Shown here one piece after another: positions 1 to 64,000 of a stretch of 64,000 bases of DNA. The stretch is from positions 93,937 to 157,936 of IMG/VR virus record IMGVR_UViG_3300017971_000008. One strand, written 5' to 3'. A program made the translations under genes and the position numbers. The stretch comes from a virus. How positions within the stretch are numbered: position 1 is the stretch's first letter; every line of letters starts with the position of its first letter. The notes under the pieces were generated by a model, which was given only the letters and a program-made list of their open reading frames with translations, had not been told where the DNA came from and made no database searches.

Positions 1-1
1 G

Positions 2-76
2 GAGGTTGCTGTTGACGAGCCCGAGGAGTCCGAAGAGAGGCCTCCTGGCAGAAGGATGATAATAGACGATGCCTGA
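2..76 (+). CDS. C-terminal end of an upstream gene (partial)
   Basis: This is an open frame from the left edge that stops at 74-76, giving 24 visible residues. They are acidic and proline-containing (EVAVDEPEESEERPPGRR...). The stop overlaps the start of the next gene by 8 nt, the tight packing seen through the rest of the tail operon. In many contractile phages the gene just before the tape measure is a tail assembly chaperone, but nothing visible here identifies the product. Confidence 0.5.
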   Translation, partial: EVAVDEPEESEERPPGRRMIIDDA

Positions 77-2465
77 TGCCAGTTCATACATCCTGTCATT
101 CGATTTCACCGATCTTATAACGGAGATTGGGGATGTCACTGGAGCCTATACTGATTTCGGAAAGACAATCCGTGAATCTGTTGACGGGGTGAAGACCGAC
201 ATCGAGTCCTTGAAGGGTCAGTTGGAGGGGGTTCAGGATACGACTCTGCAAACCTCCATGATTATCGGCAACATGTACGAGTCTCAGCATATCGGGATGG
301 TTGGGGTCTTGGCCGATTTGGACAAGTTTTCTGAGAAATCCAAGGAGATAGCTGCGAATTTTGAGAAGATTTCCGGGATTGACCTCAGCTCTTTGAAAGA
401 TCTTGGTGCCGCTGGAACCGGCAAGGACACCATTGCCGGTCGTATAGGGGATATTGATCCTGGTGCCGCTGCTGCACTTCGGGAGCAGGCTACTGAAGGT
501 ATTTCGGATGAAGCGGCACAAGCTGCACTGGACAAGGCCAAGGAAGCCGTATCAACGGCTAAGAAGGCTCTCGGGGAGGTAGAGAAGTCCGAAGAGAAGA
601 TACAAGGAACCATCAAGCGAACAGTTGCCTATGTAAGGAAGGAGATAGAAGAGGGTAAGAAGTCCATGGTAGGCACTCTAAAAGGCGCGATACCTGGCGG
701 TGTCGGTGCTGGTGGCATCCTTACAGGGCTGGTAGCTATGATGGCTCTTGGGGTCGGGGAGGAGGCTCGTAAGGCCGCTGAACGCGGTGAGATGATCAAC
801 GTCTTCGAGGGACTGTCGGGTGAAGGGTTTATGAAGGCTGGGCGCAGGGCCGGGAAGGTATTTGCCGACTTTGCGGAAAATGCTCAGAGGCAACTTGGTA
901 TAGGTAGAAAAGAAGTTCAGACCATGGCCAAGGAATTTGTGGATGCCGGTTATACCGGTGAGCAGATGCTGAAGTCCTACGGTCAGACTTTTGATGAGGT
1001 AGGGACGGTCAACATCCCGACAGCTACACTCGCGTTGGATAAGTATTTCAACATGGCTGCTGGAACCAGTGCCAAGAAAGTTAATGACCTGGTGGCTCAG
1101 TATGGTGACTCGCTTGGGGAAGCGGCCAGGAAGCAGATCGTTATCGGAATGGCGGCTCAACAGTCCGGGATGGGGATCAGCAAGTTCATTGACAGTGTGT
1201 ACGCCGGGAGCCAGTCCCTGGTTCAATACGGGATTGATGTGGAGGATGTTGCGGCTTCCATGGGGGCCTTGCAGAAGCACTATGAAGCCATGGGGCTCGA
1301 TAAGCAGTATGCGGGAGAGTTGGCCGCACGAGGAGTTAAAGGTGTGGCGGCAGGTATTGGTGGTGCTGGTGAGGGGATGAAGGCCGTTTTGGCCAGAGAG
1401 ATGTACGGTGGTCAGGGTAAAGATTATTTTGAGATAATCCAGGAGTTTGAAGAAGGTTTCAGAAATATAGCCAAGGGCGACAAGGACGTATTCGACAAGA
1501 TGGTGCGCTCTCTGGGTACCGTTATGGATCAGATGGTTGGTCCCGAAGCCTCTAAGCGGTTCGCATGGCTGCGGAAGATGGGGTTCAGTTCTGATGCCGC
1601 ATCCAGTGCCATTGCGATGGTTGAGAAGCAGTTGCAGGGAAAGCCTTTGGAGAAGGCTTCAAAAGAGCAGATAGCCGCGTTCAAGAAAGCGTTTGCCATG
1701 GAAGGCACTCAGCTCTCAGCTCTCCAGCAGGCGCAAAACAAGCTGATAGATGGGATGGCAAATATTGGTAAGGGGATCATGAAGATCCTGGCCGGTATTT
1801 TTGGAACATTGCTTATGGGATTGAAGGCTATACCTGCGTTTATTGCAGGTGTGATGGACCCTACTAATCGGGACAAGATTTTTGCGAATATTTCTAAAAA
1901 TATGGAAGGGCAATGGAATTTTTTGGCTGGTGGGCTTCAGGATGTAGGGAAGGGCTTTAAGGATATTGGTGAGGCGGGAAAAGCTTCAGAGATGGAGAAG
2001 ATGCTAGGAGTCCTCAAGAAGGCGTGGACCGCGGATTTGACCGAAGGTGCCCCGTCTTTGACAGATCGTGCTCTTGGTGCTGCTCAACCTATTTCTGATT
2101 TTGCTACCAAAGATGTTTTTGATTACCCGGCAGCTTTTACAAATGCTCTAATTTCTGGCCGTGCTTTTCAGGATGAATTACAGACGATCAGGGACGGCCA
2201 ACGTGACCGGGACCTAGCTTTTAAGGAGCGTCTTGACAGTATAGTTAATTGGATAAAGCAGGACGTTCTTTTAGTTGATCAACCAGATAAACGCACCATT
2301 AGCGAAGGTCCTCTTGGGCCTACAAAACCGCGTCAACCGGCTACGCCTCCTACAGGGGCTGCTGCTCCCGGTGTTCCCGGCGCTCCTCGGGTGGTACTTG
2401 TTAAAGGGGAAATCCCAGGTGACAAGTTAAAGCAATCGATTAACTCCCGGCCAGAGGTGAAATAG
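69..2465 (+). CDS. Tape-measure-type tail protein, copy 1
   Basis: This 798-residue protein is rich in Ala, Gly and Lys with long helical stretches. A Gly/Ala hydrophobic segment lies near residues 205-232 and a second near 572-600, a pattern typical of tape measure proteins that fix tail length and are ejected into the envelope. The central region (about residues 290-520) aligns by eye with the next gene: both have AGGTSA/AAGTSAKK-type, YG(I/F)D(V/I)(E/D)(D/E)V-type and EEGF.(N/K)IAKG motifs. The pair are therefore paralogues. The ATG is preceded by AGAAGG. The C-terminus is a Pro/Ala linker followed by a short basic tail. The role is inferred from composition, position before the hub genes, and paralogy. 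No enzymatic domain is visible. Confidence 0.7.
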   Translation: MPDASSYILSFDFTDLITEIGDVTGAYTDFGKTIRESVDGVKTDIESLKGQLEGVQDTTLQTSMIIGNMYESQHIGMVGVLADLDKFSEKSKEIAANFEKISGIDLSSLKDLGAAGTGKDTIAGRIGDIDPGAAAALREQATEGISDEAAQAALDKAKEAVSTAKKALGEVEKSEEKIQGTIKRTVAYVRKEIEEGKKSMVGTLKGAIPGGVGAGGILTGLVAMMALGVGEEARKAAERGEMINVFEGLSGEGFMKAGRRAGKVFADFAENAQRQLGIGRKEVQTMAKEFVDAGYTGEQMLKSYGQTFDEVGTVNIPTATLALDKYFNMAAGTSAKKVNDLVAQYGDSLGEAARKQIVIGMAAQQSGMGISKFIDSVYAGSQSLVQYGIDVEDVAASMGALQKHYEAMGLDKQYAGELAARGVKGVAAGIGGAGEGMKAVLAREMYGGQGKDYFEIIQEFEEGFRNIAKGDKDVFDKMVRSLGTVMDQMVGPEASKRFAWLRKMGFSSDAASSAIAMVEKQLQGKPLEKASKEQIAAFKKAFAMEGTQLSALQQAQNKLIDGMANIGKGIMKILAGIFGTLLMGLKAIPAFIAGVMDPTNRDKIFANISKNMEGQWNFLAGGLQDVGKGFKDIGEAGKASEMEKMLGVLKKAWTADLTEGAPSLTDRALGAAQPISDFATKDVFDYPAAFTNALISGRAFQDELQTIRDGQRDRDLAFKERLDSIVNWIKQDVLLVDQPDKRTISEGPLGPTKPRQPATPPTGAAAPGVPGAPRVVLVKGEIPGDKLKQSINSRPEVK

Positions 2466-2468
2466 CGC

Positions 2469-5372
2469 ATGCTCGTTGATCTAAGACAGATTGAGGATGT
2501 TCAACGAAAGTTTACCGAACTTGGTCAAGCTATTTCCGAGATGACTGACAGAAGTGACGATCTGTTTCAGGAGACTCTTGGATCTTTTGAAGAGTACAAG
2601 GAAGTCGTTCTGACTTTTGTTTCTGGCGGTACTTTGGAGTCCTTGAAAGGGACAGCGGATGAGGTGGACCGCCAGCAGTTTGGGTTGGCTGGCGTTTATT
2701 CTGAGTTGTCTTCCGGCTCGAAGGAAGCATTTCGGGATTTTTCTGAAACCATGCAGGAGGGCCAGAAATGGTTCGATGGTGTGGGTGACGTAAGCAAAAA
2801 GGTTTCTAAGTCTGCGGCCAAACTTGAAGTATCGAAAGCAGGTAAGCAGGCCAAGATGGAATCCCGCGGAGAGGTAGCTAAAGGGAAGCCTAAAGAAGCC
2901 GGGAAGGACTCTTTGGCGACTCAGGAGATGAAAAGCCTCAAGTCCCAGGTTGGTGGAATGCTGACCAGGTTGAAGCTTCCGGTACCTGGTAAGATTCTTG
3001 CCGGTAGCCTGGTTTGGATGGCCTTCGGGTTTCAGAGGGAGGATCGTCTACGCGCTCAGGCTGGGGAGGTCATAAACACAGTCGTTACGATGTACGATGG
3101 TGGCGTCAAGAGAATGGTCAACCAGGCCACTGAGTATATTGCTGGGTTACAGGAGAAGCTCCAACTTTCATATGGGATTGCTCGAAGTGAGACTCAAGGA
3201 GTTCTTAAAGCTTTTGCTGAAGGTGGGTTATCCGCGGAATCCGCTATCGACAAAGTAGACAAGTCTCTCGGTATGGTGGGTGAGTCCAATGTGGCGTTCG
3301 CTCTTGCTATTGACAAGATGCAGGAGCTGGCTGGGGGTACTTCTGCCCAGCGAATGGTTTCCTATATGGCGGACTACGGGAAGACGCTTGAGGAGGCGCG
3401 GGAGACCACAGGACAGCTTATAGCGGCTGGTAGAGAAAGCGGAATAGGTACTATGCAGTTTGTGAAGAATATTGAGACTGCTGCCGGTACGCTGAAACAA
3501 TTCGGGTTCGATATTGATGAAGTGATAGATCTTTCCAGGAACCTCCAGGGGATGTTTGAGAAGATGGGTGTTCCGAAACAGTTTGCCGGTCGGCAGGCGG
3601 CTCTCGGGTTGATGCAGATGGCATCCAGTATCGCAGGTATGTCAAACGAGTGGAAGATGATGGTGTCGGAGAAGATGTACTCCAAGGAGGGTCTTAAAGG
3701 TATCGAGGCCATCCAGAAGATGGAGGAGGGTTTTGTTAAGATCGCCAAGGGGCAGAATAAGGACGAGTGGTTCGAGGTTATAAAATCTCTTCGGGAGATA
3801 GCCATGACTGCGGCCCAGGGGGATGAGACTCTAGCCAAGCATATTCTCAGAAAAGGTCTCGGCATTCCGGTAGAAGGTGTGAACGCTATAGTAAAGATCG
3901 GGGAGTCCCTTGAGTCCGGTTCGTTCAAGCAGGCTGGAGATCTCTTGAAGAACCATATGAGCACTCTTCAAAATTCGTTTCTTACCGAACGCCAACGTAC
4001 CTCAAAATGGCAGCTCCATATGAATGAGTGGATGGACACCGTTGCGAAGCTCGGTCAGGGGATGCTTTCGGTGACTGTGAATATTTTAGCTACTTTGGTT
4101 GCGTTGACTCGGGCGCTTCCTCAGATGCTTATCAACTGGTGGAACGAAGATAAGGCTGCAAATTACAGGATTGCCGATACCATCAAAGGCTTCACAGACG
4201 GTATGTCTGACAGCATGTCGAACATCGGGCGCGACCTTTTGGACTTGGCCTCAAAGGGCAAGGAAATGGGGATGGATGTTCTTGGGCCTGCTGCTCGGAA
4301 TCTTGTAAAAGCTTCCAGTTTTGATCCGATGTCCACCGGTCCTGGGCCGTCTGCTCGTGGTCTTGGCGGGACGGAGCGAGGTAACATCCAACGTCAGTTT
4401 GAGACGCCTACGGGGACTACGCAGGTTCGGGTGGTTACGGTACCTGTACAGGTTGGCGGTGAGGGTGGAGCCTATGAAGTTCCTGTTGCTGAGATGTACG
4501 CTGGCGGTGAGGGTGGCGACGTTCGGCTCTCCGGGGAGACCGAGCAATGGGTTGGGGGCCAGCTGTCTTTTGTCACTACTGAAGTTGATCAGATGGGTAA
4601 TATCGGCATCAGTCTTCAGGGTAACTGCCCTTCTTGCGGGTTGATTTACGGTGATGTTTCGATGACCACGGAAGGTGTTCAGGGAAGTTCAGTGTTCAGT
4701 ACGCAGGATGAGGAGACTCTGGCCAGAATGTTGCGGAGTGAGATGGGAACAGATGCGTTCGTGGGCGCACGAAAGACTGAAGCTGTAGGTATCGCGCATA
4801 CCGTACTTAACAGAATGAAGTCAGGCCGAAAGAAATACGCAGGGAAGTCTCTTCATGATGTTGTGACCGGAGGTCATGGTTACGGAGAGCAGGTGGGTAG
4901 TTACAGACCTTATGCCACGGCAAGAAAAGCGACACCGGCAACCAGGAAACTGGCAAGGGAGATCTTATCTGGCCGTCATGCTGATCCGACAGGCGGGGCG
5001 ACTCAATTTTATCATTCTACTGGTGGTAAGGGTTATGGCAAGAAGGGTAGTGCGCCGAGTGAGCGCACGGTTATGCCGAAGTTCACCAGGGAGAGCGCCA
5101 ACACCTTTAATATAAACAATGCGTCCTTTTGGGGCTCTACCAGAAGCACTACTCAGAGGGCTGAGAACGCAGATGCCTGGAGAAAAAAGGAACACGAAAA
5201 GTATGCTGCTCGTAGAGGGTTCGATCCAAAAAGCCAGTTAAAAACTTATGAGCCCGGTGGTGGTTTGGATTTTGGCGTGGCGCAACAGCAGCCGCCACCA
5301 ATGTTAGCCCGTCCTTCAGAAGGTCCTGAATCAGGACTTGACTGGCTGACTGGTGGGGAGGTTACAGGATGA
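2469..5372 (+). CDS. Tape-measure-type tail protein, copy 2, with SleB-like cell wall hydrolase domain
   Basis: This 967-residue protein has an N-terminal two-thirds paralogous to the preceding protein, with hydrophobic segments near residues 175-190 and 530-560. Around residues 745-890 it carries a domain resembling the SleB/CwlJ cell wall hydrolase family (Hydrolase_2). The visible features are ETLARMLRSEMG with the expected catalytic-type Glu, AVGIAHTVLNRM, and DPTGGATQFYHS near its end. Tape measure proteins of phages with Gram-negative or thick-walled hosts often carry murein hydrolases that open the wall during DNA entry, and that is the likely job here. A CPSC segment near residue 720 may bind metal. 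The gene follows copy 1 after 3 nt and overlaps the next gene by 4 nt. Confidence 0.75.
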   Translation: MLVDLRQIEDVQRKFTELGQAISEMTDRSDDLFQETLGSFEEYKEVVLTFVSGGTLESLKGTADEVDRQQFGLAGVYSELSSGSKEAFRDFSETMQEGQKWFDGVGDVSKKVSKSAAKLEVSKAGKQAKMESRGEVAKGKPKEAGKDSLATQEMKSLKSQVGGMLTRLKLPVPGKILAGSLVWMAFGFQREDRLRAQAGEVINTVVTMYDGGVKRMVNQATEYIAGLQEKLQLSYGIARSETQGVLKAFAEGGLSAESAIDKVDKSLGMVGESNVAFALAIDKMQELAGGTSAQRMVSYMADYGKTLEEARETTGQLIAAGRESGIGTMQFVKNIETAAGTLKQFGFDIDEVIDLSRNLQGMFEKMGVPKQFAGRQAALGLMQMASSIAGMSNEWKMMVSEKMYSKEGLKGIEAIQKMEEGFVKIAKGQNKDEWFEVIKSLREIAMTAAQGDETLAKHILRKGLGIPVEGVNAIVKIGESLESGSFKQAGDLLKNHMSTLQNSFLTERQRTSKWQLHMNEWMDTVAKLGQGMLSVTVNILATLVALTRALPQMLINWWNEDKAANYRIADTIKGFTDGMSDSMSNIGRDLLDLASKGKEMGMDVLGPAARNLVKASSFDPMSTGPGPSARGLGGTERGNIQRQFETPTGTTQVRVVTVPVQVGGEGGAYEVPVAEMYAGGEGGDVRLSGETEQWVGGQLSFVTTEVDQMGNIGISLQGNCPSCGLIYGDVSMTTEGVQGSSVFSTQDEETLARMLRSEMGTDAFVGARKTEAVGIAHTVLNRMKSGRKKYAGKSLHDVVTGGHGYGEQVGSYRPYATARKATPATRKLAREILSGRHADPTGGATQFYHSTGGKGYGKKGSAPSERTVMPKFTRESANTFNINNASFWGSTRSTTQRAENADAWRKKEHEKYAARRGFDPKSQLKTYEPGGGLDFGVAQQQPPPMLARPSEGPESGLDWLTGGEVTG

Positions 5373-6160
5373 CAGATGTATCAAGACTTTATAACGCTTC
5401 GTCGAGTATACCGGATTACGCGGAGTATTTTGACAGGGCTCTTTCACCTTTTGAATCCATTGGATTGCGGGTACCGTTCTATCTGACCTCCTCGTTGAGG
5501 AAGAGTCAGAAGCAGAAGGGAGTCTCCCTGGCGGTTAATCCTAATAACGTGTCTTTCAGGTCCACGAAGAGGATCACCAAGAAGGATACCCAGGGCGGTA
5601 GTGTTTTTGTTCATTGGACGAATCGTCTGGGTCGGAACAACGACATTCTTCAGATCGAGTTCACAGGTCAGACCGGAAACCTGAATCTGAGACGCGGTGG
5701 TTACAAGAAGGGCAATCCTATAAACGAGTTGGCCGGTAGGATCTACAAGGGGGTGGATTGGTTGAAGGAGAAACAGGCCGAGGCGGAAGCCGGTGGTTTG
5801 GCAGTCGGTATCGAGCAGGCTGGTTCTGCTAAGAAGATGGCCGGTGCGTACAAGCTGGCCAATTTTCACAATCTGCATTCGTTGACCAGAGAGCCTGTGA
5901 GAGACCCTTTGAGTGGGGCGCCTGTGTACTACTATATTGTGTACAGCTCTCCTTTGTTCGGGAATACGATGGTGACTTTCATCGGCCACTTTGACCGGCC
6001 ACTTGAGTTCACGGATTCCGCGGACCCTTCGCCGTTCAATGCTCAGTACTCTTTCGGGTTCACTGCTCAGAATTCATATCCCAGTTTTGATCTGCTGTAT
6101 CCGGTTATTCTGGCAAATTTAGGGCGCGAGTTTATGAATGACTTGGAGGATGATCGATGA
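5369..6160 (+). CDS. Tail/baseplate protein between tape measure and hub
   Basis: This 263-residue protein lies in the tape measure to hub interval, overlapping both neighbours by 4 nt. It has a basic segment (SLRKSQKQKG) followed by NPNNVSF and a beta-rich region with EFTGQTGNLNL. That layout is reminiscent of tail-tube-initiator or XkdP-like proteins that join the tube to the hub. No signal peptide or membrane segment is present. The family is not firmly recognised and the call rests mainly on gene order. Confidence 0.5.
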   Translation: MTDVSRLYNASSSIPDYAEYFDRALSPFESIGLRVPFYLTSSLRKSQKQKGVSLAVNPNNVSFRSTKRITKKDTQGGSVFVHWTNRLGRNNDILQIEFTGQTGNLNLRRGGYKKGNPINELAGRIYKGVDWLKEKQAEAEAGGLAVGIEQAGSAKKMAGAYKLANFHNLHSLTREPVRDPLSGAPVYYYIVYSSPLFGNTMVTFIGHFDRPLEFTDSADPSPFNAQYSFGFTAQNSYPSFDLLYPVILANLGREFMNDLEDDR

Positions 6161-8712
6161 CGGAGAGGAGTCCACTCGGTTCCCAGTACCTCGAAGAAGA
6201 TGTACTTTCTAGTGGTACTATTTACCGGCCAGCTTTCCCGGCATACCGTGTGTTCATTTACGGCCAGGAAGTGACGGACGATGTTACGGCAGTTCGGGTG
6301 AATCAGTCTGGCGGTAGTGCTGAGAGGACCGCAGGTTCGTGTACGATTACGATGAACAACCATGATGACCGTTATGTCATCACGCATGAGGATATGTATG
6401 AGATTGGTAAGATTGCCAGGGCGTTGAATCCGAATCAGGACGGGGAGCTGCTTGCCGATGAGTATGATTCTTTGAACGAGTTTCAGTATCTAAATAAGGA
6501 CATGTTCGCAACACTCGCGTCTGATCCTGCGCTGGGTATTCCGGGCACTGGAGTTTACTCCGAGGATGAGGAGCTGTTGAAAAGGTTGCGGGACTACAAA
6601 GAGGAGCAGCATACCAAGTTTGCTTTTGCTTATGATGCTCAGACTCCATGGAACGAGATTAAAAAAGCGGTTTTAGCGGACAAGCTTTCTTATGTTAGTA
6701 AAGTCAACAAAACCAGAGATGAGAGTGTTCTGAACCAGCAGGAGCAGCGGGATATCCACGATTACCAGTACCAGGAAGGTGCCTGTATCTTTCACTCGAA
6801 CGATCCTGTCAGGGTTGCTTTTAGAGATCCTTATGATTCCAGAATTTGGTACTGGATGTTTGCCGGGTTTGTGGATAGTTGTACCGAAGACGAGGATGTC
6901 AACAGGGATTCAAATATCACTATAACCTGTACCGATGTATCCAAGATGGCGCGATACGCACTCATACAGCTAAGTACGGGTTTCATGGACCCGAATCTTG
7001 CCGATTCGGTTAGGCAGTCCCTTGCCAATGTGGCGTCTACCGGATACGTTCCGTTTCAATCAATTTTTCAGGGTTTTGATATTTTTGAGGTGCTTGAGAC
7101 CATATTTTTTGGTTCAGCGTCCACTCGCAAGGCCATTACTGAGACCAATTTGGCGCAGATTTCCTCGATGAATCTGGAGGATATGCGGAATTATATGATT
7201 GAGGTAATGGACAAGACCGAGGCTGAAGTTGATGCAGTGATGGAGACGGACTCTTCTTTGAACTTTGAGTTGTTCCCGACTCTTACGGATGCCTCGTACA
7301 AGACAGTTACAACTATGATTCAGGAGTTCAAGCAGGCCTCGAAACAAGTTGTTCTGGATCGGGTTGACCAATTGGGACTCCCTGCGGTTACCAGTCCGCG
7401 GAATGTTGCGTTCAAGCGCAAGGATCAGAAGATTGGTCTGCATTATTATTATTTCCAGTATGACGATGTTGAGGCTGAATCTCGTGAGAAAATTAGAGGA
7501 GAGGGTATTCGTGATCTGAATCAGTGGAATGAGATACTGCATCATCGGGTAAAGCAAGATGACCTAGACACGATGCTTGCTCTTTATGGGGATATCGCAG
7601 AGGACGTGCTTGAACAGATCAAGACGAGCCCTGCGCTTGTGAAAACGGACAGCATAATTACCATGATCGGAACGGATATCATGAACTTTCCGGTCGGTGG
7701 TGGGCGCGTGTTTTTCCTTACCCCAGCGACATTGAACACTAATTTGGGGGATGTATTCGAGCGTGGTTTTGGTGATCTTAGTTCGATGCACAGCCATTTC
7801 AAAGATAGGCTGACCTACATCTACGACATGGCAGAGCGCCTGGATTTCAGGTTTTACGCTACGCCTAGAGGTGACCTTGTGTTTGAGATGCCGTTTTATG
7901 ATTTCAATCCTCGTGACTTTACTGGGGAGAAGTACGGGATCGCACCACATAGCGACGTAGACCAGACAACCCTTCCCGCATACAACGATTTGTTCAACAA
8001 AGCGTATGACGGAGCCTACGATGTTGAGGAGGTCAAGAAGTTAACCAGTGTGGTTTTTGAGACTGCTGTGAAGGACGCGGATCTCATGATCAGAGACTGG
8101 GACCAGGAAGCTGAGTTTGATTGGGGGCGTGCTTTCACTATTGAAGAACACGAGCAGCTTGGCTTCAGCAACACGTCTACCGACGAGGGGGTCGTGACTG
8201 TCTATCGGGCCAAGGGTAATTTCTTCAAGAATTTGCCCAATCCGTTCGAGCCCAAATTCCAAATTGTAACTGCTCCTGAGCTTATACCTACTTTGGGCGG
8301 TCGTCCCTATGATGGAGGGACTGCCGGGTTTTTGGAGGGGGACGCCGCGGCTGAAGTTTTTGCTGCGGTACAGCTTAATCGGTTGAACGCCGAAGCCAGA
8401 AACATAGGTGTCCCTATTGTGGCTAATTTCGGGCTTATGACTAATCGTCCTCTCTTTTGGAGGGCGAAGAACTACAATGCCAATATAGTGAGTATGCAGC
8501 ACAGCATTGTGTGGAACTCCAGTCTGGACACGACCGTGAATTTGAACCAAGTGCGTGGGTGGTCCGGTGAATATGATAGTGATGGCCAGCCGGTGTACAA
8601 ACATTTTGGCGGTGATCGGGCTTTTAATTTAGCTAATATTTTGAAGACAGAAAAGGGTGAGGGGCAGAAATACCGAAAAGAACCCGGTAAAGAACAGGCT
8701 CCGAAGAGATAA
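6157..8712 (+). CDS. Putative baseplate hub protein (gp27/gpD-like)
   Basis: This 851-residue protein has an N-terminus (FIYGQEVTDDV...AGSCTITMNNHDDR) resembling the first beta domain of phage late-control/hub proteins, which measures orientation-dependent insertion into the tail tube. A later segment (about residues 545-590, IYDMAERLDFRFYATPRGD) looks like the conserved hub element in which a short polypeptide describes a local frame. The position before a spike-like gene matches the hub-spike order of T4 gp27-gp5 and Mu/P2-like tails. It is longer than the typical 350-450 aa hub, and the middle region (about 150-480) is unexplained. The function is inferred from gene order and these motifs. 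Confidence 0.55.
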   Translation: MTERSPLGSQYLEEDVLSSGTIYRPAFPAYRVFIYGQEVTDDVTAVRVNQSGGSAERTAGSCTITMNNHDDRYVITHEDMYEIGKIARALNPNQDGELLADEYDSLNEFQYLNKDMFATLASDPALGIPGTGVYSEDEELLKRLRDYKEEQHTKFAFAYDAQTPWNEIKKAVLADKLSYVSKVNKTRDESVLNQQEQRDIHDYQYQEGACIFHSNDPVRVAFRDPYDSRIWYWMFAGFVDSCTEDEDVNRDSNITITCTDVSKMARYALIQLSTGFMDPNLADSVRQSLANVASTGYVPFQSIFQGFDIFEVLETIFFGSASTRKAITETNLAQISSMNLEDMRNYMIEVMDKTEAEVDAVMETDSSLNFELFPTLTDASYKTVTTMIQEFKQASKQVVLDRVDQLGLPAVTSPRNVAFKRKDQKIGLHYYYFQYDDVEAESREKIRGEGIRDLNQWNEILHHRVKQDDLDTMLALYGDIAEDVLEQIKTSPALVKTDSIITMIGTDIMNFPVGGGRVFFLTPATLNTNLGDVFERGFGDLSSMHSHFKDRLTYIYDMAERLDFRFYATPRGDLVFEMPFYDFNPRDFTGEKYGIAPHSDVDQTTLPAYNDLFNKAYDGAYDVEEVKKLTSVVFETAVKDADLMIRDWDQEAEFDWGRAFTIEEHEQLGFSNTSTDEGVVTVYRAKGNFFKNLPNPFEPKFQIVTAPELIPTLGGRPYDGGTAGFLEGDAAAEVFAAVQLNRLNAEARNIGVPIVANFGLMTNRPLFWRAKNYNANIVSMQHSIVWNSSLDTTVNLNQVRGWSGEYDSDGQPVYKHFGGDRAFNLANILKTEKGEGQKYRKEPGKEQAPKR

Positions 8713-8714
8713 CT

Positions 8715-10010
8715 ATGGGTGGTCGTATTATAAAAGCCAATGCAAACTCCTTCAACGAAAGGCAGGAGAAGGAGGATGATTTCCTCAACCGCGTCCATCG
8801 TGCGGTGGTGACGGATGTTTTTGTTAATGAAGGTACGGCGAATGTTCTTTTCGAGCGTTTGCCTTACAACAGGAAAGTTACCTGGCCGCTGGTGGGTCTT
8901 TCAGTCCCTTCTTCTGCTGTAGGTTCTGATGTTAGCGCCACCCAATCTTCCTGGGGCCGCTACGTTCCTCAGAAGGGCGATATTATGCTTATCGCTTTCG
9001 GGAATGACGGGATCGCCTACGCCATTGGCTATCACGATATTGCTTATGGGAAGATGGATCAGCTGGACGAGGAGTATGAGTCTCGTGGAGGTATTGGCTG
9101 GGGTGATTCTTCCGGGCGCCCTACACTTAAACCCGGTGATTGGGATTTTAAGTCTTCCAGGAACTCGAAACTATATTTGGGCGCCCTTGCGAAGCTGTCC
9201 AGCGGCCCTCACAGCGTTGTTCTGGACAAACCCAATGGAAACATCACGATTGCCTCTACCCTCCTTCACGGACGCTACGGGGAGGCCTCAGAGCTGCGGA
9301 GAGGTGGTGCTCGACGCAGGAAGCTGGCTTCTGATACCAGCGAGACCGAGATTTACAGTGCCCGTGGTCCCACGAGTGTGGCTCAAGAGGTCAATGATTC
9401 TGTTAAGTTTGGAACAGGTATTCCAGGTGGAACGGAGATAGCTCGGGAGGCCCTTGGAGATGTGATTGATGAAGCCTTAGTTATGCCCATGCAGGGAGAA
9501 GCCGGTCAGTACGTCAGGAAGCTCCTCCAGCTCAAGGATCTGGCCGGAGCCTTGGATGTGTACCTAGAGAAGATAGACACGGCTGGGAACGCCGTGACAG
9601 AGGCTCAGACGGCAACCTTATTTTCCTGGGACACTCCTTTAGCGGCCTGGGAGGTGTCGAACCTCAGTACCAAGATTGAGTCCTCCACCTCCTGGGAGGT
9701 GTCCGCAGCCACTGTGAGCCTGTCGGCTACCGGTACAATGGACTTGGAAGCTACCGGGAATCTCTCTCTTTCGTCTGATGTCCAGGCCACACTGGATGCG
9801 GTGTTGGTGAAGTTGGGAGAGGCTGCCGCAGAACCTGTGGTGAAGGGTCAGACTTTTCTAGCTGCTTTACAGGTACTTCTTACTCAGATGTTGCTTGACT
9901 GGACTCTTTTGGCAGGCAGCATTGGTATTGGTACCAACTCGATGGCTGCAATACCTGTTTTTCTCGGTCAGCTTGAAACTTTCAAGTCGGTGAAGGTGAA
10001 AACGGAATGA
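8715..10010 (+). CDS. Putative baseplate spike protein (gp5/gpV-like, OB-fold N-terminus)
   Basis: This 431-residue protein has an N-terminal region (about 25-115) with the look of the gp5/gpV OB-fold: HRAVVTDVFVNEGTANV, then WPL, then a YVPQKGDIMLIAFGNDG strand pair. The C-terminal half holds short repeated beta motifs (VSNLSTKIESSTSWEVS, ATVSLSATGTMDLEATG, NLSLSS) of the kind that form the triple-stranded beta-helix of membrane-piercing spikes. The PAAR-like tip is not obvious. The gene follows the hub gene after 2 nt, as expected for a hub-spike pair. Fifty non-coding nt follow before the next gene. Confidence 0.6.
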   Translation: MGGRIIKANANSFNERQEKEDDFLNRVHRAVVTDVFVNEGTANVLFERLPYNRKVTWPLVGLSVPSSAVGSDVSATQSSWGRYVPQKGDIMLIAFGNDGIAYAIGYHDIAYGKMDQLDEEYESRGGIGWGDSSGRPTLKPGDWDFKSSRNSKLYLGALAKLSSGPHSVVLDKPNGNITIASTLLHGRYGEASELRRGGARRRKLASDTSETEIYSARGPTSVAQEVNDSVKFGTGIPGGTEIAREALGDVIDEALVMPMQGEAGQYVRKLLQLKDLAGALDVYLEKIDTAGNAVTEAQTATLFSWDTPLAAWEVSNLSTKIESSTSWEVSAATVSLSATGTMDLEATGNLSLSSDVQATLDAVLVKLGEAAAEPVVKGQTFLAALQVLLTQMLLDWTLLAGSIGIGTNSMAAIPVFLGQLETFKSVKVKTE

Positions 10011-10060
10011 ACTTTAGAGGACACAGAGAGTGCATGGTATCCTGTGGCAGGAGGTTTTAG

Positions 10061-10558
10061 GTGGCGACACCGACAAATATTCTGGCGACCTGTACGCTTA
10101 GGTGGATTTACGAGCAGGCTTCTGCCGTTCTGAAGCTCTTGAAGGCGTTCATCCTGGCTTTTATTGCCTATATCGATTTGCAGATCGCTTTTCTCCGGGC
10201 ACAGGCTGCTCAATGGGATTTGTTATCTAAGGCAGAGCAGGTTGCTTGGGAGCAGTTTGAGGAGATTCTGAATACCATCAAGGACGAGATGCAGGCGCTT
10301 CCTCAAGGCCCGTTGCCTGAGATTTGTCCAGAGTTTTACAGAGAACTTGTGGAACCAACCAAAGAGCTTTATGAGGCAACTATTACAGGCCTCACGTATT
10401 TTAGAGAAAGCAACAAGGACATGCTGTCCTATATGGATGAGCTGGAGCAGGCGATTGCTTACTGGGAGGCTACCAAGGCTTTGATGGTGGCTACACTCAC
10501 TGTAATAGATGACGCCTTGTACGCAGCCTTGATGCGCGAAGCGGAGGATGTTCCGTAA
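10061..10558 (+). CDS. Hypothetical helical tail-cluster protein
   Basis: This 165-residue protein starts at a GTG with a GGAGG-type site (CAGGAGG) about 9 nt upstream, and no ATG alternative sits nearby. It is almost entirely helical: ILKLLKAFILAFIAYIDLQ forms a hydrophobic helix near the N-terminus, followed by acidic amphipathic helices. Its stop overlaps the next start by 1 nt. It could be a small baseplate or tail-tube chaperone, or a membrane-active protein. The sequence gives no family match that I recognise. Confidence 0.6.
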   Translation: MATPTNILATCTLRWIYEQASAVLKLLKAFILAFIAYIDLQIAFLRAQAAQWDLLSKAEQVAWEQFEEILNTIKDEMQALPQGPLPEICPEFYRELVEPTKELYEATITGLTYFRESNKDMLSYMDELEQAIAYWEATKALMVATLTVIDDALYAALMREAEDVP

Positions 10559-10998
10559 TGGCATGGACCCACAAAATAGAGAACGGGGATCTGGTCAGGA
10601 ATCGGGCGACGGGACAGTATGCCCGGTTGGAGGGCAAGGCCAAAGTAGAGCAAGACGTGGTCAACACCATGTCCACAAATGTGCGTAGATCGACCGGTCT
10701 GGGAGCCGGTCTTGATGAGGCGGTGGGCGAGGACCAGAAAGACCCGGTTTCCGCGTATTCGTTTGTTCCACTTTTATTCGATTTCCAGACCCTGGTAAGT
10801 AGCGGAATGGAACGGTTGCGGAGGGCTCAAAGGGCCAAACAGTTCAGTCAGCGGACGGCTACTGAGCTTATTTACGATTTTTCACCTGTTCAGCTTTGGC
10901 CTGATTTGGAGGATACTCGGAATGTCAGGTGGAAGATCAATGTGAACACGGTTGACGGACGGGCCAGCTTCACTAAAAGCGGAACGTTTAGGAGTTAG
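10558..10998 (+). CDS. Putative baseplate wedge protein (gp25/gp46-like position)
   Basis: This 146-residue protein sits directly upstream of the baseplate J gene, the usual place for gp25 or Mu gp46-like wedge proteins. The N-terminus (GDLVRNRATGQYARLEGKAKVEQDVVNTMST) fits the general gp46/DUF2634 pattern: a statement of value followed by a helix that sets up repeated connection steps. I do not see the full gp25 lysozyme-like signature, so the assignment is positional. It may help join the baseplate wedge to the sheath. Confidence 0.45.
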   Translation: MAWTHKIENGDLVRNRATGQYARLEGKAKVEQDVVNTMSTNVRRSTGLGAGLDEAVGEDQKDPVSAYSFVPLLFDFQTLVSSGMERLRRAQRAKQFSQRTATELIYDFSPVQLWPDLEDTRNVRWKINVNTVDGRASFTKSGTFRS

Positions 10999-11001
10999 AA
11001 A

Positions 11002-12426
11002 ATGGTTATCAGCAAAGTTACTGCGACCGAGTATTCCACTATGATAGCTTCCGGGGTGAACCTGCGGGACAAGACGCTCGACACAAATATTGCGGCACAC
11101 AGGGATATTTTTATTGATCCTGTTGCTGAGGTGTTCGAGGCTCAGAATGATCGTATTGTCTATCTTAGTAATCTCACGAGTTTGAGGAATGTGGAAAAGG
11201 TAGTACCTGATGATCTTGATAGCATCGCTTTTAACGAAGCGATGGTTCGCTGGGACGGTTCAAGTTCATTGGCGACCGTTACTTTTTCCAGGGTTCAGAT
11301 CCCAACTTTCGATATCACGGTACCCGCCAATTTCCCTATTGCTACGTTGGTTGATCCCGCTACAGGAGTGTCGGTCACTTTCAGAACGGTAGAGACACGC
11401 ACGTTGTTCTTTGCTTCCCCGGATGCTTATTACAACGCGGAGACGCAGAAGTACGAGCTTAATGTACTTGTCGCTTCGGTATCCAGCGGCACCGAGACTG
11501 AAGTGGGTGCGTACACTATTACTAATCCCCTTCGAGCCCTTTCAGGGTTTGACGAGGTGGCCAATAAAGCTGCCACTACCTCCGGTCGTGGAACCGAGAC
11601 TAATGTGGAGCTGTCCAAAAGATATCTTCTCCAGGTGGAGGGGAACAACTTGGGAACCCCGGCTGGTGCAAAGAAATGGGTTCTGGATAATTTCAGCAGT
11701 GCCGAAGATGTGTATGTGGTTTATGGAGAAGATGAGAACCTTACCAGAGACCAGACGGATGCTGGCGCTGTGGATATGTGGATTCTTGGTGAGTCTCCGG
11801 TAGAACTGACATATACTACAACCTATCCTGGGGTTGAGCAGCTAATAGCCACTACCAGGCAGCCTTTAATATCGGTTTCACAGGTATCCACTTCAGGCGG
11901 TATCATTTTTGTGGAGGGCACCGATTATGAGGTTGTTACAGGAGAGGGCGAGTACTCTTACAGCGCACGAGGATCAGATGGTATAAAGTTTCTGGCAGGT
12001 GGGAGCGCACCCGCGGCTCTCCAGGACCCCGTGTACATAGTCTATTCCTACAACTCACTCATTACCACCCTGGACTCTTTTTTCACGCAACCTGAGTTCT
12101 ACAGTATGGGTATGGACAAGCTGTTTCGTTGGGCGCAGGCGCAGCAGATCACCATTGAAGCCAATCTCAAAGTGAGTGCTGGTAACCCGGACACGGTGAA
12201 GGCGAATGTCAGAACCGCCATCTTAACGTATATAAACGGGTTGAAGCTGGGAGAAAATGTTGAGGAGTTCGATATAGATCGAGAGGTAGGAAAAATTATC
12301 GGTGTGGACAACTTTGTGTATGTGACACTAGCGTACCTGGGAGGGACCGGCGTGAACGATTTACCGATAACTCCGAACATGTATGCACGTTTGAACGAGG
12401 CTGATATTGTGGTGAATCTGGTGTAA
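11002..12426 (+). CDS. Baseplate J-like protein
   Basis: This 474-residue protein is of baseplate J (Mu gp47/T4 gp6-like) type, which forms the wedge ring connecting hub and fibres in contractile tails. The N-terminal helix region has DPVAEVFEAQNDRIVYLSNL. The central beta region includes FPIATLV and VTFRTVETRTLFF. The conserved transition comes next (AYTITNPLRALSGFDEVANK, then GRGTETNVELSKRYLL and GTPAGAKKWVLDNF), and a C-terminal domain near residues 370-460 has KVSAGNPDTVKANVRTAI. Length is usual for the family. It lies between the gp25-like gene and the adhesion genes, matching the standard order. Confidence 0.8.
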   Translation: MVISKVTATEYSTMIASGVNLRDKTLDTNIAAHRDIFIDPVAEVFEAQNDRIVYLSNLTSLRNVEKVVPDDLDSIAFNEAMVRWDGSSSLATVTFSRVQIPTFDITVPANFPIATLVDPATGVSVTFRTVETRTLFFASPDAYYNAETQKYELNVLVASVSSGTETEVGAYTITNPLRALSGFDEVANKAATTSGRGTETNVELSKRYLLQVEGNNLGTPAGAKKWVLDNFSSAEDVYVVYGEDENLTRDQTDAGAVDMWILGESPVELTYTTTYPGVEQLIATTRQPLISVSQVSTSGGIIFVEGTDYEVVTGEGEYSYSARGSDGIKFLAGGSAPAALQDPVYIVYSYNSLITTLDSFFTQPEFYSMGMDKLFRWAQAQQITIEANLKVSAGNPDTVKANVRTAILTYINGLKLGENVEEFDIDREVGKIIGVDNFVYVTLAYLGGTGVNDLPITPNMYARLNEADIVVNLV

Positions 12427-12428
12427 TC

Positions 12429-13418
12429 ATGGCTTTATACAGCACCTTTAAATACGGGTCGGGGGTCTATTATGGGGTGTCCTCGCATCTTGACGCTATA
12501 AGCCCGGATACCGGGCCTTCCACTGGCGGGAATGCTTTTATCATTACCGGGGCCAATTTAGACCCGCAACAATGGGATGACGATTTTTTGGCTGGTAGCC
12601 TGGATTTGGCTAAATGGACTGACATTTCTTCAGGCAGTGGTTCTGTGTCTACAGGAGCTGATCATCTTCAGATGGATACCGGGGCGACTCCAGGTTCGGT
12701 TGCGGGGATTGAGTCGGTGGCGGGGTGGACTGGTATCCAGGCAGAGGTACGAGCTTTTATTCCTGCGGTTACGGAATATCCTGATAGTTCGGCAGATGTG
12801 TTTGTGTACCAGCTCAGAATTGATGCAAATAATCATACGGTATTAAAGGTTACTCGTGGGAATGCCGGTGTTCTTACACTGACCTGCGAATCTACTATTG
12901 TCAGCACGGTGGTAGACACTTTCAGCACAACCTGGACTCCGGGTCTCTCCACTTTCAAGATTCTTCGTTATGGCGCGATTCTGTACTTCATAGCCAATGG
13001 AATTGTAATTCATACTTTTCGTGGATTTTCCGTGCTTCCCGTGTTTGTCAGGTTGTGGGCCGCGAATGATCCTGCGGTAGCCTATACGGCGTCTCCAACG
13101 GTGGAGTTATTCAAGTACCGTACTTTTGTGGTGTTCGGTGATCAGCCAGTTCATGATGTGACTACCGTGTCCGATTATCGGATACGTGGTTTGGTTGTTC
13201 CCAGTGTGGACGAGAGGGGTGTTGAGGCCGCTTATGCCGGTCCTGTGGATCTTGCTATAGTGGGTGAGGGCGTTTTGAATGTTCCTGATGCTTATGAGTA
13301 CTATTATTTAGATAGTCTCAGAGTGATAAACAGCACTCAGTCGGATGTGAAAATGTCTTTTATCAGCGATGACCAGATAAAGACCAAGACAGATATTAAG
13401 AAAGGTGTGGGTCTGTAA
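12429..13418 (+). CDS. Tail-periphery protein with IPT/TIG-like start and lectin-like domain
   Basis: This 329-residue protein opens with an IPT/TIG-like strand (AISPDTGPSTGGNAFIITG, residues about 22-40). It is followed by a region of about 190 residues beginning with a DDDFLAGSLDLAKWTDIS phrase, typical of concanavalin/laminin-G-like carbohydrate-binding folds. A C-terminal beta domain (residues 240-329) may resume the IPT fold, since VVFGDQPVHDVTTVSDYRI looks like the next IPT strands. The lectin-like domain may therefore be inserted inside an IPT domain. It probably decorates the baseplate and binds glycans. It overlaps the next gene by one nucleotide. Confidence 0.5.
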   Translation: MALYSTFKYGSGVYYGVSSHLDAISPDTGPSTGGNAFIITGANLDPQQWDDDFLAGSLDLAKWTDISSGSGSVSTGADHLQMDTGATPGSVAGIESVAGWTGIQAEVRAFIPAVTEYPDSSADVFVYQLRIDANNHTVLKVTRGNAGVLTLTCESTIVSTVVDTFSTTWTPGLSTFKILRYGAILYFIANGIVIHTFRGFSVLPVFVRLWAANDPAVAYTASPTVELFKYRTFVVFGDQPVHDVTTVSDYRIRGLVVPSVDERGVEAAYAGPVDLAIVGEGVLNVPDAYEYYYLDSLRVINSTQSDVKMSFISDDQIKTKTDIKKGVGL

Positions 13419-16400
13419 TGGCATTTGAAGACGTATATCGGTACAACGAGCTGATTGATGGGGTTATCGGCGGTGATTTTTACAAGTCCCTCGGGATGGT
13501 CATACCTTACAGATCAGGGAACACTGAAATACGTCTTGAGACGAGTTCTCCTAATACGGAATTCGGTTTGTACTTGAACGAGGCCTTTTCTGGTACAGTC
13601 AGGTCTGATGCTCAGGGTAATGTGGTATTCAGTCGGCATTTCGATTTTGGTGAGTATGAAATTGCGTTGTTGAACAATGTTACGGGGCGCAGGCTCCCTT
13701 CCTGGGTCACTGTTCGGGATTACGCCATCTGGCTGGTTTCCTATGCAGAAGTCTTTGAATCCATCGATGACAATATTCAGGAAGCTCAGGATGACCTTTC
13801 GATAGAGACCTCTACGCTCAACGGTATCGAGGATCATTTTGGAAAGGCCATTGAGACCTACAATAATTTGGGTCAGGGCCTGGATGCCTACCGGAACATG
13901 ATTCACGAGCTGCGTCTGGGTTATCGGAATTTCGGGGCGAGGTTCCGCGGACTTGAAACTGCGGTGGCCGCATTCACCCAGGTGCCTCCTTTCGGGTACA
14001 CGCGGAGGATGTGGGGTCCGAACTGGTGGCTTAACCACTCAATGTCGAATAATTTCAGATTTTTGAAACGGTCGCATGCCATCTCATTTGCAGGTGCCGG
14101 TATCCCAGGTGTGCAGCTCGTGGAAGCGGAACCTGATGCTGAATCGTGGTATTTTTACACGTTGGACTATGATGCGGGTACGAACGAACTGACTTGGAAT
14201 GTTGCAGGTACGCCTGGGCCAGCGGTTCCCGCAGCTGACGGTGTTTTATTTATACCTGGGCCTCCATCTCTCATGATAGCTCATATATTGGGTTTTGCTG
14301 GACCTTTTGCGATAACTGCAAGTGTAAATGACAGGCTTTACCTGAATGTCGATGATCTAGGTTCTATTGAGATATCGTTGACAACTGGTGGTGCTGTTCT
14401 TCTGGCTACGATAATAACAGACATAAACAACGCTTTGGTTGCTGATCCCCGTTACGGTGCCGGGTACGCAGCTTTTGCATCATCTTATAATTCCAAACTC
14501 TTATTGGAGTCTCCTCTTCCTGCTGCTGGTACGTCTGTAGTGCTTGAGCATGGTTCTCGCAACGCGGCTCCAGAGTTGTTTGGAATCAGGCCGAGAGATT
14601 TGGTTTATCATCGACCAGTTGCTGATGGTATCTATATAAAAAATATCGAAGGTGTTCCTGACCTGACTGGGAATGCTGAGATTGAATATGAGTATGACGG
14701 TAGTGTAGATCCTGTGACCAGAAGGCTTCGTTTCAGATCGAACGGTGCGGCATGGAGTGGTTGGCTCTCTATTACAGATCCTGGAGACTACTCTTTGACG
14801 GACGGAAATTCTGTCATTTTGACAGTGGGCTGTTTACTTGATTTGATGGAGGTTCTCTCATCTCCTTGGCCTGCGACCACGGTTTATTCATTTTCGATAG
14901 GTTATGGGCGCGTTCATAGGAACGTAGGCTATCAACAAGGACTTCGGGTTGTTTGTGATGCGGCCAGTCTTCCGAGCATAAATACTTCTGATACTGTTAA
15001 CATTGTGGACGATGTTACTGCTGGACATCTTCTACACCCAGATGGCTGGTGGCTCGAAAATCCTGTAGGGGCTTTGGTTACCGCTATTAGTGCTAGTCCG
15101 AGTGTAATCACAGACAAGGCCGATCCCTTTGACCATGCTCCAGCTTTTATGTGGTTGATTGCAGAATTTGGTACTGAGACTCAATTAGAGATTAGGTCTC
15201 ATGTTCTGAAACATCCTATGCCGCGTCCAGGCCCCCGCGGTTCCAACTATCCACAACGAAGTTCTGGTATGTTTTATGACTATGAAGGTTTTGAAGCTAA
15301 ACTTTCTGGTTGGTTTTTGAGTAGTTTTGCAGGCGCAGCCACGGTTACTCCTGGATTTTCTTTTGATGGGGGTTCCACTTGGGTTGACGGTGCTCCTGTT
15401 GCAGTACCTGAAGACGCAGGTGCTCAACACTATGAGGAATTTGGGTACGCTGAGTTTGAGACCGTAATACCTCCTGGTGTTACTGATAATGGTATTCTGG
15501 CCAGGTTTGTTTTTGACAAAGCTTCCGGTGGCATGGCTTTCACTGTTGATGGGGTGAATGTCGGTGTGAATCTCATTTCGTCTACCTATCTGGGAAATGT
15601 CACTACTCCCAGGAGTAGGCACAGACAGAATTTTGGTGAGCTTGTGTGGCTCTGGGCACCTACTCCGTTGACCTTGACCGAGAAGGAGTATCTGGGGCTG
15701 CGGCATAAGAGGCCTTCGCTCAGGACTCCCGTGGCTGGGGTGGAGATTACCGTTGTTTCTGGTGACACTCCAGCGGGTGTAGGGCGGCTTGAATATGAGT
15801 ACAATCGGGTGGGCGATACGCGCAGGTTGCGTTGGATGTCTTATCAAAGCTCATTCGGTGCCTGGGTATCGATTCTCAGTGATGGTTCGTACACGCTTTT
15901 GTCGGCTGATGGGTCCAGTATCACCGTGTACGCTACAAGGGCGCTCTTACCGATTCTGACGGGCTCCCCTCCTGCGGTGACTACCTACAGGGATGTGACG
16001 ATTACGGACCAGACAGTGAACCAGGGGCACGTCAGACGCATTTCAGCGGCACAGTCCTCGATAGATGTTCTGGATGTGACTGAATACGATGTCAGCGGAG
16101 AGCCTACAAATCTGTACGGGGCCTTGACCGAGGCTGATTTCAGCGCAGCTGGATTGGTGAATTCAGATATTGAGCCAGCAGATCCGTTCAAAGAGTCTTT
16201 CGTGTTTCCTGAGTTTCCTCCACAGGAGGGTGAGATTCTGTCCTTTTCTCCTTCTGGGCCGAACTGGGTGGCTACGTTGGATTACTATTCGGATGAGGAC
16301 CAGACCAACACCCTTCTGTACGAGGATGGTTTGTTGGTTCCGAATGACTTGTGGTCGTTTTCTGCGGCGAATGAAATCACTTTGACCTCTTTTTCGGCTG

Positions 16401-17023
16401 GGGCTGAGTACACCGTGGATTACGGGCTTTTGTACCAGGTTACCACCGACCTCCTGGACCTGTCCGGGATTACTGTATCTGATTACATTTGGCTGGCCGA
16501 CTACATGCTGTGGGACCGGATGGACAAGGTGCAGGACGCCTATGAGTCCGCGATTCCGGTTTATTTCAACCCGAATAACGGGAGAGCTGGTTTGGTAGGA
16601 GAATCCGATCAGAATAAGGCCACGTCTTCTCTGGTTATCCAGGACGGGACTTCCACGATTATTGTGGCTCAGAGATACTGGAGATTTGTGGACGCGAAGA
16701 CGATTGAGCTTGATTTGGCGCAGCTTGTTAGAGGTGCTCAGTATTTTCTTACCCATAATGAGCTTAGGGTGTACCCGGAGAGCAGGCTTACCTCGGTGTT
16801 CGAGCATCGTTCAGGTGCTACTGAACTCGCATGTCTGGCTGCCAGTTGGTCTACTGTTGAGCGAAACGAGAATGTGAGGAATGATCATGACTTTCATCAG
16901 TTGCGGTTGTCTGTTACAGGTATACGAGATTTGAGAGATTTTAGGATTAGGTCCCTGGTGTTGAAGGGGCTGCATGCCTTTGGGGCAAATGCGTGGGTTC
17001 CAGGTTTAACTGGTCCTGCCTGA
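13418..17023 (+). CDS. Large baseplate-associated/tail fibre-like protein
   Basis: This 1201-residue beta-rich protein has an N-terminal 200 residues like a tail-fibre attachment region (EIRLETSSPNTEFGLYL, then helices). A module of about 90 residues occurs twice (about residues 405-500 and 775-865), with the pattern IEYEYD...TRRLRFRS...G.YSL.DG...ILTV. A related copy is seen in the tailspike gene downstream. The C-terminal 200 residues include YDSAIPVYFNPNN-like and LTHNELRVYPESR segments resembling baseplate proteins. No catalytic motif is visible. It is probably a structural arm linking baseplate and spike. Confidence 0.5.
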   Translation: MAFEDVYRYNELIDGVIGGDFYKSLGMVIPYRSGNTEIRLETSSPNTEFGLYLNEAFSGTVRSDAQGNVVFSRHFDFGEYEIALLNNVTGRRLPSWVTVRDYAIWLVSYAEVFESIDDNIQEAQDDLSIETSTLNGIEDHFGKAIETYNNLGQGLDAYRNMIHELRLGYRNFGARFRGLETAVAAFTQVPPFGYTRRMWGPNWWLNHSMSNNFRFLKRSHAISFAGAGIPGVQLVEAEPDAESWYFYTLDYDAGTNELTWNVAGTPGPAVPAADGVLFIPGPPSLMIAHILGFAGPFAITASVNDRLYLNVDDLGSIEISLTTGGAVLLATIITDINNALVADPRYGAGYAAFASSYNSKLLLESPLPAAGTSVVLEHGSRNAAPELFGIRPRDLVYHRPVADGIYIKNIEGVPDLTGNAEIEYEYDGSVDPVTRRLRFRSNGAAWSGWLSITDPGDYSLTDGNSVILTVGCLLDLMEVLSSPWPATTVYSFSIGYGRVHRNVGYQQGLRVVCDAASLPSINTSDTVNIVDDVTAGHLLHPDGWWLENPVGALVTAISASPSVITDKADPFDHAPAFMWLIAEFGTETQLEIRSHVLKHPMPRPGPRGSNYPQRSSGMFYDYEGFEAKLSGWFLSSFAGAATVTPGFSFDGGSTWVDGAPVAVPEDAGAQHYEEFGYAEFETVIPPGVTDNGILARFVFDKASGGMAFTVDGVNVGVNLISSTYLGNVTTPRSRHRQNFGELVWLWAPTPLTLTEKEYLGLRHKRPSLRTPVAGVEITVVSGDTPAGVGRLEYEYNRVGDTRRLRWMSYQSSFGAWVSILSDGSYTLLSADGSSITVYATRALLPILTGSPPAVTTYRDVTITDQTVNQGHVRRISAAQSSIDVLDVTEYDVSGEPTNLYGALTEADFSAAGLVNSDIEPADPFKESFVFPEFPPQEGEILSFSPSGPNWVATLDYYSDEDQTNTLLYEDGLLVPNDLWSFSAANEITLTSFSAGAEYTVDYGLLYQVTTDLLDLSGITVSDYIWLADYMLWDRMDKVQDAYESAIPVYFNPNNGRAGLVGESDQNKATSSLVIQDGTSTIIVAQRYWRFVDAKTIELDLAQLVRGAQYFLTHNELRVYPESRLTSVFEHRSGATELACLAASWSTVERNENVRNDHDFHQLRLSVTGIRDLRDFRIRSLVLKGLHAFGANAWVPGLTGPA

Positions 17024-17039
17024 TATGAGGAGTAGCTAG

Positions 17040-17879
17040 GTGGATGAGCAAAAGAAAAAGTGTAATGTTTGTGAGGCTGTGTTGCTTTTATCTAATTTTT
17101 CTAAAGCTCCTACTTGCCGAGATGGCTATCGCGGTGACTGTAAAAAGTGTGTTGCTGCAAAGTATCGTGTACGCAGAGCGAAGAAAAAAGAGAATTTTAA
17201 GAAACCTGATATGACTGGTTCCAAGAGGTGTACGCAGTGTGCTTTAGAAAAACCAGTAGCAGATTTTTACTTTAAAGTGGAGTCCTCTGATGGTTTTGCT
17301 TCCCATTGTAAAGAATGTCAGGCTACTCTTAGTAGGTTGAATAAACAGAGCAAAGACCGACCGAGACGTGTTGTCGGGTTTAAGCTATGTAGTAAGTGCG
17401 GTCTTGAGAAGGCTGTGGAAGATTTCCCTTCTGTCAAGAGTTCTCCTGATGGTTTAGGTTGCCAGTGCAAGTGTTGTGGTCTTGATTATCAGTCTGATCG
17501 AAGACGCACCCATATCTTTACCAAGCTGTCTCATAGGTTGGATACTCGTGCGAGAAAACATAAACCTCATATTGTTAAGTGTGGTTCGCCTCTTAAGTTT
17601 TTAGGCTGTACTATAAAGGAATTTGCGAAGCACCTAGAATCTTTATTTTTTGAGCATCCTCGTACTGGGGATTTGATGGTTTGGGATAATTGGGGTCGTC
17701 ATACGAAAGATGGTCCTAAGACTTGGCAACTCGACCATATAAAACCTTTGTCTAGTTTTGATCTGACTGATAAGGATCAACTTTCAGAGGCTTATCATTA
17801 TACGAATATTCGGCCTTTGTGGGGAGAGTACAATTTGTCTAACCCCAAAAATATAGTTAGCAAAGAGGTAACACAATGA
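17040..17879 (+). CDS. HNH endonuclease with three N-terminal zinc-finger repeats
   Basis: This 279-residue protein starts at GTG after a GAGGAG site. Three tandem repeats of about 40-60 residues each have CxxC near the start and CxxC at the end: CNVC...CKKC, CTQC...CKEC and CSKC...CKCC. Each also has a DF/NF-type aromatic and a central G, a zinc-binding arrangement known in phage HNH homing endonucleases. The C-terminus has the HNH core (WQLDHIKPLSSFD, about residues 230-242, then NIRPLW and NLSNPKN). It sits between two structural genes, is AT-richer than its neighbours, and its stop overlaps the spike start (ATGA). It is likely a free-standing homing endonuclease inserted into the tail operon. 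Confidence 0.85.
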   Translation: MDEQKKKCNVCEAVLLLSNFSKAPTCRDGYRGDCKKCVAAKYRVRRAKKKENFKKPDMTGSKRCTQCALEKPVADFYFKVESSDGFASHCKECQATLSRLNKQSKDRPRRVVGFKLCSKCGLEKAVEDFPSVKSSPDGLGCQCKCCGLDYQSDRRRTHIFTKLSHRLDTRARKHKPHIVKCGSPLKFLGCTIKEFAKHLESLFFEHPRTGDLMVWDNWGRHTKDGPKTWQLDHIKPLSSFDLTDKDQLSEAYHYTNIRPLWGEYNLSNPKNIVSKEVTQ

Positions 17880-20800
17880 CACAAGGAAGCCTGTACCCCG
17901 ATGGTGTTTTAGTAGATCAGACGGCCCTGAGGCGTACCGAAACTACCAAGGCCGCAGAGATAAAGAGAAACAGGACGGATTTGTCCTCCAGGGGAATGTT
18001 TACGGGAGGGGAAATTACGGTCAACGCCACGGATGGCACTAGAATTGATGTGGCGCAGCTTTCTGGCTACGCTCCCAGCGGTGAGTATATCGAGACCACT
18101 AGCGATTACTACTCCATTGCGCTCGATGACTACACTCTGGCCGCAGTGAACTATGTGTGTGCGGTTTATACTGAGGCTAATGTAGGAGATCAGCCTCATG
18201 AGTCTGATGGAGAGGTTTATGCCGTTGAAGCCCAGATGGCATGGCGTATCCGAGTGTTTGAGGAATCAGTATTTGATGCACTACCTGCAAGTGATACTAA
18301 TCTGGCGAACGATGCCAAGGATCGGTGTCTGCTGATTGGAAAGGTGACTGCGAACGGGTCTGGGATCGGCCTTACTACCTCGAACATTTTCAGTCCTACG
18401 GATTTTGATAACATCCTTTATTCAACGCCACAGGTTCTTTCCACTATTTCGGGTGTGACTATCACCAAGGTATCCGCTGACACGGCTGTGGGTGACGGTA
18501 CAGTGACGTTCGATGACACGGGCGCACCGACCTATACCTTAATGTGGACTCCTGCTGTAGGGGGTGCTGGGGCGGCTGTGCCGTTCACAGCGGACGGGGA
18601 GTACAACCTTTTGGATGGGTTGGGGAATTACATCACTGTGGTGGTGGCGGTCTCTCAGTTGCCCGTAATTGGAGGTTCTACGACCGAGACGGTCACGATT
18701 ACGAATCTGTACAATCAGGATATTCCGCGGCATAGTGCGGATGACCTTCTACACAGGAACAAAATCGGGACGGGGATCGTCACCGAGGTTAATCCGCATG
18801 GCATGAGTGTGGATGATCTCGAAGGTGTGAGCGTGGCCACGGCCATTCAGGAACATCAGGATGTTCAGCATTGTAATGGTATCTGGCGTGAATCATCTTC
18901 AAGCATTTTCGGTATGAGTCTGATCATCAATACACCTCCAGGAGGTGATACCTTGGTGGTTCAACCACCAGCTACGAGTGATCTCTACTACATAAATGGT
19001 AGGAAGCTGAACACAATGGCTCCTACTAACATTTTGTTTACTCCTGCGAATTTCACAGCGGGGTTGCTCGGCTCCACGGTTAAGGAGGGTGCCAAACTCT
19101 ATGAAGTATATGTTGATGATGATTCTGTTTTAAAGGTCAATTTAAGGACGGATACAAACGCTACGCCAACACCAGCCAGAACCGTATCTGGTGTGTGGGT
19201 TATCGACATGTCGGATGACCATCCTGCTGGGGATTATGATCTTAAATGTGTCGTGACCGCGGGTCCTATTTACACCTTCACTTGGGGCTTGAACGGAGGT
19301 ACTTCAGGCTTGCCTGTTGTGATTGATAACACGACTCCTCCTGGGGTGGGCGATGCAGAAGGGCAAGTTATACGCCTTTATGATGCCACTGGTGTGAACT
19401 GGATAGATGTGTATGTCAATAAATCGGTGTATGGTCCTAGTGCTGATGCCAGGTTACCTGTAGGGATAGCCACTTACACGGATACTCTGATCGTTCATGC
19501 ACATCTGGATTATGACCAGAATATGAAAATCGGGTCGTTAATGTATTGGTGGGACATCAGTAGAGGCACTCTCGGTTGGTCCATCGATTTTGCCGGTGGA
19601 GGGGGAGATAGGCAGACAATAGACCGGAGACCCTGGGGGAACTTGTGTGCGGTTAACATAGCGGATGAAGCACTACAACATATTGAGTATGATTCTGTTG
19701 ACGAGCTTCATTACTCTGGGATTCTGTTTGCCAGAGATGAAATGAATGGTGGCTTTCATACAGATGCCGATTTTACAGGTCTGGATTTTCCAGTGGGTGG
19801 CGGTTCTTATTATCTTCGCGGTAAGCGTATGGAGTCCGAAGGCAACAGCGGTCTTACTGTATATGATGATTCGACTTCTCTGGTTTATGCAGATACTGAG
19901 GGTCAGATTGTGTCCATGAATATTGGAGCAGCTACTTCTTTTGGCAACGATGTACTTGAAGCTATGAAGTGGGTTTTGGGGTCTTCCTATGAGCGTACTG
20001 CATCACCTGACATTCCTTATACCGCAGATGATCTGGACTATGCTGAAAAGGGGGTTCCTTTATATGTAGTAACTGCGGCCAGCGGAAATATTACGCTATA
20101 CTTCGATGTTTCTAGGAACGTAAACGGTCCAGTTGACCCGTGGTCGGTAGGTGGGCGCAGGGACTATACCCCACTATCTATAGCTATATCTGACAAACCT
20201 CTAGCTGCTTTTGATTCCTTGAAAGCGGCTTTTCTACACGCCGATGTGATGCTTGACGGGGCTAATGGTGTTGGTGGTCTTACTGTTAAGTTGATTGGGG
20301 ATAGCTATATATTTGATGGTTTTCCGGTTACGCAGTCCTTGGGTATTGATGTGGGGGGTATTGGTTCATCTTCCACTGAATACCCAAGGGTTAGTATTTT
20401 GGGTACCTCTACTAGTGGTATGTGGATACTGGCTGGAAGAAATCGTGTATCTCGTGCCAATTTGGTTCCAACTCTGACAGATGGGGATAACGATTCCATC
20501 AGTATGCTCCTATCAGATCATTGTCTCGTGGACAGGGTAGATGCCAGTACCACTACTTTAGGCGTTGGTGTGTTGAATTTGCACAGAGTCTTTCAGGTCG
20601 ATGGGGAATATGTGGAGATTCGTGGTTGTGTTATTGATACATCTGGTGGTGCTATCAATATCCTGTCTGGCTCTGATAATTGTTACATACACCACAACAA
20701 AATCAGCGGCGGCACACAGACTGACGTATCCTACGGGAGGTCTTTAGTTTACGCTGATACTGTGGAGATGTTTAAAGTTTCTGACAGCTATTTTGATTGC

Positions 20801-22606
20801 TCTCATCGTGATACCAATTTGAATCCTACTTATCCAATAAACATATTGAACAGCTCTGGTTGTACTGTAGAAGGAAACACCATTTTTGCACAAAACGGAT
20901 ACGTACCTCCATCTGGAGTTCATGTAGAAATTAGCAGAAAAATGGATATCAACAACAACCGTATCCTTGGTTACAACACAGTTCCAGATTTAAACCCAAC
21001 TTCTGTATTACAGGGGAACGATGTTACTGGCGTTTATGTAGAAGAAAGTTCTGAGATCACCATTAGGAGTAATAAAATAGTTAATGTAGGAGGTGGTATT
21101 GTAGTTGCTCCAAGTTCAGTTAATGGGATAATTATTGAAGATAACCTTATAGATATGTTCTACTCTGGTGGAATAAGTGTGCTTGCTTCATATGTTGATA
21201 CTGACAGGTCAGGTGTTGTGTCGAGAGTTAGCATCCTGAATAACAAAATAACCAGGGGAAGTATGGTTTCTGGTTCTGTTGGTGGCTTTATGATTGGCAT
21301 AGCTTTCACATTAGATTTTTTCACATTACCTAGCATATCTCGTGTCGAAGATATTCGGATAGAAGGTAACAGTATCAGTTGGTTGGTCAATACAGAACAA
21401 TCTTACAGTGATACCCGATGTATTTCTGTTAATTTAAGTGGCGGGAGTGCTGGTGATACGCCTATTATTGCTGGACTGTCCATTTGTGATAATGTCATAG
21501 AGAACATAGAGGCTACTGATAAGATATACGGAATTACTGTGCCTCTTAAATTTAATCTGTCTTCCGATCCCTCTTCATTTTCCATATGCAGAAACACCAT
21601 AGATGCCGATCCAACTTCTGTGACTAACGAGTTTTTCGGAGTCTATGCGTTTTTCGATACTTCAGTTAGCGGTGGCGAATACCTAAATATTGAAGCCGCA
21701 GAAATTAATGATAATGGAATTCGTGCAGAAAGTTCTGCCATGGGTGCGGCCACTGGCATTTTTATGGGTGCGGGGCTTAGTTGCACTCTGTCAGGTAACA
21801 CGATTAAGCTTAATGATGGTACCAATGGCATAGGTATCAAAAATTATTGTGATAGATCTTTAATTAGCAATAACCATATTGATGGAAGAGTGGCTGAAGG
21901 GATTATTCTGGGTAGTCTTTCTGGTGGTGCGGATTATTCTCCATCTGACCAAACAGTTCAAGGTAACACAATAAGAGAAGCTGACCATTACGGTATTCGG
22001 TGCATTGACGGACCTGCACCTCGTTGGTTAACCATTTCAGATAATGATATTCATATTACTTTTAACGTTACAGGTATAGATGGGGATTCTGGCATCTATA
22101 TAGGGGATAACGCCACAGAGTTTTCAATTCTTGGTAATAGGATTTGGATGTTGTCGGATACCCCGGCCACTGTTAGTGAATACATTTACGGTATCATGGT
22201 TGGTGCAGACCATAGAGGTAGTTGGACCGTAGCCAGCAACGATGTGTTCAGGGACATACTTACGATAGCCAAGAATGGTGAATACCACGGAATACATATA
22301 GATGATACCTCTTGGGGAGGCACTCGCGGAACACTCAACAACAATACTTCGACTGTTCGTTCGTTATCAACTGGCGCACCAACTACTAATGATTTTGCTC
22401 TCTGGCTCGGTAATATGGTTGCTACCAATAATGTAATTGTTAATGGTGTTGGAAATGTTTGTGCTGCGTATCTTATGAATCTTGCTGGTGCAGAATGGGC
22501 ACCGTATTACCTTGGTGCTATCTGGAATGTTGTACTAGCACAGACCACTTCTTATATTAACTTTGCGGATGTTTGTAGTGGTGGTTACACTCCTACTGCA
22601 TTCTAA
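17876..22606 (+). CDS. Tailspike with right-handed beta-helix domain
   Basis: This 1576-residue protein has an N-terminus of about 190 residues (beginning TQGSLYPDGVLVDQTALRR) resembling virion-attachment domains such as DUF4815. One copy of the beta-sandwich module shared with the upstream 1201-aa protein follows at about residues 193-290. From roughly residue 800 to 1530 there are serial pectate-lyase-like rungs (repeats such as NSSGCTVEGNTI, ISNNHIDGRV and LSGNTIKLNDG) that define a right-handed beta-helix. Phage proteins of this form bind or degrade surface polysaccharide. The start has an AAAGAGG site inside the HNH gene. The last 2 kb is AT-richer than the first half. No catalytic residues can be assigned by eye. 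Confidence 0.8.
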   Translation: MTQGSLYPDGVLVDQTALRRTETTKAAEIKRNRTDLSSRGMFTGGEITVNATDGTRIDVAQLSGYAPSGEYIETTSDYYSIALDDYTLAAVNYVCAVYTEANVGDQPHESDGEVYAVEAQMAWRIRVFEESVFDALPASDTNLANDAKDRCLLIGKVTANGSGIGLTTSNIFSPTDFDNILYSTPQVLSTISGVTITKVSADTAVGDGTVTFDDTGAPTYTLMWTPAVGGAGAAVPFTADGEYNLLDGLGNYITVVVAVSQLPVIGGSTTETVTITNLYNQDIPRHSADDLLHRNKIGTGIVTEVNPHGMSVDDLEGVSVATAIQEHQDVQHCNGIWRESSSSIFGMSLIINTPPGGDTLVVQPPATSDLYYINGRKLNTMAPTNILFTPANFTAGLLGSTVKEGAKLYEVYVDDDSVLKVNLRTDTNATPTPARTVSGVWVIDMSDDHPAGDYDLKCVVTAGPIYTFTWGLNGGTSGLPVVIDNTTPPGVGDAEGQVIRLYDATGVNWIDVYVNKSVYGPSADARLPVGIATYTDTLIVHAHLDYDQNMKIGSLMYWWDISRGTLGWSIDFAGGGGDRQTIDRRPWGNLCAVNIADEALQHIEYDSVDELHYSGILFARDEMNGGFHTDADFTGLDFPVGGGSYYLRGKRMESEGNSGLTVYDDSTSLVYADTEGQIVSMNIGAATSFGNDVLEAMKWVLGSSYERTASPDIPYTADDLDYAEKGVPLYVVTAASGNITLYFDVSRNVNGPVDPWSVGGRRDYTPLSIAISDKPLAAFDSLKAAFLHADVMLDGANGVGGLTVKLIGDSYIFDGFPVTQSLGIDVGGIGSSSTEYPRVSILGTSTSGMWILAGRNRVSRANLVPTLTDGDNDSISMLLSDHCLVDRVDASTTTLGVGVLNLHRVFQVDGEYVEIRGCVIDTSGGAINILSGSDNCYIHHNKISGGTQTDVSYGRSLVYADTVEMFKVSDSYFDCSHRDTNLNPTYPINILNSSGCTVEGNTIFAQNGYVPPSGVHVEISRKMDINNNRILGYNTVPDLNPTSVLQGNDVTGVYVEESSEITIRSNKIVNVGGGIVVAPSSVNGIIIEDNLIDMFYSGGISVLASYVDTDRSGVVSRVSILNNKITRGSMVSGSVGGFMIGIAFTLDFFTLPSISRVEDIRIEGNSISWLVNTEQSYSDTRCISVNLSGGSAGDTPIIAGLSICDNVIENIEATDKIYGITVPLKFNLSSDPSSFSICRNTIDADPTSVTNEFFGVYAFFDTSVSGGEYLNIEAAEINDNGIRAESSAMGAATGIFMGAGLSCTLSGNTIKLNDGTNGIGIKNYCDRSLISNNHIDGRVAEGIILGSLSGGADYSPSDQTVQGNTIREADHYGIRCIDGPAPRWLTISDNDIHITFNVTGIDGDSGIYIGDNATEFSILGNRIWMLSDTPATVSEYIYGIMVGADHRGSWTVASNDVFRDILTIAKNGEYHGIHIDDTSWGGTRGTLNNNTSTVRSLSTGAPTTNDFALWLGNMVATNNVIVNGVGNVCAAYLMNLAGAEWAPYYLGAIWNVVLAQTTSYINFADVCSGGYTPTAF

Positions 22607-22618
22607 TACCTATCGATA

Positions 22619-22647
22619 TTGACAGCCAAATTCTGTCGTGATATTTC
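22619..22647 (+). promoter_or_regulatory. Sigma70-like promoter for the wHTH-RHH gene
   Basis: A TTGACA box at 22619-22624 is followed after 17 nt by TATTTC at 22642-22647, with a TG dinucleotide just upstream (extended -10 form). The predicted start near 22654 is about 16 nt before the ATG. The -35 flank (TATTGACAG) is shared with the promoters at 23078 and 24137. Confidence 0.55.
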
Positions 22648-22669
22648 TGTATACAAGGAGGACTTTATC

Positions 22670-23062
22670 ATGCTCAAGGACGAATTGACCGCCGAGCTGA
22701 GAAATTTAATGGTGCGTGTGATGTCGAAGCGAAAGAGTGCCTGGACCGTTGAGGACCTGGTGGTGAGGATGAAGAAAGCCGCGACGAACAAGCCCGAGGT
22801 CCGTAAAAACATCACCAGCAATATGTTGGGCAACAACTTGCGGGTGTTGAAGAAGAGTGGTGTGGTTTCGGATTACAAAGATACTAAAGGTGTTCGGATG
22901 TGGACCATCGTTGACCCGACCCATCGAGAGGAGCCTCCTGTGAAGATGGTTATTTCTTTCCCGAAGAAGACTCATGCCGCACTTTCTCAGACGGCAAACT
23001 ATCAGGAGACCACCAAGAATCAGGTTGTGGTGGACGCTGTTCAGAAGCATATCGGAACCTGA
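22670..23062 (+). CDS. Putative transcription regulator, winged helix plus ribbon-helix-helix
   Basis: This 130-residue protein starts at the ATG at 22670. AAGGAGG lies 8 nt upstream, and the longer reading from TTG at 22619 would begin inside the promoter. Residues 1-80 look like a winged helix: helices around WTVEDLVVRMKKAA and NMLGNNLRVLKKSG, then a wing ending in VRMWTIVD. Residues 90-130 (VKMVISFPKKTHAALSQ, then TTKNQVVVDAV) have the strand-helix-helix form of Arc/CopG-type ribbon-helix-helix proteins. Carrying both folds in one small protein is unusual. It has its own promoter and lies between the tail and replication blocks, as expected of a switch or early regulator. Confidence 0.6.
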   Translation: MLKDELTAELRNLMVRVMSKRKSAWTVEDLVVRMKKAATNKPEVRKNITSNMLGNNLRVLKKSGVVSDYKDTKGVRMWTIVDPTHREEPPVKMVISFPKKTHAALSQTANYQETTKNQVVVDAVQKHIGT

Positions 23063-23077
23063 CCTATCCTGGGTATA

Positions 23078-23106
23078 TTGACAGGTTTCTAAAATAGTCT
23101 TAAAAT
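23078..23106 (+). promoter_or_regulatory. Strong sigma70-type promoter for the lipoprotein gene
   Basis: TTGACA at 23078-23083, exactly 17 nt of spacer, and TAAAAT at 23101-23106 make this close to the bacterial housekeeping consensus. The context TATATTGACAGG is shared with the promoter at 24137. Predicted transcription starts near 23113, 29 nt before the lipoprotein ATG. Confidence 0.75.
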
Positions 23107-23141
23107 TATAGGTGGATGTGCAGGTTTACTGGGAGGTGACT

Positions 23142-24116
23142 ATGCGTATTTACCTTTTTGTTGGTATGCTCTTGGCAGGGTGTTCTTTAGGCCCTACAGG
23201 CGAGGTTTACCTGGAGGACGAACTTGGAGGAGAGGTTCAAGATGGGGATGGGGCTTCTGACATTTTTGCTCAAGTGTTTGACGCTGAGGATGATTCTGGG
23301 ACTGGGGATCGTCATGACGGGGGTCGTTCAGGTGGTCGTGACAGTGGTGTACTTGAAGACGCGGGAGCAGAGGATGCTGGAACTGACTTCGATGGTGGGA
23401 ATTCTTCTGGTGACGCTGGCGGCTCTGATGGTGACACTGACATAGATGTTGATGCAGACGCCGATGTGGATGCCGATTCAGATTCAGACAGTGACACTGA
23501 CTCGGATGCTGATCCTCCATGCCCGTATAAGTGTGGTTCGGATTGTTCTGATTGGGGCGCTGACCCTCTTCCAGGTTACCATTGTGATTTGGGTACTTGT
23601 TGTGACACTGGTATACCTTGGGACTGCGATCCTTCGATTATTGGAACCACGACTCGGATCTGGCATGAGGAGACCTACCTTTGCTGGGACCGCGACTTTT
23701 TCACTGCTACTTTGTCTGAAGCTTTGGCTACGTGTGCTGCGGAAGGTGAAGGTTGGCGCGTACCGACAATTACTGAGTTAAGGAAGATAGTTGACAACTT
23801 CGGTACGTGCGATGACTTGATGTTTTCTCAGGGAGAATGTTTGGTTTCGGAGCAGTGTACTGCTTATGAATGTTTGGTGGAGGAGGACTGTGACTGCGAT
23901 GCGTATAATCCTTATGGGTATTGTCGTTATAAGGATTCTTCTCCTCTAATCAGTGGACCTGACTGCTACTGGCATGCTGATGGTTCCATGACCCCAGTTA
24001 CCACCCTATTAACTGATTACATATGGACGTTGGATTTCAGGCACGGCACTATCGAACCTGTGAACGCCCTCACCGAGGTCCTTCAGTGGCACTGTGTAAA
24101 AGATGGCCCAACCTGA
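23142..24116 (+). CDS. Surface lipoprotein with Asp-rich linker and DUF1566-like domain
   Basis: This 324-residue protein starts at the ATG at 23142 behind GGGAGGTGA. The N-terminus is MRIYLFVGMLLAGCS: a short signal peptide with lipobox LAGC and predicted acylation at Cys14. An acidic Asp/Gly/Ser/Ala linker with a DADADVDADSDSDSD run covers about residues 25-125. A Cys-rich segment (CPYKCGSDC, CCDTG) follows. The C-terminus resembles DUF1566/Lcl_C (GWRVPTITELRKIVD, about residues 205-220, and a terminal tryptophan/His element). This architecture is common in Myxococcota-type bacterial lipoproteins and rare in phages, so it looks host-derived. Under its own promoter it may alter the host surface, for example by superinfection exclusion. 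That role is inference. Confidence 0.75.
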   Translation: MRIYLFVGMLLAGCSLGPTGEVYLEDELGGEVQDGDGASDIFAQVFDAEDDSGTGDRHDGGRSGGRDSGVLEDAGAEDAGTDFDGGNSSGDAGGSDGDTDIDVDADADVDADSDSDSDTDSDADPPCPYKCGSDCSDWGADPLPGYHCDLGTCCDTGIPWDCDPSIIGTTTRIWHEETYLCWDRDFFTATLSEALATCAAEGEGWRVPTITELRKIVDNFGTCDDLMFSQGECLVSEQCTAYECLVEEDCDCDAYNPYGYCRYKDSSPLISGPDCYWHADGSMTPVTTLLTDYIWTLDFRHGTIEPVNALTEVLQWHCVKDGPT

Positions 24117-24136
24117 AACTTTTTAACCTCCATATA

Positions 24137-24166
24137 TTGACAGGCTCCTGAAACTATGAAATAAAG
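24137..24166 (+). promoter_or_regulatory. Sigma70-like promoter for the zinc-finger gene
   Basis: TTGACA at 24137-24142 lies in the same TATATTGACAGG context as the promoter at 23078. The -10 is less clear: ATAAAG at 24161-24166 with an 18-nt spacer is the best fit. That would put the transcript start almost on the GTG at 24174. Confidence 0.5.
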
Positions 24167-24173
24167 GGTTTCA

Positions 24174-25304
24174 GTGAGCGATTTTTTGAAAGGTTTAAAA
24201 TGTTGGCGATGTGGAGAACTTCTGAGGGAACGAAAGGCCGACTACACAACATCCAAAGTGTTGATGTGTGTCAACAGAAGTTGTCCAAAGCCACCTAAAA
24301 AAGGAGAGAGTGACATGGGTGCAAGTTTTGTATGTGAAGGTTGTGGAAAGGTCTACAAGGAGAAGACATGGCTCGATAAGCATGCGGACAAGTGTCCTGC
24401 TTTGAAGCAGCCTGCTGCGGCTCCGAAGACCAAGAAAGCCCCGAAAACCAAAAAGGCCTCGAAGGCTGAGAAGGCCCCCGCTGCGAAGCCTCCGACCTAC
24501 AAGGCCCCGGAGTCCAAAGTTGGCCCCACGCCGCCTGCGGCGACCCCGCCGAAGCTTACCGAGATCCCCATAGGTTCTGAGCTGATGCTCGATGGCGGTG
24601 TCTGGTGGCAGGACCCGGCCACGTTTCAGTGGGCGACGGCAACGGCTGTGGAGACCAAGGTCAAGGTTCAGCGTCGAGAGGTTCAGGACTCCGTGACCTT
24701 CCTGATGTGTCAGGCCGAGGGCAGCGAGGTTCTCTGGTCCATCGAGGAGTACCGAGTTCTGGATGGCGAGATGCAGATCCTGCGTATTCCGGGTGCGGTG
24801 ATTCCTACACCTCCGGTCGCGCCTCCTCCGGGTAAGTCGGCTGTGACCGAGGAGGAAGAGGCCAAGGCTGCGGTGATTGAAGCCTACCGTGAGGCGGCTG
24901 AGGAGTTTGTCAGTGCGAAGGAAGCCAAAGCCAAGGCTGAGTCGAAGATGAAGAAGGTTGACAAGGATAACCGTCCCATTATCGAACAGTTCGCCCGTGA
25001 TTTCGGTGCGGAGTCGGACACCGGCAAGAAGGACTTTAAGATTGTTGATTACGGGTTCTCCAACCATTTGGTTCGGGTTGCTGGGAAGTCTTCTGTCAAG
25101 CGCGACGAGAAGTCCATTGTTGAGTGGTGTCTCAAGAACGGCCACACGGAATGCCTCACCCAGCGGCTGAACGTCGAGGTCTGGGATGCGCTCAAGAGCG
25201 CCGGTATCGTTCCGCAGGAGTTCATTTCCGAGGTTGAGGAGCCGATTGAGGGCAAGGACAGGTTCAGTCTTTATCTCAAACGCGCTGACGAGGACGACGA
25301 GTAG
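24174..25304 (+). CDS. Zinc-finger protein with Lys/Ala/Pro linker, function unknown
   Basis: This protein is 376 residues from the GTG at 24174. Residues 10-37 hold a four-Cys cluster (CWRC...CVNRSC) and residues 53-73 a C2H2-like finger (CEGCGKVY...HADKC). A basic linker with APKTKK repeats covers about residues 80-125. The C-terminal half has a charged coiled coil (EEEEAKAAVIEAYREAAEE...) and a conserved-looking domain (residues about 265-365, FKIVDYGFSNHLVRVAGK). A second in-frame start, ATG at 24315, has a strong AAGGAGAG site, so a shorter 329-aa form lacking the first cluster may also be made. Its place before the replication genes suggests DNA binding, but I do not recognise the family. 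Confidence 0.65.
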   Translation: MSDFLKGLKCWRCGELLRERKADYTTSKVLMCVNRSCPKPPKKGESDMGASFVCEGCGKVYKEKTWLDKHADKCPALKQPAAAPKTKKAPKTKKASKAEKAPAAKPPTYKAPESKVGPTPPAATPPKLTEIPIGSELMLDGGVWWQDPATFQWATATAVETKVKVQRREVQDSVTFLMCQAEGSEVLWSIEEYRVLDGEMQILRIPGAVIPTPPVAPPPGKSAVTEEEEAKAAVIEAYREAAEEFVSAKEAKAKAESKMKKVDKDNRPIIEQFARDFGAESDTGKKDFKIVDYGFSNHLVRVAGKSSVKRDEKSIVEWCLKNGHTECLTQRLNVEVWDALKSAGIVPQEFISEVEEPIEGKDRFSLYLKRADEDDE

Positions 25305-25457
25305 TTGGTTTTCCTTCCTGACGAGTTCAGGCGTTATCAACGGCGTCAGTGGCTCATCTCTTTCCTGAAACGTTTCATTATCCCGTTTTTGATACTATTT
25401 TACATATTTCTTTGCGTGACTATGCACGAGTAGGATCTTTTTTGGTATCTTCCGTGT
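25305..25457 (+). other. Intergenic region before the replication block
   Basis: These 153 non-coding nt form the longest gap in the window. They contain an imperfect inverted repeat, CTGACG (about 25318) pairing with CGTCAG (about 25345), with no T-run after it, then an AT-rich stretch. An extended -10-like element lies at the right end. It may hold a terminator for the preceding gene and regulatory sites for the replication block. Confidence 0.4.
25443..25451 (+). promoter_or_regulatory. Extended -10 element at the FEN-UDG start
   Basis: TGGTATCTT fits TGnTATnnT. The predicted transcript start falls about on the ATG at 25458, and no Shine-Dalgarno sequence precedes that ATG, so translation may be leaderless. 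The surrounding CTTTTTTGGTATMTTCC also occurs at 39278. Confidence 0.4.
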
Positions 25458-26993
25458 ATGGCGATTTTACTCATAGACGGGAATCCTCTCATATGGAGGG
25501 CCTACCACACGGTAGGTTTGGACAATGAGGGTGTACTTCGTGGCATAGTCAGTACCGTATTCAAACTCATAGAACAGTTTGGTAACAGCCCTGCTCTGGT
25601 TTTCTGGGATTCAGGTCGTTGTCGGTGGAGGAGTGCCGTGTACCCGGAGTACAAAGGTGCAAGGTCTAAACGTCGAGAGGACCAGGATGAGGAGGAGCTT
25701 GAGGAGGTATTCAGGCAAACCGATGTTGCCAAGAAGTTTATCGGTGACCTCGGGGTACGTCAGATACAGGTTCGTGGGGTTGAAGCTGATGACCTGATAG
25801 GTTGGTTCTCTTCATATCTGTCCGAATCCTTTCAGTACCATACGATTATCTGCACTACAGATAAGGACCTTTGGCAGTTGGTATCCGGGCGTCAGGTGTC
25901 TGTTTACGATGTTATCAAGAAGGAGCAGGTGGATGGCGACTCGGCTGGAGCGTCTTTCGGGGTGGCTCCGCATCTGATACCTGCTTTCAAGTCCCTGGTG
26001 GGTGACTCCTCGGACAGTATTCAGGGTGTAAAGGGTATAGGCCCCAAAACTGCCAGGACTCTTTTGGGCGAGTACGGAGACCTTTCAGGTATTCTGGATA
26101 ACCAGTCCGAACTCATGAAGTCCAAGCGGACGGCGGCTATTTTTGACAATTTAGAGCAGTTGAACCTGGCTTGGCGCCTCGTTACCTTGTCGAGCCACAG
26201 GGAGATGCGCTGGTGTCTGAATGACCGGGAATCTGCGGAATTTGTGCAAGTTTTGAACAAAGAGGTGAAAAGAGAGCCTCTAGGTGCCCAGGTGGCTGCG
26301 GAAAGGCTTGGATTTATGCCGCCAGAGCAACCAGGGGCCTCTGTGCTGTCCTCGGAGGTAATGTCAGGTATGAGCAGCTTCGTACAGAAGGAGAGCGAGG
26401 AGGGGCTCGGTACGCTTCCCTCACTGGATGTTCTGATTGGTGAGTGCAATCAGTGTGCGCTTCGTGGATGTTGCAGCACCTACGGCCCAACCCTTCCTCA
26501 AGGGTATGATGATGTAGAGATCATGATTATCGGGAGGAATCCCGGATATGATGAGCTGCTCGAAGGGCGACCTTTTGTGGGTCGTGCTGGAGAACGTTTG
26601 GACCGGTTTCTGGATGATGTAGGGCTGACACGGCGCGAGGTCTGGGTGACTAACACCTGCAAGTGCTATTCTGAAGGTAACCGGCCACCCTCTTACGGGG
26701 AGATCATGGCATGTTCTCGGTACCTGAGAGCTGAGATCAGCATCATCAAGCCGAAGTTCATCATGACCTTCGGGAACGAGGCCATGTCCATGGTGACGCC
26801 TCATGGAAGTAATGTGACGGGTCACTGTGGGACGATATTCGATAATCCTCATGGGTTGCTGCTGGACATGGACATCCAGGCAAAGGTTGCCGTGTGCGTC
26901 CACCCTTCCGCAGCCCTGCGATCCGCAAAGAGTGAGACTGAGATGAACTACTGCGCTGAGAAAGTGCGCGAACTTTTGGAGAGTGTGAAATGA
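25458..26993 (+). CDS. Flap endonuclease (5'-3' exonuclease) fused to family 4-like uracil-DNA glycosylase
   Basis: This 511-residue protein has two domains. Residues 1-290 are a T5/T4-type 5' nuclease with metal ligands D7, D51, E109, D111, D112, D135, D137, D183 and D186, and a helix-3-turn-helix GIGPKTA at 193-199. Residues 320-511 are an iron-sulfur UDG-type domain with candidate cluster ligands C330, C333, C403 and C419. It also has PFVGRAG (372-378), VTNTCKC, and motif HPS (482-484). Motif A is GRNPGYDE (359-366) rather than the family 4 GEAPG; an Asn there recalls the MUG/TDG GINPG. The fusion would couple RNA-primer or flap removal with uracil repair. The start ATG has no clear ribosome site. 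Confidence 0.85.
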   Translation: MAILLIDGNPLIWRAYHTVGLDNEGVLRGIVSTVFKLIEQFGNSPALVFWDSGRCRWRSAVYPEYKGARSKRREDQDEEELEEVFRQTDVAKKFIGDLGVRQIQVRGVEADDLIGWFSSYLSESFQYHTIICTTDKDLWQLVSGRQVSVYDVIKKEQVDGDSAGASFGVAPHLIPAFKSLVGDSSDSIQGVKGIGPKTARTLLGEYGDLSGILDNQSELMKSKRTAAIFDNLEQLNLAWRLVTLSSHREMRWCLNDRESAEFVQVLNKEVKREPLGAQVAAERLGFMPPEQPGASVLSSEVMSGMSSFVQKESEEGLGTLPSLDVLIGECNQCALRGCCSTYGPTLPQGYDDVEIMIIGRNPGYDELLEGRPFVGRAGERLDRFLDDVGLTRREVWVTNTCKCYSEGNRPPSYGEIMACSRYLRAEISIIKPKFIMTFGNEAMSMVTPHGSNVTGHCGTIFDNPHGLLLDMDIQAKVAVCVHPSAALRSAKSETEMNYCAEKVRELLESVK

Positions 26994-27529
26994 CAGACGA
27001 AGAAAAGGTAGCGGAACCGGAGAAACCTGCTTCACGGATTTCTATATCCCCGACGAACACTGAGTTAGAACCTCCTCACAGGTATCACTTACCGGATGAG
27101 CGTCCGAGCAGGACTGTAGGGTTCACGATCTACCCTCCGAATGAGGAGGACCCGAAAGGTGATCCGCCTCCTCCTGTAAAAGGTACTTTTGTCGTGGGTT
27201 TCTATCCAGACAAGACTCCTGGGGAGCTCTTTGTGCGCGTTGAGAAGGAGGGCTCCGAGGTTCATGGTTGGGCGGATTGCTGGGCCATTGCAGTTTCTTT
27301 GCTGCTTCAGTACGGCATTCCCCCCACGAAGATCTATGAGAAGTTCATGTGGCAGAACTTCAAACCTCAAGGTCTGACCAACAACCAGGCCGCTTTCACC
27401 TGCAAGTCGATAATCGATCTCATCATGAAGTGGATGTCGAAGAACCTCCCGCCCACGGCCAAAGTGGAGTCTCCCGAATCTGCCGAGTACGAGGCTATCA
27501 TTGAGTCTGTGGTGGGGGGCGACGAGTGA
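26990..27529 (+). CDS. Stand-alone TSCPD domain protein (RNR C-terminal-like)
   Basis: This 179-residue protein has a disordered charged N-terminus of about 60 residues. It is followed by a domain matching the TSCPD domain found at the C-terminus of class II (B12-dependent) ribonucleotide reductases: PGELFVRVEKEGSEVHGWAD, then AIAVSLLLQYGIPP, KF...NFKPQGLTNN and KSIIDLIMKWM. In reductases this region follows the catalytic barrel. Here the catalytic part is missing, so it cannot reduce nucleotides alone. It may partner with a phage or host reductase subunit encoded elsewhere. It is coupled by ATGA overlap to the FEN-UDG gene and by GTGA to the next gene. Confidence 0.75.
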   Translation: MTDEEKVAEPEKPASRISISPTNTELEPPHRYHLPDERPSRTVGFTIYPPNEEDPKGDPPPPVKGTFVVGFYPDKTPGELFVRVEKEGSEVHGWADCWAIAVSLLLQYGIPPTKIYEKFMWQNFKPQGLTNNQAAFTCKSIIDLIMKWMSKNLPPTAKVESPESAEYEAIIESVVGGDE

Positions 27530-27954
27530 GAATCGTTCTTCAGATCGGATACCTGAAGTCTATGGGGTATCGGAAGTACGGTCAGTCTGTCAGGGCGTTC
27601 ATAAATGATGAGGAATGTTCCTGGCAGGATGATACCGGAAAATATATTTCATCTAAAGTTGACGCCAGCAAAGGTTTGCTCTGGTATCTTTGGTCTGGAG
27701 AGGCAGAGCCCGAAGACGTTATCCGGGTGGAGGTGAAGACTTCAGTTGTAGGTGCCGGTCCCGATGAAAACAGGACATTTGAGGCACTGTATTACGTTGA
27801 TGCGGGTGCCCCTGTTCGGGAGATTGAGGTAGCTGGAGTTGGTCACAAGAGGTATCCGCTTCTTAAAGGGAGGTTGCGGAAGATGGGTTCGGTTTCCGAG
27901 AGCGATAAGCGGGAATCGGAAATTTCGGAGTTCATGGAGGACGAGAGCTTCTGA
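27526..27954 (+). CDS. Hypothetical protein
   Basis: This 142-residue protein starts at GTG overlapping the previous stop (GTGA) and ends on the A of the next ATG. The first 100 residues look like a small mixed alpha/beta domain (AFINDEECSWQDDTGKYIS, IRVEVKTSVVG, ALYYVDAGAPV). The C-terminus is acidic and disordered. Nothing visible suggests catalysis. It is probably co-translated with the helicase downstream. The family is not recognised. Confidence 0.6.
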   Translation: MRIVLQIGYLKSMGYRKYGQSVRAFINDEECSWQDDTGKYISSKVDASKGLLWYLWSGEAEPEDVIRVEVKTSVVGAGPDENRTFEALYYVDAGAPVREIEVAGVGHKRYPLLKGRLRKMGSVSESDKRESEISEFMEDESF

Positions 27955-29768
27955 TGCTGGACATCTACATGCGGGACAAAAAGTATTTCGTGACCCTTGA
28001 TCAGAGTCATGAACATTACGGACGCGCCTACATCATCCTGAAGTCGATGTTGACTACCAAGGAGCAGCAGGATGGGAGGACTTTTTCTATCGGGTATGAA
28101 GATCTCCCGTTTCTGAGGAAGAAGATGATTTCGTTTGGGTTGCTGCCCTATTGCACCATTACCGAGGAAGCTCACCAGTTCGGGGAGTGGCTTCAGTCGT
28201 GCAGGGACTATGAGGCTGCTTTAAAATCAGGTTCCCACGATGCCCAGACTCTCAGTCTCCTGGAGGGGAAGCTGAAAAACCCGTTGTACGCGGACCAGGT
28301 TACTGCTGTGTCCTATCTGCTTTATAAAGGCAGTGCGGGTCTGTTTGACGATATGGGATCGGGCAAGACCCTTATTAGCCTTGCGGTGGCGGCGGCTCTG
28401 GGAGACCAGGTTAGGCGCACCCTTGTGATTTGTCCGCACAACGTAATATTCGGGTTCCTTCGTGAGATAAACAAGCACACCTATTTTAAGGGAATTGCAG
28501 TGCCGTCCGGTCGGAAGACTTCAGTGAAGTTCCTTCAAGACGCTATGCAGGATGACTGGGATTTTCTGCTTGTGCATCCTGAAAACCTGATAGGGATTAA
28601 GAAAGACGTTTATGGGTCTTTGACAGAGTTTCTCAGTCAGCAATGGTTCGATATGATCATTTCTGACGAGTTTCATATGTACAAGAACCTGAGTGCCAAG
28701 CGTACAAAATGTGTTTTGAAGCTAATGAAGGATATTAGAAATCGGGAGGGTGGCTATCCTCGATGTATTCCGATGACCGGTACGCCGATTTCGGAAACTC
28801 CTGTGAATGCCTATACCATCTTGAGGTTGTTGAGTTTCGATCAGATGCCGCATATTACCCGGTTTGAGAATTATTACTGCGAGAAGCGGACAGTTCAGTT
28901 CGGGAAAGGTGGCCCGGTTGCCAAGAAGGTTGTAGGTTTCAAGAATCTGGATGAGTTGAAGGCCAGAATAGAGCATGTTTCCATACGTCGAACCAAGGAT
29001 GACATGAAAGGTTTTCCCGATAAGATAGAGGTCATTCGGGATATAGAGCTTACAGGACGCCAGAAGGTTTTGTACAAGGCTATTTGCGGGGAAGTGGTTG
29101 CCGAGTTGGGGTTATCGACTCGAATAAACCTGATGTCCTTTCTACAAAACAGTAATTCTGTGCTGCGTCTCAGGCAGTTGATGAATCACCCTAATCTTTT
29201 GAACGAGGAGGGTGAGTCCGCAAAGTACAAGGAAATCGATCTTATCCTGGACGAGCTGTTTACCGACCCGGAGGCGAAGGCGGTTATCTGGACCGCGTAT
29301 AGGCAGTCGGCGCAGAATCTCTATGAGAGGTATAAGAGCCTTTATGGGGCAGTCAAAATCATTGGCGGTATGAATGAGGCTGTTTTTGAGAGGACGGCTT
29401 ATGAATTCGAGAACCAGGACGCTCCTCGGGTGGCTGTCTGTACCGCGGAAAAGGCTGGTACCGGCACAGACTTTCTTGCCAGGGCGAGAACGGCCATCTA
29501 CACAGATCGGCCACACTCGTATGTTTTGTATAAGCAATCGATGGATCGTATTCACCGAAGGGTAACGTCTTCCAACAACCCAAATCAGTTGGATCGCATA
29601 CGGGCTCAACCGGCGACACTGATTTTCCTGGATGTGGTGAACTCCGTGGATGCCCTGGTTCGGGACCAGCTGATGGGCAAGCAGGATGTCGCCCAGGCGA
29701 TGACCACCGGGAACCAGAAACTTGTAGAGATCGGCAGGGCCGATTTATTGAAGTATTTTAAGCTATGA
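27954..29768 (+). CDS. SNF2-family DNA helicase/translocase
   Basis: This 604-residue superfamily 2 ATPase has an N-terminal accessory region of about 110 residues. It carries LYADQ with the Q-motif Gln115, Walker A MGSGKT (134-139), DEFH as motif II (238-241), MTGTPI as motif III, and a second RecA-like domain ending in QSMDRIHR (motif VI). Phage SNF2-like proteins act in replication initiation, fork remodelling or recombination, as T4 UvsW and Dda do by other folds. It lies in the operon between the TSCPD and MazG genes. The substrate is not inferable from sequence. Confidence 0.85.
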   Translation: MLDIYMRDKKYFVTLDQSHEHYGRAYIILKSMLTTKEQQDGRTFSIGYEDLPFLRKKMISFGLLPYCTITEEAHQFGEWLQSCRDYEAALKSGSHDAQTLSLLEGKLKNPLYADQVTAVSYLLYKGSAGLFDDMGSGKTLISLAVAAALGDQVRRTLVICPHNVIFGFLREINKHTYFKGIAVPSGRKTSVKFLQDAMQDDWDFLLVHPENLIGIKKDVYGSLTEFLSQQWFDMIISDEFHMYKNLSAKRTKCVLKLMKDIRNREGGYPRCIPMTGTPISETPVNAYTILRLLSFDQMPHITRFENYYCEKRTVQFGKGGPVAKKVVGFKNLDELKARIEHVSIRRTKDDMKGFPDKIEVIRDIELTGRQKVLYKAICGEVVAELGLSTRINLMSFLQNSNSVLRLRQLMNHPNLLNEEGESAKYKEIDLILDELFTDPEAKAVIWTAYRQSAQNLYERYKSLYGAVKIIGGMNEAVFERTAYEFENQDAPRVAVCTAEKAGTGTDFLARARTAIYTDRPHSYVLYKQSMDRIHRRVTSSNNPNQLDRIRAQPATLIFLDVVNSVDALVRDQLMGKQDVAQAMTTGNQKLVEIGRADLLKYFKL

Positions 29769-30886
29769 GAAATCTTTTGTTGATGAATAGGATGTTGGAC
29801 CGGGATACGGGCATCGTATTGCCCGATGGCCGTGTGTACAAGCCTATCTATAATTATGGGTTTTCCAGGGAGTCCATGAAGGGTGTTTTTGAGGTCTGCC
29901 ACCAGGTATCTTCGCAGATGTGGGGTTATTTTGGTTATAGTGGGCTTATTTCTCCCTGGCAGGATGATCCTGATCCTCGGGCACAGTTTAATTTTCAACA
30001 GAAGACTATTTTGTCCTTGATGAAGTTTCTTGAGGATGAAGACATCGATCTGTGGTCGTATTGCGTCCTGGTTTGCGCTGTATCGGACTACACGCGGTAC
30101 GAGAGGCCTGCTCTCCTGTTTGGGCAACGAACCCATCGCAGCTGGATGAAGAAGCTCAGAAAGCATGCTGGGAGCCGTCAGAGGGTAAAGGATGTTGCTA
30201 CTTTCATGTTGAGGTTTATTGAACTCCAGGTGGAGCATCGAGGTGTGGCCCAGGTCAGGATCAAAAACATTCTGGGCACCGAGGTTGGTGGCCGCAAAAA
30301 GGCTTTTATTACTTATCACAGGATAGCGGATCGCATAAAGCAGATGGTGGAGCTGGAACTGGACTGGCTCGACTGGCTTGCGCTGAAGGTGAGGAATTTC
30401 CTGGATTTCCGACCGAAGGAGATGCCTCTAATCAAGATGATAGTAAACTTCAACAACCTGGACCCGGATATGAATGCGCTCAGACGGAAGATGGATGACC
30501 GTTGGCGGGAGATACGGGAGTTCCTGAACCTATCTGATTCCTGTGAGTTCCCGGATGGCTACATCCCGAAGGGGTGGGTGCCCTCAAATGATGATTTCAA
30601 GGACTCCAAGAATATTGCCAGGATACGTGGTGATGGTTTTTATTTCTATCCGAACGGTGAGCAGCGTAGAGGCAAGAGGCACTATGCCTCCAATACCTAT
30701 TTCGGGATAAGGTGTGACCCAACGAATTTTCACATGTTCCGTAAGGACTGGCACAAGACTTCGCTGCTCACATCCAGACCGAAGTGGGAGGAGTACAGGG
30801 ACTACGCTATTTCTCCTGGGAGATGGGACGAGAAAGGTGAACCGGACAAGCCATGGGGCAGGAAAGTGAAGTGGAGGACACGATGA
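29765..30886 (+). CDS. Hypothetical protein in replication block
   Basis: This 373-residue protein overlaps both neighbours by 4 nt. It is rich in aromatic and basic residues: helices in the first 250 residues (IADRIKQMVELELDWLDWLALKVRN) and a C-terminal region with WREIREFLNLSD and YASNTYFGI. It has no P-loop, zinc cluster, signal peptide or membrane helix. Basic character and location suggest nucleic acid binding, but no family is recognised. Confidence 0.6.
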   Translation: MRNLLLMNRMLDRDTGIVLPDGRVYKPIYNYGFSRESMKGVFEVCHQVSSQMWGYFGYSGLISPWQDDPDPRAQFNFQQKTILSLMKFLEDEDIDLWSYCVLVCAVSDYTRYERPALLFGQRTHRSWMKKLRKHAGSRQRVKDVATFMLRFIELQVEHRGVAQVRIKNILGTEVGGRKKAFITYHRIADRIKQMVELELDWLDWLALKVRNFLDFRPKEMPLIKMIVNFNNLDPDMNALRRKMDDRWREIREFLNLSDSCEFPDGYIPKGWVPSNDDFKDSKNIARIRGDGFYFYPNGEQRRGKRHYASNTYFGIRCDPTNFHMFRKDWHKTSLLTSRPKWEEYRDYAISPGRWDEKGEPDKPWGRKVKWRTR

Positions 30887-31290
30887 CAAATGAAGAATAT
30901 ATCAAACTGGTGTTGGAGACGGAGAGCATTGATATTAGTGCCATTCAGGAGCGTCTTGGCGACCCGCAGGTGGTGAGGCTCGTGCATGCGGCTATGGGGA
31001 TGGTCACTGAGGCGGGAGAACTTCTGGATATGCTCAAAAAGCATTTGTTCTATGGCAGGGAGCTGGATCTTGTGAACGTGGAGGAGGAACTTGGGGATTC
31101 TTTATGGTATCTCGGTTTAGCGGTGGACGATATGCGGGAGATGGGTTACGACACCAGCATTGAACAGATCCAGGAAAAGAATATTGCCAAGTTGAGGAAA
31201 CGCTATGGGGAGAAGTTTTCTAAGGACGCTGCGCTGACCCGAGACCTGGATGCGGAGAGGAAAATTCTCGAAGATGGACCTCAAGACTGA
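30883..31290 (+). CDS. MazG-like nucleotide pyrophosphohydrolase
   Basis: This 135-residue protein starts at the ATG at 30883, with GTGGAGG upstream and ATGA overlap with the previous gene; a longer upstream reading is less likely. The all-alpha MazG signature is clear: EAGE at 43-46, then EEELGDSLWYLGL (68-80) with the metal-binding acidic residues. Enzymes of this family hydrolyse (d)NTPs to monophosphates. In phages they are thought to adjust nucleotide pools or ppGpp-related signalling. It overlaps the helicase loader by 17 nt. Confidence 0.85.
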   Translation: MTNEEYIKLVLETESIDISAIQERLGDPQVVRLVHAAMGMVTEAGELLDMLKKHLFYGRELDLVNVEEELGDSLWYLGLAVDDMREMGYDTSIEQIQEKNIAKLRKRYGEKFSKDAALTRDLDAERKILEDGPQD

Positions 31291-31990
31291 GCTACTGTCG
31301 GAGTGTGACCGGTGCGGCCACACCGGGGTGATCGGTACGGAGCTGTGTGAGTGTTCGTACAGGTTCAGGGCACTCAATCGCATGGTGTATACGGGGTTTA
31401 ATCTGAAGACCTCGAAGCTCGTTTCGGGTGACTATCATATTCCTGAGATAGAGTCCGGTGAGGAGTATCTGGATTACTATCTGGACAATCCTGAAGCGGT
31501 TGAGAAAAGTGGTCTAGGTCTTTATCTTTATTCCAGGGAGAAGGGCCGTGGAAAAACCACTCTGGCGCATCGGCTAGTGTTCCAGGTGGCCAGGTATTTT
31601 GCCCACACGTCCAGGTACAAGCGAGATCGAAATTATGCGTTTGAGCGTACCGACAGGTTTTTGGCCGATAAAGATTCCGGTCTGTGGAAATCTTCTTTCT
31701 ATGTACTTGATGACCTCGGCGCCGAGGACGGTTCCGCTTCCTGGACGAGGAAGAAAGCTCTTTCAGCATTTCAAGAGCTTCTGCATTTCAGGAGAGACAA
31801 TCAGTTACCAACGATAATCACCTCGAACTATGAACCTTCAGATTTGTCACGCCTGTATGATGGGGTGCTGGATTCCCTTTTGGAGATATCGCCTGATGGA
31901 TACCTGGGAGGTGTCATGTTCCGTCAGGTTGAAATAGGCGGCGGGGAAGACTTCAGACTGTCTAAAGAGGAGAGCGCATGGCCTCTGTAG
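31274..31990 (+). CDS. DnaC/DnaI-like AAA+ helicase loader
   Basis: This protein is 238 residues from the ATG at 31274; an in-frame ATG at 31250 would add 8 residues. The N-terminus has a zinc cluster (CDRCGHTG...CEC, C11, C14, C25, C27) like DnaI-type loaders. The AAA+ core has Walker A EKGRGKTT (89-96), Walker B FYVLDDLGAE (142-151) and sensor TIITSNY. A DnaB-type helicase gene follows, overlapping by 13 nt, so the pair likely work together to load helicase at the phage origin. An arginine finger candidate lies near GGVMFRQVE. Confidence 0.8.
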   Translation: MDLKTELLSECDRCGHTGVIGTELCECSYRFRALNRMVYTGFNLKTSKLVSGDYHIPEIESGEEYLDYYLDNPEAVEKSGLGLYLYSREKGRGKTTLAHRLVFQVARYFAHTSRYKRDRNYAFERTDRFLADKDSGLWKSSFYVLDDLGAEDGSASWTRKKALSAFQELLHFRRDNQLPTIITSNYEPSDLSRLYDGVLDSLLEISPDGYLGGVMFRQVEIGGGEDFRLSKEESAWPL

Positions 31991-33330
31991 TTTCTGTTAT
32001 GGACATTGAGGTTGAGGCTGAGTTTCTGGCTTCTGTGCTGCGCGGTTCCAAGTGTATTGATCGCCAGCTTCTGAGGCACCTTGAGCCGGAGTACTTCTCG
32101 GTGGACTCCTATAAGTGGATAGCGGAGGTACTTCTGCATAGAGAGTGGGAGCCCCTTCCGCAAGGTCTTCTTGACCAGGAGCTTATGGTGGTGGTCGATG
32201 AAGATGATAGGTCAAAGTATAGGGACCAGTTAAACCTTCTGTATCAACGTGAGCTCACTTTCGATGAGGAGGCTGCGGATCGTTTCAAAGCCTTTGTCTC
32301 CTATTGTAAAGTGAATTCTTCCATAACCGAGTCCTTTGCGGGGTTCGGTCGGTCCAACAGGCTAGACCTTCTGCTCAGGGAGGTCTCAGACTCTGCCTCT
32401 CTGGCCAGAGGTATCCTGGAGGGTGATGAGCTTCCTGTACATGATTTGGCCGAAGAATATTTAACTCGTAGTGATCGGCGCAGGGAAGAGAGGGACAATC
32501 CGAATCTGAACCCTAGAGTTCTGTTTGGTATACCCGGACTTGACGAGCAGTTTGTTGTCAAGGCCCCGATGTTGGTTGATTTCCTCGCTCCGTTCAAACG
32601 CTTCAAGTCGATTATTCTGAATGCCATCGCCTACTCTGTGCTATTACAGGGTTTCAATGTGTTGCATCTGACGTATGAGAACTCTCTGGAGCTAACCTCG
32701 GACAGATATGATTCGATGTTTTCCGGTCTGGGTTATGACCGGGTGTCGAATCTGCTGCTGACCGAAGAGGAGCGTCTCCAGCTTGACAGGATGTGGGCGT
32801 GGATACAGTCATGGGATAATCGGCTCAAGATCATAAAATGCCGGTCTCGACAGACCACTGTGCAGGATGTTGCTGATCGGATAAAGCGTATCGAGGACGA
32901 GGAGGGCTGGAGCCCTGATGTGGAGATCTGGGATTATCTCAACATCATCAAACCTTCAGAGAGTAATCGTGAGGAGCGCCGGGAGCAGGGGCAGATTGTC
33001 TGGGATTTGAAGGGGCATGCCGATGACATAGGGGTAGCTCAGTTTACGGCCACCCAGGCGAACATGGAAGGCGCCACAGCAGCCAGGATGCAGTTCCAGC
33101 ATCGAGGTAAGAGCATTGACATCTCTCAGGGTATGGATCTCTCTATAGCGATAGACCAGACGAAGGAGGAGCGTAAGGAGGGCCTTATCGTGCTTTCCCC
33201 TCAGTTTGCCAGGAATGCCGAGATAACTATTCCAGAGGTGGTACTGGAGTCAGACATTCCGCGGATGCAGATAGATCCCTGTTTATACAGGCTTTGGCAG
33301 TATGCCGAGAGGCTTAATCCGTATGTGTAG
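31978..33330 (+). CDS. DnaB-like replicative helicase with degenerate P-loop
   Basis: This 450-residue protein has a DnaB N-terminal-like domain at about residues 8-110 and a RecA-like C-terminal domain starting at GIPGLDE (184-190). Walker A is abnormal: LAPFKRFKS (203-211) keeps Lys210-Ser211 but lacks the glycines of GxxGxGKS. Other motifs are recognisable: TYENS with catalytic-type Glu234, Walker B EIWDYLN (Asp319), and ATQAN with sensor Gln360. The start has a GAGGAG site. It is either a helicase with an unusual nucleotide pocket or an inactive subunit. No other DnaB-like gene is in the window, which favours activity. The product sits between loader and primase. Confidence 0.75.
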   Translation: MASVVSVMDIEVEAEFLASVLRGSKCIDRQLLRHLEPEYFSVDSYKWIAEVLLHREWEPLPQGLLDQELMVVVDEDDRSKYRDQLNLLYQRELTFDEEAADRFKAFVSYCKVNSSITESFAGFGRSNRLDLLLREVSDSASLARGILEGDELPVHDLAEEYLTRSDRRREERDNPNLNPRVLFGIPGLDEQFVVKAPMLVDFLAPFKRFKSIILNAIAYSVLLQGFNVLHLTYENSLELTSDRYDSMFSGLGYDRVSNLLLTEEERLQLDRMWAWIQSWDNRLKIIKCRSRQTTVQDVADRIKRIEDEEGWSPDVEIWDYLNIIKPSESNREERREQGQIVWDLKGHADDIGVAQFTATQANMEGATAARMQFQHRGKSIDISQGMDLSIAIDQTKEERKEGLIVLSPQFARNAEITIPEVVLESDIPRMQIDPCLYRLWQYAERLNPYV

Positions 33331-33351
33331 TATTTTTTTGGAGCAAAATAG

Positions 33352-33381
33352 TTGACTTCTCCTTTTGCGGTAAGCTACAAG
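33352..33381 (+). promoter_or_regulatory. Possible promoter upstream of primase
   Basis: A TTGACT box at 33352-33357 is followed after 18 nt by TACAAG at 33376-33381, within a 96-nt gap. It would start a transcript near 33388, 39 nt before the primase ATG. The fit to consensus is moderate. Confidence 0.4.
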
Positions 33382-33426
33382 TAGTTTCAGGTTCAGCGAC
33401 CTTTAAAGAGAAAATAGGACGGCGAG

Positions 33427-34431
33427 ATGGTGGACTCTCGTTCTTATATTTTGGAGAAACTGCAAGGCTCGAATTTCAACGAGAAGGGCAGGCTCCATAC
33501 CCGATGTCCTTTTCATGAAGGCGATGTTCATCCCAGTTTTTCCATAACCGAGGACGGCCTGTTTATCTGCGGATCTCCAAGATGTGGTGTTCGCGGTAAT
33601 TTTTTTCAGTTTTATAAATATATGGAGGGCCTGTCGAGCTGGAAGGAGGTCCATGACCGGCTCAAGCAGAACAAGCCTAAAATCTCAACGACGGTTGAAG
33701 CACTTCTTGGAATAAAACCCAGCACCACGCGCCGGGAGCTTGCGTTGAATGATTTTCCCATCGCACCGTTTGTAGAGCCTTTAGGGGATGTCGCTTACTT
33801 GCAGGGACGTGGCTTGACCAATGAGCTTTTATCTTATTTTGGTGTGTCTTACGGAACGGGAGGTGAATACGATGGGGTGAACCTGAAGAATACCCTCGTA
33901 TTCCCTATCTATGACTGTAACGGAGACTATTATACTTTTCAGGTACGTGTACTGCGGGAGAGTTCACCGACCAGATGGGAGCATCCACGGGGGAGCTGCT
34001 CTCCATATCTTCTGTATGCCGGTTGGCTTGTGGACGGGCGCAGTCGTGATCTGTGGATAGTGGAAGGTGCTTCGGATGTCTGGCGTTTGTTTTCTTTTGG
34101 GGTGCAGGCGGTGGGTTTGTTCACCAAAGAGGCTTCTACGAGACAGTTGAATACCATAACGGCTTTGTGTCGTGATTTTAAATTAAGGCCTGTTGTATGT
34201 ATGGACGGTGATGTTCCAGATGCGGGGAAGGTAATTTACAGGGAACTGTATGTGTCTGGGCTCGAACCGGCGATAGTTTACTTAAAAACGGAGGAGGACC
34301 CTGGCGGATTAAGCCAGCTGAGGTTTGTAGAAGTTTGCAACGAGATAACGAGAGGGAACAATGAGAGACAGCAAAAAGGGGGATCGAGTTCGCCGTATGG
34401 TGAAATCCACGGTGGAGGGCCTGAAATATGA
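33427..34431 (+). CDS. DNA primase (CHC2 zinc finger plus TOPRIM)
   Basis: This 334-residue protein has an N-terminal zinc finger of DnaG type: C27, H30, C48 and C53 (CPFH...CGSPRC), followed by GNFFQFYKYMEG. A TOPRIM domain has WIVEGASDVW (Glu213) and the acidic pair in CMDGD (Asp260, Asp262). The protein is shorter than DnaG and lacks the C-terminal helicase-binding domain, as in many phage primases. It makes RNA primers for the phage fork. The next gene starts 71 nt inside its 3' end. Confidence 0.85.
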   Translation: MVDSRSYILEKLQGSNFNEKGRLHTRCPFHEGDVHPSFSITEDGLFICGSPRCGVRGNFFQFYKYMEGLSSWKEVHDRLKQNKPKISTTVEALLGIKPSTTRRELALNDFPIAPFVEPLGDVAYLQGRGLTNELLSYFGVSYGTGGEYDGVNLKNTLVFPIYDCNGDYYTFQVRVLRESSPTRWEHPRGSCSPYLLYAGWLVDGRSRDLWIVEGASDVWRLFSFGVQAVGLFTKEASTRQLNTITALCRDFKLRPVVCMDGDVPDAGKVIYRELYVSGLEPAIVYLKTEEDPGGLSQLRFVEVCNEITRGNNERQQKGGSSSPYGEIHGGGPEI

Positions 34432-35203
34432 GGAGCCTGCTTTATACAAAAGTCTGGAAAAGTGGCAGCGCCTTATTTTAAGCACAGTATTTAAAGTCAG
34501 CGAAATAACCGGACAGGACGCAGAAGCGGTATTCCAGGACATTGTTCTGGCGCTTGTGGAGGTGAGTAATGTCAAGGCGGTTCCTCTCTATCGTTGGCGT
34601 AATAAGCTGTGGGAAATGAAGCGTGTCTTCGGTAAGTACGCTCTTTTGAAGGCTCCCAGAAATAACAAGAAGGATCTGTATCGAGAGGCGTTCGCTCCAG
34701 TGGATGAGGTCACCATGGTGGAGCGTTGCGAATTTGACTCTTTAGTGTATGCGAAAGCACAACAGACCTGTGCGGATATTCTGACCTTGCATTTTTCAGT
34801 GCGGCACGGCTATTCCAAATTTGCTGAAGTGGAAAAGCTGGTCAGGGTTACCACCAGGCGGGATGGGGTTCGCTTCGAGAAGAAAAAGGTACGAAATTTC
34901 AAACGACAGGTCAGGGAGTTGAGTGTTTCTGATCCTTGTTTGTGGTCGGACAAAGACAGGAAAGAGGATTTTGTCTTAGAAGATCTCACCTCTCAGAATG
35001 CAGAGGCTGATTTAATTACAAAGGAAGCCTTGGGTCTAGTTTATGCTTCTGTAACTCCTGAAGCTCGTCAGATCCTTCGTTACCTGCTCAAGCATCCTGG
35101 TGCTGAATCTCTTGAAATCTCCCGTGAACTCGGTATGCCCCGACTTGTTGTTCGTGAGGGTTCCCGGTTTATCAGGAACGCTATACACGAGTTAGCGGGG
35201 TAA
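34361..35203 (+). CDS. Divergent sigma70-family-like factor
   Basis: This 280-residue protein has residues 30-100 resembling sigma region 2 (TGQDAEAVFQDIVLALVEVS, then YRWRNKLWEMKRVFGKY). Residues 225-280 resemble region 4 with a helix-turn-helix (VTPEARQILRYLLKHPGA, LEISRELGMPRLVVREGSR). The middle (110-220) is basic and unassigned. Phage sigma-like factors redirect host RNA polymerase to middle or late promoters, and that is the proposed role. The ATG follows GAGAGGG and lies 71 nt inside the primase gene, a longer overlap than elsewhere. An alternative start is at 34397. Confidence 0.5.
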   Translation: MRDSKKGDRVRRMVKSTVEGLKYEEPALYKSLEKWQRLILSTVFKVSEITGQDAEAVFQDIVLALVEVSNVKAVPLYRWRNKLWEMKRVFGKYALLKAPRNNKKDLYREAFAPVDEVTMVERCEFDSLVYAKAQQTCADILTLHFSVRHGYSKFAEVEKLVRVTTRRDGVRFEKKKVRNFKRQVRELSVSDPCLWSDKDRKEDFVLEDLTSQNAEADLITKEALGLVYASVTPEARQILRYLLKHPGAESLEISRELGMPRLVVREGSRFIRNAIHELAG

Positions 35204-35205
35204 TC

Positions 35206-36306
35206 ATGGCGCACTGTGATGTAGATTCAAAACCGATAATGGATCTTTGCACCTGCTTTGATCAGATTGCGATGAAGGACAGTGTCATTCATTTTAAATA
35301 TGAAGACGGTTGGCTCGTGGTGTACGGTTCAAACTATATCGGGCTTGTCAGTTTGGGTTTGGAGGTTGAGGGTACCGGTTCCTTTTCTTTTGGTGTAGGG
35401 GCCTCGAAGCTTATTGCCACGTTTAAGAAACTGTATGAGGGACGTATTCGGATTTCTGTGACAAAGACCAAAGCGAAGTTGGCTATCGGTAACATTTCGA
35501 TTAGCCTTGGTATCCAGGAGTACGTGGACTTCCCGGTGGTACCTGAAATGGAGACCCTGGATGGCCCTGTAAAGGACTGGCTTGTAGAGAGCGTAGCGAA
35601 GTGCAATTTCTCTACAACTCGTGTTGGGGAGGCCGTGCAGGGCGTTCTCATAGATTCAGAAGAGTTTCTCAGGGTCTGTAAAATAAATACCAGCTCTATC
35701 CGCCTCATAACGTACCCTGAGCAAGGTTTAGGGGATTTCCGAATCTATGTTCCTATTGAGAGTTCAAAAATATTTGCCAAGTTTAAAAAGGACATAAAGT
35801 GTGTCAGGTATAGGTCAGATAAGTTTGGTATCGAGTTGTCCAGCGGGGTTTTTGTTTGTTTTTCCAATCTGGAAGACACCTATCCTGATGACTACATATC
35901 GGCGCTCGGGTTGTTTAAGGGGCTCAGTGTTATCGCACCTGAAATGTACCAAAGGTATGCGTTTAAGACGGATGACCTGGTGAACGCGCTGGATCTCGCA
36001 AACTCTGTACTCGGAGAGGATAGTCCTTTTGTGACTTTGAAGATTGTCGGTAGCGAACCTTCTTCCAGGTTTCCAGTATGGGATCTAGGTGGGAAATCCT
36101 ATGATACCTGTTCGGTCAGTGAAAAAGTTGTTTGTGTTGAGGAAGGGGTCTCCGATCCTGTTTCATTCTCTGTAAATAGGAAAGATTGCGCGAATATTTT
36201 AAAAACTTATGGGGATCGCGTAATTATTTTCAACGAGGGCAGTCGTCCTCTGGTATGTTCTAATGTAGAGGGACTGGATGTTACGTTGTTACTGAAGGTC
36301 GCATAA
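35206..36306 (+). CDS. DnaN-like beta sliding clamp
   Basis: This 366-residue protein has the length of a bacterial beta clamp. Three repeats of alternating strands fit the clamp's three-domain form: each has a helix such as GASKLIATFKKLY or TDDLVNALDLANSVL, then paired strands. It lies between the sigma-like gene and the DNA polymerase gene, and a DnaX-type loader is encoded nearby, which supports the call. Sequence identity to DnaN is low and no single signature motif is diagnostic, so a different replication accessory protein remains possible. Confidence 0.55.
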   Translation: MAHCDVDSKPIMDLCTCFDQIAMKDSVIHFKYEDGWLVVYGSNYIGLVSLGLEVEGTGSFSFGVGASKLIATFKKLYEGRIRISVTKTKAKLAIGNISISLGIQEYVDFPVVPEMETLDGPVKDWLVESVAKCNFSTTRVGEAVQGVLIDSEEFLRVCKINTSSIRLITYPEQGLGDFRIYVPIESSKIFAKFKKDIKCVRYRSDKFGIELSSGVFVCFSNLEDTYPDDYISALGLFKGLSVIAPEMYQRYAFKTDDLVNALDLANSVLGEDSPFVTLKIVGSEPSSRFPVWDLGGKSYDTCSVSEKVVCVEEGVSDPVSFSVNRKDCANILKTYGDRVIIFNEGSRPLVCSNVEGLDVTLLLKVA

Positions 36307-36316
36307 GGAGGAAAGC

Positions 36317-37036
36317 ATGAATAGGTTAAAACCAAGGGTACCTCTGGATAAGAACATTCTGGAGAGGATAAACGAGTATTATGGTTGGAGGTTGGGCCAC
36401 AGGGTTTTGTACCGTGAGTGTTTTTCTCATCCTGCGCTGGATATGCACTCCTGCAACCCTCTGGCCAGGTTGGAGGGTGGTGATAAGTGTTCGTACTGTA
36501 ATCATGCTCCGGGCGGCATCTGCAAAATTACCTGCCATGTCAATCGCTATTGTCTGGCCGTGTTCGCGTTCCGTTTGGGTCTTGGTGGTAGCGATGTGTT
36601 CAACAAGGCCATGAAGACCAACCTGGGCATGAGCTATCAGAACCTTTACAAGAAGGTGGATGCACTGTTGAACGAGGTTCAGGCGGATGATGGTACCGCC
36701 CAGGACCTGTCGGCTATATCGACTGAAACGACAGAGCGCAACTCGTCAGGTAAAAAGAAGAAGAAACCTGCGAAGAAGAAGCCTGCGAAGAAGAAACCCA
36801 AGGAGACTTTTGTTGATGACAAAGGTCGGGAGCTTGTGGACATCCCGGAGGCTGCCAAACTTTACGGTTGCAGCTATCACAACATGTACGTGCATGTGAT
36901 GGAGCGCGAGAACCTGGAGAAGGTTCCTGTTCCAGTAGGTGATAAGAAAGGGAAGCCGCGAGTTTTTGTTCGGAAGGAAGATGTGCTGAAGATGAAGGAA
37001 AAGAAAGAGAAGAAGAAACGTAAAAAGGGAGCTTGA
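36317..37036 (+). CDS. Cys-rich protein with Lys-rich linker and C-terminal helix-turn-helix
   Basis: This 239-residue protein follows a strong AAGGAGG site. The N-terminal part has many Cys/His (CSYCNHAPGGICKITC). A linker of KKKKKPAKKKPAKKKP (about residues 145-160) is encoded by a short AAG-rich repeat at 36751-36802. The C-terminal part (165-225) looks like an excisionase/MerR-type helix-turn-helix: DIPEAAKLYGCSYHNMYVHV, then PRVFVRKEDVLKM. It ends in a second Lys-rich tail. It is probably a DNA-binding accessory of replication. Function is not recognised. Confidence 0.55.
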   Translation: MNRLKPRVPLDKNILERINEYYGWRLGHRVLYRECFSHPALDMHSCNPLARLEGGDKCSYCNHAPGGICKITCHVNRYCLAVFAFRLGLGGSDVFNKAMKTNLGMSYQNLYKKVDALLNEVQADDGTAQDLSAISTETTERNSSGKKKKKPAKKKPAKKKPKETFVDDKGRELVDIPEAAKLYGCSYHNMYVHVMERENLEKVPVPVGDKKGKPRVFVRKEDVLKMKEKKEKKKRKKGA

Positions 37037-37042
37037 TCCTGT

Positions 37043-39262
37043 ATGTTCTTTAATAAGCAGACCACGCCTCGTTCGTATCATCTGATTAACAATCCCAAGA
37101 AGCTATCGTGGCTTAGGAACGAATTACTGAATTGTTCTGAGCTGGCTTTTGACATTGAGACGAATCACCCTACCTCGAAGGCTCGGAAAGTGAAAGTGCC
37201 CGAGGGTTTCAAGGAGGTGTTGTCCGGTATCTCTTTTTCCTGGAACTATCAGGAAGGGACGATAAGGAAGTCAGCGAAACCCTGGTGGAGACCCGGTACA
37301 GCGGCTTACGTTCCTATCCACACTTCGGATGATGCTCCCTTCTGGAAGGGGCGTCAGCAGAAGGTGATGGAAGTTATCCAGGACATTCTGGCGTCACCTG
37401 TAAGCAAGGCGGCTCAGAACGGTAAATTCGATGTTCGTAAACTTGCTGAACTGGAAGATATGCGGGTGGTCAATTTTGATTTCGATGTGATGCTGGCACA
37501 CATCCTCCTCGACGAGGAGCGTCTTGTCTCTTCGCATGCGTTGAAATCAGATCATTCCCAGGCTGGAAAAATGGTCAAGCTCGGGATGGCCGATGCTTAT
37601 CTGGATACGACTTCTTCTCAGTTTAAGGATGATTTGACCACGGCTTTGGAGTTCTATGATCCCAAGTGGAAGAGGTACTCGAAGGTACCTTTGGACATTC
37701 TGTATCCTTATGGCTGTGCGGACTCCGATCTGGTGTTGGCTCTGAAAAGCGTTTTTCAACCCATGCTTGAGGAAGAGGGTCTTACCTGGGTGTTCAACAC
37801 TCTGAGTATGCCGTTGACCAACGAGCTTGCGATGATGGAGCTTCATGGGGTTCCGGTTCTCCTGGATGTGGCCAAGAAGGTTATCGAGGAGCAGGGTGCC
37901 GTGATGCAGGACATGGAGAAGCTCATTCATCAGCTCTGTGGCCGACTGTTTAAGATAGGTTCGGATAAAGAACTTGGGAACGTGCTTTTCAATGAGATGG
38001 GGCTTCCCGGAAAGAAGAATGAGAATCACCAGTGGGTGACGGATGCGGACGCCATACGAGCCCTGGAGCATCCTGTGGCTGAACCTGTACTTAAATGGAA
38101 ACGCGCTCAGAAGATCCTGAGTTCCTATGCGGTACCTGCACTTGAGAATGTTCAGGAGATTACAAATGAAGGGAAGGTTGGCTGGGTCCATCCCAATTTC
38201 TATGCGGCAACGGTGACCGGCAGGCTTACTATGAGCAACCCTACGTTGAATGTTCTGCCGCGGCCAGAGAATGGCGGGGATGTTGTTAAGTCGATGTATG
38301 CCGGTGGTTCGGACTACAGGTTCATTTTTAAGGATTACAGCCAGATAGAACTGAAGGTTGGTGCCCATCTGTCACAGGAGCCGGTTTGGATTGAAGGTTT
38401 CCGAAACGGACATGACATGCACAGCGCCATGGCGCAGAGAATTTGGCATCGGGACTGCGCCATCGAGATGATCAAAGAGCTACATTCGTCGTCCAGGAGC
38501 AATGCGAAGACTGTTAATTTCGGGATTATTTACGGGATGACAATTTATGCCTTGGCCGAGAAGTTGGGTATCACTGTAGAAGAGGCGCAGCAGATCGTTG
38601 ATGACTATTTCGGAGCTGCCCCGGTTCTCAAGGCATGGATAGACGCGACTCACGAGTTTGCCACTGCTAACGGTTATGTGACCAGCATGTTTGGTCGGCG
38701 CAGGCATCTCCCGGATGCTCAGTTGGTGGTTCCAGACGCACCGGATAAACCCCCTTACAGAAGCCGTCCAGGTTGTTTTATGAATGGCCCTAATCTGGCA
38801 GGCCTCTATCTGGAACTTGAGGATCTCGAACGGATCAGTCCATATGACCTTGGTGTGAAGATCAGGCAGACCGGGAGGGACTTTCTTTTCAAGTGTGCGG
38901 AGTGCCATTGTGTGTATTCCTGTATTGCTAATCGAGAAGTCAGGAAGCTGCGAGGAGCTTACAACCGCGCTATGCGGCAGTCGGTGAATGCGCCTATTCA
39001 GTCCAGTGCCGCGGATATGACTTCTTTGGCGATGGTGTTGGTGAACGGGGAGCTGCGGAGGTGCCGTCTGGATGCCTTGGCCATTATGAATACTCATGAT
39101 GAGATTGCCGTTTATTCGCACACCTCCTGTATTGAGGAGTCGTGTCGAATCATGGATTACTACATGATAAACTACATGACGGAGCTTTTCAGTTTCAGCG
39201 TTCCTTTGAGCGTGGACACCGCAATAGTGTACTGCATGGCAGAAAAACACGACCACGATTGA
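37043..39262 (+). CDS. polA: Family A DNA polymerase with 3'-5' exonuclease
   Basis: This 739-residue protein has an intact DEDDy exonuclease: FDIET (D37, E39), NGKFD (Asp130) and YGCAD (Tyr223, Asp227). The polymerase has motif A KDYSQIEL (Asp431), motif B RSNAKTVNFGIIYG (485-498, with Phe at the Pol I F762 position) and motif C NTHDEIAV (Asp686). Between GRRRHLPD and YNRAMRQSVNAPIQSSAADM it carries an insertion of about 75 residues with a four-Cys cluster (C618, C621, C623, C627) not found in E. coli Pol I. It lacks a 5' nuclease domain, which is supplied by the FEN-UDG gene. It is the replicative polymerase of the phage. Confidence 0.92.
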   Translation: MFFNKQTTPRSYHLINNPKKLSWLRNELLNCSELAFDIETNHPTSKARKVKVPEGFKEVLSGISFSWNYQEGTIRKSAKPWWRPGTAAYVPIHTSDDAPFWKGRQQKVMEVIQDILASPVSKAAQNGKFDVRKLAELEDMRVVNFDFDVMLAHILLDEERLVSSHALKSDHSQAGKMVKLGMADAYLDTTSSQFKDDLTTALEFYDPKWKRYSKVPLDILYPYGCADSDLVLALKSVFQPMLEEEGLTWVFNTLSMPLTNELAMMELHGVPVLLDVAKKVIEEQGAVMQDMEKLIHQLCGRLFKIGSDKELGNVLFNEMGLPGKKNENHQWVTDADAIRALEHPVAEPVLKWKRAQKILSSYAVPALENVQEITNEGKVGWVHPNFYAATVTGRLTMSNPTLNVLPRPENGGDVVKSMYAGGSDYRFIFKDYSQIELKVGAHLSQEPVWIEGFRNGHDMHSAMAQRIWHRDCAIEMIKELHSSSRSNAKTVNFGIIYGMTIYALAEKLGITVEEAQQIVDDYFGAAPVLKAWIDATHEFATANGYVTSMFGRRRHLPDAQLVVPDAPDKPPYRSRPGCFMNGPNLAGLYLELEDLERISPYDLGVKIRQTGRDFLFKCAECHCVYSCIANREVRKLRGAYNRAMRQSVNAPIQSSAADMTSLAMVLVNGELRRCRLDALAIMNTHDEIAVYSHTSCIEESCRIMDYYMINYMTELFSFSVPLSVDTAIVYCMAEKHDHD

Positions 39263-39281
39263 GATCCGGTTCAAACTTTTT

Positions 39282-39290
39282 TGGTATATT
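39282..39290 (+). promoter_or_regulatory. Extended -10 element upstream of zinc-ribbon gene
   Basis: TGGTATATT fits an extended -10. It lies in the same CTTTTTTGGTATMTTCC context as at 25439. Predicted transcription would start about 39297, just before the GAGGAGG site of the next gene. Confidence 0.45.
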
Positions 39291-39313
39291 CCCCTATAGA
39301 GGAGGTTTCCCTG

Positions 39314-39676
39314 ATGAAAGCGAAAACGTTTGCGGTACAAGGTGATGTTGAGCGTATTGAGAAGGATTTGAATAAGTGGTTATCCAGCGCACCAATGAAC
39401 ATCGTGAAGGATTACCAGGTTGGAGGTTGCCTGATCTTTTTGTATACGGAGGACTATTCCCGAAACATGCACAGGTTGGATGGAGAGGAACCTCGATGTC
39501 CGAAGTGTAATGCGGTCATGAAGATCAGGTCTGCCAGGGCCAGTGGTGATCTTTTCTGGGGGTGTACGAAGTACCCTGATTGTAATGGCACTCAGCCTTT
39601 GACCGACCTGGACTGGGAGAAGCTGGCCGGTCCTGATTTAAGGTCCTTGGGAGAGAACGAAGACATTCCCTTCTGA
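39314..39676 (+). CDS. Zinc-ribbon protein, topoisomerase C-terminal type
   Basis: This protein is 120 residues from the ATG at 39314 (AGAGGAGG 8 nt upstream; a TTG further upstream overlaps the -10). The first 60 residues form a small alpha/beta domain. Residues 65-100 have CPKCNAVMKIRSA...FWGCTKYPDC, the four-Cys zinc ribbon seen at the C-terminus of type IA topoisomerases. The end, NEDIPF, resembles the acidic, Phe-tipped tails that contact replication hubs in SSB proteins. It probably binds single-stranded DNA or replication partners. Confidence 0.6.
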   Translation: MKAKTFAVQGDVERIEKDLNKWLSSAPMNIVKDYQVGGCLIFLYTEDYSRNMHRLDGEEPRCPKCNAVMKIRSARASGDLFWGCTKYPDCNGTQPLTDLDWEKLAGPDLRSLGENEDIPF

Positions 39677-39688
39677 TAGGAGTGAACG

Positions 39689-40654
39689 ATGAAGATTTTA
39701 TGGAGAAAATGGAAGAACCACGAGGGGCCTCTGATTCGCGGTAGCTGCCCTTATGCCCCGATGGCTCCCTGGGGGCCGTGGACGAGGATACTCGGGGTGG
39801 TAGCGGCCTGTGAGGGCAAGCACGACACAGTGGTCATGTATGACGGCACCGGGGTGACCTGGGGGTTCGGACAGTGGACCTTTACTAGCGGGAGATTGCA
39901 GCGGCTTCTCCAGTCGTTCAAGTCGGTATCCTATGTGGGGTTTGAGGATGATCAAGGTGACCACGAGGATGACCTGTTGAGCAACCTGTTTGATGAGCTT
40001 GGGGTCAACTGTGTGTTGGGGGATTTTGATCTGCGTATCAAGGAAGGTCGGTTGCGGTACCTTTCGCAGACTATTAGTGGGGCATCTGCTTCATATGCTT
40101 TGAATCCCAGGACCGAGAAGAAACTCATCAACGATATCTGTTTGGGGAAGAAGAAATACCCCAAGGCCACGGCACTTCAGAAAAAGCATGCCAAGAGCCT
40201 AGCCAGAGCCTTTTCTCAATGGGGTCGGGAGATAGATGTCCAGCAGGCCCAGATTCAGTTTGCCAAGCAGGAACTCAAGAGGGCGGTCCACGTTGAACGT
40301 AAGGCATTGGGTGGCATCTCCATACGTAACCTTCTGGACGAGGGTGTGGGTCTCAGCGGAGACGAGTATTGGGACAGTCCTGTACCCGCTTTGTTCTTTA
40401 ACCTATGGCAGAACTCTCCGAAGGGAGCTTACAGGTTCTTTATCAACGCCAATAAGGAAGCGAAGCGGAAAGGTGTGATCAACTGGCCCGATTATTTGGA
40501 CCTCCTCTGGTCCAGGTTGAACAGGAGTGCTTACGCCAACTGGGGCTGGAACTCTCGTCGCTATAAAGAAGGGAAAGGTACGCCGAGAATCAAACGAATC
40601 CGACCGGCGATAAAGGCTTATTACGATATCGATTTGCCGTATGAGAAACCATGA
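39689..40654 (+). CDS. Putative lysozyme-superfamily peptidoglycan hydrolase (candidate endolysin)
   Basis: This 321-residue protein has an N-terminal segment, ILGVVAACEGKHDTVVMYDG then TWGFGQWTF, that resembles the glutamate-bearing start of phage muramidase/transglycosylase-like domains. The C-terminal 150 residues are basic and helical. There is no signal peptide or transmembrane helix, so a holin would be needed elsewhere. Its position inside the replication block, before dnaX, is unusual for a lysis gene and lowers confidence. Confidence 0.45.
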   Translation: MKILWRKWKNHEGPLIRGSCPYAPMAPWGPWTRILGVVAACEGKHDTVVMYDGTGVTWGFGQWTFTSGRLQRLLQSFKSVSYVGFEDDQGDHEDDLLSNLFDELGVNCVLGDFDLRIKEGRLRYLSQTISGASASYALNPRTEKKLINDICLGKKKYPKATALQKKHAKSLARAFSQWGREIDVQQAQIQFAKQELKRAVHVERKALGGISIRNLLDEGVGLSGDEYWDSPVPALFFNLWQNSPKGAYRFFINANKEAKRKGVINWPDYLDLLWSRLNRSAYANWGWNSRRYKEGKGTPRIKRIRPAIKAYYDIDLPYEKP

Positions 40655-41763
40655 ACCTTGCCAACAAATACCGACCTCAGAGATTCGCTGAGGTCATCGG
40701 CCAGCCGGTGTCTGTGAAGATCATGGTGAACTCGGTGTGGTACAAGAAGCCCAGGTCGATGCTGTTATCTGGTATTCGAGGTACGGGCAAGACCACCCTG
40801 GCCCGACTCTATGCCAAGGCTTTGAACTGCGAGAGGTTCCACGAGCTGGGGGATGTTTGTAACGAGTGTCCCTCCTGCCTGGAGGGTGGCTATCCTCTTG
40901 AGCTGGATGCGGCTTCAAATTCGGGCGCCGAGGATGCCAGAACCTTGGAAGGTATCATCAAGCAGATTCCACGGTACAAGTACAATGTGATCATTCTGGA
41001 TGAGTGCCATATGCTGTCCAAGCAGGCCCAGAATGTCCTGCTCAAGACTTTGGAGGAGGCCCCGAAGCATTCGATTTTCATGTTGGTAACCACGAATCCC
41101 GAGAAGATGCTGGATACGGTACGGTCCAGGTGTCTCTCTATGCCCCTTAGAACCGTCTCCACGGCTGACGCGGCTTGGGCTATCCGTATGGTCCTGGAAG
41201 CCGAAGAGGTGGCCCATGAGGACGCCTTCGTGGACTTTCTGGCCTTAAACTGTGACGGTTCTCTCAGGGATGTGTACCAGACCCTGGAGCAGATCATTCT
41301 TACGGCTGGCGATGGGCCGTTGAGCGAGGATATGCTCGAAGAGGCCGTGGGGGTGATCTCCACGTCGAAATACAAGGATCTTGCTCATGTTTTATGTGCA
41401 AAGAGCTATGGCGCGGAGCAGGGGCTCCGAGCGGCTTTTGACGAGGTGGATCGTTGGAACAGGAATGGGTACGATTTACAGCATATCTTTTTAACTGGTG
41501 TACCTATTATCCTTCGTGACTTTATGATCAGGTTGAGTGGATGCCACGGTGATGGGGTCGGGTATATGACCGGGATTTCTGATGAATCTTTTGCCCGTAA
41601 TCTAACGTTGACTTTGGGCGATGTGCGAAGACTCACTGCTGAGTGGGAGCGCACAGAGAGCATGATGAGGGTGTCAGCACATCCCAGAATAATCTGGGAG
41701 GTGTTTTTGATAAAGAGTTTTGCCGATACCGGCATCGAGGGCAGGGTGGTTGCGGATTACTAG
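40651..41763 (+). CDS. dnaX: DnaX-like clamp loader subunit (gamma/tau)
   Basis: This 370-residue AAA+ protein begins NLANKYRPQRFAEVIGQ, as in bacterial DnaX. It has Walker A GIRGTGKTT (41-49), a zinc finger with C60, C70, C73 and C76, Walker B VIILDECH (113-120), and the SRC arginine finger motif RSRC (158-161). It ends after domain III and lacks tau domains IV-V. It loads the clamp encoded at 35206. It overlaps the preceding gene by 4 nt. No separate delta or delta-prime gene is visible, so it may form the loader alone or with host subunits. Confidence 0.9.
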   Translation: MNLANKYRPQRFAEVIGQPVSVKIMVNSVWYKKPRSMLLSGIRGTGKTTLARLYAKALNCERFHELGDVCNECPSCLEGGYPLELDAASNSGAEDARTLEGIIKQIPRYKYNVIILDECHMLSKQAQNVLLKTLEEAPKHSIFMLVTTNPEKMLDTVRSRCLSMPLRTVSTADAAWAIRMVLEAEEVAHEDAFVDFLALNCDGSLRDVYQTLEQIILTAGDGPLSEDMLEEAVGVISTSKYKDLAHVLCAKSYGAEQGLRAAFDEVDRWNRNGYDLQHIFLTGVPIILRDFMIRLSGCHGDGVGYMTGISDESFARNLTLTLGDVRRLTAEWERTESMMRVSAHPRIIWEVFLIKSFADTGIEGRVVADY

Positions 41764-42216
41764 ATGGTTGAGGACGGCTACAGAGAGCCGTGGGTAACAG
41801 ATGTATGGTGCAGTAATTGTGGTACTGAGTTGAGGGTTACGAAAGAGGTTTGGATAGACTCATATCAGTATCGCTATTCGCTTAGGTGTGGAAGGTGTGG
41901 TGGTGTGGCTGAGGGGTCGGGGCTGGCCGTGAAAGCGCATGTGCCATTCTGGAAGGAGCCCAATTGGCGAGATAGGCATGCAGCACCCGAGGTGCTGGTG
42001 GTTCGCGGGAGAGCTAAGGTAACGATACCTGAAGAGAAGTTAAAAGGAGCGAAGCGAGATGGAGATCATAGGAAGGAAGTTCGGAGAAGTGTGGGCGCTC
42101 GACGAGGGCCTGATGGACGTGGCAGAGGGCCTGGTAGCCGAATATACGGAAGGTCTGGGTCACATCGACCTAGAGCGCGTCGTGTTCGTAAGACAGAGAG
42201 GTCTGAAGACAGCTAA
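41764..42216 (+). CDS. Zinc-ribbon protein with out-of-frame overlap into the next gene
   Basis: This protein has 150 residues. Residues 1-100 look real, with a zinc ribbon CSNC...CGRC. From residue about 98 the frame runs inside the following gene for 158 nt and yields an Arg/Gly/Ser tail (RRGPDGRGRGPGSR) that looks like out-of-frame translation. Either the tail is a genuine basic extension or the natural stop has been lost by a frameshift. An intact, shorter protein ending near 42060 is what I would expect. Confidence 0.5.
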   Translation: MVEDGYREPWVTDVWCSNCGTELRVTKEVWIDSYQYRYSLRCGRCGGVAEGSGLAVKAHVPFWKEPNWRDRHAAPEVLVVRGRAKVTIPEEKLKGAKRDGDHRKEVRRSVGARRGPDGRGRGPGSRIYGRSGSHRPRARRVRKTERSEDS

Positions 42217-42583
42217 ATGGGCCGGTAAGTGCTTTTATGTGAAGGAGCCCCATACCATCCTTTCTCAGTACACTTTGAGATGGATGCAGAAACGAGGTTT
42301 AGAGGGTGCGGAGAGGTTTGAGGAGATGTTGGACAATGATGTTCTGGATATCCGGTATATCATTGCGTTGAATGATGATGTGGTTCCTCTGATGGTGGGT
42401 CCAGCGTCTTTAGAGCTGGTTGAGAAGGCAATCCTGCACCACGAACTCAAACATATAAAGACTGAGATGGACGGCATCGAGGAACATGATGCCAAGGATT
42501 TCAAGTCTGTTCTCCACATCTATGGTGTTTTCTGGGACTCGGGGAACTTTAATACTGGTGTTTCCGATGAGGAGACAAGTTGA
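42059..42583 (+). CDS. Putative phage metallopeptidase (HExxH)
   Basis: This 174-residue protein has HHELKH at 127-132, a HExxH zinc-protease motif (His128, Glu129, His132), followed by acidic and His residues that could give the third ligand. The N-terminal part (VVFVRQRGLKTAKWAGKCFYV) fits the putative phage metallopeptidase family. AAGGAG lies about 11 nt before the ATG. Its substrate is unknown. It overlaps the upstream zinc-ribbon gene by 158 nt in another frame and the next gene by one nucleotide. Confidence 0.6.
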   Translation: MEIIGRKFGEVWALDEGLMDVAEGLVAEYTEGLGHIDLERVVFVRQRGLKTAKWAGKCFYVKEPHTILSQYTLRWMQKRGLEGAERFEEMLDNDVLDIRYIIALNDDVVPLMVGPASLELVEKAILHHELKHIKTEMDGIEEHDAKDFKSVLHIYGVFWDSGNFNTGVSDEETS

Positions 42584-43254
42584 TGTCCAACTTTAAGATA
42601 GCCGTCACGCCGACTGGTACACAGGTTACTTTGAGCCAAACTGTTGAAGAGGTTGATGTTATCGACAAACTTACTTTCAACGAAGATTTGCTTGAGGAAC
42701 TTCTGGAAACTCACTCGGCCACCCAGGCATATTGGGAAGCTTTGGCTGTCAGGATGAAGAAAGGTATTGAAGCTTTCGATGAAGAGTTTGCCCGAAAGTG
42801 GTGGGCTCATAATAGAGTTTACGCGAAACTTGTTCTCAATGCTTATGGTGAAAAAGAACCTACCAAGACCTCGGTGGACGACATGACCATCCTCATCTAT
42901 ACGGAGGACTCTACGGACAGTATGCGGTCTAAATACGCGCACTTAGCTCACACTGCCTTTGGTGAAAAGAAGCATATGTATGCCGAGGCGAAAAAAACTT
43001 TTGAAAAAAATATGTATAAATACCTGAACGAGGTTGATCCTCCCTGGTATGTTGAGAGTGTTATGAGAACGCAGCGCAAACTGAAAGAAGACTATGAATT
43101 GGTGAAAGTATTCGCAGAGCGACTCAACTCTAGGGGGTTCCAGATGAAGGAATACCAGAGTCTGCTGATGGCGAAGAGATACAACATAGGTACGCCTATA
43201 AGTCAGAGGGACACCATGGAGAGGGTTTCTCAAGAAAGGCAAAGGAGAGATTAA
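42583..43254 (+). CDS. uvsY: UvsY-like recombination mediator
   Basis: This protein is 223 residues from the ATG at 42583 (TGATG overlap; GAGGAG site). It is helical, with a long basic/aromatic region (RKWWAHNRVYAKLVLN) and the C-terminal element ERLNSRGFQMKEYQSLL, close to the NRGFQIKNAI element of T4 UvsY. UvsY helps load UvsX recombinase on SSB-coated DNA. The gene lies directly before SSB and RecA genes, the expected set. The protein is longer than T4 UvsY (137 aa). Confidence 0.6.
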   Translation: MSNFKIAVTPTGTQVTLSQTVEEVDVIDKLTFNEDLLEELLETHSATQAYWEALAVRMKKGIEAFDEEFARKWWAHNRVYAKLVLNAYGEKEPTKTSVDDMTILIYTEDSTDSMRSKYAHLAHTAFGEKKHMYAEAKKTFEKNMYKYLNEVDPPWYVESVMRTQRKLKEDYELVKVFAERLNSRGFQMKEYQSLLMAKRYNIGTPISQRDTMERVSQERQRRD

Positions 43255-43255
43255 C

Positions 43256-44644
43256 ATGCCAGAAATGACTATGAGCTATGACAATGAGAAGAAGTTCGGT
43301 GAGCAGAAGGGTGGGGGTGGCAACTTCAACCCTGAGCTTTACCGGGCGTTGCCTGCCGGTGACGGGCAGACTGCCATCAACAAGATCCTGGTGCTGCTGT
43401 ACGAGCCCTGGAGATGGAGTTTGTTCAACCCGACCCAGGAGATGGCCTCGAAGTACAACCTGGCCTTCAACAATGGAGGTTTGGTGAGCATTCCAGACAA
43501 TCTGTGTACCTTCTTTTTCCAGGTACCTTCTCACGGTATTGATAACTTCAGGCGCCCGGACGGCTCCGAGGGGTTCACCTACGTCCTGTGTCCCAAGAAG
43601 TTCAACGCTTATTTGAAGGGTCACAACTACCAACCTCTCTTCCAGGATGACACCTGCCCTTACTGCGACGAGGAGCAGCGGTACTGGGACATGTTTAACG
43701 ACAGGTTCCTGGAGCTGGGGTTTGATCGAGAGGGCCGAAAGAAGATGAAGGATGGCCAGTACAGGGCCACGGTGGACGGTGATGAGATACTCAAGAAGGC
43801 CCGTTCATCGGCATTCGATCATCGTGTGTCGGATCGTTTTATTTTGAGCATCTTCGATCACGACAAGTTTGTCGGTACTCGTAAAATGGATGAGGGCCAG
43901 ACTGCTGTCGCGCACCAGTTGTGGATCGCTCCGAAGACCGTGTTTGAGGGGGTTCAACTCGTTTATGAGAGTGGCGCCAAGTTCTTCAATACCGCGAATG
44001 TAAAAGAGGTTGCGGTTCTGTCTCTGTCGAAGGACAATTCCAGAGGACGCAGGCGTTCCAAGTACTCGGTTGTCTATAGCGGCGAGACATATGACTATGG
44101 CGCCGAGTGGATGGCTTACCTGGACAACACGGAAACTCGGGTCGATCCGTCCAATTTCATTCATCTGGCGACTCCTGATGAGATGCGGTATTACCTGGGT
44201 GCCGCTTCTGCGGCTACACCACCTGCGGCATATCCTCCCGCAGTGGCTCCAGCAGCAGCTCCTCCCGCAGCTTCGCCTCCTCCTGCTGCTCCTCCCGCAG
44301 CTTCGCCTCCTCCTGCTGCTTCTCCTGCTGCTCCTCCTGCTGCTCCTCCTGCTGCTCCTCCCGCAGCGGCACCACCGGCAGCCGCACCACCTGCGGCGAC
44401 TCCTCCTCCTGCTGCTGCACCGCCGTCTCCGGTACCGCCTCCAGCACCTGCACCGGCAGCAACTCCACAGGCACCCCCACCTGCTGCATCGCCAATGCCC
44501 AGTGCCCCGACAGGTACACCACCTGCGGCGACTCCACCGGCAGCAGCTCCTCCCGCGGCGACCCCTCCTGGTGGCGCCCCACCGGCAGCACCGGGCCATG
44601 TGGCCCCTCCCGGCTCCCCGGCCCCAGGTAAGAGGAACTGGTAG
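43256..44644 (+). CDS. gp32-like single-stranded DNA-binding protein with Ala/Pro-rich tail
   Basis: This 462-residue protein has a core of about 315 residues resembling T4 gp32-type SSB, with a zinc site formed by C112, H93 or H123, C134 and C137 (LCPKKFN...CPYC). From residue about 318 to 455 is a low-complexity tail of PPAA/APPA repeats encoded by an imperfect DNA repeat. The extreme end is PAPGKRNW, which is basic. T4 gp32 and bacterial SSB instead end in acidic tips that bind partners. A strong AAAGGAGAG site precedes the start. It overlaps recA by 1 nt. Confidence 0.75.
   Translation: MPEMTMSYDNEKKFGEQKGGGGNFNPELYRALPAGDGQTAINKILVLLYEPWRWSLFNPTQEMASKYNLAFNNGGLVSIPDNLCTFFFQVPSHGIDNFRRPDGSEGFTYVLCPKKFNAYLKGHNYQPLFQDDTCPYCDEEQRYWDMFNDRFLELGFDREGRKKMKDGQYRATVDGDEILKKARSSAFDHRVSDRFILSIFDHDKFVGTRKMDEGQTAVAHQLWIAPKTVFEGVQLVYESGAKFFNTANVKEVAVLSLSKDNSRGRRRSKYSVVYSGETYDYGAEWMAYLDNTETRVDPSNFIHLATPDEMRYYLGAASAATPPAAYPPAVAPAAAPPAASPPPAAPPAASPPPAASPAAPPAAPPAAPPAAAPPAAAPPAATPPPAAAPPSPVPPPAPAPAATPQAPPPAASPMPSAPTGTPPAATPPAAAPPAATPPGGAPPAAPGHVAPPGSPAPGKRNW
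44203..44620 (+). repeat. Imperfect short repeat coding the SSB Ala/Pro tail
   Basis: Degenerate GCTCCTCCYGCTGC/GCGGCACCACC-type units are repeated over about 400 nt, with near-identical blocks such as CCTCCTGCTGCT. They are in frame and code PPAA-like repeats. Such repeats can expand or contract by slippage. The opposite strand and other frames give long open frames here only because of the composition. Confidence 0.75.
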
Positions 44645-45651
44645 TGACTGAAAAGAAGAAAAATGCTGTCGATGTCCTGAAGACCTTGAAAAAGAAGCAT
44701 GAGGGCAATCTCATGCTTCTTTCTGGCACCGGTATACAACCTGTACCCACAATCCCCACTGGGATCATGTCGCTGAACTCGATTCTTAGCGGTGTCCCCA
44801 ATGGCGGATACGCCAGAGGGCGCATCGTTGAGCTTCTTGGAGTGCCTTCAGGGGGTAAGACCACGATAGCCCTTCAAGGACTGGCTGAAACCCAGGCTCA
44901 AGGTAACGTTGGAGCCATTATTGATGCCGAGCATGCCTTGGATGTGGACTATGCCCAGAGGCTTGGGGTCAGGATGGACAACCTGCTTCTTTCACAACCG
45001 GATTGCGGAGAGCAGGCGCTTGAGGTGGCCAAAGACCTGGTTGATGTTATGGGTGAGGGGGACCTGATTGTGGTGGACAGTGTGGCGGCTCTGACTCCTC
45101 GTGCGGAGATCGAAGGGGAGATGGGGGATGAGCACATTGGGCGCCATGCGAAAATGATGTCCCAGGCTATGCGGAAACTGAATGCTGCCATGGCGACAAA
45201 TGGGGTGACCGTCATTTTTATAAATCAGATCAGGTTTAAGCCGATGGTTACCTACGGCTCTCCTAAAACCACTCCTGGTGGCGAGGCCTTGAAGTTTTAT
45301 GCTTCTCAGAGGATTGAGGTTTCGACGATTTCCAAGGTGAAGATCACGGTGGGTGGTAAAGATGAGTTTGTTGGTAACAGAACCAAGATAGAGGTTATCA
45401 AAAACAAGACTTTTCCACCTTTTAGGAAAGTTGATACCGAGATTCAGTACGGTAAAGGAATTCCTCGGGCATTGGATGTTCTCAAGTTGGCCGAAGGTAA
45501 AGGCGTGGTCCAGAAGGAAGGTAAGTCTTATCTGTATCGTGGAGGTAAGCTTGGTGTCGGGTTTCGGCAGGCATGGCTGTACCTGGAGGAGAATCCTGAG
45601 ATGCTCGGATGGTTGGAGGAAGATGTTGTCAAATCATATGCAGTGTCCTGA
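44644..45651 (+). CDS. recA: RecA recombinase, bacterial type
   Basis: This 335-residue protein starts at GTG overlapping the SSB stop. It has P-loop LLGVPSGGKTT (64-74), where bacterial RecA has GPESSGKTT, then IDAEHALD, Walker B DLIVVDSVAAL, and FINQIR followed by the L2 region. It also has a C-terminal domain shorter than in E. coli RecA. It is closer to RecA than to T4 UvsX. It drives strand exchange in recombination-dependent replication and repair, presumably with the upstream UvsY-like protein and SSB. Confidence 0.9.
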   Translation: MTEKKKNAVDVLKTLKKKHEGNLMLLSGTGIQPVPTIPTGIMSLNSILSGVPNGGYARGRIVELLGVPSGGKTTIALQGLAETQAQGNVGAIIDAEHALDVDYAQRLGVRMDNLLLSQPDCGEQALEVAKDLVDVMGEGDLIVVDSVAALTPRAEIEGEMGDEHIGRHAKMMSQAMRKLNAAMATNGVTVIFINQIRFKPMVTYGSPKTTPGGEALKFYASQRIEVSTISKVKITVGGKDEFVGNRTKIEVIKNKTFPPFRKVDTEIQYGKGIPRALDVLKLAEGKGVVQKEGKSYLYRGGKLGVGFRQAWLYLEENPEMLGWLEEDVVKSYAVS

Positions 45652-45904
45652 AGATACGTATCAGAAATTGGTAAAGGATACCCTTGCTCGGGTGGACGAC
45701 AAGTTTCTGGCTGAGGATATCGACCTCTTATGCCAATACATTGTGCTGAGGTTCTTAAAGACCTCTTCGTTGGTAGTCGATGGCGCCGATACAGAAGTTG
45801 TCAGTGCCGCTTTGAGGAAGTACCTCGATGAGAGGTTCTCGTTCATCATGACTTTCATAACGGTTGTGAATTCCGATCCTTCCGCAGTCAAAGCAGAGGC
45901 GTAG
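45623..45904 (+). CDS. Small hypothetical protein downstream of recA
   Basis: This protein has 93 residues, starting at the ATG at 45623 after GGAGG and overlapping recA by 29 nt. The longer upstream frame is the recA gene read in another frame. It is helical with alternating charge (TYQKLVKDTLARVDDKFLAEDIDLLCQYI). Function is not recognised. Two genes before sbcC and in the recombination operon, it may be an accessory of RecA or SbcCD. Confidence 0.6.
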   Translation: MLSNHMQCPEDTYQKLVKDTLARVDDKFLAEDIDLLCQYIVLRFLKTSSLVVDGADTEVVSAALRKYLDERFSFIMTFITVVNSDPSAVKAEA

Positions 45905-45906
45905 CC

Positions 45907-47025
45907 ATGTCCGATGTTGTCAGGTTCAACGTGTATTCTGACATTCACTATGACCGCCTCGGTGCGCGGTGCATCACTGTGGATGACTGTGCTGAGGTCG
46001 AAACCCAGGTTATCCACAGGGCAGGTGAGAGGGATTGCCATTTTGTTCTGTTCTGCGGTGACAGGTACCTGAAGCGTGAACCTGAGGATGAGGTTAAGAC
46101 CAAGGCAGATCTGGTACTTTACAATTCGTATCAGGGACTTCCGAAACAGATACCTCATTTTCATTTGGTGGGTAACCATGACTGGACCAAGAAGTCTCTG
46201 TCGTGGCATACCTCTGAGTCTTTGTGGTGTTTGAAGGATGCGCGGTTGATGGCTACGCCTGGGACGTACACTGATTACCTGTATACTTCCCCGTTCCTGG
46301 TTCACGCTCTCCCGGCAGATCACAAGTTCGATTTTGAGAAGTACCAAGTCGAGCCGAACAAGTTCAATATCTTCACCTTCCACGATACCTTGCGAGGTAC
46401 TTACCTGGACGATGACAGCAAGATACTCGCTGACTTCGGGGTGTACCGGAACGAGCTTGACCGGCCCGAGTTTGATTACGTATTTGCGGGAGATATTCAC
46501 ATACCCCAGCGGATACCTTTCTCGAATACCCAGGGCGGTTACGTAGGTGCGGTACTTCAGCGCACGATGGCTGACGCAAACAAGGCCAGGGGTTGGGTGG
46601 AGGCTGAGGCGGTCAGAACCGATACCGGGTGGGATGTGCGGACTGAGTTCGTACCCACAAGGAACTTCTTCACCAAGGCTTCGTTCAACGTGACTGATAC
46701 CTCAAGGTATGAGGACATCAGAATAGACGAACAATGGCTCACTGACCAGTATGTTGAAGTTGAGCTTATCGGCCAGAAGGCGAACGTGGATAGAATAGCC
46801 AATGACCCGAGGTGGAGCAATTACGAGACTTATTACACAGTCAGACATCTTGAGGTATCTCGTACCTACAAAATCGAAGAGGGAGAGGTCATTGTGGATA
46901 TGAGTGGGTCGTCGGGTCTTTTGGACGATTTGAACGCTTATCTTGATAGCGGATTTGCGGAACTTGGTATATTACCCAGGGAAGGTGTTACCCAGGCGGT
47001 GTCTGAACTGATGCAGGAGGACTAG
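45907..47025 (+). CDS. sbcD: SbcD/Mre11-like nuclease (T4 gp47-type)
   Basis: This 372-residue metallophosphoesterase has SDIH (11-14), GDR (Asp52), VGNHD (Asn90-His91-Asp92), TFHD (His159) and AGDIH (194-198) as metal-binding motifs. It is the nuclease partner of the SbcC-like ATPase two genes downstream, as in T4 gp46/47. The complex processes double-strand ends for recombination and may degrade hairpins. A small zinc-ribbon gene separates the pair, which is unusual. Confidence 0.88.
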   Translation: MSDVVRFNVYSDIHYDRLGARCITVDDCAEVETQVIHRAGERDCHFVLFCGDRYLKREPEDEVKTKADLVLYNSYQGLPKQIPHFHLVGNHDWTKKSLSWHTSESLWCLKDARLMATPGTYTDYLYTSPFLVHALPADHKFDFEKYQVEPNKFNIFTFHDTLRGTYLDDDSKILADFGVYRNELDRPEFDYVFAGDIHIPQRIPFSNTQGGYVGAVLQRTMADANKARGWVEAEAVRTDTGWDVRTEFVPTRNFFTKASFNVTDTSRYEDIRIDEQWLTDQYVEVELIGQKANVDRIANDPRWSNYETYYTVRHLEVSRTYKIEEGEVIVDMSGSSGLLDDLNAYLDSGFAELGILPREGVTQAVSELMQED

Positions 47026-47208
47026 ATGGCCAGGATGGTAGGGTACCAGTGTGCTACGTGCGGTAAGCAGGATGAGGAACTTTTTAACGATACCGATGAG
47101 AAGCCCGAGAAGCTCAAGAGGAAGTGCAAGTGCGGAGGTACTCTGGTGAAGGCCGACCGTAAGGCCAACAACCATCGCTGGAGCTATATGGATCGCGGAG
47201 GTATCTGA
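47026..47208 (+). CDS. Small zinc-ribbon protein between sbcD and sbcC
   Basis: This 60-residue protein has CATC and CKCGG forming a two-knuckle zinc ribbon of FmdB type, with a KRKCKCGG basic patch. It abuts both neighbours with almost no spacing. It may bind DNA or a partner in the SbcCD complex, but no function is established from sequence. Confidence 0.65.
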   Translation: MARMVGYQCATCGKQDEELFNDTDEKPEKLKRKCKCGGTLVKADRKANNHRWSYMDRGGI

Positions 47209-49266
47209 GTGCTCACTGTCTCGTACATCAACCCTTCGGGGTTATTTAGCTATGGTTTGTCGGACAGTATTATGTTCCCGCAGAACAGCCTTATCCATAT
47301 GATGGGGGTAAACGAGGATCGTGGCGGTTGCTCGAACGCTGCGGGTAAGACCGGGCTTCTGAATACCATTTGTGAGGTGTACTACGGGGAGAACCCTACG
47401 AGGGTAAGCGGAGCCGGTGCAGTGAACCGGGTATGGGATCATGGCTGTGCGGGTCGGTCGGAGTTCGTTTCCTGGGAGAATGTGTTTTACCGGATAACTT
47501 ATTGTCGGGACTGGAAGGACGACCTTTACGCAAATGATTGTGGTATCTCGTACAGAGGTACCGACCTCTTCTTTGAGGCCTGGGACGGTGAGAGGTGGGT
47601 GGACCGCCGCGGAGCCAGCATGACGGAGACCCGAAAGGCCATTATCAAGGCCGTAGGGCTGTCCTACAGCCGGTTTCTCGCCATTTCCTACCTGAGCCAT
47701 AGGGTGGGCGTGAAGTTCCTCAGAGGGACGAATAAGGAGCGTGACGACATACTCTCGGGGATAACCGGTGTGGAGGAGTGGGACTCGATTACCTCCAAAT
47801 GCAGAATGGCCTCGAAAGGTATCGATGGAGAGATTGTCGAACTTCGCAGGGACCAGCTTACGAAGCAGGGTGCTTTGGAGGTACTTGAAACCAGTGAGCG
47901 TACATTGAAGGAGCAGGATTGGGGCGAGGCTATCCGACTCAGGGAAGGCGAACTCAGTTCATTCGGTAAGCAGCGGGATGATCTCAATGCGAAGGTACTT
48001 GAGGTGTCAGGTACCATTGAGCAGATGCAGCAATCGACTACGCGAACCTATGATGAGGACAGCCGCATACGTCAGATCGATACCGAGGTATCTCAGCTCC
48101 GTACCCAGGCGGATACTTTAGCCAGGACTCGGATCACTGTGGATGACTTCGGTATCACTGTGATGGAAGGGGAGCGTCACTCCTATTACATCGAGATGAC
48201 CAAGATTCAAGGTGCTATCCTAAACCTGGAAGGCGAAACCACCCTGGCGGCTATGGAGAACTGCCCAACTTGTGGGAGCAAGATAACCAAGGCCAAGAAG
48301 GACAAGATACAGAAGAAACTCAAGAAGTTGGAAAAGGAACTTGAGGTACCTAAGTCCCTGATGGAGGAGACCGATGTGAAACTGGCCGAGGCCCGTACCC
48401 GCCAGGAGGAGCAGCGGGTGGCTAAAGAGCAGCAGAGGGACACCCAGATAGAGGAACTCAATGAGAGGGTAAGGTTACTCGGTATCGAGAGATCGCAGGT
48501 TGAGGCGGCTTCCTTGAAGCTCCAGGAGGAGCTGGTTGCGCTTAAGAAGTCTATGAGTGATCTTGAGGTAGCTATTTCAAGGGTGGATGCCAACATAAAA
48601 CTTACTCAGGCCAACCTTGAGATTGCCCAAGGGAAGGCTCAGGAACTCCAGGTACTTGAGTCTAAACTGTACAACACCAGGGAGGAACTCAATACCCTGG
48701 AGAGTAAGATAACCGAATGTGAGGGCCAGGTGGCCGTGTACAAGTGGCTCATCTCGAACATACCTTACATCAAGCTGCACAAGCTCTCGGTATCGATGGT
48801 GGTACTTTCCGAGCGTGTGAATCAGTATCTTGCGGATATGGGTAACTCGATTCGGGTAGGTATCAGTTCCTTTGCAGAGAAGAAGTCAACGAAGGGTGCC
48901 GCCGATGCCACGGGTACCTTGAAAAGCGAGATTAAGGTTGAGGTAACTGACGGGGTAAAGAACATCGACCCGCGGCTGTACTCGGACGGCGAGGCTGGAG
49001 CCCTGTCCAGTGCGCTTATCCGGGCGCTCCATGACCTTGCGATGCAATTTGGCCATGGCTGTAACCTGAAGCTCCTGGATGAGGTATTTTCGTTCATAGA
49101 CCACGATAACAGTCAGCTCATGGCATCCAGTTTCAGTAATGGCCAAGGTACTACGATAGTGACAGATAATTCCGGTCGGGCATCGGGGCTCATGGATTTC
49201 GATACCGTCTGGGTAGCTCGGAAAAGAAATGGAAAGACCACGTTGGAGGTAAGCAATGGATCGTGA
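47209..49266 (+). CDS. sbcC: SbcC/Rad50-like ATPase (T4 gp46-type)
   Basis: This 685-residue protein starts at GTG. It has an N-terminal half ATPase with P-loop CSNAAGKT (41-48), a long coiled coil broken by the zinc hook CPTC (352-355), and a C-terminal half with signature YSDGEAGALSSAL and Walker B LKLLDEVFSFID. It pairs with the SbcD-like nuclease in DNA end processing. The P-loop lacks the usual GxNGxGKS glycines at two positions but retains GKT. It overlaps the next gene by 11 nt. Confidence 0.88.
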   Translation: MLTVSYINPSGLFSYGLSDSIMFPQNSLIHMMGVNEDRGGCSNAAGKTGLLNTICEVYYGENPTRVSGAGAVNRVWDHGCAGRSEFVSWENVFYRITYCRDWKDDLYANDCGISYRGTDLFFEAWDGERWVDRRGASMTETRKAIIKAVGLSYSRFLAISYLSHRVGVKFLRGTNKERDDILSGITGVEEWDSITSKCRMASKGIDGEIVELRRDQLTKQGALEVLETSERTLKEQDWGEAIRLREGELSSFGKQRDDLNAKVLEVSGTIEQMQQSTTRTYDEDSRIRQIDTEVSQLRTQADTLARTRITVDDFGITVMEGERHSYYIEMTKIQGAILNLEGETTLAAMENCPTCGSKITKAKKDKIQKKLKKLEKELEVPKSLMEETDVKLAEARTRQEEQRVAKEQQRDTQIEELNERVRLLGIERSQVEAASLKLQEELVALKKSMSDLEVAISRVDANIKLTQANLEIAQGKAQELQVLESKLYNTREELNTLESKITECEGQVAVYKWLISNIPYIKLHKLSVSMVVLSERVNQYLADMGNSIRVGISSFAEKKSTKGAADATGTLKSEIKVEVTDGVKNIDPRLYSDGEAGALSSALIRALHDLAMQFGHGCNLKLLDEVFSFIDHDNSQLMASSFSNGQGTTIVTDNSGRASGLMDFDTVWVARKRNGKTTLEVSNGS

Positions 49267-49639
49267 AATAGGACTGGGTGAGGTATCAATAGTTACTGTG
49301 GGTCAACGTACCTTTATCGGCAGGCTTGAAGGTGAGGTTGGCGAGAAGTCTGTAATGAAAGAACCCATAGTCATGGTGGAGATGGTGCAGATGGACCCGA
49401 ATACCAGGCAACCTGTGGGTGCGGCGATGGATTTACGAAAGCCGTGCATCGCCACCGCGGTACCGCCGCAGATCAAGCTGATACCTGAGATTGTTCAGGT
49501 TCTGGATAACAACGATGGCAAGGACGCACTGCTTATTCAGAGTTATCAGAATGCGGTGAACAAGTATTCTCTTGAGGATGCCGGGTTCACGGCCCCGACG
49601 CCCGAGGATATCAGGAAGGCGAATATTGGGAAAGCATGA
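49256..49639 (+). CDS. Hypothetical protein downstream of sbcC
   Basis: This 127-residue protein has a beta-rich N-terminus (GEVSIVTVGQRTFIGRLEG) like an SH3/OB or Sm-like small barrel, then KPCIATAVPPQIKLIPEIVQVL. It overlaps sbcC by 11 nt and the next gene by 14 nt. No catalytic motif is seen. Its location suggests a role in DNA processing, but the family is not recognised. Confidence 0.55.
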   Translation: MDREIGLGEVSIVTVGQRTFIGRLEGEVGEKSVMKEPIVMVEMVQMDPNTRQPVGAAMDLRKPCIATAVPPQIKLIPEIVQVLDNNDGKDALLIQSYQNAVNKYSLEDAGFTAPTPEDIRKANIGKA

Positions 49640-49880
49640 CGCACAGCTTCGACGGGAGAAGGCCTCGGCCAAGGCGGTCAAGGTACAGCAGAGTGCAGAC
49701 CGGGTGTCCTTTCGGGTTCAGCAGGGTGACGTTCTTATTTTGAGTGGGCCTTACCGGGATCGCTGGGTAAGGGAGTTGTTTGCTTTGGGTGCTGTGGAGC
49801 GCGATTACATTGTTAAACACCTGTGGTCTACCGGAGACCCGGAGGTTGTAGCCATAATCAACAGTATGGTGTGTCGATAG
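49626..49880 (+). CDS. Small basic hypothetical protein
   Basis: This protein has 84 residues, with the start placed at TTG 49626 because AGGAAGG lies about 6 nt upstream and the open frame further upstream reads inside the previous gene. It has a basic N-terminus (KHDAQLRREKASAKAVK) and a compact C-terminal domain with LILSGPYRDRWVRELFALGA. The start is uncertain. It is probably real because its stop is followed directly by a GGAGAGG site for the next gene. Confidence 0.5.
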   Translation: MGKHDAQLRREKASAKAVKVQQSADRVSFRVQQGDVLILSGPYRDRWVRELFALGAVERDYIVKHLWSTGDPEVVAIINSMVCR

Positions 49881-49888
49881 GAGAGGAA

Positions 49889-50425
49889 ATGAAGAACATT
49901 CAATTTTCGGATAAGAGGAAGTTTTTCTATGACTGCGAGTTCATGGAGGAGCCGGGGTACCTCAAGCTGATCAGTATTGGTGTGGTCGGGGAGCAACCTG
50001 CCCAGGAGTTCTATGCGTGTAACCTGGACGCGGTACCTGGGTTCAAGAGAGCTAATACCTGGGTGAAGAACAATGTACTCCCGAGATTGCCCGATATTAA
50101 TCATTCAGTGTGGATGTCAGAGGAACACATCAGGGATAGCCTGTCTCAGTTTATCGGGTACTCGGAGTCGAGGCCTGTCGAGTTGTGGAGTTACTTTGCC
50201 GATCACGACCATGTACTGCTGTGCTGGTTGTTCGGTAGGATGGTAGACCTCCCAGACGGCATGCCGCAGTACACGATGGACATCAAGCAGCTGGCTGACC
50301 ATATGAACATTCCTGGTAATAAGCTTCCAGAACACAAAGGGGAGGCCCACAATGCTTTGGAGGATGCCAAGTACCACAAGGAACTTTTTGATTACCTGGT
50401 GACCCAGGCCAGATTTGATTTGTAG
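49889..50425 (+). CDS. DEDDh 3'-5' exoribonuclease (Rv2179c-like)
   Basis: This protein is 178 residues from the ATG at 49889 (GGAGAGG site). Catalytic residues of a DEDDh exonuclease are visible: FFYDCEF (D15, E17), YFADHDHVL (Asp107) and HNALEDA (His154, Asp159). The overall pattern, including NNVLPRLPD and LPDGMPQYTMDIKQLA, matches the Rv2179c-like 3'-5' exoribonuclease family. It may trim RNA or degrade host transcripts; the substrate is inference. It abuts the RusA gene without a gap. Confidence 0.8.
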   Translation: MKNIQFSDKRKFFYDCEFMEEPGYLKLISIGVVGEQPAQEFYACNLDAVPGFKRANTWVKNNVLPRLPDINHSVWMSEEHIRDSLSQFIGYSESRPVELWSYFADHDHVLLCWLFGRMVDLPDGMPQYTMDIKQLADHMNIPGNKLPEHKGEAHNALEDAKYHKELFDYLVTQARFDL

Positions 50426-50872
50426 ATGGGTAAGAAGGAAATCAGGTTTGTGGTCAAAGGTAAGCCATGGGTACAGAAGAACAACCTTCAGATCCGAAAG
50501 CGAAAGTTAAAGGGAAAATGGGTACCTTTCATCGACCATTCCGACAAGCTAAAGAGTATCCGGGACCAGATAGCCATCGAGATGTACTCGCAATATCACC
50601 GACAAGGCCTAACCAAACCTATCGATTACCCAATCGAAGTGGAGTTCATATTCTACTGCAAGCGCCAGTGGGAACCCGACCTGGACAACCTGCCGCAGAT
50701 ATGGCTGGACGCGGCCCAGGGGGTCAAGGCCAAGGGCGGATTGAAAATAGCAACCATTCTGACCGACGACAAGTTGGTCAGGAAAGAAACCAGCGAGAAA
50801 ATCATGGAAGGAGATCCCCGTTATGACGGAGAACCAAGAACCGAAATCACCATCCGAAGATACACCTTCTGA
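50426..50872 (+). CDS. rusA: RusA-family Holliday junction resolvase
   Basis: This 148-residue protein has FVVKGKPWVQKNN and a basic N-terminus, then PDLDNL (85-89, Asp85 and Asp87) with a downstream DAAQG (Asp95) and LTDDKLV (Asp114/115). These acidic residues match the RusA active site that cuts four-way junctions. It would resolve replication and recombination intermediates before packaging. It overlaps the trigger-factor-like gene by 50 nt. Confidence 0.85.
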   Translation: MGKKEIRFVVKGKPWVQKNNLQIRKRKLKGKWVPFIDHSDKLKSIRDQIAIEMYSQYHRQGLTKPIDYPIEVEFIFYCKRQWEPDLDNLPQIWLDAAQGVKAKGGLKIATILTDDKLVRKETSEKIMEGDPRYDGEPRTEITIRRYTF

Positions 50873-52139
50873 GGATGCAGAGGTATCCGAGGCCACCGGC
50901 ACAACTGCATCGACGGTGGAGATACCTGAAGGAAGTTCAGGCGCGACTCCTGAACTCGTAGAGGTGCCCGAGGAGGAACGCCTTCCGCCCTTGGACCCTG
51001 GCGGGGAGCTTATCGTGGAGCCATTGGCCCAGCAGTACCGGGCGGTCATTAAGGACCTGGACTATGAGGTACTTCGTGAGATGTTCGACAGGTACTGGGA
51101 TGCTCATGGTGAGGCCATTGCCCAGAACTCTCGGGTGAAGACCCGGAAGAAGAAGGGCGGTAAAGCGGGTAAGAACGCCAAAAAGGTACTTGAGAGCAGC
51201 ATGGGTTTCAAGAAGCTCTACTCCGAGGTACTGGTCCAGCATGTGGTTTCCAAGATAGGGGATGTTCTGCATATCAGTGCCATGGAACTTCATGACTTTA
51301 AGGAGGGCGCCAAGCCGGTCATTATCGTGGCGTTCTATTACCTTCCGAAACTGGAGGTTGACGAGATCAACCTCGATGTACCCTATCAGATGCGGGTGGA
51401 CGAGGAGAAGGAGTACCGCGGATACTGCGAGTACACCTTACTTCAGAATCGAACCTTAGAGGATTTCGATGGGGATGAGATCGACCCGTACCACAATGTT
51501 CTGATGGATGTGACCGCCACCATGGACGGTCAACCTTTCGAGCAGGGTTCCTTGAGGATGCAGTGGATGGACTTAGACCGGCACCCTAACAAGACCTTAG
51601 TCAACGCCATCCTGGAACATAAGAAGGGTGATCTGTTCGAGACTGAGTGGCTCCACGAGGGTAAGGTTGTCTCTGCCCAGGTGAAGATACATGCCCTTCA
51701 GACGATTACCTACCCGGAGCTGGATGACGAGTTCGCCAAGGATTTGGAGTTCGACAGTCTGGATGCTTTCAAAGAGAAGTTTATCAATGATTATCGGGAG
51801 AACGTAGAACGCCAGGAAGAGGCCATGGCGATTGATGGTATCATCAGCAACATTGTTGAGTCAGTGACTCTCCCTCCGCTTCCCGAGGAGTGGGTGGAGC
51901 ATAAGTCGGCTGCCGCCGTGAATGAGCATATTCGGCGTGTAGGTAACAAAAAGAGGGCTCTCCTGTCCGTGGGTGCCAAGGACGAGAATCAGATGCAGGC
52001 CAGGTTCCGTGGTCAGGTTTACAGAACTCTTGTGCAGCAACTGGCGGTGAAGGCCTACGCTGAGAAGTATGACCTAGGCGATGAGGAAGAGGACATCAAG
52101 AAGCACATGAAAGAGCATGTTAACTGGATTAAGAAATGA
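50823..52139 (+). CDS. tig: Trigger-factor-like chaperone
   Basis: This 438-residue protein has a disordered acidic N-terminus of about 55 residues. Residues 70-150 resemble the trigger factor ribosome-binding domain in layout (helices, then KLYSEVLVQHVVSKIGDVL) but lack the GFRxGxxP loop. The middle (residues 165-300) could be the FKBP-like domain. The C-terminus (about 300-435) has LDDEFAKDLEFDSLDAFKEKF, a strong match to the trigger factor C-terminal domain that cradles nascent chains. AAGGAG precedes the ATG. Trigger factor genes are rare in phages. It may assist folding of long structural proteins, such as those at 54985 and 60707, but this is inference. Confidence 0.7.
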   Translation: MTENQEPKSPSEDTPSEDAEVSEATGTTASTVEIPEGSSGATPELVEVPEEERLPPLDPGGELIVEPLAQQYRAVIKDLDYEVLREMFDRYWDAHGEAIAQNSRVKTRKKKGGKAGKNAKKVLESSMGFKKLYSEVLVQHVVSKIGDVLHISAMELHDFKEGAKPVIIVAFYYLPKLEVDEINLDVPYQMRVDEEKEYRGYCEYTLLQNRTLEDFDGDEIDPYHNVLMDVTATMDGQPFEQGSLRMQWMDLDRHPNKTLVNAILEHKKGDLFETEWLHEGKVVSAQVKIHALQTITYPELDDEFAKDLEFDSLDAFKEKFINDYRENVERQEEAMAIDGIISNIVESVTLPPLPEEWVEHKSAAAVNEHIRRVGNKKRALLSVGAKDENQMQARFRGQVYRTLVQQLAVKAYAEKYDLGDEEEDIKKHMKEHVNWIKK

Positions 52140-52723
52140 GACAGATGGTCGAATGTTCGAGTCCGGGGTGCTACGAATGTTTCTTCGTGGGTAAGGATAA
52201 ACCGGGGGTGGGGCATCTTTTTTGTAAAAAATGCAGGGAGGAACATTCTTACCACGTACTGGTGGTTCAGGCTGAACATCAGGATCAGATACGCAAAGTG
52301 TTACTGGATTCCAGGGTGTTCAATACTGCTGCCGGGATGGCCGACTATGTTGGGGTTTCCTTTGTGAGTATCTACCACTGGATTCAAAGGTACTTTGGGA
52401 TGACCTTTCAGGAATTCCGTCGAGAACATATCTGCAAATCGGACAAGTGCTACCTGCTGGACATCTCTGGATCTCCCTACAGTCGTGGGGATTACGTTCT
52501 CAAGAAGATTAAGGACCGGAGGTACTGTGCCTGCATCAATGAGCTTGGTCGGAGCCACATGATGACCAATGCACCTTTTGATTTGGTATCCCAGATTTTG
52601 GGTACGAAACTCAAGATTGTGGGGTTCCTGTATCGACGTCCAGACCAGGTTTCCCCTATCCGTATTCCGAAGGTAATCAAGCCGATATATCTTAAAAAGT
52701 TCCCCGAGCCGATTTACATTTAA
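52136..52723 (+). CDS. Zinc-finger and helix-turn-helix protein
   Basis: This 195-residue protein has an N-terminal zinc finger (CSSPGCYECFF...CKKC). A helix-turn-helix-like segment lies at about residues 65-95 (GMADYVGVSFVSIYHWIQRYF), then CKSDKC and a basic beta-rich C-terminus. It overlaps the chaperone gene by 4 nt. It is likely a DNA-binding regulator closing the replication operon. The family is not recognised. Confidence 0.55.
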   Translation: MRQMVECSSPGCYECFFVGKDKPGVGHLFCKKCREEHSYHVLVVQAEHQDQIRKVLLDSRVFNTAAGMADYVGVSFVSIYHWIQRYFGMTFQEFRREHICKSDKCYLLDISGSPYSRGDYVLKKIKDRRYCACINELGRSHMMTNAPFDLVSQILGTKLKIVGFLYRRPDQVSPIRIPKVIKPIYLKKFPEPIYI

Positions 52724-52763
52724 TTTCCAAATTCCACTTCTGCTTAAATTTCCCTAATTTACT

Positions 52764-52772
52764 TGTTATAAG
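52764..52772 (+). promoter_or_regulatory. Extended -10 element, possible leaderless start
   Basis: TGTTATAAG fits an extended -10. The predicted start falls at about 52779-52780, right at the ATG at 52781, and there is no Shine-Dalgarno sequence before it. Confidence 0.45.
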
Positions 52773-52780
52773 ATACACGT

Positions 52781-53122
52781 ATGAAGGCTGTAGAGCTACA
52801 ACTCCTTGAGCAGTTGGCCGAGGAGTACGGGATTTTTGAAAAAATGGGTAAGCGCCGACGTGTGGCCCAGGATGTTCTTGAGAACTCAATGTGGGCCAAC
52901 ATGATTAACGGCGCGTTGAAAGCCCTGGAGACCATTGCCATCATGAGTTTGGACTGGAAGTTGACGGCGATAGTCAAACTTTTACAGAGCTGGCTTAAAG
53001 ACCAGCGGGAGAAGCAGGAGCAGAAAAAACAGGAGTCGGAGTACGGTGCCGGGTATCATTCGGATACTTACGATCAGGGCAATGCTTACGACCAACCTTA
53101 TGGTGGAGGTACCTATTATTGA
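52781..53122 (+). CDS. Hypothetical protein, Tyr/Gly-rich tail
   Basis: This 113-residue protein has helices in residues 1-75 (KAVELQLLEQLAEEYG, MINGALKALETIAIMSLDWKL). The tail of about 30 residues is Gln/Lys- then Tyr/Gly/Asp-rich and disordered. It is expressed from its own element without a ribosome site. It is the first gene of the right-hand block. The family is not recognised. Confidence 0.55.
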   Translation: MKAVELQLLEQLAEEYGIFEKMGKRRRVAQDVLENSMWANMINGALKALETIAIMSLDWKLTAIVKLLQSWLKDQREKQEQKKQESEYGAGYHSDTYDQGNAYDQPYGGGTYY

Positions 53123-53125
53123 AAG

Positions 53126-53149
53126 TAACCTCGCTATGTGTTAAGGTTA
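53126..53149 (+). terminator. Weak stem-loop after the 113-aa gene
   Basis: TAACCT (53126-53131) can pair with AGGTTA (53144-53149) around a 12-nt loop, followed by only three T. It may be a weak terminator or a processing site. Confidence 0.3.
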
Positions 53150-53170
53150 TTTCATAGGTGGTGATTAAAA

Positions 53171-54022
53171 ATGAATAGAACAGCCAGAAAACAGAGACTT
53201 GCCCGTGCCAAACGCAGGGCTCATCATTTGTGGAAAGGGGCTGAGGAAGACGGCAGGCCGGTTATTAAACGAGCGCGGCCTGAAGAGGAATTTGAAATGT
53301 CTATGGAAGCAGGACGTGGGAAGCGTGGTCGCAGGACTGCCGGTCGGAACGAGGTGTCGGATCTGAATGCCGTATACTGGGGTCTGTTCGGGGCTTCCTT
53401 GGTGGACAGCAAAACCCTTTCGAGCGATATCCCTCGTTCGGTAGCGAATCAGTTCAATCGGACTGCTCGTCGGAATGCTGGCAACTTGCCGAGGGTTCTT
53501 GGATGGTCGAAGCTCGGTACCGCGTTCGCTACCGCGGACATTGCTGGTATTCGTAAAGACATCTCTTTCGGGATGCAGACCAGGTTGGCATCCAAGTATT
53601 TCAACGTGCCCTTTCTCGCTGCCGCAGACATAGTCTACGACATGGAAGGTGTGGACCACCGTCAGGTCAAGCAGGCTATCGACATGATCCGTGAGGGCAG
53701 GCGCCGAGAGGCGGTTAACCGGTATGGCGACTTGGCCATGGAGCTTTCCCGCATCTACACCAAGTACAAGGATGCCAAGAACCGCAAACTGGCTATCGAC
53801 CGATCCGCTAAGGAATATTGGGAGTCGTACCTGGGTCCTTTCGGCCAGGAGATGGTCCGCGAGATCAAGAAGCGTGTTCGTGCTGACCTCGCCAAGGCCT
53901 GGATGCGGAAGCACGGTGTTGACGATGCCGCTGCGGAGTACTGGGCCAGCTACTACGGGGAATACGGTGAGAAGTGGGTCTCCGTGGTCCCGAAGATGAT
54001 CTCTCCCAAGAGTGACGATTAA
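53171..54022 (+). CDS. Basic structural-type protein with SYxGxxG repeats
   Basis: This 283-residue protein has a very basic N-terminus (ARKQRLARAKRRAHH; GRGKRGRRTAGR near residues 49-60). Two copies of an A..YW.SY(L/Y)G.(F/Y)G motif lie near residues 215-228 and 256-268 (AKEYWESYLGPFGQ, AAEYWASYYGEYGE). A third copy occurs in the 1557-aa protein downstream. The basic part shares the KRGRR/AG flavour of the separators in the large proteins. This suggests these three genes belong to one system. No catalytic motif is seen. The start follows AGGTGG. Confidence 0.55.
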   Translation: MNRTARKQRLARAKRRAHHLWKGAEEDGRPVIKRARPEEEFEMSMEAGRGKRGRRTAGRNEVSDLNAVYWGLFGASLVDSKTLSSDIPRSVANQFNRTARRNAGNLPRVLGWSKLGTAFATADIAGIRKDISFGMQTRLASKYFNVPFLAAADIVYDMEGVDHRQVKQAIDMIREGRRREAVNRYGDLAMELSRIYTKYKDAKNRKLAIDRSAKEYWESYLGPFGQEMVREIKKRVRADLAKAWMRKHGVDDAAAEYWASYYGEYGEKWVSVVPKMISPKSDD

Positions 54023-54034
54023 GTCTTCCAGTCC

Positions 54035-54271
54035 ATGGAAGATCCTTTCGATAAAGCAAAAGAATCCATTTCAGAAGGTTCTCAGGGTAAGGTAAAACGC
54101 CTGCTCGACTTAATGTTCGATAAAGATTGCCGTAAGGACGAAAACTGCGAGGATCTTCTAAGCCCCTGTTGTTCCGGGGGCTTGCGGGTTGTGTTCGGTT
54201 CATTTCCTGTTGAAGTGGAATGCTTGATTTGTGGTTCTAAAGCAATTCTTCGTGACCTCGTTACCTCGTAA
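54035..54271 (+). CDS. Small zinc-binding protein
   Basis: This 78-residue protein has several Cys: CCSGG and CLICGS form a two-knuckle ribbon after an acidic N-terminus with CRKDENC. No clear ribosome site precedes the ATG, so the gene is less certain than its neighbours. It might be translated by read-through coupling. Confidence 0.45.
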   Translation: MEDPFDKAKESISEGSQGKVKRLLDLMFDKDCRKDENCEDLLSPCCSGGLRVVFGSFPVEVECLICGSKAILRDLVTS

Positions 54272-54296
54272 AAAAATCGAGACAGCTTTAAAGATC

Positions 54297-54317
54297 ACCA
54301 CTCGACGGTGGTATATT
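54297..54317 (+). promoter_or_regulatory. Inverted repeat overlapping an extended -10
   Basis: ACCAC (54297-54301) and GTGGT (54308-54312) form an inverted repeat whose right arm runs into TGGTATATT (54309-54317), an extended -10. Such an arrangement could be an operator at a promoter for the 54351 gene and the giant gene behind it. Confidence 0.4.
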
Positions 54318-54350
54318 AAACTTTGAAAAACACTTGAAAGGGCTAGAAAT

Positions 54351-54962
54351 ATGCGAAACGTGAAACAAGACCTAGCAAACGCTTCTGGTAAAGTTGTGAG
54401 TGATATTGGTGGTGGCCGTTTAGCTGCCATGTACGCGCAGAATGCTGCTGCGCGTAGAGCGTATGACCGTGGGAACGAAGGACGCACCCATGACGACCGT
54501 GTTGTTCTGGAGAAGCTCCGTGCCATGGTAGAGCGTGGCATCGAGGAATCCGACAAGAAAGCTGTCAGCGGGAGCCTCCCGGTGAACTCGGTGTTCAATG
54601 CGCTTCAGATAGTTAATGAGAACAAAGAGATCAATCGGGACGTTGGTCTCAAGGCTTTGAAAGGTCACCTGGAAGCCAAGTGGAAACGTGACCGTACAGC
54701 CAGTATCTCTGCCGACGACTACAACCAGATTCGAGAGACGTATACGAGAAATTATCCCCGTTCAGTGGTTGGCTCTGTGATTGATGAGATCGGACAGCAG
54801 GGTTACGTGACCCTTCCGTTATCGGATCTCATGCATATTGCCAGTAAGATTCGTACCCAAGGGGATTTCGATAGGCTGATGAGGCGGCACGGGCTTCATA
54901 CCAATCAGCTGCACCATAGAAAAGCCCGGAACTTCATCCTTTCGGTTGTCAACGGACGATAG
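54351..54962 (+). CDS. Hypothetical helical protein
   Basis: This 203-residue protein starts at the ATG after GAAAGGG. It is mainly helical and polar: LAAMYAQNAAARRAYDRG, VVLEKLRAMVERGI and ARNFILSVVNGR. Gln/His-rich LHTNQLHHRK lies near the C-terminus. It lies upstream of the giant gene and may share its transcript. The family is not recognised. Confidence 0.55.
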   Translation: MRNVKQDLANASGKVVSDIGGGRLAAMYAQNAAARRAYDRGNEGRTHDDRVVLEKLRAMVERGIEESDKKAVSGSLPVNSVFNALQIVNENKEINRDVGLKALKGHLEAKWKRDRTASISADDYNQIRETYTRNYPRSVVGSVIDEIGQQGYVTLPLSDLMHIASKIRTQGDFDRLMRRHGLHTNQLHHRKARNFILSVVNGR

Positions 54963-54984
54963 GTCTGGAAAAAGGAAGCAAGAC

Positions 54985-57900
54985 ATGCCTAAGAATAAAT
55001 CTATGCGAAATGGTCGTTTCACTCCGAGTTCAGTGGTCAATCGTATCCTTGATGGCAAGACGGTGACCGCGAATGGTTGGTCCATCGGCATTGACAACAA
55101 TGACAAGGTGGTGACCTGGCCACCCCGCGGCGATGGGTTCATGACCACCATGGCTAACATCGACAAGGCGGCGAAGGACTTCTGCAAGCAGGCAGAGATG
55201 CCCATGCCCAAGCCCTACACAGAGCCTGGAGATGCTGTGAGTGTCCCGAAGAGTCCCGGCCCTGACAGCGATTCCAAGAACATCTCCACCCCGAAGAATT
55301 ACGCGGACGGCTCCGAGAGTTCCATCAGCGTTCCCAAGAGTCCCGGCAAGGACACTGAGACCGATCACTTCACCAGTCCTGCGGTGAATGAGGGCGTAGC
55401 TCCGAAGGGACCAATGACCGACACCAGCCTGGGCAGCGATTCAGATTCCAGCGAGTCAGGTATGGGTAAGGATATCAAGCAGACTCCTGACGGGGTGAAG
55501 GATGCTCGTCGGAGGCAGGCTGCGTTCATGGAGCCTATGGTGTGGGAGAGTGACTTTTACGCTATCGATGGTGGTATGGGTACGACTTTTGTAGAAGTTG
55601 ATGTTGTGGGTGATATCCCTGTTACCGATTTAGAAGCCTTTGGAGACTACTATGAGGGCGGTTTTGAGGGGATTGAGGAAGTTGAAAAGGTGCATGGGTG
55701 GGGATCTCAGATGTCGGCTCCTGGGTATATGGATCAGACTGATCTTAGTGTTTATGATACCAAGGAAGAAGCTATTGAGGCTCTGTTTGAGTACTACATG
55801 ACAGATATGGGTGAGTTGGATGAGCAGTACGAAGAGTATCGTGACGAGTACGAGAAGTATTACCTCAAAGGCGAGAAAGAAGCCCGTCGCAAACCCGCCC
55901 GAAGACGCCCTGCTCGACGGAGGGCTCAGGGAGATGATTGGTCCGACGAACAGCACCAGGTTTGGGATGCGGTCGAACACGCGCTAGAGCAGTTGAACGC
56001 AGCTGAGTATGATCGTCAACGGGGTAAAGGTAAGAAGCCCTTGAAACAGTTCCATCCGAGTCCTGAAGGTGAGTTTTTGGAGGATCTTCGTCAGCAGTAC
56101 ATGCGAGGTGAGGTAGACGCTGAGACCGTAATGGCTACTTTGGCTAACCCTGAGCTTTGGGAAGCTCGATTTGGTGCGGCTCAAAAAAGAGCAAAAATCA
56201 TCGACACCTTCTCCCAGGAACCTGATGGGAAAGAAATCTACGCCAACCTCACGATGGCCCGACCGTCCGAAGCACTCCTGAAAGACATCGCGGACCCAGA
56301 CAAATGGCTGGCCACCCAGACCATTCGTGCCATGGAGGAAGATGTAGAAGCTGGGTGTGGTGGCGGTCCTGGCAAGAAACGCAAAAAAGAGGAAGCCGAA
56401 GCTGAGATGGAAGCTGGCTGTGGTCCTCCTGAGAAGAAATCCTTTCGTAGGAAAGGTCAGTCCGATGATTACGATGTGTACCTGAAAGATGAGATTCAGG
56501 GTGAGTGGCTCTCGGGAGACAAGGACAAGGCTCTGGAGATGCTTGCGGGAGCCGATGATTGGATGACTCTTTTTAACGCGATACACCAGGGCTTGAAGTT
56601 CGCTACCCCGCAGGAGGGTACTGACTGGCACTCTGCCGTGCGCCAGTACATGGAGTCTATCGGTAGGGACATGACTGCTCGACGCAGACCGCGCCGGTCG
56701 GTTCGCAAGAGGGGTCAGGATGAAGAAAACGGTGAGTATCCGATAGACCTGTATCTGGTGGTGTCTGACATTACAGAGTACATCAGTGGTCAACCTGAAG
56801 GAATAAATGTCACGGGTGCCTATGAGGTGCATTTAGTGGACGCTGCCGAACAGACCCATCTCGCGGAAATGACCCCTTCATACTACGGACGTTTTGTCGG
56901 GTTACAGGCAACCGTTGATGACTATGGTGCGCTTTCGGAGGAACAGGCAGAGGCTCTGAACGACTATGAAATTGAGTTGTCAAACTATACTGAGTCTGGT
57001 GACTATTTCCGTGAGGCGGATATCAAGTCTGGTGTTCCTTACGACAAGGCGACGGTCTCTGGCAAAGAGGAACGTGACGAGTACATAGAGGATACGGTCG
57101 AATACCTGCAAGGTAACACTGCTGATTGGGAAAACGCCATTGATGAGGTTGCTCGTAAGAAGACTTCCAAAACCCGCCGATCCTACGAAGAACCCGGCGC
57201 AGATCGCAACCTGGACGTACCCGATGAGTTCATTGCGATGGAACCCCCCAAGACTCCCAAGGACAAGGAAGCCCGTCGCCGCAGACGCTCCCAGGATGAG
57301 GGCGGTGTCTACACCTTCGACCAGCTCGACGAGAAGGCCAAGGAAAAAGCCCTTTACTGGTTTTTGGAAGATGCTGATGTCTTTGAGTGGGAGGCTGAAT
57401 ACGTCATCGACGACGCCAAGGAAAATGCCCCTGCCGGTTTTCAGATAGATGAGATTTTCTACAGCGGTTTTTCGTCGCAAGGCGATGGTGCTTCCTGGAC
57501 AGGTTGGGTGGATCTCGCAGAGTGGGCCAAGGCCACTAATCAGGACGAGGGCATTATCAGACTCGTTGAGAGTGAGGAGATTGAGTCCTCTGCCAAAGTT
57601 ACACAGGACGGGCGTTACTCTCATGAAAACACTATGGATGTCGAGGTTGTCATAGACCGTTATGAAGCTGATGAGGCTTCTGGCATGAGCGGAGACGAAA
57701 TCGAGGCCAATGCCGACCAGTTACAGGAGGCTGTGCTGGATGCAGTAAAGGACTATGCCAGAGAGATCTATAGCAGGTTGGAGCAGGGCTACGACCATGT
57801 CTATAGCGAAGAGAACCTGAGCTACCTGGCTGAGGCGAATGAATGGGTGTTCAACAAGGACGGTACCTTTGCTTGGGACAAGAGCTACGATGACCTGATC

Positions 57901-59658
57901 ACCCATCCTGATCAGATGAAGCTTCCTGGGGTAAAGGGCAAACGCAGACGTTCCTTTCGACGAAATGCTGGCCTATATGAAGACATTATGGATGCCGGTA
58001 TTGAGACCGACAACCATGAGTCGGACCTCTATTTTCCTGTAACTCCTGAATCAACTGAAATCCTGAAGAAGTACCCAATGAATGAAAAAAACTCTCAGAC
58101 GTTCATAGATAATATCAGTGGTGATGAATGGTATGATGTTCCCTTTGCGTTTCCAGGAGTTAGGGGTAATAGAAAACGCCAAGCAGGCCCCAAACTCCGC
58201 GAGAAGTGGAATGACGGTGGTGATTACTCCAGGGATCTGGAAGCCGAGTCTGCCGAGGAGCTCTACAACCTGACCATGGCCTTTGGCGGTGAAGAGGTTG
58301 ACTGGCCCGATACTACGGCTCAACCTGCCATGCCCGAGCAGGCACCTCCTGCTGAGGCACCTCCGGTCGGTGGCGTTGCCGCCGAAGAGGATATGTCCGA
58401 GGTAATGGCCAGCAGCAAGCTTGCCGAGTTCTCAGACATTGAGGCCGTGGACGATGAGGCCAAGAGCTACTACGAGAGTTACTTTGGCGAGTACGGCAAA
58501 CAACTGGTCAAGGACGATCCTCCTGGAAAGAAAGACAAGAAGGCCCCCAAGGACGGCAAACCTGAACTGGGCAAGCCAGAGAATAAGAAGGATAAGAAAA
58601 AGTCGAGGCTGGTTCGTCATAGGAAACCTGCTCGTCGGCACCCTCGTCGGAGGGCTCAGGACAAGAAGAACGGGCCTCGTTTTTTCGAGGAAGAAGAGGA
58701 TCTATACCGCTGCCCCAATTGTGGGCAGGAGGAATGGACTACGGAGAGTTTTTTGGACAAGGGTCCGAAATTTGAAAAGTGTCCTAATTGCAGTGAGGGG
58801 ATGGAGAGAGTAACCAGGGGACGGAGAACCCCTCGTCGGAGAGGCCAAGCCGCCCCCGCGGCACCGGCCCCCAAACAACCCGCAGCTCCTGCGGCACCCG
58901 CTGCACCAGCAGCGCCTGCGGCGGCACCTGCCGCCCCCGCGCCAGCACCTGCACAACCTGCTGACCCCGGTGCAGGAACGCCCCCCACGGGCAAGCCAGC
59001 AGCTCCTGGTGAGAAACTGGCACCCGGAGCAGGCGATGCCGGTATCCAGGCACTCGGATGGACTCCTGAGGACATCCAGACGATGACCGATGAGCAGAAG
59101 CAGGGCCTCCTGCAACTCAAGCTCATGAAACCCGGCGCACAGATACCTCAACCTCCGGGAACACAACCTCCTGGGAAGCCCGAAGGTAAGCCTGGGGTAC
59201 CGCCGAAAGCACCCGCGGGGCCTGCGGGTCCAGCAGGACCTCCCGGACCTGGAGAAGCGGCTCCTGGCGCACAGCCAGCGCAACCTGCACCGCAGGAGAA
59301 AGTTCAACCTGTAGTGGGTGCGATCAGCAAGATGCTGGCCCAGGTGGACCCCACGGCGGCTCCCGTGGACCCTACCATGGCCGGGGCACCCGCAGAGGCA
59401 GCCCCGGCACCCGCAGAGGCAGCCCCGGCACCCGCAGTAGGCGGTGAGCCGATTCTCTCTCCTGAGGAACAAGCATTTGCTATCCTTAGGGAGGTTCAAT
59501 CGCAGGACATGAGCGCCATCGATCCGAAGCAATTGGTATCCGCTAAGAGCCAGGAGCTGATCAGGCGGCTTCAGACTGAAATAGGTATGACCGTTCAAGA
59601 GGCCGAGAAACTGTTCGGCGTATCAAAGAGCAAGGGCTTCGCAAGCCTGTTTTCATAG
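54985..59658 (+). CDS. Giant modular protein with repeated Arg-rich separators (polyprotein-like)
   Basis: This protein has 1557 residues, with ATG 54985 chosen for its AAAGGAAG site over an upstream TTG. After a disordered N-terminus (about 1-175), modules are punctuated by basic separators such as ARRRPARRRAQ, FRRKGQ, VRKRGQ, ARRRRRSQ and PRRRGQ, nine in all. Modules resembling separate small phage proteins include 182-298 (SAPGYMDQTDLSVYDTKEEA), 771-985 (SGFSSQGDGASW) and 997-1062 (DNHESDLYFPVT, WYDVPFAF). Residues 1069-1212 include YYESYFGEYGKQLV, and 1226-1277 is a zinc ribbon (CPNC...CPNC). A Pro/Ala-rich tail follows, then helices ending in SKSKGFASLFS. Function is unknown. Confidence 0.75.
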   Translation: MPKNKSMRNGRFTPSSVVNRILDGKTVTANGWSIGIDNNDKVVTWPPRGDGFMTTMANIDKAAKDFCKQAEMPMPKPYTEPGDAVSVPKSPGPDSDSKNISTPKNYADGSESSISVPKSPGKDTETDHFTSPAVNEGVAPKGPMTDTSLGSDSDSSESGMGKDIKQTPDGVKDARRRQAAFMEPMVWESDFYAIDGGMGTTFVEVDVVGDIPVTDLEAFGDYYEGGFEGIEEVEKVHGWGSQMSAPGYMDQTDLSVYDTKEEAIEALFEYYMTDMGELDEQYEEYRDEYEKYYLKGEKEARRKPARRRPARRRAQGDDWSDEQHQVWDAVEHALEQLNAAEYDRQRGKGKKPLKQFHPSPEGEFLEDLRQQYMRGEVDAETVMATLANPELWEARFGAAQKRAKIIDTFSQEPDGKEIYANLTMARPSEALLKDIADPDKWLATQTIRAMEEDVEAGCGGGPGKKRKKEEAEAEMEAGCGPPEKKSFRRKGQSDDYDVYLKDEIQGEWLSGDKDKALEMLAGADDWMTLFNAIHQGLKFATPQEGTDWHSAVRQYMESIGRDMTARRRPRRSVRKRGQDEENGEYPIDLYLVVSDITEYISGQPEGINVTGAYEVHLVDAAEQTHLAEMTPSYYGRFVGLQATVDDYGALSEEQAEALNDYEIELSNYTESGDYFREADIKSGVPYDKATVSGKEERDEYIEDTVEYLQGNTADWENAIDEVARKKTSKTRRSYEEPGADRNLDVPDEFIAMEPPKTPKDKEARRRRRSQDEGGVYTFDQLDEKAKEKALYWFLEDADVFEWEAEYVIDDAKENAPAGFQIDEIFYSGFSSQGDGASWTGWVDLAEWAKATNQDEGIIRLVESEEIESSAKVTQDGRYSHENTMDVEVVIDRYEADEASGMSGDEIEANADQLQEAVLDAVKDYAREIYSRLEQGYDHVYSEENLSYLAEANEWVFNKDGTFAWDKSYDDLITHPDQMKLPGVKGKRRRSFRRNAGLYEDIMDAGIETDNHESDLYFPVTPESTEILKKYPMNEKNSQTFIDNISGDEWYDVPFAFPGVRGNRKRQAGPKLREKWNDGGDYSRDLEAESAEELYNLTMAFGGEEVDWPDTTAQPAMPEQAPPAEAPPVGGVAAEEDMSEVMASSKLAEFSDIEAVDDEAKSYYESYFGEYGKQLVKDDPPGKKDKKAPKDGKPELGKPENKKDKKKSRLVRHRKPARRHPRRRAQDKKNGPRFFEEEEDLYRCPNCGQEEWTTESFLDKGPKFEKCPNCSEGMERVTRGRRTPRRRGQAAPAAPAPKQPAAPAAPAAPAAPAAAPAAPAPAPAQPADPGAGTPPTGKPAAPGEKLAPGAGDAGIQALGWTPEDIQTMTDEQKQGLLQLKLMKPGAQIPQPPGTQPPGKPEGKPGVPPKAPAGPAGPAGPPGPGEAAPGAQPAQPAPQEKVQPVVGAISKMLAQVDPTAAPVDPTMAGAPAEAAPAPAEAAPAPAVGGEPILSPEEQAFAILREVQSQDMSAIDPKQLVSAKSQELIRRLQTEIGMTVQEAEKLFGVSKSKGFASLFS
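55501..58848 (+). repeat. Nine Arg-rich ARRRxAQ-type separators in the 1557-aa protein
   Basis: The in-frame basic elements lie at 55501-55527, 55879-55929, 56434-56460, 56677-56718, 57268-57294, 57940-57972, 58171-58188, 58621-58659 and 58816-58848. Most end in (A/G/S)Q or AG. Several share DNA: GAAGCCCGTCGC begins those at 55879 and 57268, and GGAGGGCTCAGG occurs at both 55919 and 58649. Confidence 0.7.
59385..59437 (+). repeat. Tandem 21-bp repeat in the Pro/Ala tail
   Basis: Two and a half copies of a 21-bp unit (GGCACCCGCAGAGGCAGCCC core) code APAEAAP twice. It is in frame and likely unstable in length. Confidence 0.7.
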
Positions 59659-59673
59659 ACGAGGAGAATTTCT

Positions 59674-60114
59674 ATGTCAGAAAAATATGTAGCGTATAAC
59701 CTAACAAAAGGTATCGTGAGCTTCGGGCTGGCGGTAGCCGTGGCACCAGAGGAGCTTGAAGGTCTTCCCTCGCACCGCAGGCGCAGAACTCTCAAGAGCA
59801 ACATCATTCAGATCGTGATCCCTTACGGAGAATCGATGGATTTGGTGGAGAAGACTGGGTTGTCGGCAGACCAGATAAAATCATCTGCCGAGCTGATAAA
59901 GCTCATTTCTCGGAATGCTGTTCGGGTTGAGGTCAGCAATGTGAAAGAAGATCCGAAGCCCGAGGAAGCTCCCAGGCCGCAGACCAGGACTCTCGATGAG
60001 CCGGTGGATGAGAAGGTCCAGGAGGACGCCCCTGAAGAGGAGGCTGATTCTGAGGGCAAGAAGGCTTCCAAGAAGTCGGACAAGAAGTCCAAGAAGTCTA
60101 AAAAGAAGGGTTAA
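59674..60114 (+). CDS. Hypothetical protein with Lys-rich tail
   Basis: This 146-residue protein is preceded by GAGGAG. The first 95 residues form an alpha/beta domain (YVAYNLTKGIVSFGLAVAV, NIIQIVIPYGESMDLV). The rest is acidic, then Lys/Ser-rich (KKASKKSDKKSKKSK). It is probably a virion or DNA-associated protein by composition. The family is not recognised. Confidence 0.55.
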   Translation: MSEKYVAYNLTKGIVSFGLAVAVAPEELEGLPSHRRRRTLKSNIIQIVIPYGESMDLVEKTGLSADQIKSSAELIKLISRNAVRVEVSNVKEDPKPEEAPRPQTRTLDEPVDEKVQEDAPEEEADSEGKKASKKSDKKSKKSKKKG

Positions 60115-60120
60115 GCCGCG

Positions 60121-60684
60121 GTGCTAGTAAAATCCCATAGCCTCAGGTTCTTGGAGGACTATGGGATAGTACGCGGTAAGACTGTTCACCTGTACGAAAA
60201 TGGCGACGTGACTGTAAAGCAGTGTTCGCCGGTTTCACCCGTTCTACGGGTCAATGCTTTGTGGCTGAATAGGGACTTGAAAGTGAAGTGTGACGTGGCA
60301 GACACCCCGGCGAAAAAGAGACTCGGACTTCAGGATCATTCCGAGCTTTCAGAGAGCCGTGGTATGTACTTCCCGTATGTGAAGTACTCCAACGTGACCT
60401 TCCACCAAGGGTCCGTACCTTTCAGCTTAGACCTTCTTTTTTTAAGAGATAATGTGGTGGTGGATGTTGAGGAGCTCACCAAGGTTGGTTCAAGCGACCG
60501 GTGGAGCTGCTCGGGGTGTGATGGGGTACTTGAAGTCAATGGTGGCTGGTGCGCCGACAAACAGGTGTGCCTGGGGGATAAGATAGCGTTGTTCGCGCTT
60601 ACCCAGCGTGACCTCGATGAGCTGGAAGCTGAACGTAAGGCTGACAGTTTTTTGTCGATGGTTGCTGATAGGATAGTGGTGTAG
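60121..60684 (+). CDS. DUF192-like protein
   Basis: This 187-residue protein starts at GTG. Residues about 50-125 match DUF192: VKCDVADTPAKKRLGLQDHSEL, then ESRGMYFPYV, VTFHQGSVPFSLDLLFLRDN and VVVDVEEL. DUF192 proteins are usually secreted or periplasmic small beta-barrels of unknown role. This one has no signal peptide. A Cys-rich element CSGC...CADKQVC lies after the domain. It sits between two structural-type genes. Confidence 0.6.
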   Translation: MLVKSHSLRFLEDYGIVRGKTVHLYENGDVTVKQCSPVSPVLRVNALWLNRDLKVKCDVADTPAKKRLGLQDHSELSESRGMYFPYVKYSNVTFHQGSVPFSLDLLFLRDNVVVDVEELTKVGSSDRWSCSGCDGVLEVNGGWCADKQVCLGDKIALFALTQRDLDELEAERKADSFLSMVADRIVV

Positions 60685-60706
60685 GTTCAAAAAGGAAGAT
60701 ATTGAG

Positions 60707-63700
60707 ATGAACATCAACGAACTGAGAAATAAGGGTCACGTCAAGAACAGCCCGATCATTAAAGGTCTCAAGCGGCAGCAGCGTCTGGTGCAGGCTAATT
60801 TGAATCGTCATGCCCAGCAGCATTCCTTGACGGATATGTTCTCTGCTTTGAAACCCGGTGCTCGGGAGGATGACCGGCAGCTTCATTCACTGGTAAAGAC
60901 CGCTGTGAGTGAGACGAACGATCTGCTCAACCAGTTCTACTTTCCTGTGGCGCCTCAACTGGCCTTCACCAAGGTTAAGAATGTCAAGTACGCCAAGCAC
61001 GATGACTCCGAGGTGGTGTCCGGTTGCATCATGCTCAATTGCAAGATCGCTTCGTTGAGTGGTGTGGACGTGGACGCGGACATCCCGGTTCATGTTGAGC
61101 GTGGAGAGCTTGTACTGCCTTCAGTGCTGTACCAGGATGGTCGGGAGCATGTGATTGCTCAGTCCACTATCGACATGATTACCCAGCGTCATACCTCGTA
61201 TGCGCTGCCCGAGCTGCGCCAGCAGGGGGAACCTCCCTATGACCTGGAGGAAGCCAAGATGGCCACCGAGTCCAGGAACGCCATCGGGTACCAGCCCAGG
61301 AAACCGATATACCTGGACGAGGTAACACAGAATAACGATTTCAGGGACAAACGACCCAGGATCGCCGCCAAAGGCGCTCCACTCGGATTCAAGATAGTCA
61401 AGGAGGAGATGGACAAGGCCGAGGCGGATGGTCTCGATACCTTCCCCAGACCTATCGACTACATCCTGGCCACCTATGTCAGGCCGATCATGGGTGAGGT
61501 GTACATGAGCGCATGGGCGCCGGCCCTCACCAACGGCGGGTACGCGATCAACCCCTACGGAGAGAACCGCGGCAGGCCTAAGACGGGGAGTCGTCGGAAA
61601 GTTGCGGGTCTGGGAGACAAATTCATCGACAATTTCGGTGACGTTAATTGGTTGGAGCATGGCGGCAAGCTGCTTTTTGAAGGGGAGTCCGGCCCTTACG
61701 TGGTAGTGGTTGATACCTGGCGATTGGATGACGGTCAAGCCGAAGGTGAGTCCGATCCTGATATGATTTGGGATGTCTATCGTGTGGATATTGAGGACGG
61801 TTTCAAGGAAGACGAGAACGGCGATGTCATAGGATCTAATGGTTATACTGAGTGGTGGTCTAAGCGGGATGAGATGGAAGGCATCGCGTCTACGGTGGGT
61901 CAGGATGTTGAGGAGTTCATAGATGACATTACTTCGGAAGACTTGAAAGATCGTTTTTTTGCGTATGATACGATTGCAGCTACCTGGGGATGGGAAAATC
62001 TCGAAGGAGGGCCTGCTGACCAGTACGACATAGACGACCTTGTTCGGCTCTTTGAGGGTACTGAGTTAGAGGAAACTGTAAAAGATGTTGCCGAATTTCG
62101 GGATTTGGGGCTGGCGCAGAGAGACGAAGAAGCCGAAGATGAGTTCAGTGATTATGCCGACGAGGACGACCCGGATGAGGGTTACGATTTCAAGGAAGCC
62201 CGTCGCCGCCGAGCTGGAGAACCTTTTGGCACAGACGTAGATTTCTTTGAACAGTGGTTTCACGGTGCGGGTTTCTATAGCTTTGGAGACATGATAGAGG
62301 GTTACTTCGATTTGAATGACGATGACCTAGTCACTGTTGCTGCTGCGACTGACGGTGGCAGCATGTCTCCCCCTTATGCCCTTTTGATAGAGCAAGGCGG
62401 CAACCCTGATGTGATGATGGACGCTGTTGTAGAGATGCTTGAAGAGAATTTGCGGCATTTCCGAAGTGATGACATCGATAAGGCTTATCAAGAAGAATTG
62501 AAAGAGCGCGGCATTAGGGACTTCGATGACTATGCTGATGACGATGACATGGATGAGGAGCGGTGGGACATCCAGTCTGAGATAGACCAACAGTATGCGG
62601 GTGCCGAAGGTTTAGAGCTTTTCAAAATCCCACCTCAAGATCTGTTGCGTATTATCAAAGGTCATCGGAACTCCGAAGAGTTGCTGGAGCGTATCGGGGT
62701 TGAGGGGCTGGACTATGAAAGCGCCGAAGAAGACTTCAGTGAACGAGAAGCTCGTCGGTATGAAGCGGGATATGGTTCTGAAACTGGTGATTGGGGTGAG
62801 CCTCACAAGTTGCATGGTGTAACCTATCTTGAACTCCCAGACGGACGCTGGGAGGTTCCTGGCAACCAGGGCATGCCTGCTGAATTTTTTGACAGCGAGA
62901 GTGACGCTCGGGACTACATTGCCTCGTACAAGGACAATGGCCGAGAAGCCCGTCGCCGTGCCCAGGTAGAGGTAGACGCCGAAGAAGCCGAGATGATCAT
63001 CATGAACGATGAGGGCATGTACAACGAGGCCATGTTCATCGTTCGGCAATGGAACGGCACCAACATAAAAGACATCACCGCAGACTTCATGGAGTACTTT
63101 GGAGATCTCAGCGAGACCATGGATGTGGGTGACTGGGAGGATGTTGCCCGAGAGATTATTGAGGGGATGGAAGATGACGAAGAACATCCTCCAGGGATGG
63201 AACCTGATTCCACCTGGGAGAGCAAGTGGGAGTTGATGCTCAAGGAGGGTGTGAGTGGTTCTGTGGATATTGAGGTAGAGTACGATTACATGGTGTTCGA
63301 GGACGGAATCACGCAGTACTATCCTGATGCGGATTTGGTTGAGAGTGGGGACAACTATGATAACCAGATGCTCAAGGCAATAGAAGCCAAGTACCCGGAT
63401 GCTTATGTGTCGGTGCAGCCTGGAGCGCGTGACGACATTACTGTGACCGTGAATGTCGATGAGCAAGGAGATGAGTCTGATCAGTTGGAAGATAAGAGAC
63501 TTACCTGGATGCTGGCCAAAGAGAAAGAGATTCAGTCTGACGTTAGAGACATGATGGAAGAGGGTGTTGAGTCCTGGGACTGGCTTGTGGAAGCTGGTGA
63601 GGACGACAATGGCCGGGAGGCCCGTCGCCGCAAGGCCCAACAGGTTAGACTGGATGCGGGTCAGTTCGGGTGGGACTATCTTTTGGTAAATGAAGAGACT

Positions 63701-64000
63701 GGTGAGGACATCCTTATCCAGACAGATTGGGACTATCCTGGCGTGGCTTCTTATTTGGGGTGGCAGCATATTTGTCCTGATGGGGAAGCCCATGGTGAGA
63801 CTGACGGGACGGTTGACTGTCCAGTGTGTGGAGAATCCTCAAGTGACATGATTGGGGAAGCAGGAGAGTTCCTGGACGATCACATTGGGGATACCTTTGA
63901 AGACCCGGGATATTTCAGCGAGTCCAGAGGGGCCAAACGGAGATGGTTTCGGCAAGGTCAATCAATGGAGTTAGAGGATCTCCCTGCGTGGCAGACTACA
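60707..64000 (+). CDS. Giant modular protein, open at the window edge (partial)
   Basis: At least 1098 residues are read from the ATG at 60707 (AAAGGAAG site) with no stop before the edge. Residues 1-390 look like an independent domain (LNQFYFPVAPQLAFTKVKNV, then NPYGENRGRPKTG). Five basic separators follow: 62195-62218 (EARRRRAG), 62747-62770 (weak, EARRYEAG), 62936-62965 (GREARRRAQ), 63608-63643 (GREARRRKAQQ) and 63932-63961 (AKRRWFRQGQ). The module at about 980-1075 has ILIQTDWDYPGVASYLGW and CPVCG, which I recall as a stand-alone phage domain. The build matches the 1557-aa gene, so the two likely share one system. Confidence 0.75.
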   Translation, partial: MNINELRNKGHVKNSPIIKGLKRQQRLVQANLNRHAQQHSLTDMFSALKPGAREDDRQLHSLVKTAVSETNDLLNQFYFPVAPQLAFTKVKNVKYAKHDDSEVVSGCIMLNCKIASLSGVDVDADIPVHVERGELVLPSVLYQDGREHVIAQSTIDMITQRHTSYALPELRQQGEPPYDLEEAKMATESRNAIGYQPRKPIYLDEVTQNNDFRDKRPRIAAKGAPLGFKIVKEEMDKAEADGLDTFPRPIDYILATYVRPIMGEVYMSAWAPALTNGGYAINPYGENRGRPKTGSRRKVAGLGDKFIDNFGDVNWLEHGGKLLFEGESGPYVVVVDTWRLDDGQAEGESDPDMIWDVYRVDIEDGFKEDENGDVIGSNGYTEWWSKRDEMEGIASTVGQDVEEFIDDITSEDLKDRFFAYDTIAATWGWENLEGGPADQYDIDDLVRLFEGTELEETVKDVAEFRDLGLAQRDEEAEDEFSDYADEDDPDEGYDFKEARRRRAGEPFGTDVDFFEQWFHGAGFYSFGDMIEGYFDLNDDDLVTVAAATDGGSMSPPYALLIEQGGNPDVMMDAVVEMLEENLRHFRSDDIDKAYQEELKERGIRDFDDYADDDDMDEERWDIQSEIDQQYAGAEGLELFKIPPQDLLRIIKGHRNSEELLERIGVEGLDYESAEEDFSEREARRYEAGYGSETGDWGEPHKLHGVTYLELPDGRWEVPGNQGMPAEFFDSESDARDYIASYKDNGREARRRAQVEVDAEEAEMIIMNDEGMYNEAMFIVRQWNGTNIKDITADFMEYFGDLSETMDVGDWEDVAREIIEGMEDDEEHPPGMEPDSTWESKWELMLKEGVSGSVDIEVEYDYMVFEDGITQYYPDADLVESGDNYDNQMLKAIEAKYPDAYVSVQPGARDDITVTVNVDEQGDESDQLEDKRLTWMLAKEKEIQSDVRDMMEEGVESWDWLVEAGEDDNGREARRRKAQQVRLDAGQFGWDYLLVNEETGEDILIQTDWDYPGVASYLGWQHICPDGEAHGETDGTVDCPVCGESSSDMIGEAGEFLDDHIGDTFEDPGYFSESRGAKRRWFRQGQSMELEDLPAWQTT
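62195..63961 (+). repeat. Five Arg-rich separators in the partial giant protein
   Basis: Copies at 62195, 62936 and 63608 share the DNA core GARGCCCGTCGCCGY, and those at 62936 and 63608 also share the AATGGCCG lead-in. The same core GAAGCCCGTCGCCGC also appears at 57268 in the other giant gene, so conservation goes beyond amino acid level. Confidence 0.75.

Follow-up and report, generated by a model that had tools for sequence, protein, structure and literature searches.

Why would a bacteriophage carry a gene for trigger factor (TF), and does the encoded protein work at the ribosome as bacterial TF does? TF is, to our knowledge, the sole ribosome-bound chaperone of bacteria; since further docking copies do harm, genomes nearly always have just one. 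Phages do encode other folding helpers, such as GroEL/GroES-like proteins and T4 gp31, but these have an unrelated fold and an ATP-dependent chaperonin cycle. GroEL/ES analogues occur in marine viruses, and the virome study that describes them reports that no TF could be detected in its set of viral proteins (PMC8407431). The locus considered here lies in a 64-kb stretch of DNA (the window), the 3'-most part of a 157,936-bp viral contig. Because this 158-kb contig encodes a portal, a head-maturation protease, a major capsid protein, a baseplate wedge and a complete set of replication and recombination functions, it belongs to a large contractile-tailed phage; the nearest named relative is Virus Rctr197k (57% identity in the capsid, 42% in the portal), followed by Bacillus phage G. 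With moderate confidence we read the protein in question, P0001, as a TF-derived phage chaperone (a holdase) cut loose from the usual docking site on the ribosome.

Table 1. Positions in the window of the TF gene, its parts and its neighbours
Feature	Position	Strand	Basis
RecA	44644..45651	+	profile matches
SbcD/Mre11-type nuclease	45907..47025	+	profile matches
SbcC/Rad50-type ATPase	47209..49266	+	NCBIfam match
3'-5' exonuclease, Rv2179c-like	49823..50425	+	Pfam match
RusA-type endonuclease	50426..50872	+	Pfam match; 3' end overlaps TF frame by 50 bases
Shine-Dalgarno AAGGAG of TF gene, within rusA 3' end	50808..50813	+	sequence
Trigger-factor-derived protein P0001, 438 aa	50823..52139	+	ORF, profile and fold matches
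N-terminal tail, residues 1-61, predicted disordered	50823..51005	+	model and family alignment
Ribosome-binding-domain fold, residues 62 to ~180	51006..51362	+	model, Foldseek, hhalign
Replaced docking loop RVKTRKKKGGKAGKNA, residues 104-119	51132..51179	+	family alignment
FKBP-type PPIase-like domain, residues 210-296	51450..51710	+	profile alignment, Foldseek
Conserved TF C-domain start LDDEFAKDLEFDSLDAFKEKF, residues 300-320	51720..51782	+	alignment
C-terminal helical chaperone domain with arms, residues 302-432	51726..52118	+	Trigger_C, model, alignment
Zinc-ribbon plus HTH protein	52136..52723	+	ATG overlaps TF stop codon

A preliminary description had taken the gene for a phage-borne TF homologue on the strength of a C-terminal signature, LDDEFAKDLEFDSLDAFKEKF, and both points are borne out. 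The signature stands at the onset of the match to Pfam Trigger_C (residues 312-431, E=4.3e-9, 37.1 bits, above the curated cut-off of 22.7), the LDDEFAKD start of the C-domain being conserved with bacterial TFs, and the homology extends beyond it, with the NCBIfam tig model (TIGR00115) matching residues 131-431 at E=3.8e-23. At 82 bits P0001 misses the equivalog cut-off of that model (180.2); it is ~20% identical to bacterial TFs, and its relatives L095 and L097 fall below the Trigger_C cut-off. A profile of the phage family matches the solved TFs of E. coli (1w26, 1.1e-20) and V. cholerae (1t11, 7.1e-21), and hhalign aligns the phage family with bacterial TFs over 350 columns (99.3% probability, E 1.8e-20). 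SurA/PrsA-type membership (SurA_N_3, E=0.016) was dropped, since the fold and profile matches point to TF. The Shine-Dalgarno sequence lies nine bases ahead of the ATG, and the other loci checked also have an A/G-rich one ahead of TF.

An AlphaFold (AF2) model built from a nine-sequence alignment (mean pLDDT 80.8, pTM 0.57) leaves residues 1-61 disordered, a tail whose length varies between relatives and whose first 50 bases overlap rusA, and predicts the loop at ~103-116 weakly. The model, Foldseek and hhalign together give an N-domain, a PPIase domain and a C-domain in TF order and with the TF fold. Against the PDB, Foldseek ranks 1-8 are all TFs (3gty 4.2e-15, 1t11 1.2e-13, 1w26 4.4e-13), with 394-403 columns aligned to full-length TFs at probability 1.00; over the whole chain the TM-scores on the query are modest, 0.22-0.45, as would be expected if the domains hinge. 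Taken singly, the E. coli PPIase domain (1l1p) matches with a TM-score of 0.62 on the target and the E. coli N-domain (1oms) with 0.52-0.56. The ribosome-binding domain, predicted to run beta-beta-helix-loop-helix-helix-beta-beta, is retained, traceable in both fold and sequence. The C-terminal arms, whose presence in a predicted structure had been proposed as the check on TF ancestry, are there, though the chain lacks roughly the final 40 residues found in bacterial TFs, a truncation that might weaken chaperone activity. Among the viral structures of BFVD, none matched the model at E<=1e-3.

In the docking loop P0001 departs from this scheme. In TFs the GFRxGxxP motif contacts Rpl23, Rpl29 and 23S rRNA (PMC9527764). 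The motif is intact in 80/80 bacterial TFs fetched from GTDB genomes, a non-random set of many phyla chosen by similarity to P0001, with G, F, R, G and P each 100% conserved. From P0001 it is absent, the loop position having been rewritten rather than deleted. All eight distinct proteins of what we call the rewritten-loop clade carry a Lys/Gly-rich KxKKxKGGK...A at this position, several residues longer than the bacterial loop; K106, K109, G112, G113 and A119 are invariant across the eight, as are K/R at the position of the motif F and A at that of the motif P. Net loop charge in the clade is +3 to +9, versus a bacterial mean of +2.7. A relic reading of GGKAG for GFRKG, taken from a five-sequence alignment, was dropped, since in the family alignment the second G is unconserved and the loop is longer. 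The earlier remark that the docking loop is not seen thus needs dividing: the motif is gone, but the ribosome-binding domain is present with a basic loop substituted, and sister phages keep the normal loop. Because P0001 is homologous to TF yet lacks some tested features of the ribosome-docking family, it would best be filed as a TF-derived variant.

Since the N-domain is kept and the new loop is basic, some contact with the ribosome or with RNA is possible. Indeed, the rewritten loop might still dock, either because it has been retuned to an exit port that diverges in the host or because its lysines touch rRNA, in which case the phage TF would supplant that of the host on the ribosomes of the infected cell. 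The modelled N-domain fold and the conservation and strong basicity of the loop speak for such retuning, as does the case of algal chloroplast TFs, which depart from the motif with a matching ribosomal-protein change, ribosome association being preserved in the chloroplast orthologue (PMC9527764). We nevertheless consider it unlikely, given the constancy of GFRxGxxP across so many bacterial phyla, the change of both F and R in every clade member and the added loop length.

The history of the loop can be followed through relatives of the phage. An IMG/VR scan with a capsid alignment that included Rctr197k gave 66 relatives; single-sequence scans of viral contigs with the TF protein or the DNA polymerase as query gave none. 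When 41 viral records (mostly the longer capsid relatives) were searched with P0001 and 24 with the family profile, TFs turned up in G004, G005, G006, G014, G017 and G037 and more distant ones in G015, G019 and G020; G042 and G043 came from a scan for the TF pattern. The clade thereby gained seven further distinct homologues, at 32-40% identity, on eight contigs (L095, L096, L097, which is identical to L098, L099, L100, L101 and L102). The TF gene is present in every capsid-group contig found to hold the recA region, bar one that ends inside recA, and those contigs of the group that gave no TF match and were checked either have no recA or break off within it. The lack of a TF match is uninformative for G007, whose contig stops inside recA, and for Rctr197k and G012, which have no recA match either. 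Two further candidates (L086, L103) were set aside as contigs whose TF gene sits at the margin of a phage region, that of L103 within tig-clpP-clpX-lon; in L103 (IMGVR_UViG_3300005882_000426) a prophage tail module sits directly beside this bacterial cluster, which suggests integration near tig.

Three sister phages with related capsids (G015, G019 and G020) also carry TF beside sbcC but differ from P0001 in the loop: the proteins of G015 (L190) and G019 (L191) keep GFRxGxxP, and that of G020 (L192) nearly does (GFRNGKGV). The G019 protein is likewise predicted to be TF-like in fold. A separate phage, G001, encodes a TF (P0002) with GFRKGTAP. In the capsid tree a branch with 100/99 support separates the rewritten-loop phages from the motif-bearing ones, so that one loop change suffices; in the TF tree the eight rewritten-loop proteins form one clade (support 100), and the two phage subgroups are joined at support 87. 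A single TF capture for both subgroups is likely, if unproven, that support being only 87. Most simply, the docking motif would have been lost once within the phage TF lineage, the direction of change being read as loss because the motif is universal in the bacterial TFs examined. By the L097/L101 pair (dN 0.26, dS 1.53, dN/dS ~0.17, with dS near saturation), the TF gene in the clade is under purifying selection.

A second functional site has changed as well. At the positions of the E. coli PPIase-domain residues F168, F177, F185, F198, Y221 and F233 the phage-family consensus has V, Y, Q, L, K and A, the change at the F177 position (F or Y) being conservative; with the active-site residues mostly replaced, prolyl-isomerase catalysis by the phage protein is unlikely. 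One might go further and see in P0001 a neofunctionalised protein that has ceased to act as a chaperone and become, for instance, a regulator or a component that is injected or built into the virion, a view to which the low identity to bacterial TFs, the loss of the PPIase site and the C-terminal end and the virion-like appearance of the next downstream genes lend something. That the whole TF fold is retained in the model, client-binding arms included, and under purifying selection makes this very improbable in our estimation.

Phages of the rewritten-loop clade have the gene order recA-sbcD-sbcC-(small)-(exonuclease)-rusA-TF-(small)-zinc/HTH gene, and the rusA and TF frames overlap by 44-77 bases in the rusA-bearing relatives; G043 is without rusA at the TF locus and has a different gene upstream. 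Homologues of the zinc/HTH gene lie downstream of TF in subgroup-2 loci and were not found in the sister phages, in which TF follows directly after sbcC. The suggestion that such a chaperone folds virion proteins does not fare well here: the gene lies in a recombination cluster (recA, sbcD, sbcC, exonuclease, rusA), outside the tail and head operons, a location that gives no special support for virion-protein clients. Nor do we give any real credence to an assembly artefact or stray host DNA, for although several TF-bearing "phage" database records are really bacterial contigs, the same gene order recurs in independent contigs of other samples, in genomes with related capsid genes, and P0001 has no tig-clpP-clpX context around it; the syntenic relatives refute this reading.

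The cluster itself invites another thought, namely that the basic loop has nucleic acid or a recombination protein as its ligand and that P0001 is given over, as chaperone or adaptor, to the SbcCD-RecA-RusA machinery. The gene keeps company with recombination genes in both subgroups, and the loop is Lys/Gly-rich. Yet unrelated early genes are often grouped in phage gene order, DNA binding by P0001 would be an assumption, and the sister phages have an ordinary loop beside the same genes, which argues that the location preceded the loop change. We regard so dedicated a role as rather improbable, somewhat more so than a retuned docking loop. Retargeting of the Lys/Gly loop to nucleic acid or to the recombination proteins encoded alongside, which would make this the first TF dedicated to a target other than the ribosome exit, we hold to be an outside chance of about the same order as retuned docking.

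How unusual is a phage TF? The view that such genes are rare in phages holds for the collections searched. A tblastn search of 50,697 phage records (INPHARED) gave best matches that are unannotated, and 4/4 inspected proved to be bacterial contigs, three with tig-clpP and two of these also with clpX, and were ruled out as phage TFs; nearly all of the remaining matches are unannotated too. These phage-labelled records (L008-L011; MT835986, OR846597, MT835536, MT839851) are bacterial chromosome contigs, with tig-clpP-clpX in L008 and L010, tig-clpP in L011 and ordinary metabolic genes in L009. Neither the annotated phage genomes nor the open-access full texts searched yielded a TF encoded by a phage. 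PHROG family phrog_26774, labelled "unknown function", matches residues 208-431 of P0001, weakly (4.8e-5), and also matches bacterial TF genomes; unannotated viral TF relatives are thus clustered there already, in a TF-related viral family that differs from P0001 in the weakness of the match and in carrying no annotation.

The closest parallel comes from bacteria with several TFs. In 367/390 such genomes one copy alone keeps the docking motif, and overproduced TF does harm except when its N-domain has been taken off (PMC11559001). The motif-less extra copies (e.g., Myxococcus MXAN_6153) resemble P0001 in being TF-derived, in having lost the docking motif and in retaining the PPIase-like and C-terminal domains; they are mostly without the N-terminal domain, whereas P0001 keeps it with a conserved basic loop (PMC11559001). 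Extra TF copies in bacteria are kept in check by the toxicity of docking and lose the same motif, and this offers a reason for the loop change, since a phage adding a TF to a TF-bearing cell would meet the same pressure against docking.

The sequence of events that we favour is then as follows. A phage lineage would have captured a TF and kept the gene in its recombination cluster; in the branch leading to P0001, GFRxGxxP would have been swapped for the longer Lys/Gly-rich loop, uncoupling the protein from the standard ribosome site, and the prolyl-isomerase pocket would have decayed. What remains, a cradle of N-domain, FKBP-like domain and helical arms, would most likely serve as an ATP-independent holdase that keeps newly made phage proteins, or host proteins that have been disturbed, in solution in the cytosol and leaves the ribosomes free. 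We infer, in other words, that P0001 does not dock at the uL23 site, that it holds rather than isomerises and that such proteins are its clients; it and the other clade proteins would probably act away from host ribosomes. The preservation of cradle and arms, the loss of loop and pocket, the selection on the gene and the bacterial multi-TF data are why we favour this ribosome-uncoupled holdase over both a retuned ribosome binder and a recombination-dedicated chaperone. The original idea of a chaperone that stays out of the competition for ribosomes fits the clade-wide motif loss under purifying selection. Against it counts that the sister phages keep the docking motif, which implies that a second TF able to bind ribosomes is tolerable to phages.

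A virus group with its own TF, spanning a docking form and a loop-replaced clade, provides a natural series in which one can ask which step a phage needs: docking, prolyl isomerisation or client holding. It also provides a compact set of proteins for probing TF function off the ribosome, a long-standing open point.

Several other features of these genomes deserve mention. The zinc-ribbon plus HTH protein has HTH_18 (E=0.005) as its only match and is possibly a phage transcription regulator without a family. The product of 43256-44644 is, by position and general look, probably a gp32-like single-strand binding protein, though without a Pfam match; its long Pro/Ala-rich tail recurs in L100. The protein of 53171-54022 has an N-terminal RRAHHLW motif, with AHHLW, AHHMW or EHHMW at the same position in L095, L096 and L099-L102, and is probably a virion-associated module. 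A 1570-aa low-complexity ORF (54946-59658) contains seven basic blocks ending in RRxQ/RxGQ-like motifs (RRRPARRRAQ, RRHPRRRAQ), which resemble repeated protease sites or DNA-binding patches. In G001 a PD-(D/E)XK-type nuclease ORF (L012:808-2745) is apparently split by an intein-like insert. Finally, one 511-aa ORF at 25458-26993 fuses a 5'-3' flap exonuclease to a domain of the uracil-DNA-glycosylase superfamily.

Follow-up and report, generated by a model that had tools for sequence, protein, structure and literature searches.

Exchangeable modules and a shared basic junction in giant proteins and leader genes of a large phage

Closest described systems

The internal proteins IPI-III and Alt of phage T4 carry a capsid targeting sequence that is cut by gp21. 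Only few such leader genes are present in T4, the cleavage motif is different from the one described here, and separator-joined chains are, to our knowledge, not known from this phage. The polyvalent proteins of phages and conjugative elements combine unrelated and mostly enzymatic domains in one chain, often with an embedded zincin peptidase (about 36%), and it has been suggested that they reach the host together with the DNA and undergo processing (Iyer et al. 2017, PMC5512222). In the giant phages SPN3US and phiKZ, head proteins are cut after AXE or SXE (PMC7411985, PMC10052503), and phage P1 packages the anti-restriction Dar proteins in its head, with an N-terminal targeting signal of 30 residues in DarB (PMC9024508). 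Phage PaBG processes its MCP, which has been reported to resemble that of Rctr197k, and several of its virion proteins are found in more than one band (PMC7412058).

A literature search gave no description of junction-separated head cargo chains of the kind analyzed here, for which polyvalent proteins are the nearest described kind and the T4 internal proteins the nearest working analogue. Like polyvalent proteins, the giant proteins of this locus hold several unrelated domains per polypeptide, with relatives of unlike size and family. Unlike them, they are built from small domains without known activity, the proteins A to E lack HEXXH, and one recurrent junction is common to the leaders of single-domain genes. 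The 2052-AA protein Rctr197k_173 (L038:14973-21128), in which duplicated pyrophosphatase-like, ParB-like and phosphoesterase-like parts were recognized by eye, looks closer to the classical polyvalent kind. As in the T4 internal proteins, a short common N-terminal leader is found on unrelated small proteins (two families, about 20 genes), for which head targeting and leader removal by the maturation protease may be proposed by analogy. SPN3US and phiKZ likewise have many ejected head proteins with propeptides, some of them cut at several sites; however, these cuts remove propeptides, and their sites have not been reported to connect exchangeable cargo domains. The P1 Dar proteins differ in being separate proteins with neither a shared junction nor cassette arrays. 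Distinctive here is one junction code common to leader genes and chains, with the same domains exchanged between both.

Giant proteins and their separators

The window, i.e. the whole stretch of 64,000 nucleotides that was analyzed, covers positions 93937-157936, the final 64 kb of a viral record of 157,936 bp; its phage is referred to as G000. Both ends of this record share an exact direct repeat of 123 bp and are thus those of a circular or terminally redundant sequence, so that the gene of giant protein B, which is open at the window edge, continues at the record start. Both open reading frames claimed in an earlier note on this DNA were recovered at the same positions, as was its count of 14 separators in the window, of which 9 end in (A/G/S)Q and 5 in AG; a further variant, RRRQAA, can be added (Table 1). 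A third protein of the same make, giant C (578 AA), is encoded downstream of giant B, and the three proteins comprise 10 (A), 13 (B) and 3 (C) segments. Searches of viral contigs with the full-length giant proteins gave no relatives, and a search of phages with giant B was equally negative.

The giant genes are preceded by those of the core proteins D and E and of a 113-AA cluster protein, whose relative in the related phage G002 has KRKKSQ/QNPLDNSMW at the position of its junction-like site (slashes mark junctions). Two genes upstream of this cluster protein lies a gene for a phage protein with a trigger factor C-terminal domain (window 50823-52139; PF05698, E 4e-9), and a DUF192 (COG1430) gene is located between giant A and giant B (window 60121-60684; E 8e-18). 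A repeated motif, AxxY(W/Y)xxY(F/Y)GxYGxxL, is common to the core proteins A and D as well as to distant relatives of both and is possibly a docking element.

Table 1. Positions in the window of the giant and core proteins, selected modules and separators.
Feature	Position	Strand	Remark
113-AA cluster protein	52781..53122	+	one junction-like site, KRRRVAQ/DVLENSMW
Core protein D	53171..54022	+	bare here; G004/G005 relatives with modules appended after RKKAQ junctions
Core protein E	54351..54962	+	bare here; G004/G005 relatives with modules appended after (K/R)AQ-type junctions
Giant protein A	54985..59658	+	1557 AA from ATG; core ends A1 and A10, modules between
Separator variant RRRQAA	55507..55524	+	starts module A2; G002 equivalent GAKVAQ/FMQP
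Module A2, SAPGYMD type	55525..55911	+	B11 paralogue; separate BcepSauron relative
Separator ARRRAQ	55912..55929	+	giant A
Separator FRRKGQ	56443..56460	+	giant A
Separator SVRKRGQ	56698..56718	+	giant A
Separator ARRRRRSQ	57271..57294	+	giant A, directly before module A6
Module A6, SGFSSQGDGAS type	57295..57942	+	full-length phrog_5162; separate 207-AA gene in phage V5
Separator RRRSFRRNAG	57943..57972	+	giant A; low-confidence, non-helical in predicted model
Module A7, DNHESDLY type	57973..58170	+	compact alpha/beta domain, pLDDT above 90
Separator RKRQAG	58171..58188	+	giant A
Segment A8	58189..58641	+	AKSYYESYFGEYGKQL core motif; order with A7 reversed in G002
Separator PRRRAQ	58642..58659	+	giant A
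Separator PRRRGQ	58831..58848	+	giant A, precedes conserved C-terminal segment
Giant protein B	60707..64000	+	1098 AA in window, open at its edge; rest at record positions 124-2211; 1793 AA in total, read across the terminal repeat
Conserved core segment B1	60707..61591	+	in G002 joined to C-terminal segment, about 95 AA between
Separator RRKVAG	61592..61609	+	giant B; inserted module array begins here
Separator RRRRAG	62201..62218	+	giant B
Separator RRYEAG	62753..62770	+	giant B
Separator ARRRAQ	62948..62965	+	giant B
Separator ARRRKAQ	63620..63640	+	giant B, directly before module B6
Module B6, QTDWDYPGVAS type	63641..63931	+	leader gene in 212-kb phage contig
Separator KRRWFRQGQ	63932..63961	+	giant B

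The repeated site is located at the module borders of the giant proteins and is strongly enriched in them. The three giant proteins contain the pattern RR-x(0-3)-(A/G/S)Q 2.29 times per 1000 AA, compared with 0.18 times in the other ORFs of G000 (about 13x), and its 9 occurrences in the giant proteins stand against a mean of 0.39 and a maximum of 4 in 1000 shuffles of the giant proteins. For junctions in general, core and chain proteins exceed the other ORFs in G000 (2.66 vs 0.54 per 1000 AA), G004 (3.78 vs 0.35) and G005 (3.15 vs 0.30), the excess being weak in G002 (0.93 vs 0.28, p=0.14), where each set of other ORFs stems from greedy ORF calls that include some spurious frames.

Cassettes, leader genes and exchange of formats

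At the level of the sequences compared, cassette behavior and a shared junction grammar were demonstrated. Set and order of the core proteins are the same in G002 (170 kb; MCP 77% identical). The giant C counterpart of this phage lacks exactly segment C2, which sits between two separators in G000, and its B counterpart of 475 AA consists of both conserved ends with a single short region between them, the 11 modules of G000 being absent. In the A counterpart (785 AA), several modules are missing and the order of A7 and A8 is reversed. In G004 (175 kb) and G005 (163 kb), whose protease is 48% identical, modules are appended to the D and E proteins after RKKAQ, NKRAQ or similar sequences, and core protein D of G004 contains a 117-bp tandem repeat with three near-identical copies of a unit made of separator and module. 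Further features of these genomes were observed in passing. The portal match of G004 (L102, G004:C1:2457 onward) lies within a 1623-AA open frame, where about 640 residues separate its two parts, as if the gene were split by an intein or another insert. G002 contains about 40 small ORFs that start with MKxxGK and stand in tandem runs (L021, L022), and at least 17 of its ORFs are made up of (D/N)SV repeats such as MKTLGKPVRNSVRNSVWDSV.

These clean insertions between separators, the change of order and the occurrence of the domains in other formats bear out the suggestion of the earlier note that the giant proteins form a modular platform in which separate phage proteins are brought together. 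The search for the separator in other phages that it proposed did find junctions in the relatives, where Lys/Arg takes the place of the Arg run. The Arg-rich separator thus holds for G000 but not as a general feature, the common part being basic-x-A-Q. Its description of four modules as small stand-alone phage proteins was right in all four cases, since each of them has a separate relative.

The relative of the SAPGYM module is BcepSauron_040, a separate 176-AA gene of the Burkholderia phage BcepSauron. Module A6 matches phrog_5162 (E 1e-26, positions 5-196/201) from residue 771, right after the separator, and its relative is gp180 of E. coli phage V5. Module A7 was found in 56 viral contigs, mostly as small separate ORFs; searches of the PDB by fold and by sequence gave no significant match for it. 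In the AlphaFold2 model, A7 is compact with blocks above 90 pLDDT and its flanking separators reach 54-66, while the model of A6 is of low confidence (58). Module B6 gave no match in phages, in plasmids or in a first viral scan; a DNA pattern then located a 157-AA relative in one other phage contig (212 kb), where this domain, part of giant B here, stands behind a leader. Pfam, PHROGs and NCBIfam give a function for none of the modules.

Outside the giant genes, HMM searches at N-termini identified about 20 other genes of G000 that start with one of two common leaders (MRLKGLSDKGVKRVARTIKAQ; MRHEDFIKGVNKNAA...), the short genes having leaders of the MRLKGLSDKGVKRVARTIKAQ or the MRHEDFIKGVNKNAARAV type; type-1 leaders are present in G002 and G004 as well. 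Among 21 leader genes of G000, 13 have (A/G/S)Q near residue 20 and 8 do not. Lys is common at P3 of the leader junctions and mostly acidic residues follow them, as at the separators; because the final Q and the preceding small residue were selected by the search pattern, only these flanks count as evidence. Gene 13526 encodes phrog_1915 (5-139/141) from residue 26, right after the leader, and gene 46356 consists of a leader and DUF7249.

Several domains change between these formats. HESDLY is a module of giant A, a leader gene in G004, a chain unit in G005 and a small separate gene elsewhere. A 300-AA chain of G005 starts with a leader ending in KKAQ, followed by the HESDLY unit, ASRRSAQ, a unit that we read as ankyrin-like, a second ASRRSAQ and a DUF7249 unit; DUF7249 therefore stands singly behind a leader in G000 but within a chain in G005. 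For KTSC, three formats are seen, with a leader gene in G002, a separate one in G004 and G005 and a fusion in G000. Two RRHAM sequences were considered as junction sites and rejected: the one in the fused KTSC protein goes back to a start codon that is now internal, and the one in the scaffold is not conserved.

Head context and the reading of the junctions

The core genes of Rctr197k and G003 are immediate neighbors of TerL, portal, protease and MCP; those of G000, G002, G004 and G005 do not adjoin the terminase. The leader genes of G000 and G002 are found among the genes between MCP and tail sheath. From this gene context, core and leader proteins are likely to be located in the head. The reading that we favor by a small measure is that they are pro-proteins inside the head, with leaders for capsid targeting and junctions for cleavage during maturation, and that their cargo would be delivered with the DNA. 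A, B and C, and in relatives also D and E, would be head-internal core proteins into which interchangeable cargo cassettes have been inserted, with a basic-x-(A/G/S)Q junction bordering each of them, and about 20 more cargo proteins would be encoded singly behind the two leaders, most of which end in the same junction type. Leader or core protein would bring the cargo into the prohead, where the head maturation protease, or another protease, would cut the junction at a putative scissile bond before or after Q, removing the leader or splitting the chain. The freed and mostly acidic domains would then exit with the DNA and act early in the cell.

A head-internal location is favored because the core genes adjoin head genes in Rctr197k and G003 and the leader genes lie between MCP and sheath, and pro-proteins are favored because whole families (phrog_5162, phrog_1915) start right after a junction. 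The occurrence of one domain in several formats favors both cassettes and pro-proteins. A processed polyprotein is the most economical reading of the separators, since about 20 other genes encode leader peptides with ends that match these junctions. Cleavage at the junctions is considered fairly probable. No HEXXH was found in A to E of G000 or G002, and Pfam and NCBIfam gave no peptidase match; the missing HEXXH indicates that there is no embedded zincin and that processing would occur in trans. G000 does encode a head maturation protease (record 73318-74223; phrog_18299, E 4e-30), which speaks for the favored reading, as does the processing of virion proteins in PaBG, an MCP relative. Nevertheless, several points argue against cutting by this enzyme. 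The conserved part of the MCP starts without an AQ junction (RRLTS/KRDE in G000, QRHAS/VQDE in G003; the slash marks this start), and the protease N-terminus keeps Q in two phages only, G000 (FRKTAQ) and G002 (FRKISQ), with S, S, E and R in the others. In addition, several separators end in AG, AF or QA instead of (A/G/S)Q, and some leaders lack the site. The head protease may thus about as well be as not be the enzyme that cuts the junctions, and delivery of the cargo with the DNA is judged to be similarly balanced. Early host-directed or counter-defense roles of the cargo are a guess by analogy.

Alternatively, the giant proteins could work intact in head or cell as an uncleaved modular platform, with the separators as flexible basic linkers that perhaps bind packaged DNA. 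The strongly basic separators next to modules with a pI of mostly 4.1-5, the predicted folded module between low-confidence linkers and an MCP without the motif would all agree with this. However, it leaves unexplained why the AQ or GQ ending is common to the junctions and the leaders of single-domain genes and why relatives have Lys in place of the Arg run but keep AQ, and we regard it as unlikely. A polyprotein that is processed but not packaged, being cut in the cell by another phage or host protease, with the leader as a sorting or stability signal without a tie to the head, appears improbable, given that head genes are next to the core genes in two relatives and that the leader genes of G000 and G002 are placed between those for capsid and sheath. 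Consistent with it, the N-termini of MCP and protease share the motif inconsistently, and the V5 relative of A6 is located among small genes with annotated sigma-70 promoters, which implies an action in the cell for at least one of the cargo families. That the separators are mainly DNA-level recombination sites for cassette shuffling, with a peptide that has no function of its own, is very improbable, since relatives have this peptide ending despite other codons and another K/R composition, and it is also found in leaders, where no shuffling point is needed.

Such recombination may nevertheless hold alongside processing. The duplicated unit of G004 includes the junction, and the Arg codons of the junctions are skewed: in counts made after seeing the data, the first Arg is CGT in 14/22 and the pair CGT CGC occurs in 8/22, compared with a genome-wide Arg usage of 0.16 for CGT and 0.12 for CGC. 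This skew implies that the junctions share ancestry as DNA, and they seem to have spread in this form along with the modules.

For the pro-protein reading, a wider proposal can be put forward tentatively, with somewhat less than even confidence: a polyprotein system of tailed phages that is cut in trans, in which a junction code read by the head protease would serve both as the end of leaders and as the joint between cargo domains. A phage could then acquire cargo in two ways, by a leader gene or by a cassette within a head core protein. If this is true, a single peptide code would mark head-delivered cargo in this group of large phages, and uncharacterized phage proteins could be listed as early, injected factors by sequence alone; HESDLY, DUF7249, phrog_1915, phrog_5162 and KTSC, from the chains described here, would be candidates. 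Phage heads would thereby join the viruses that use trans-cleaved polyproteins.
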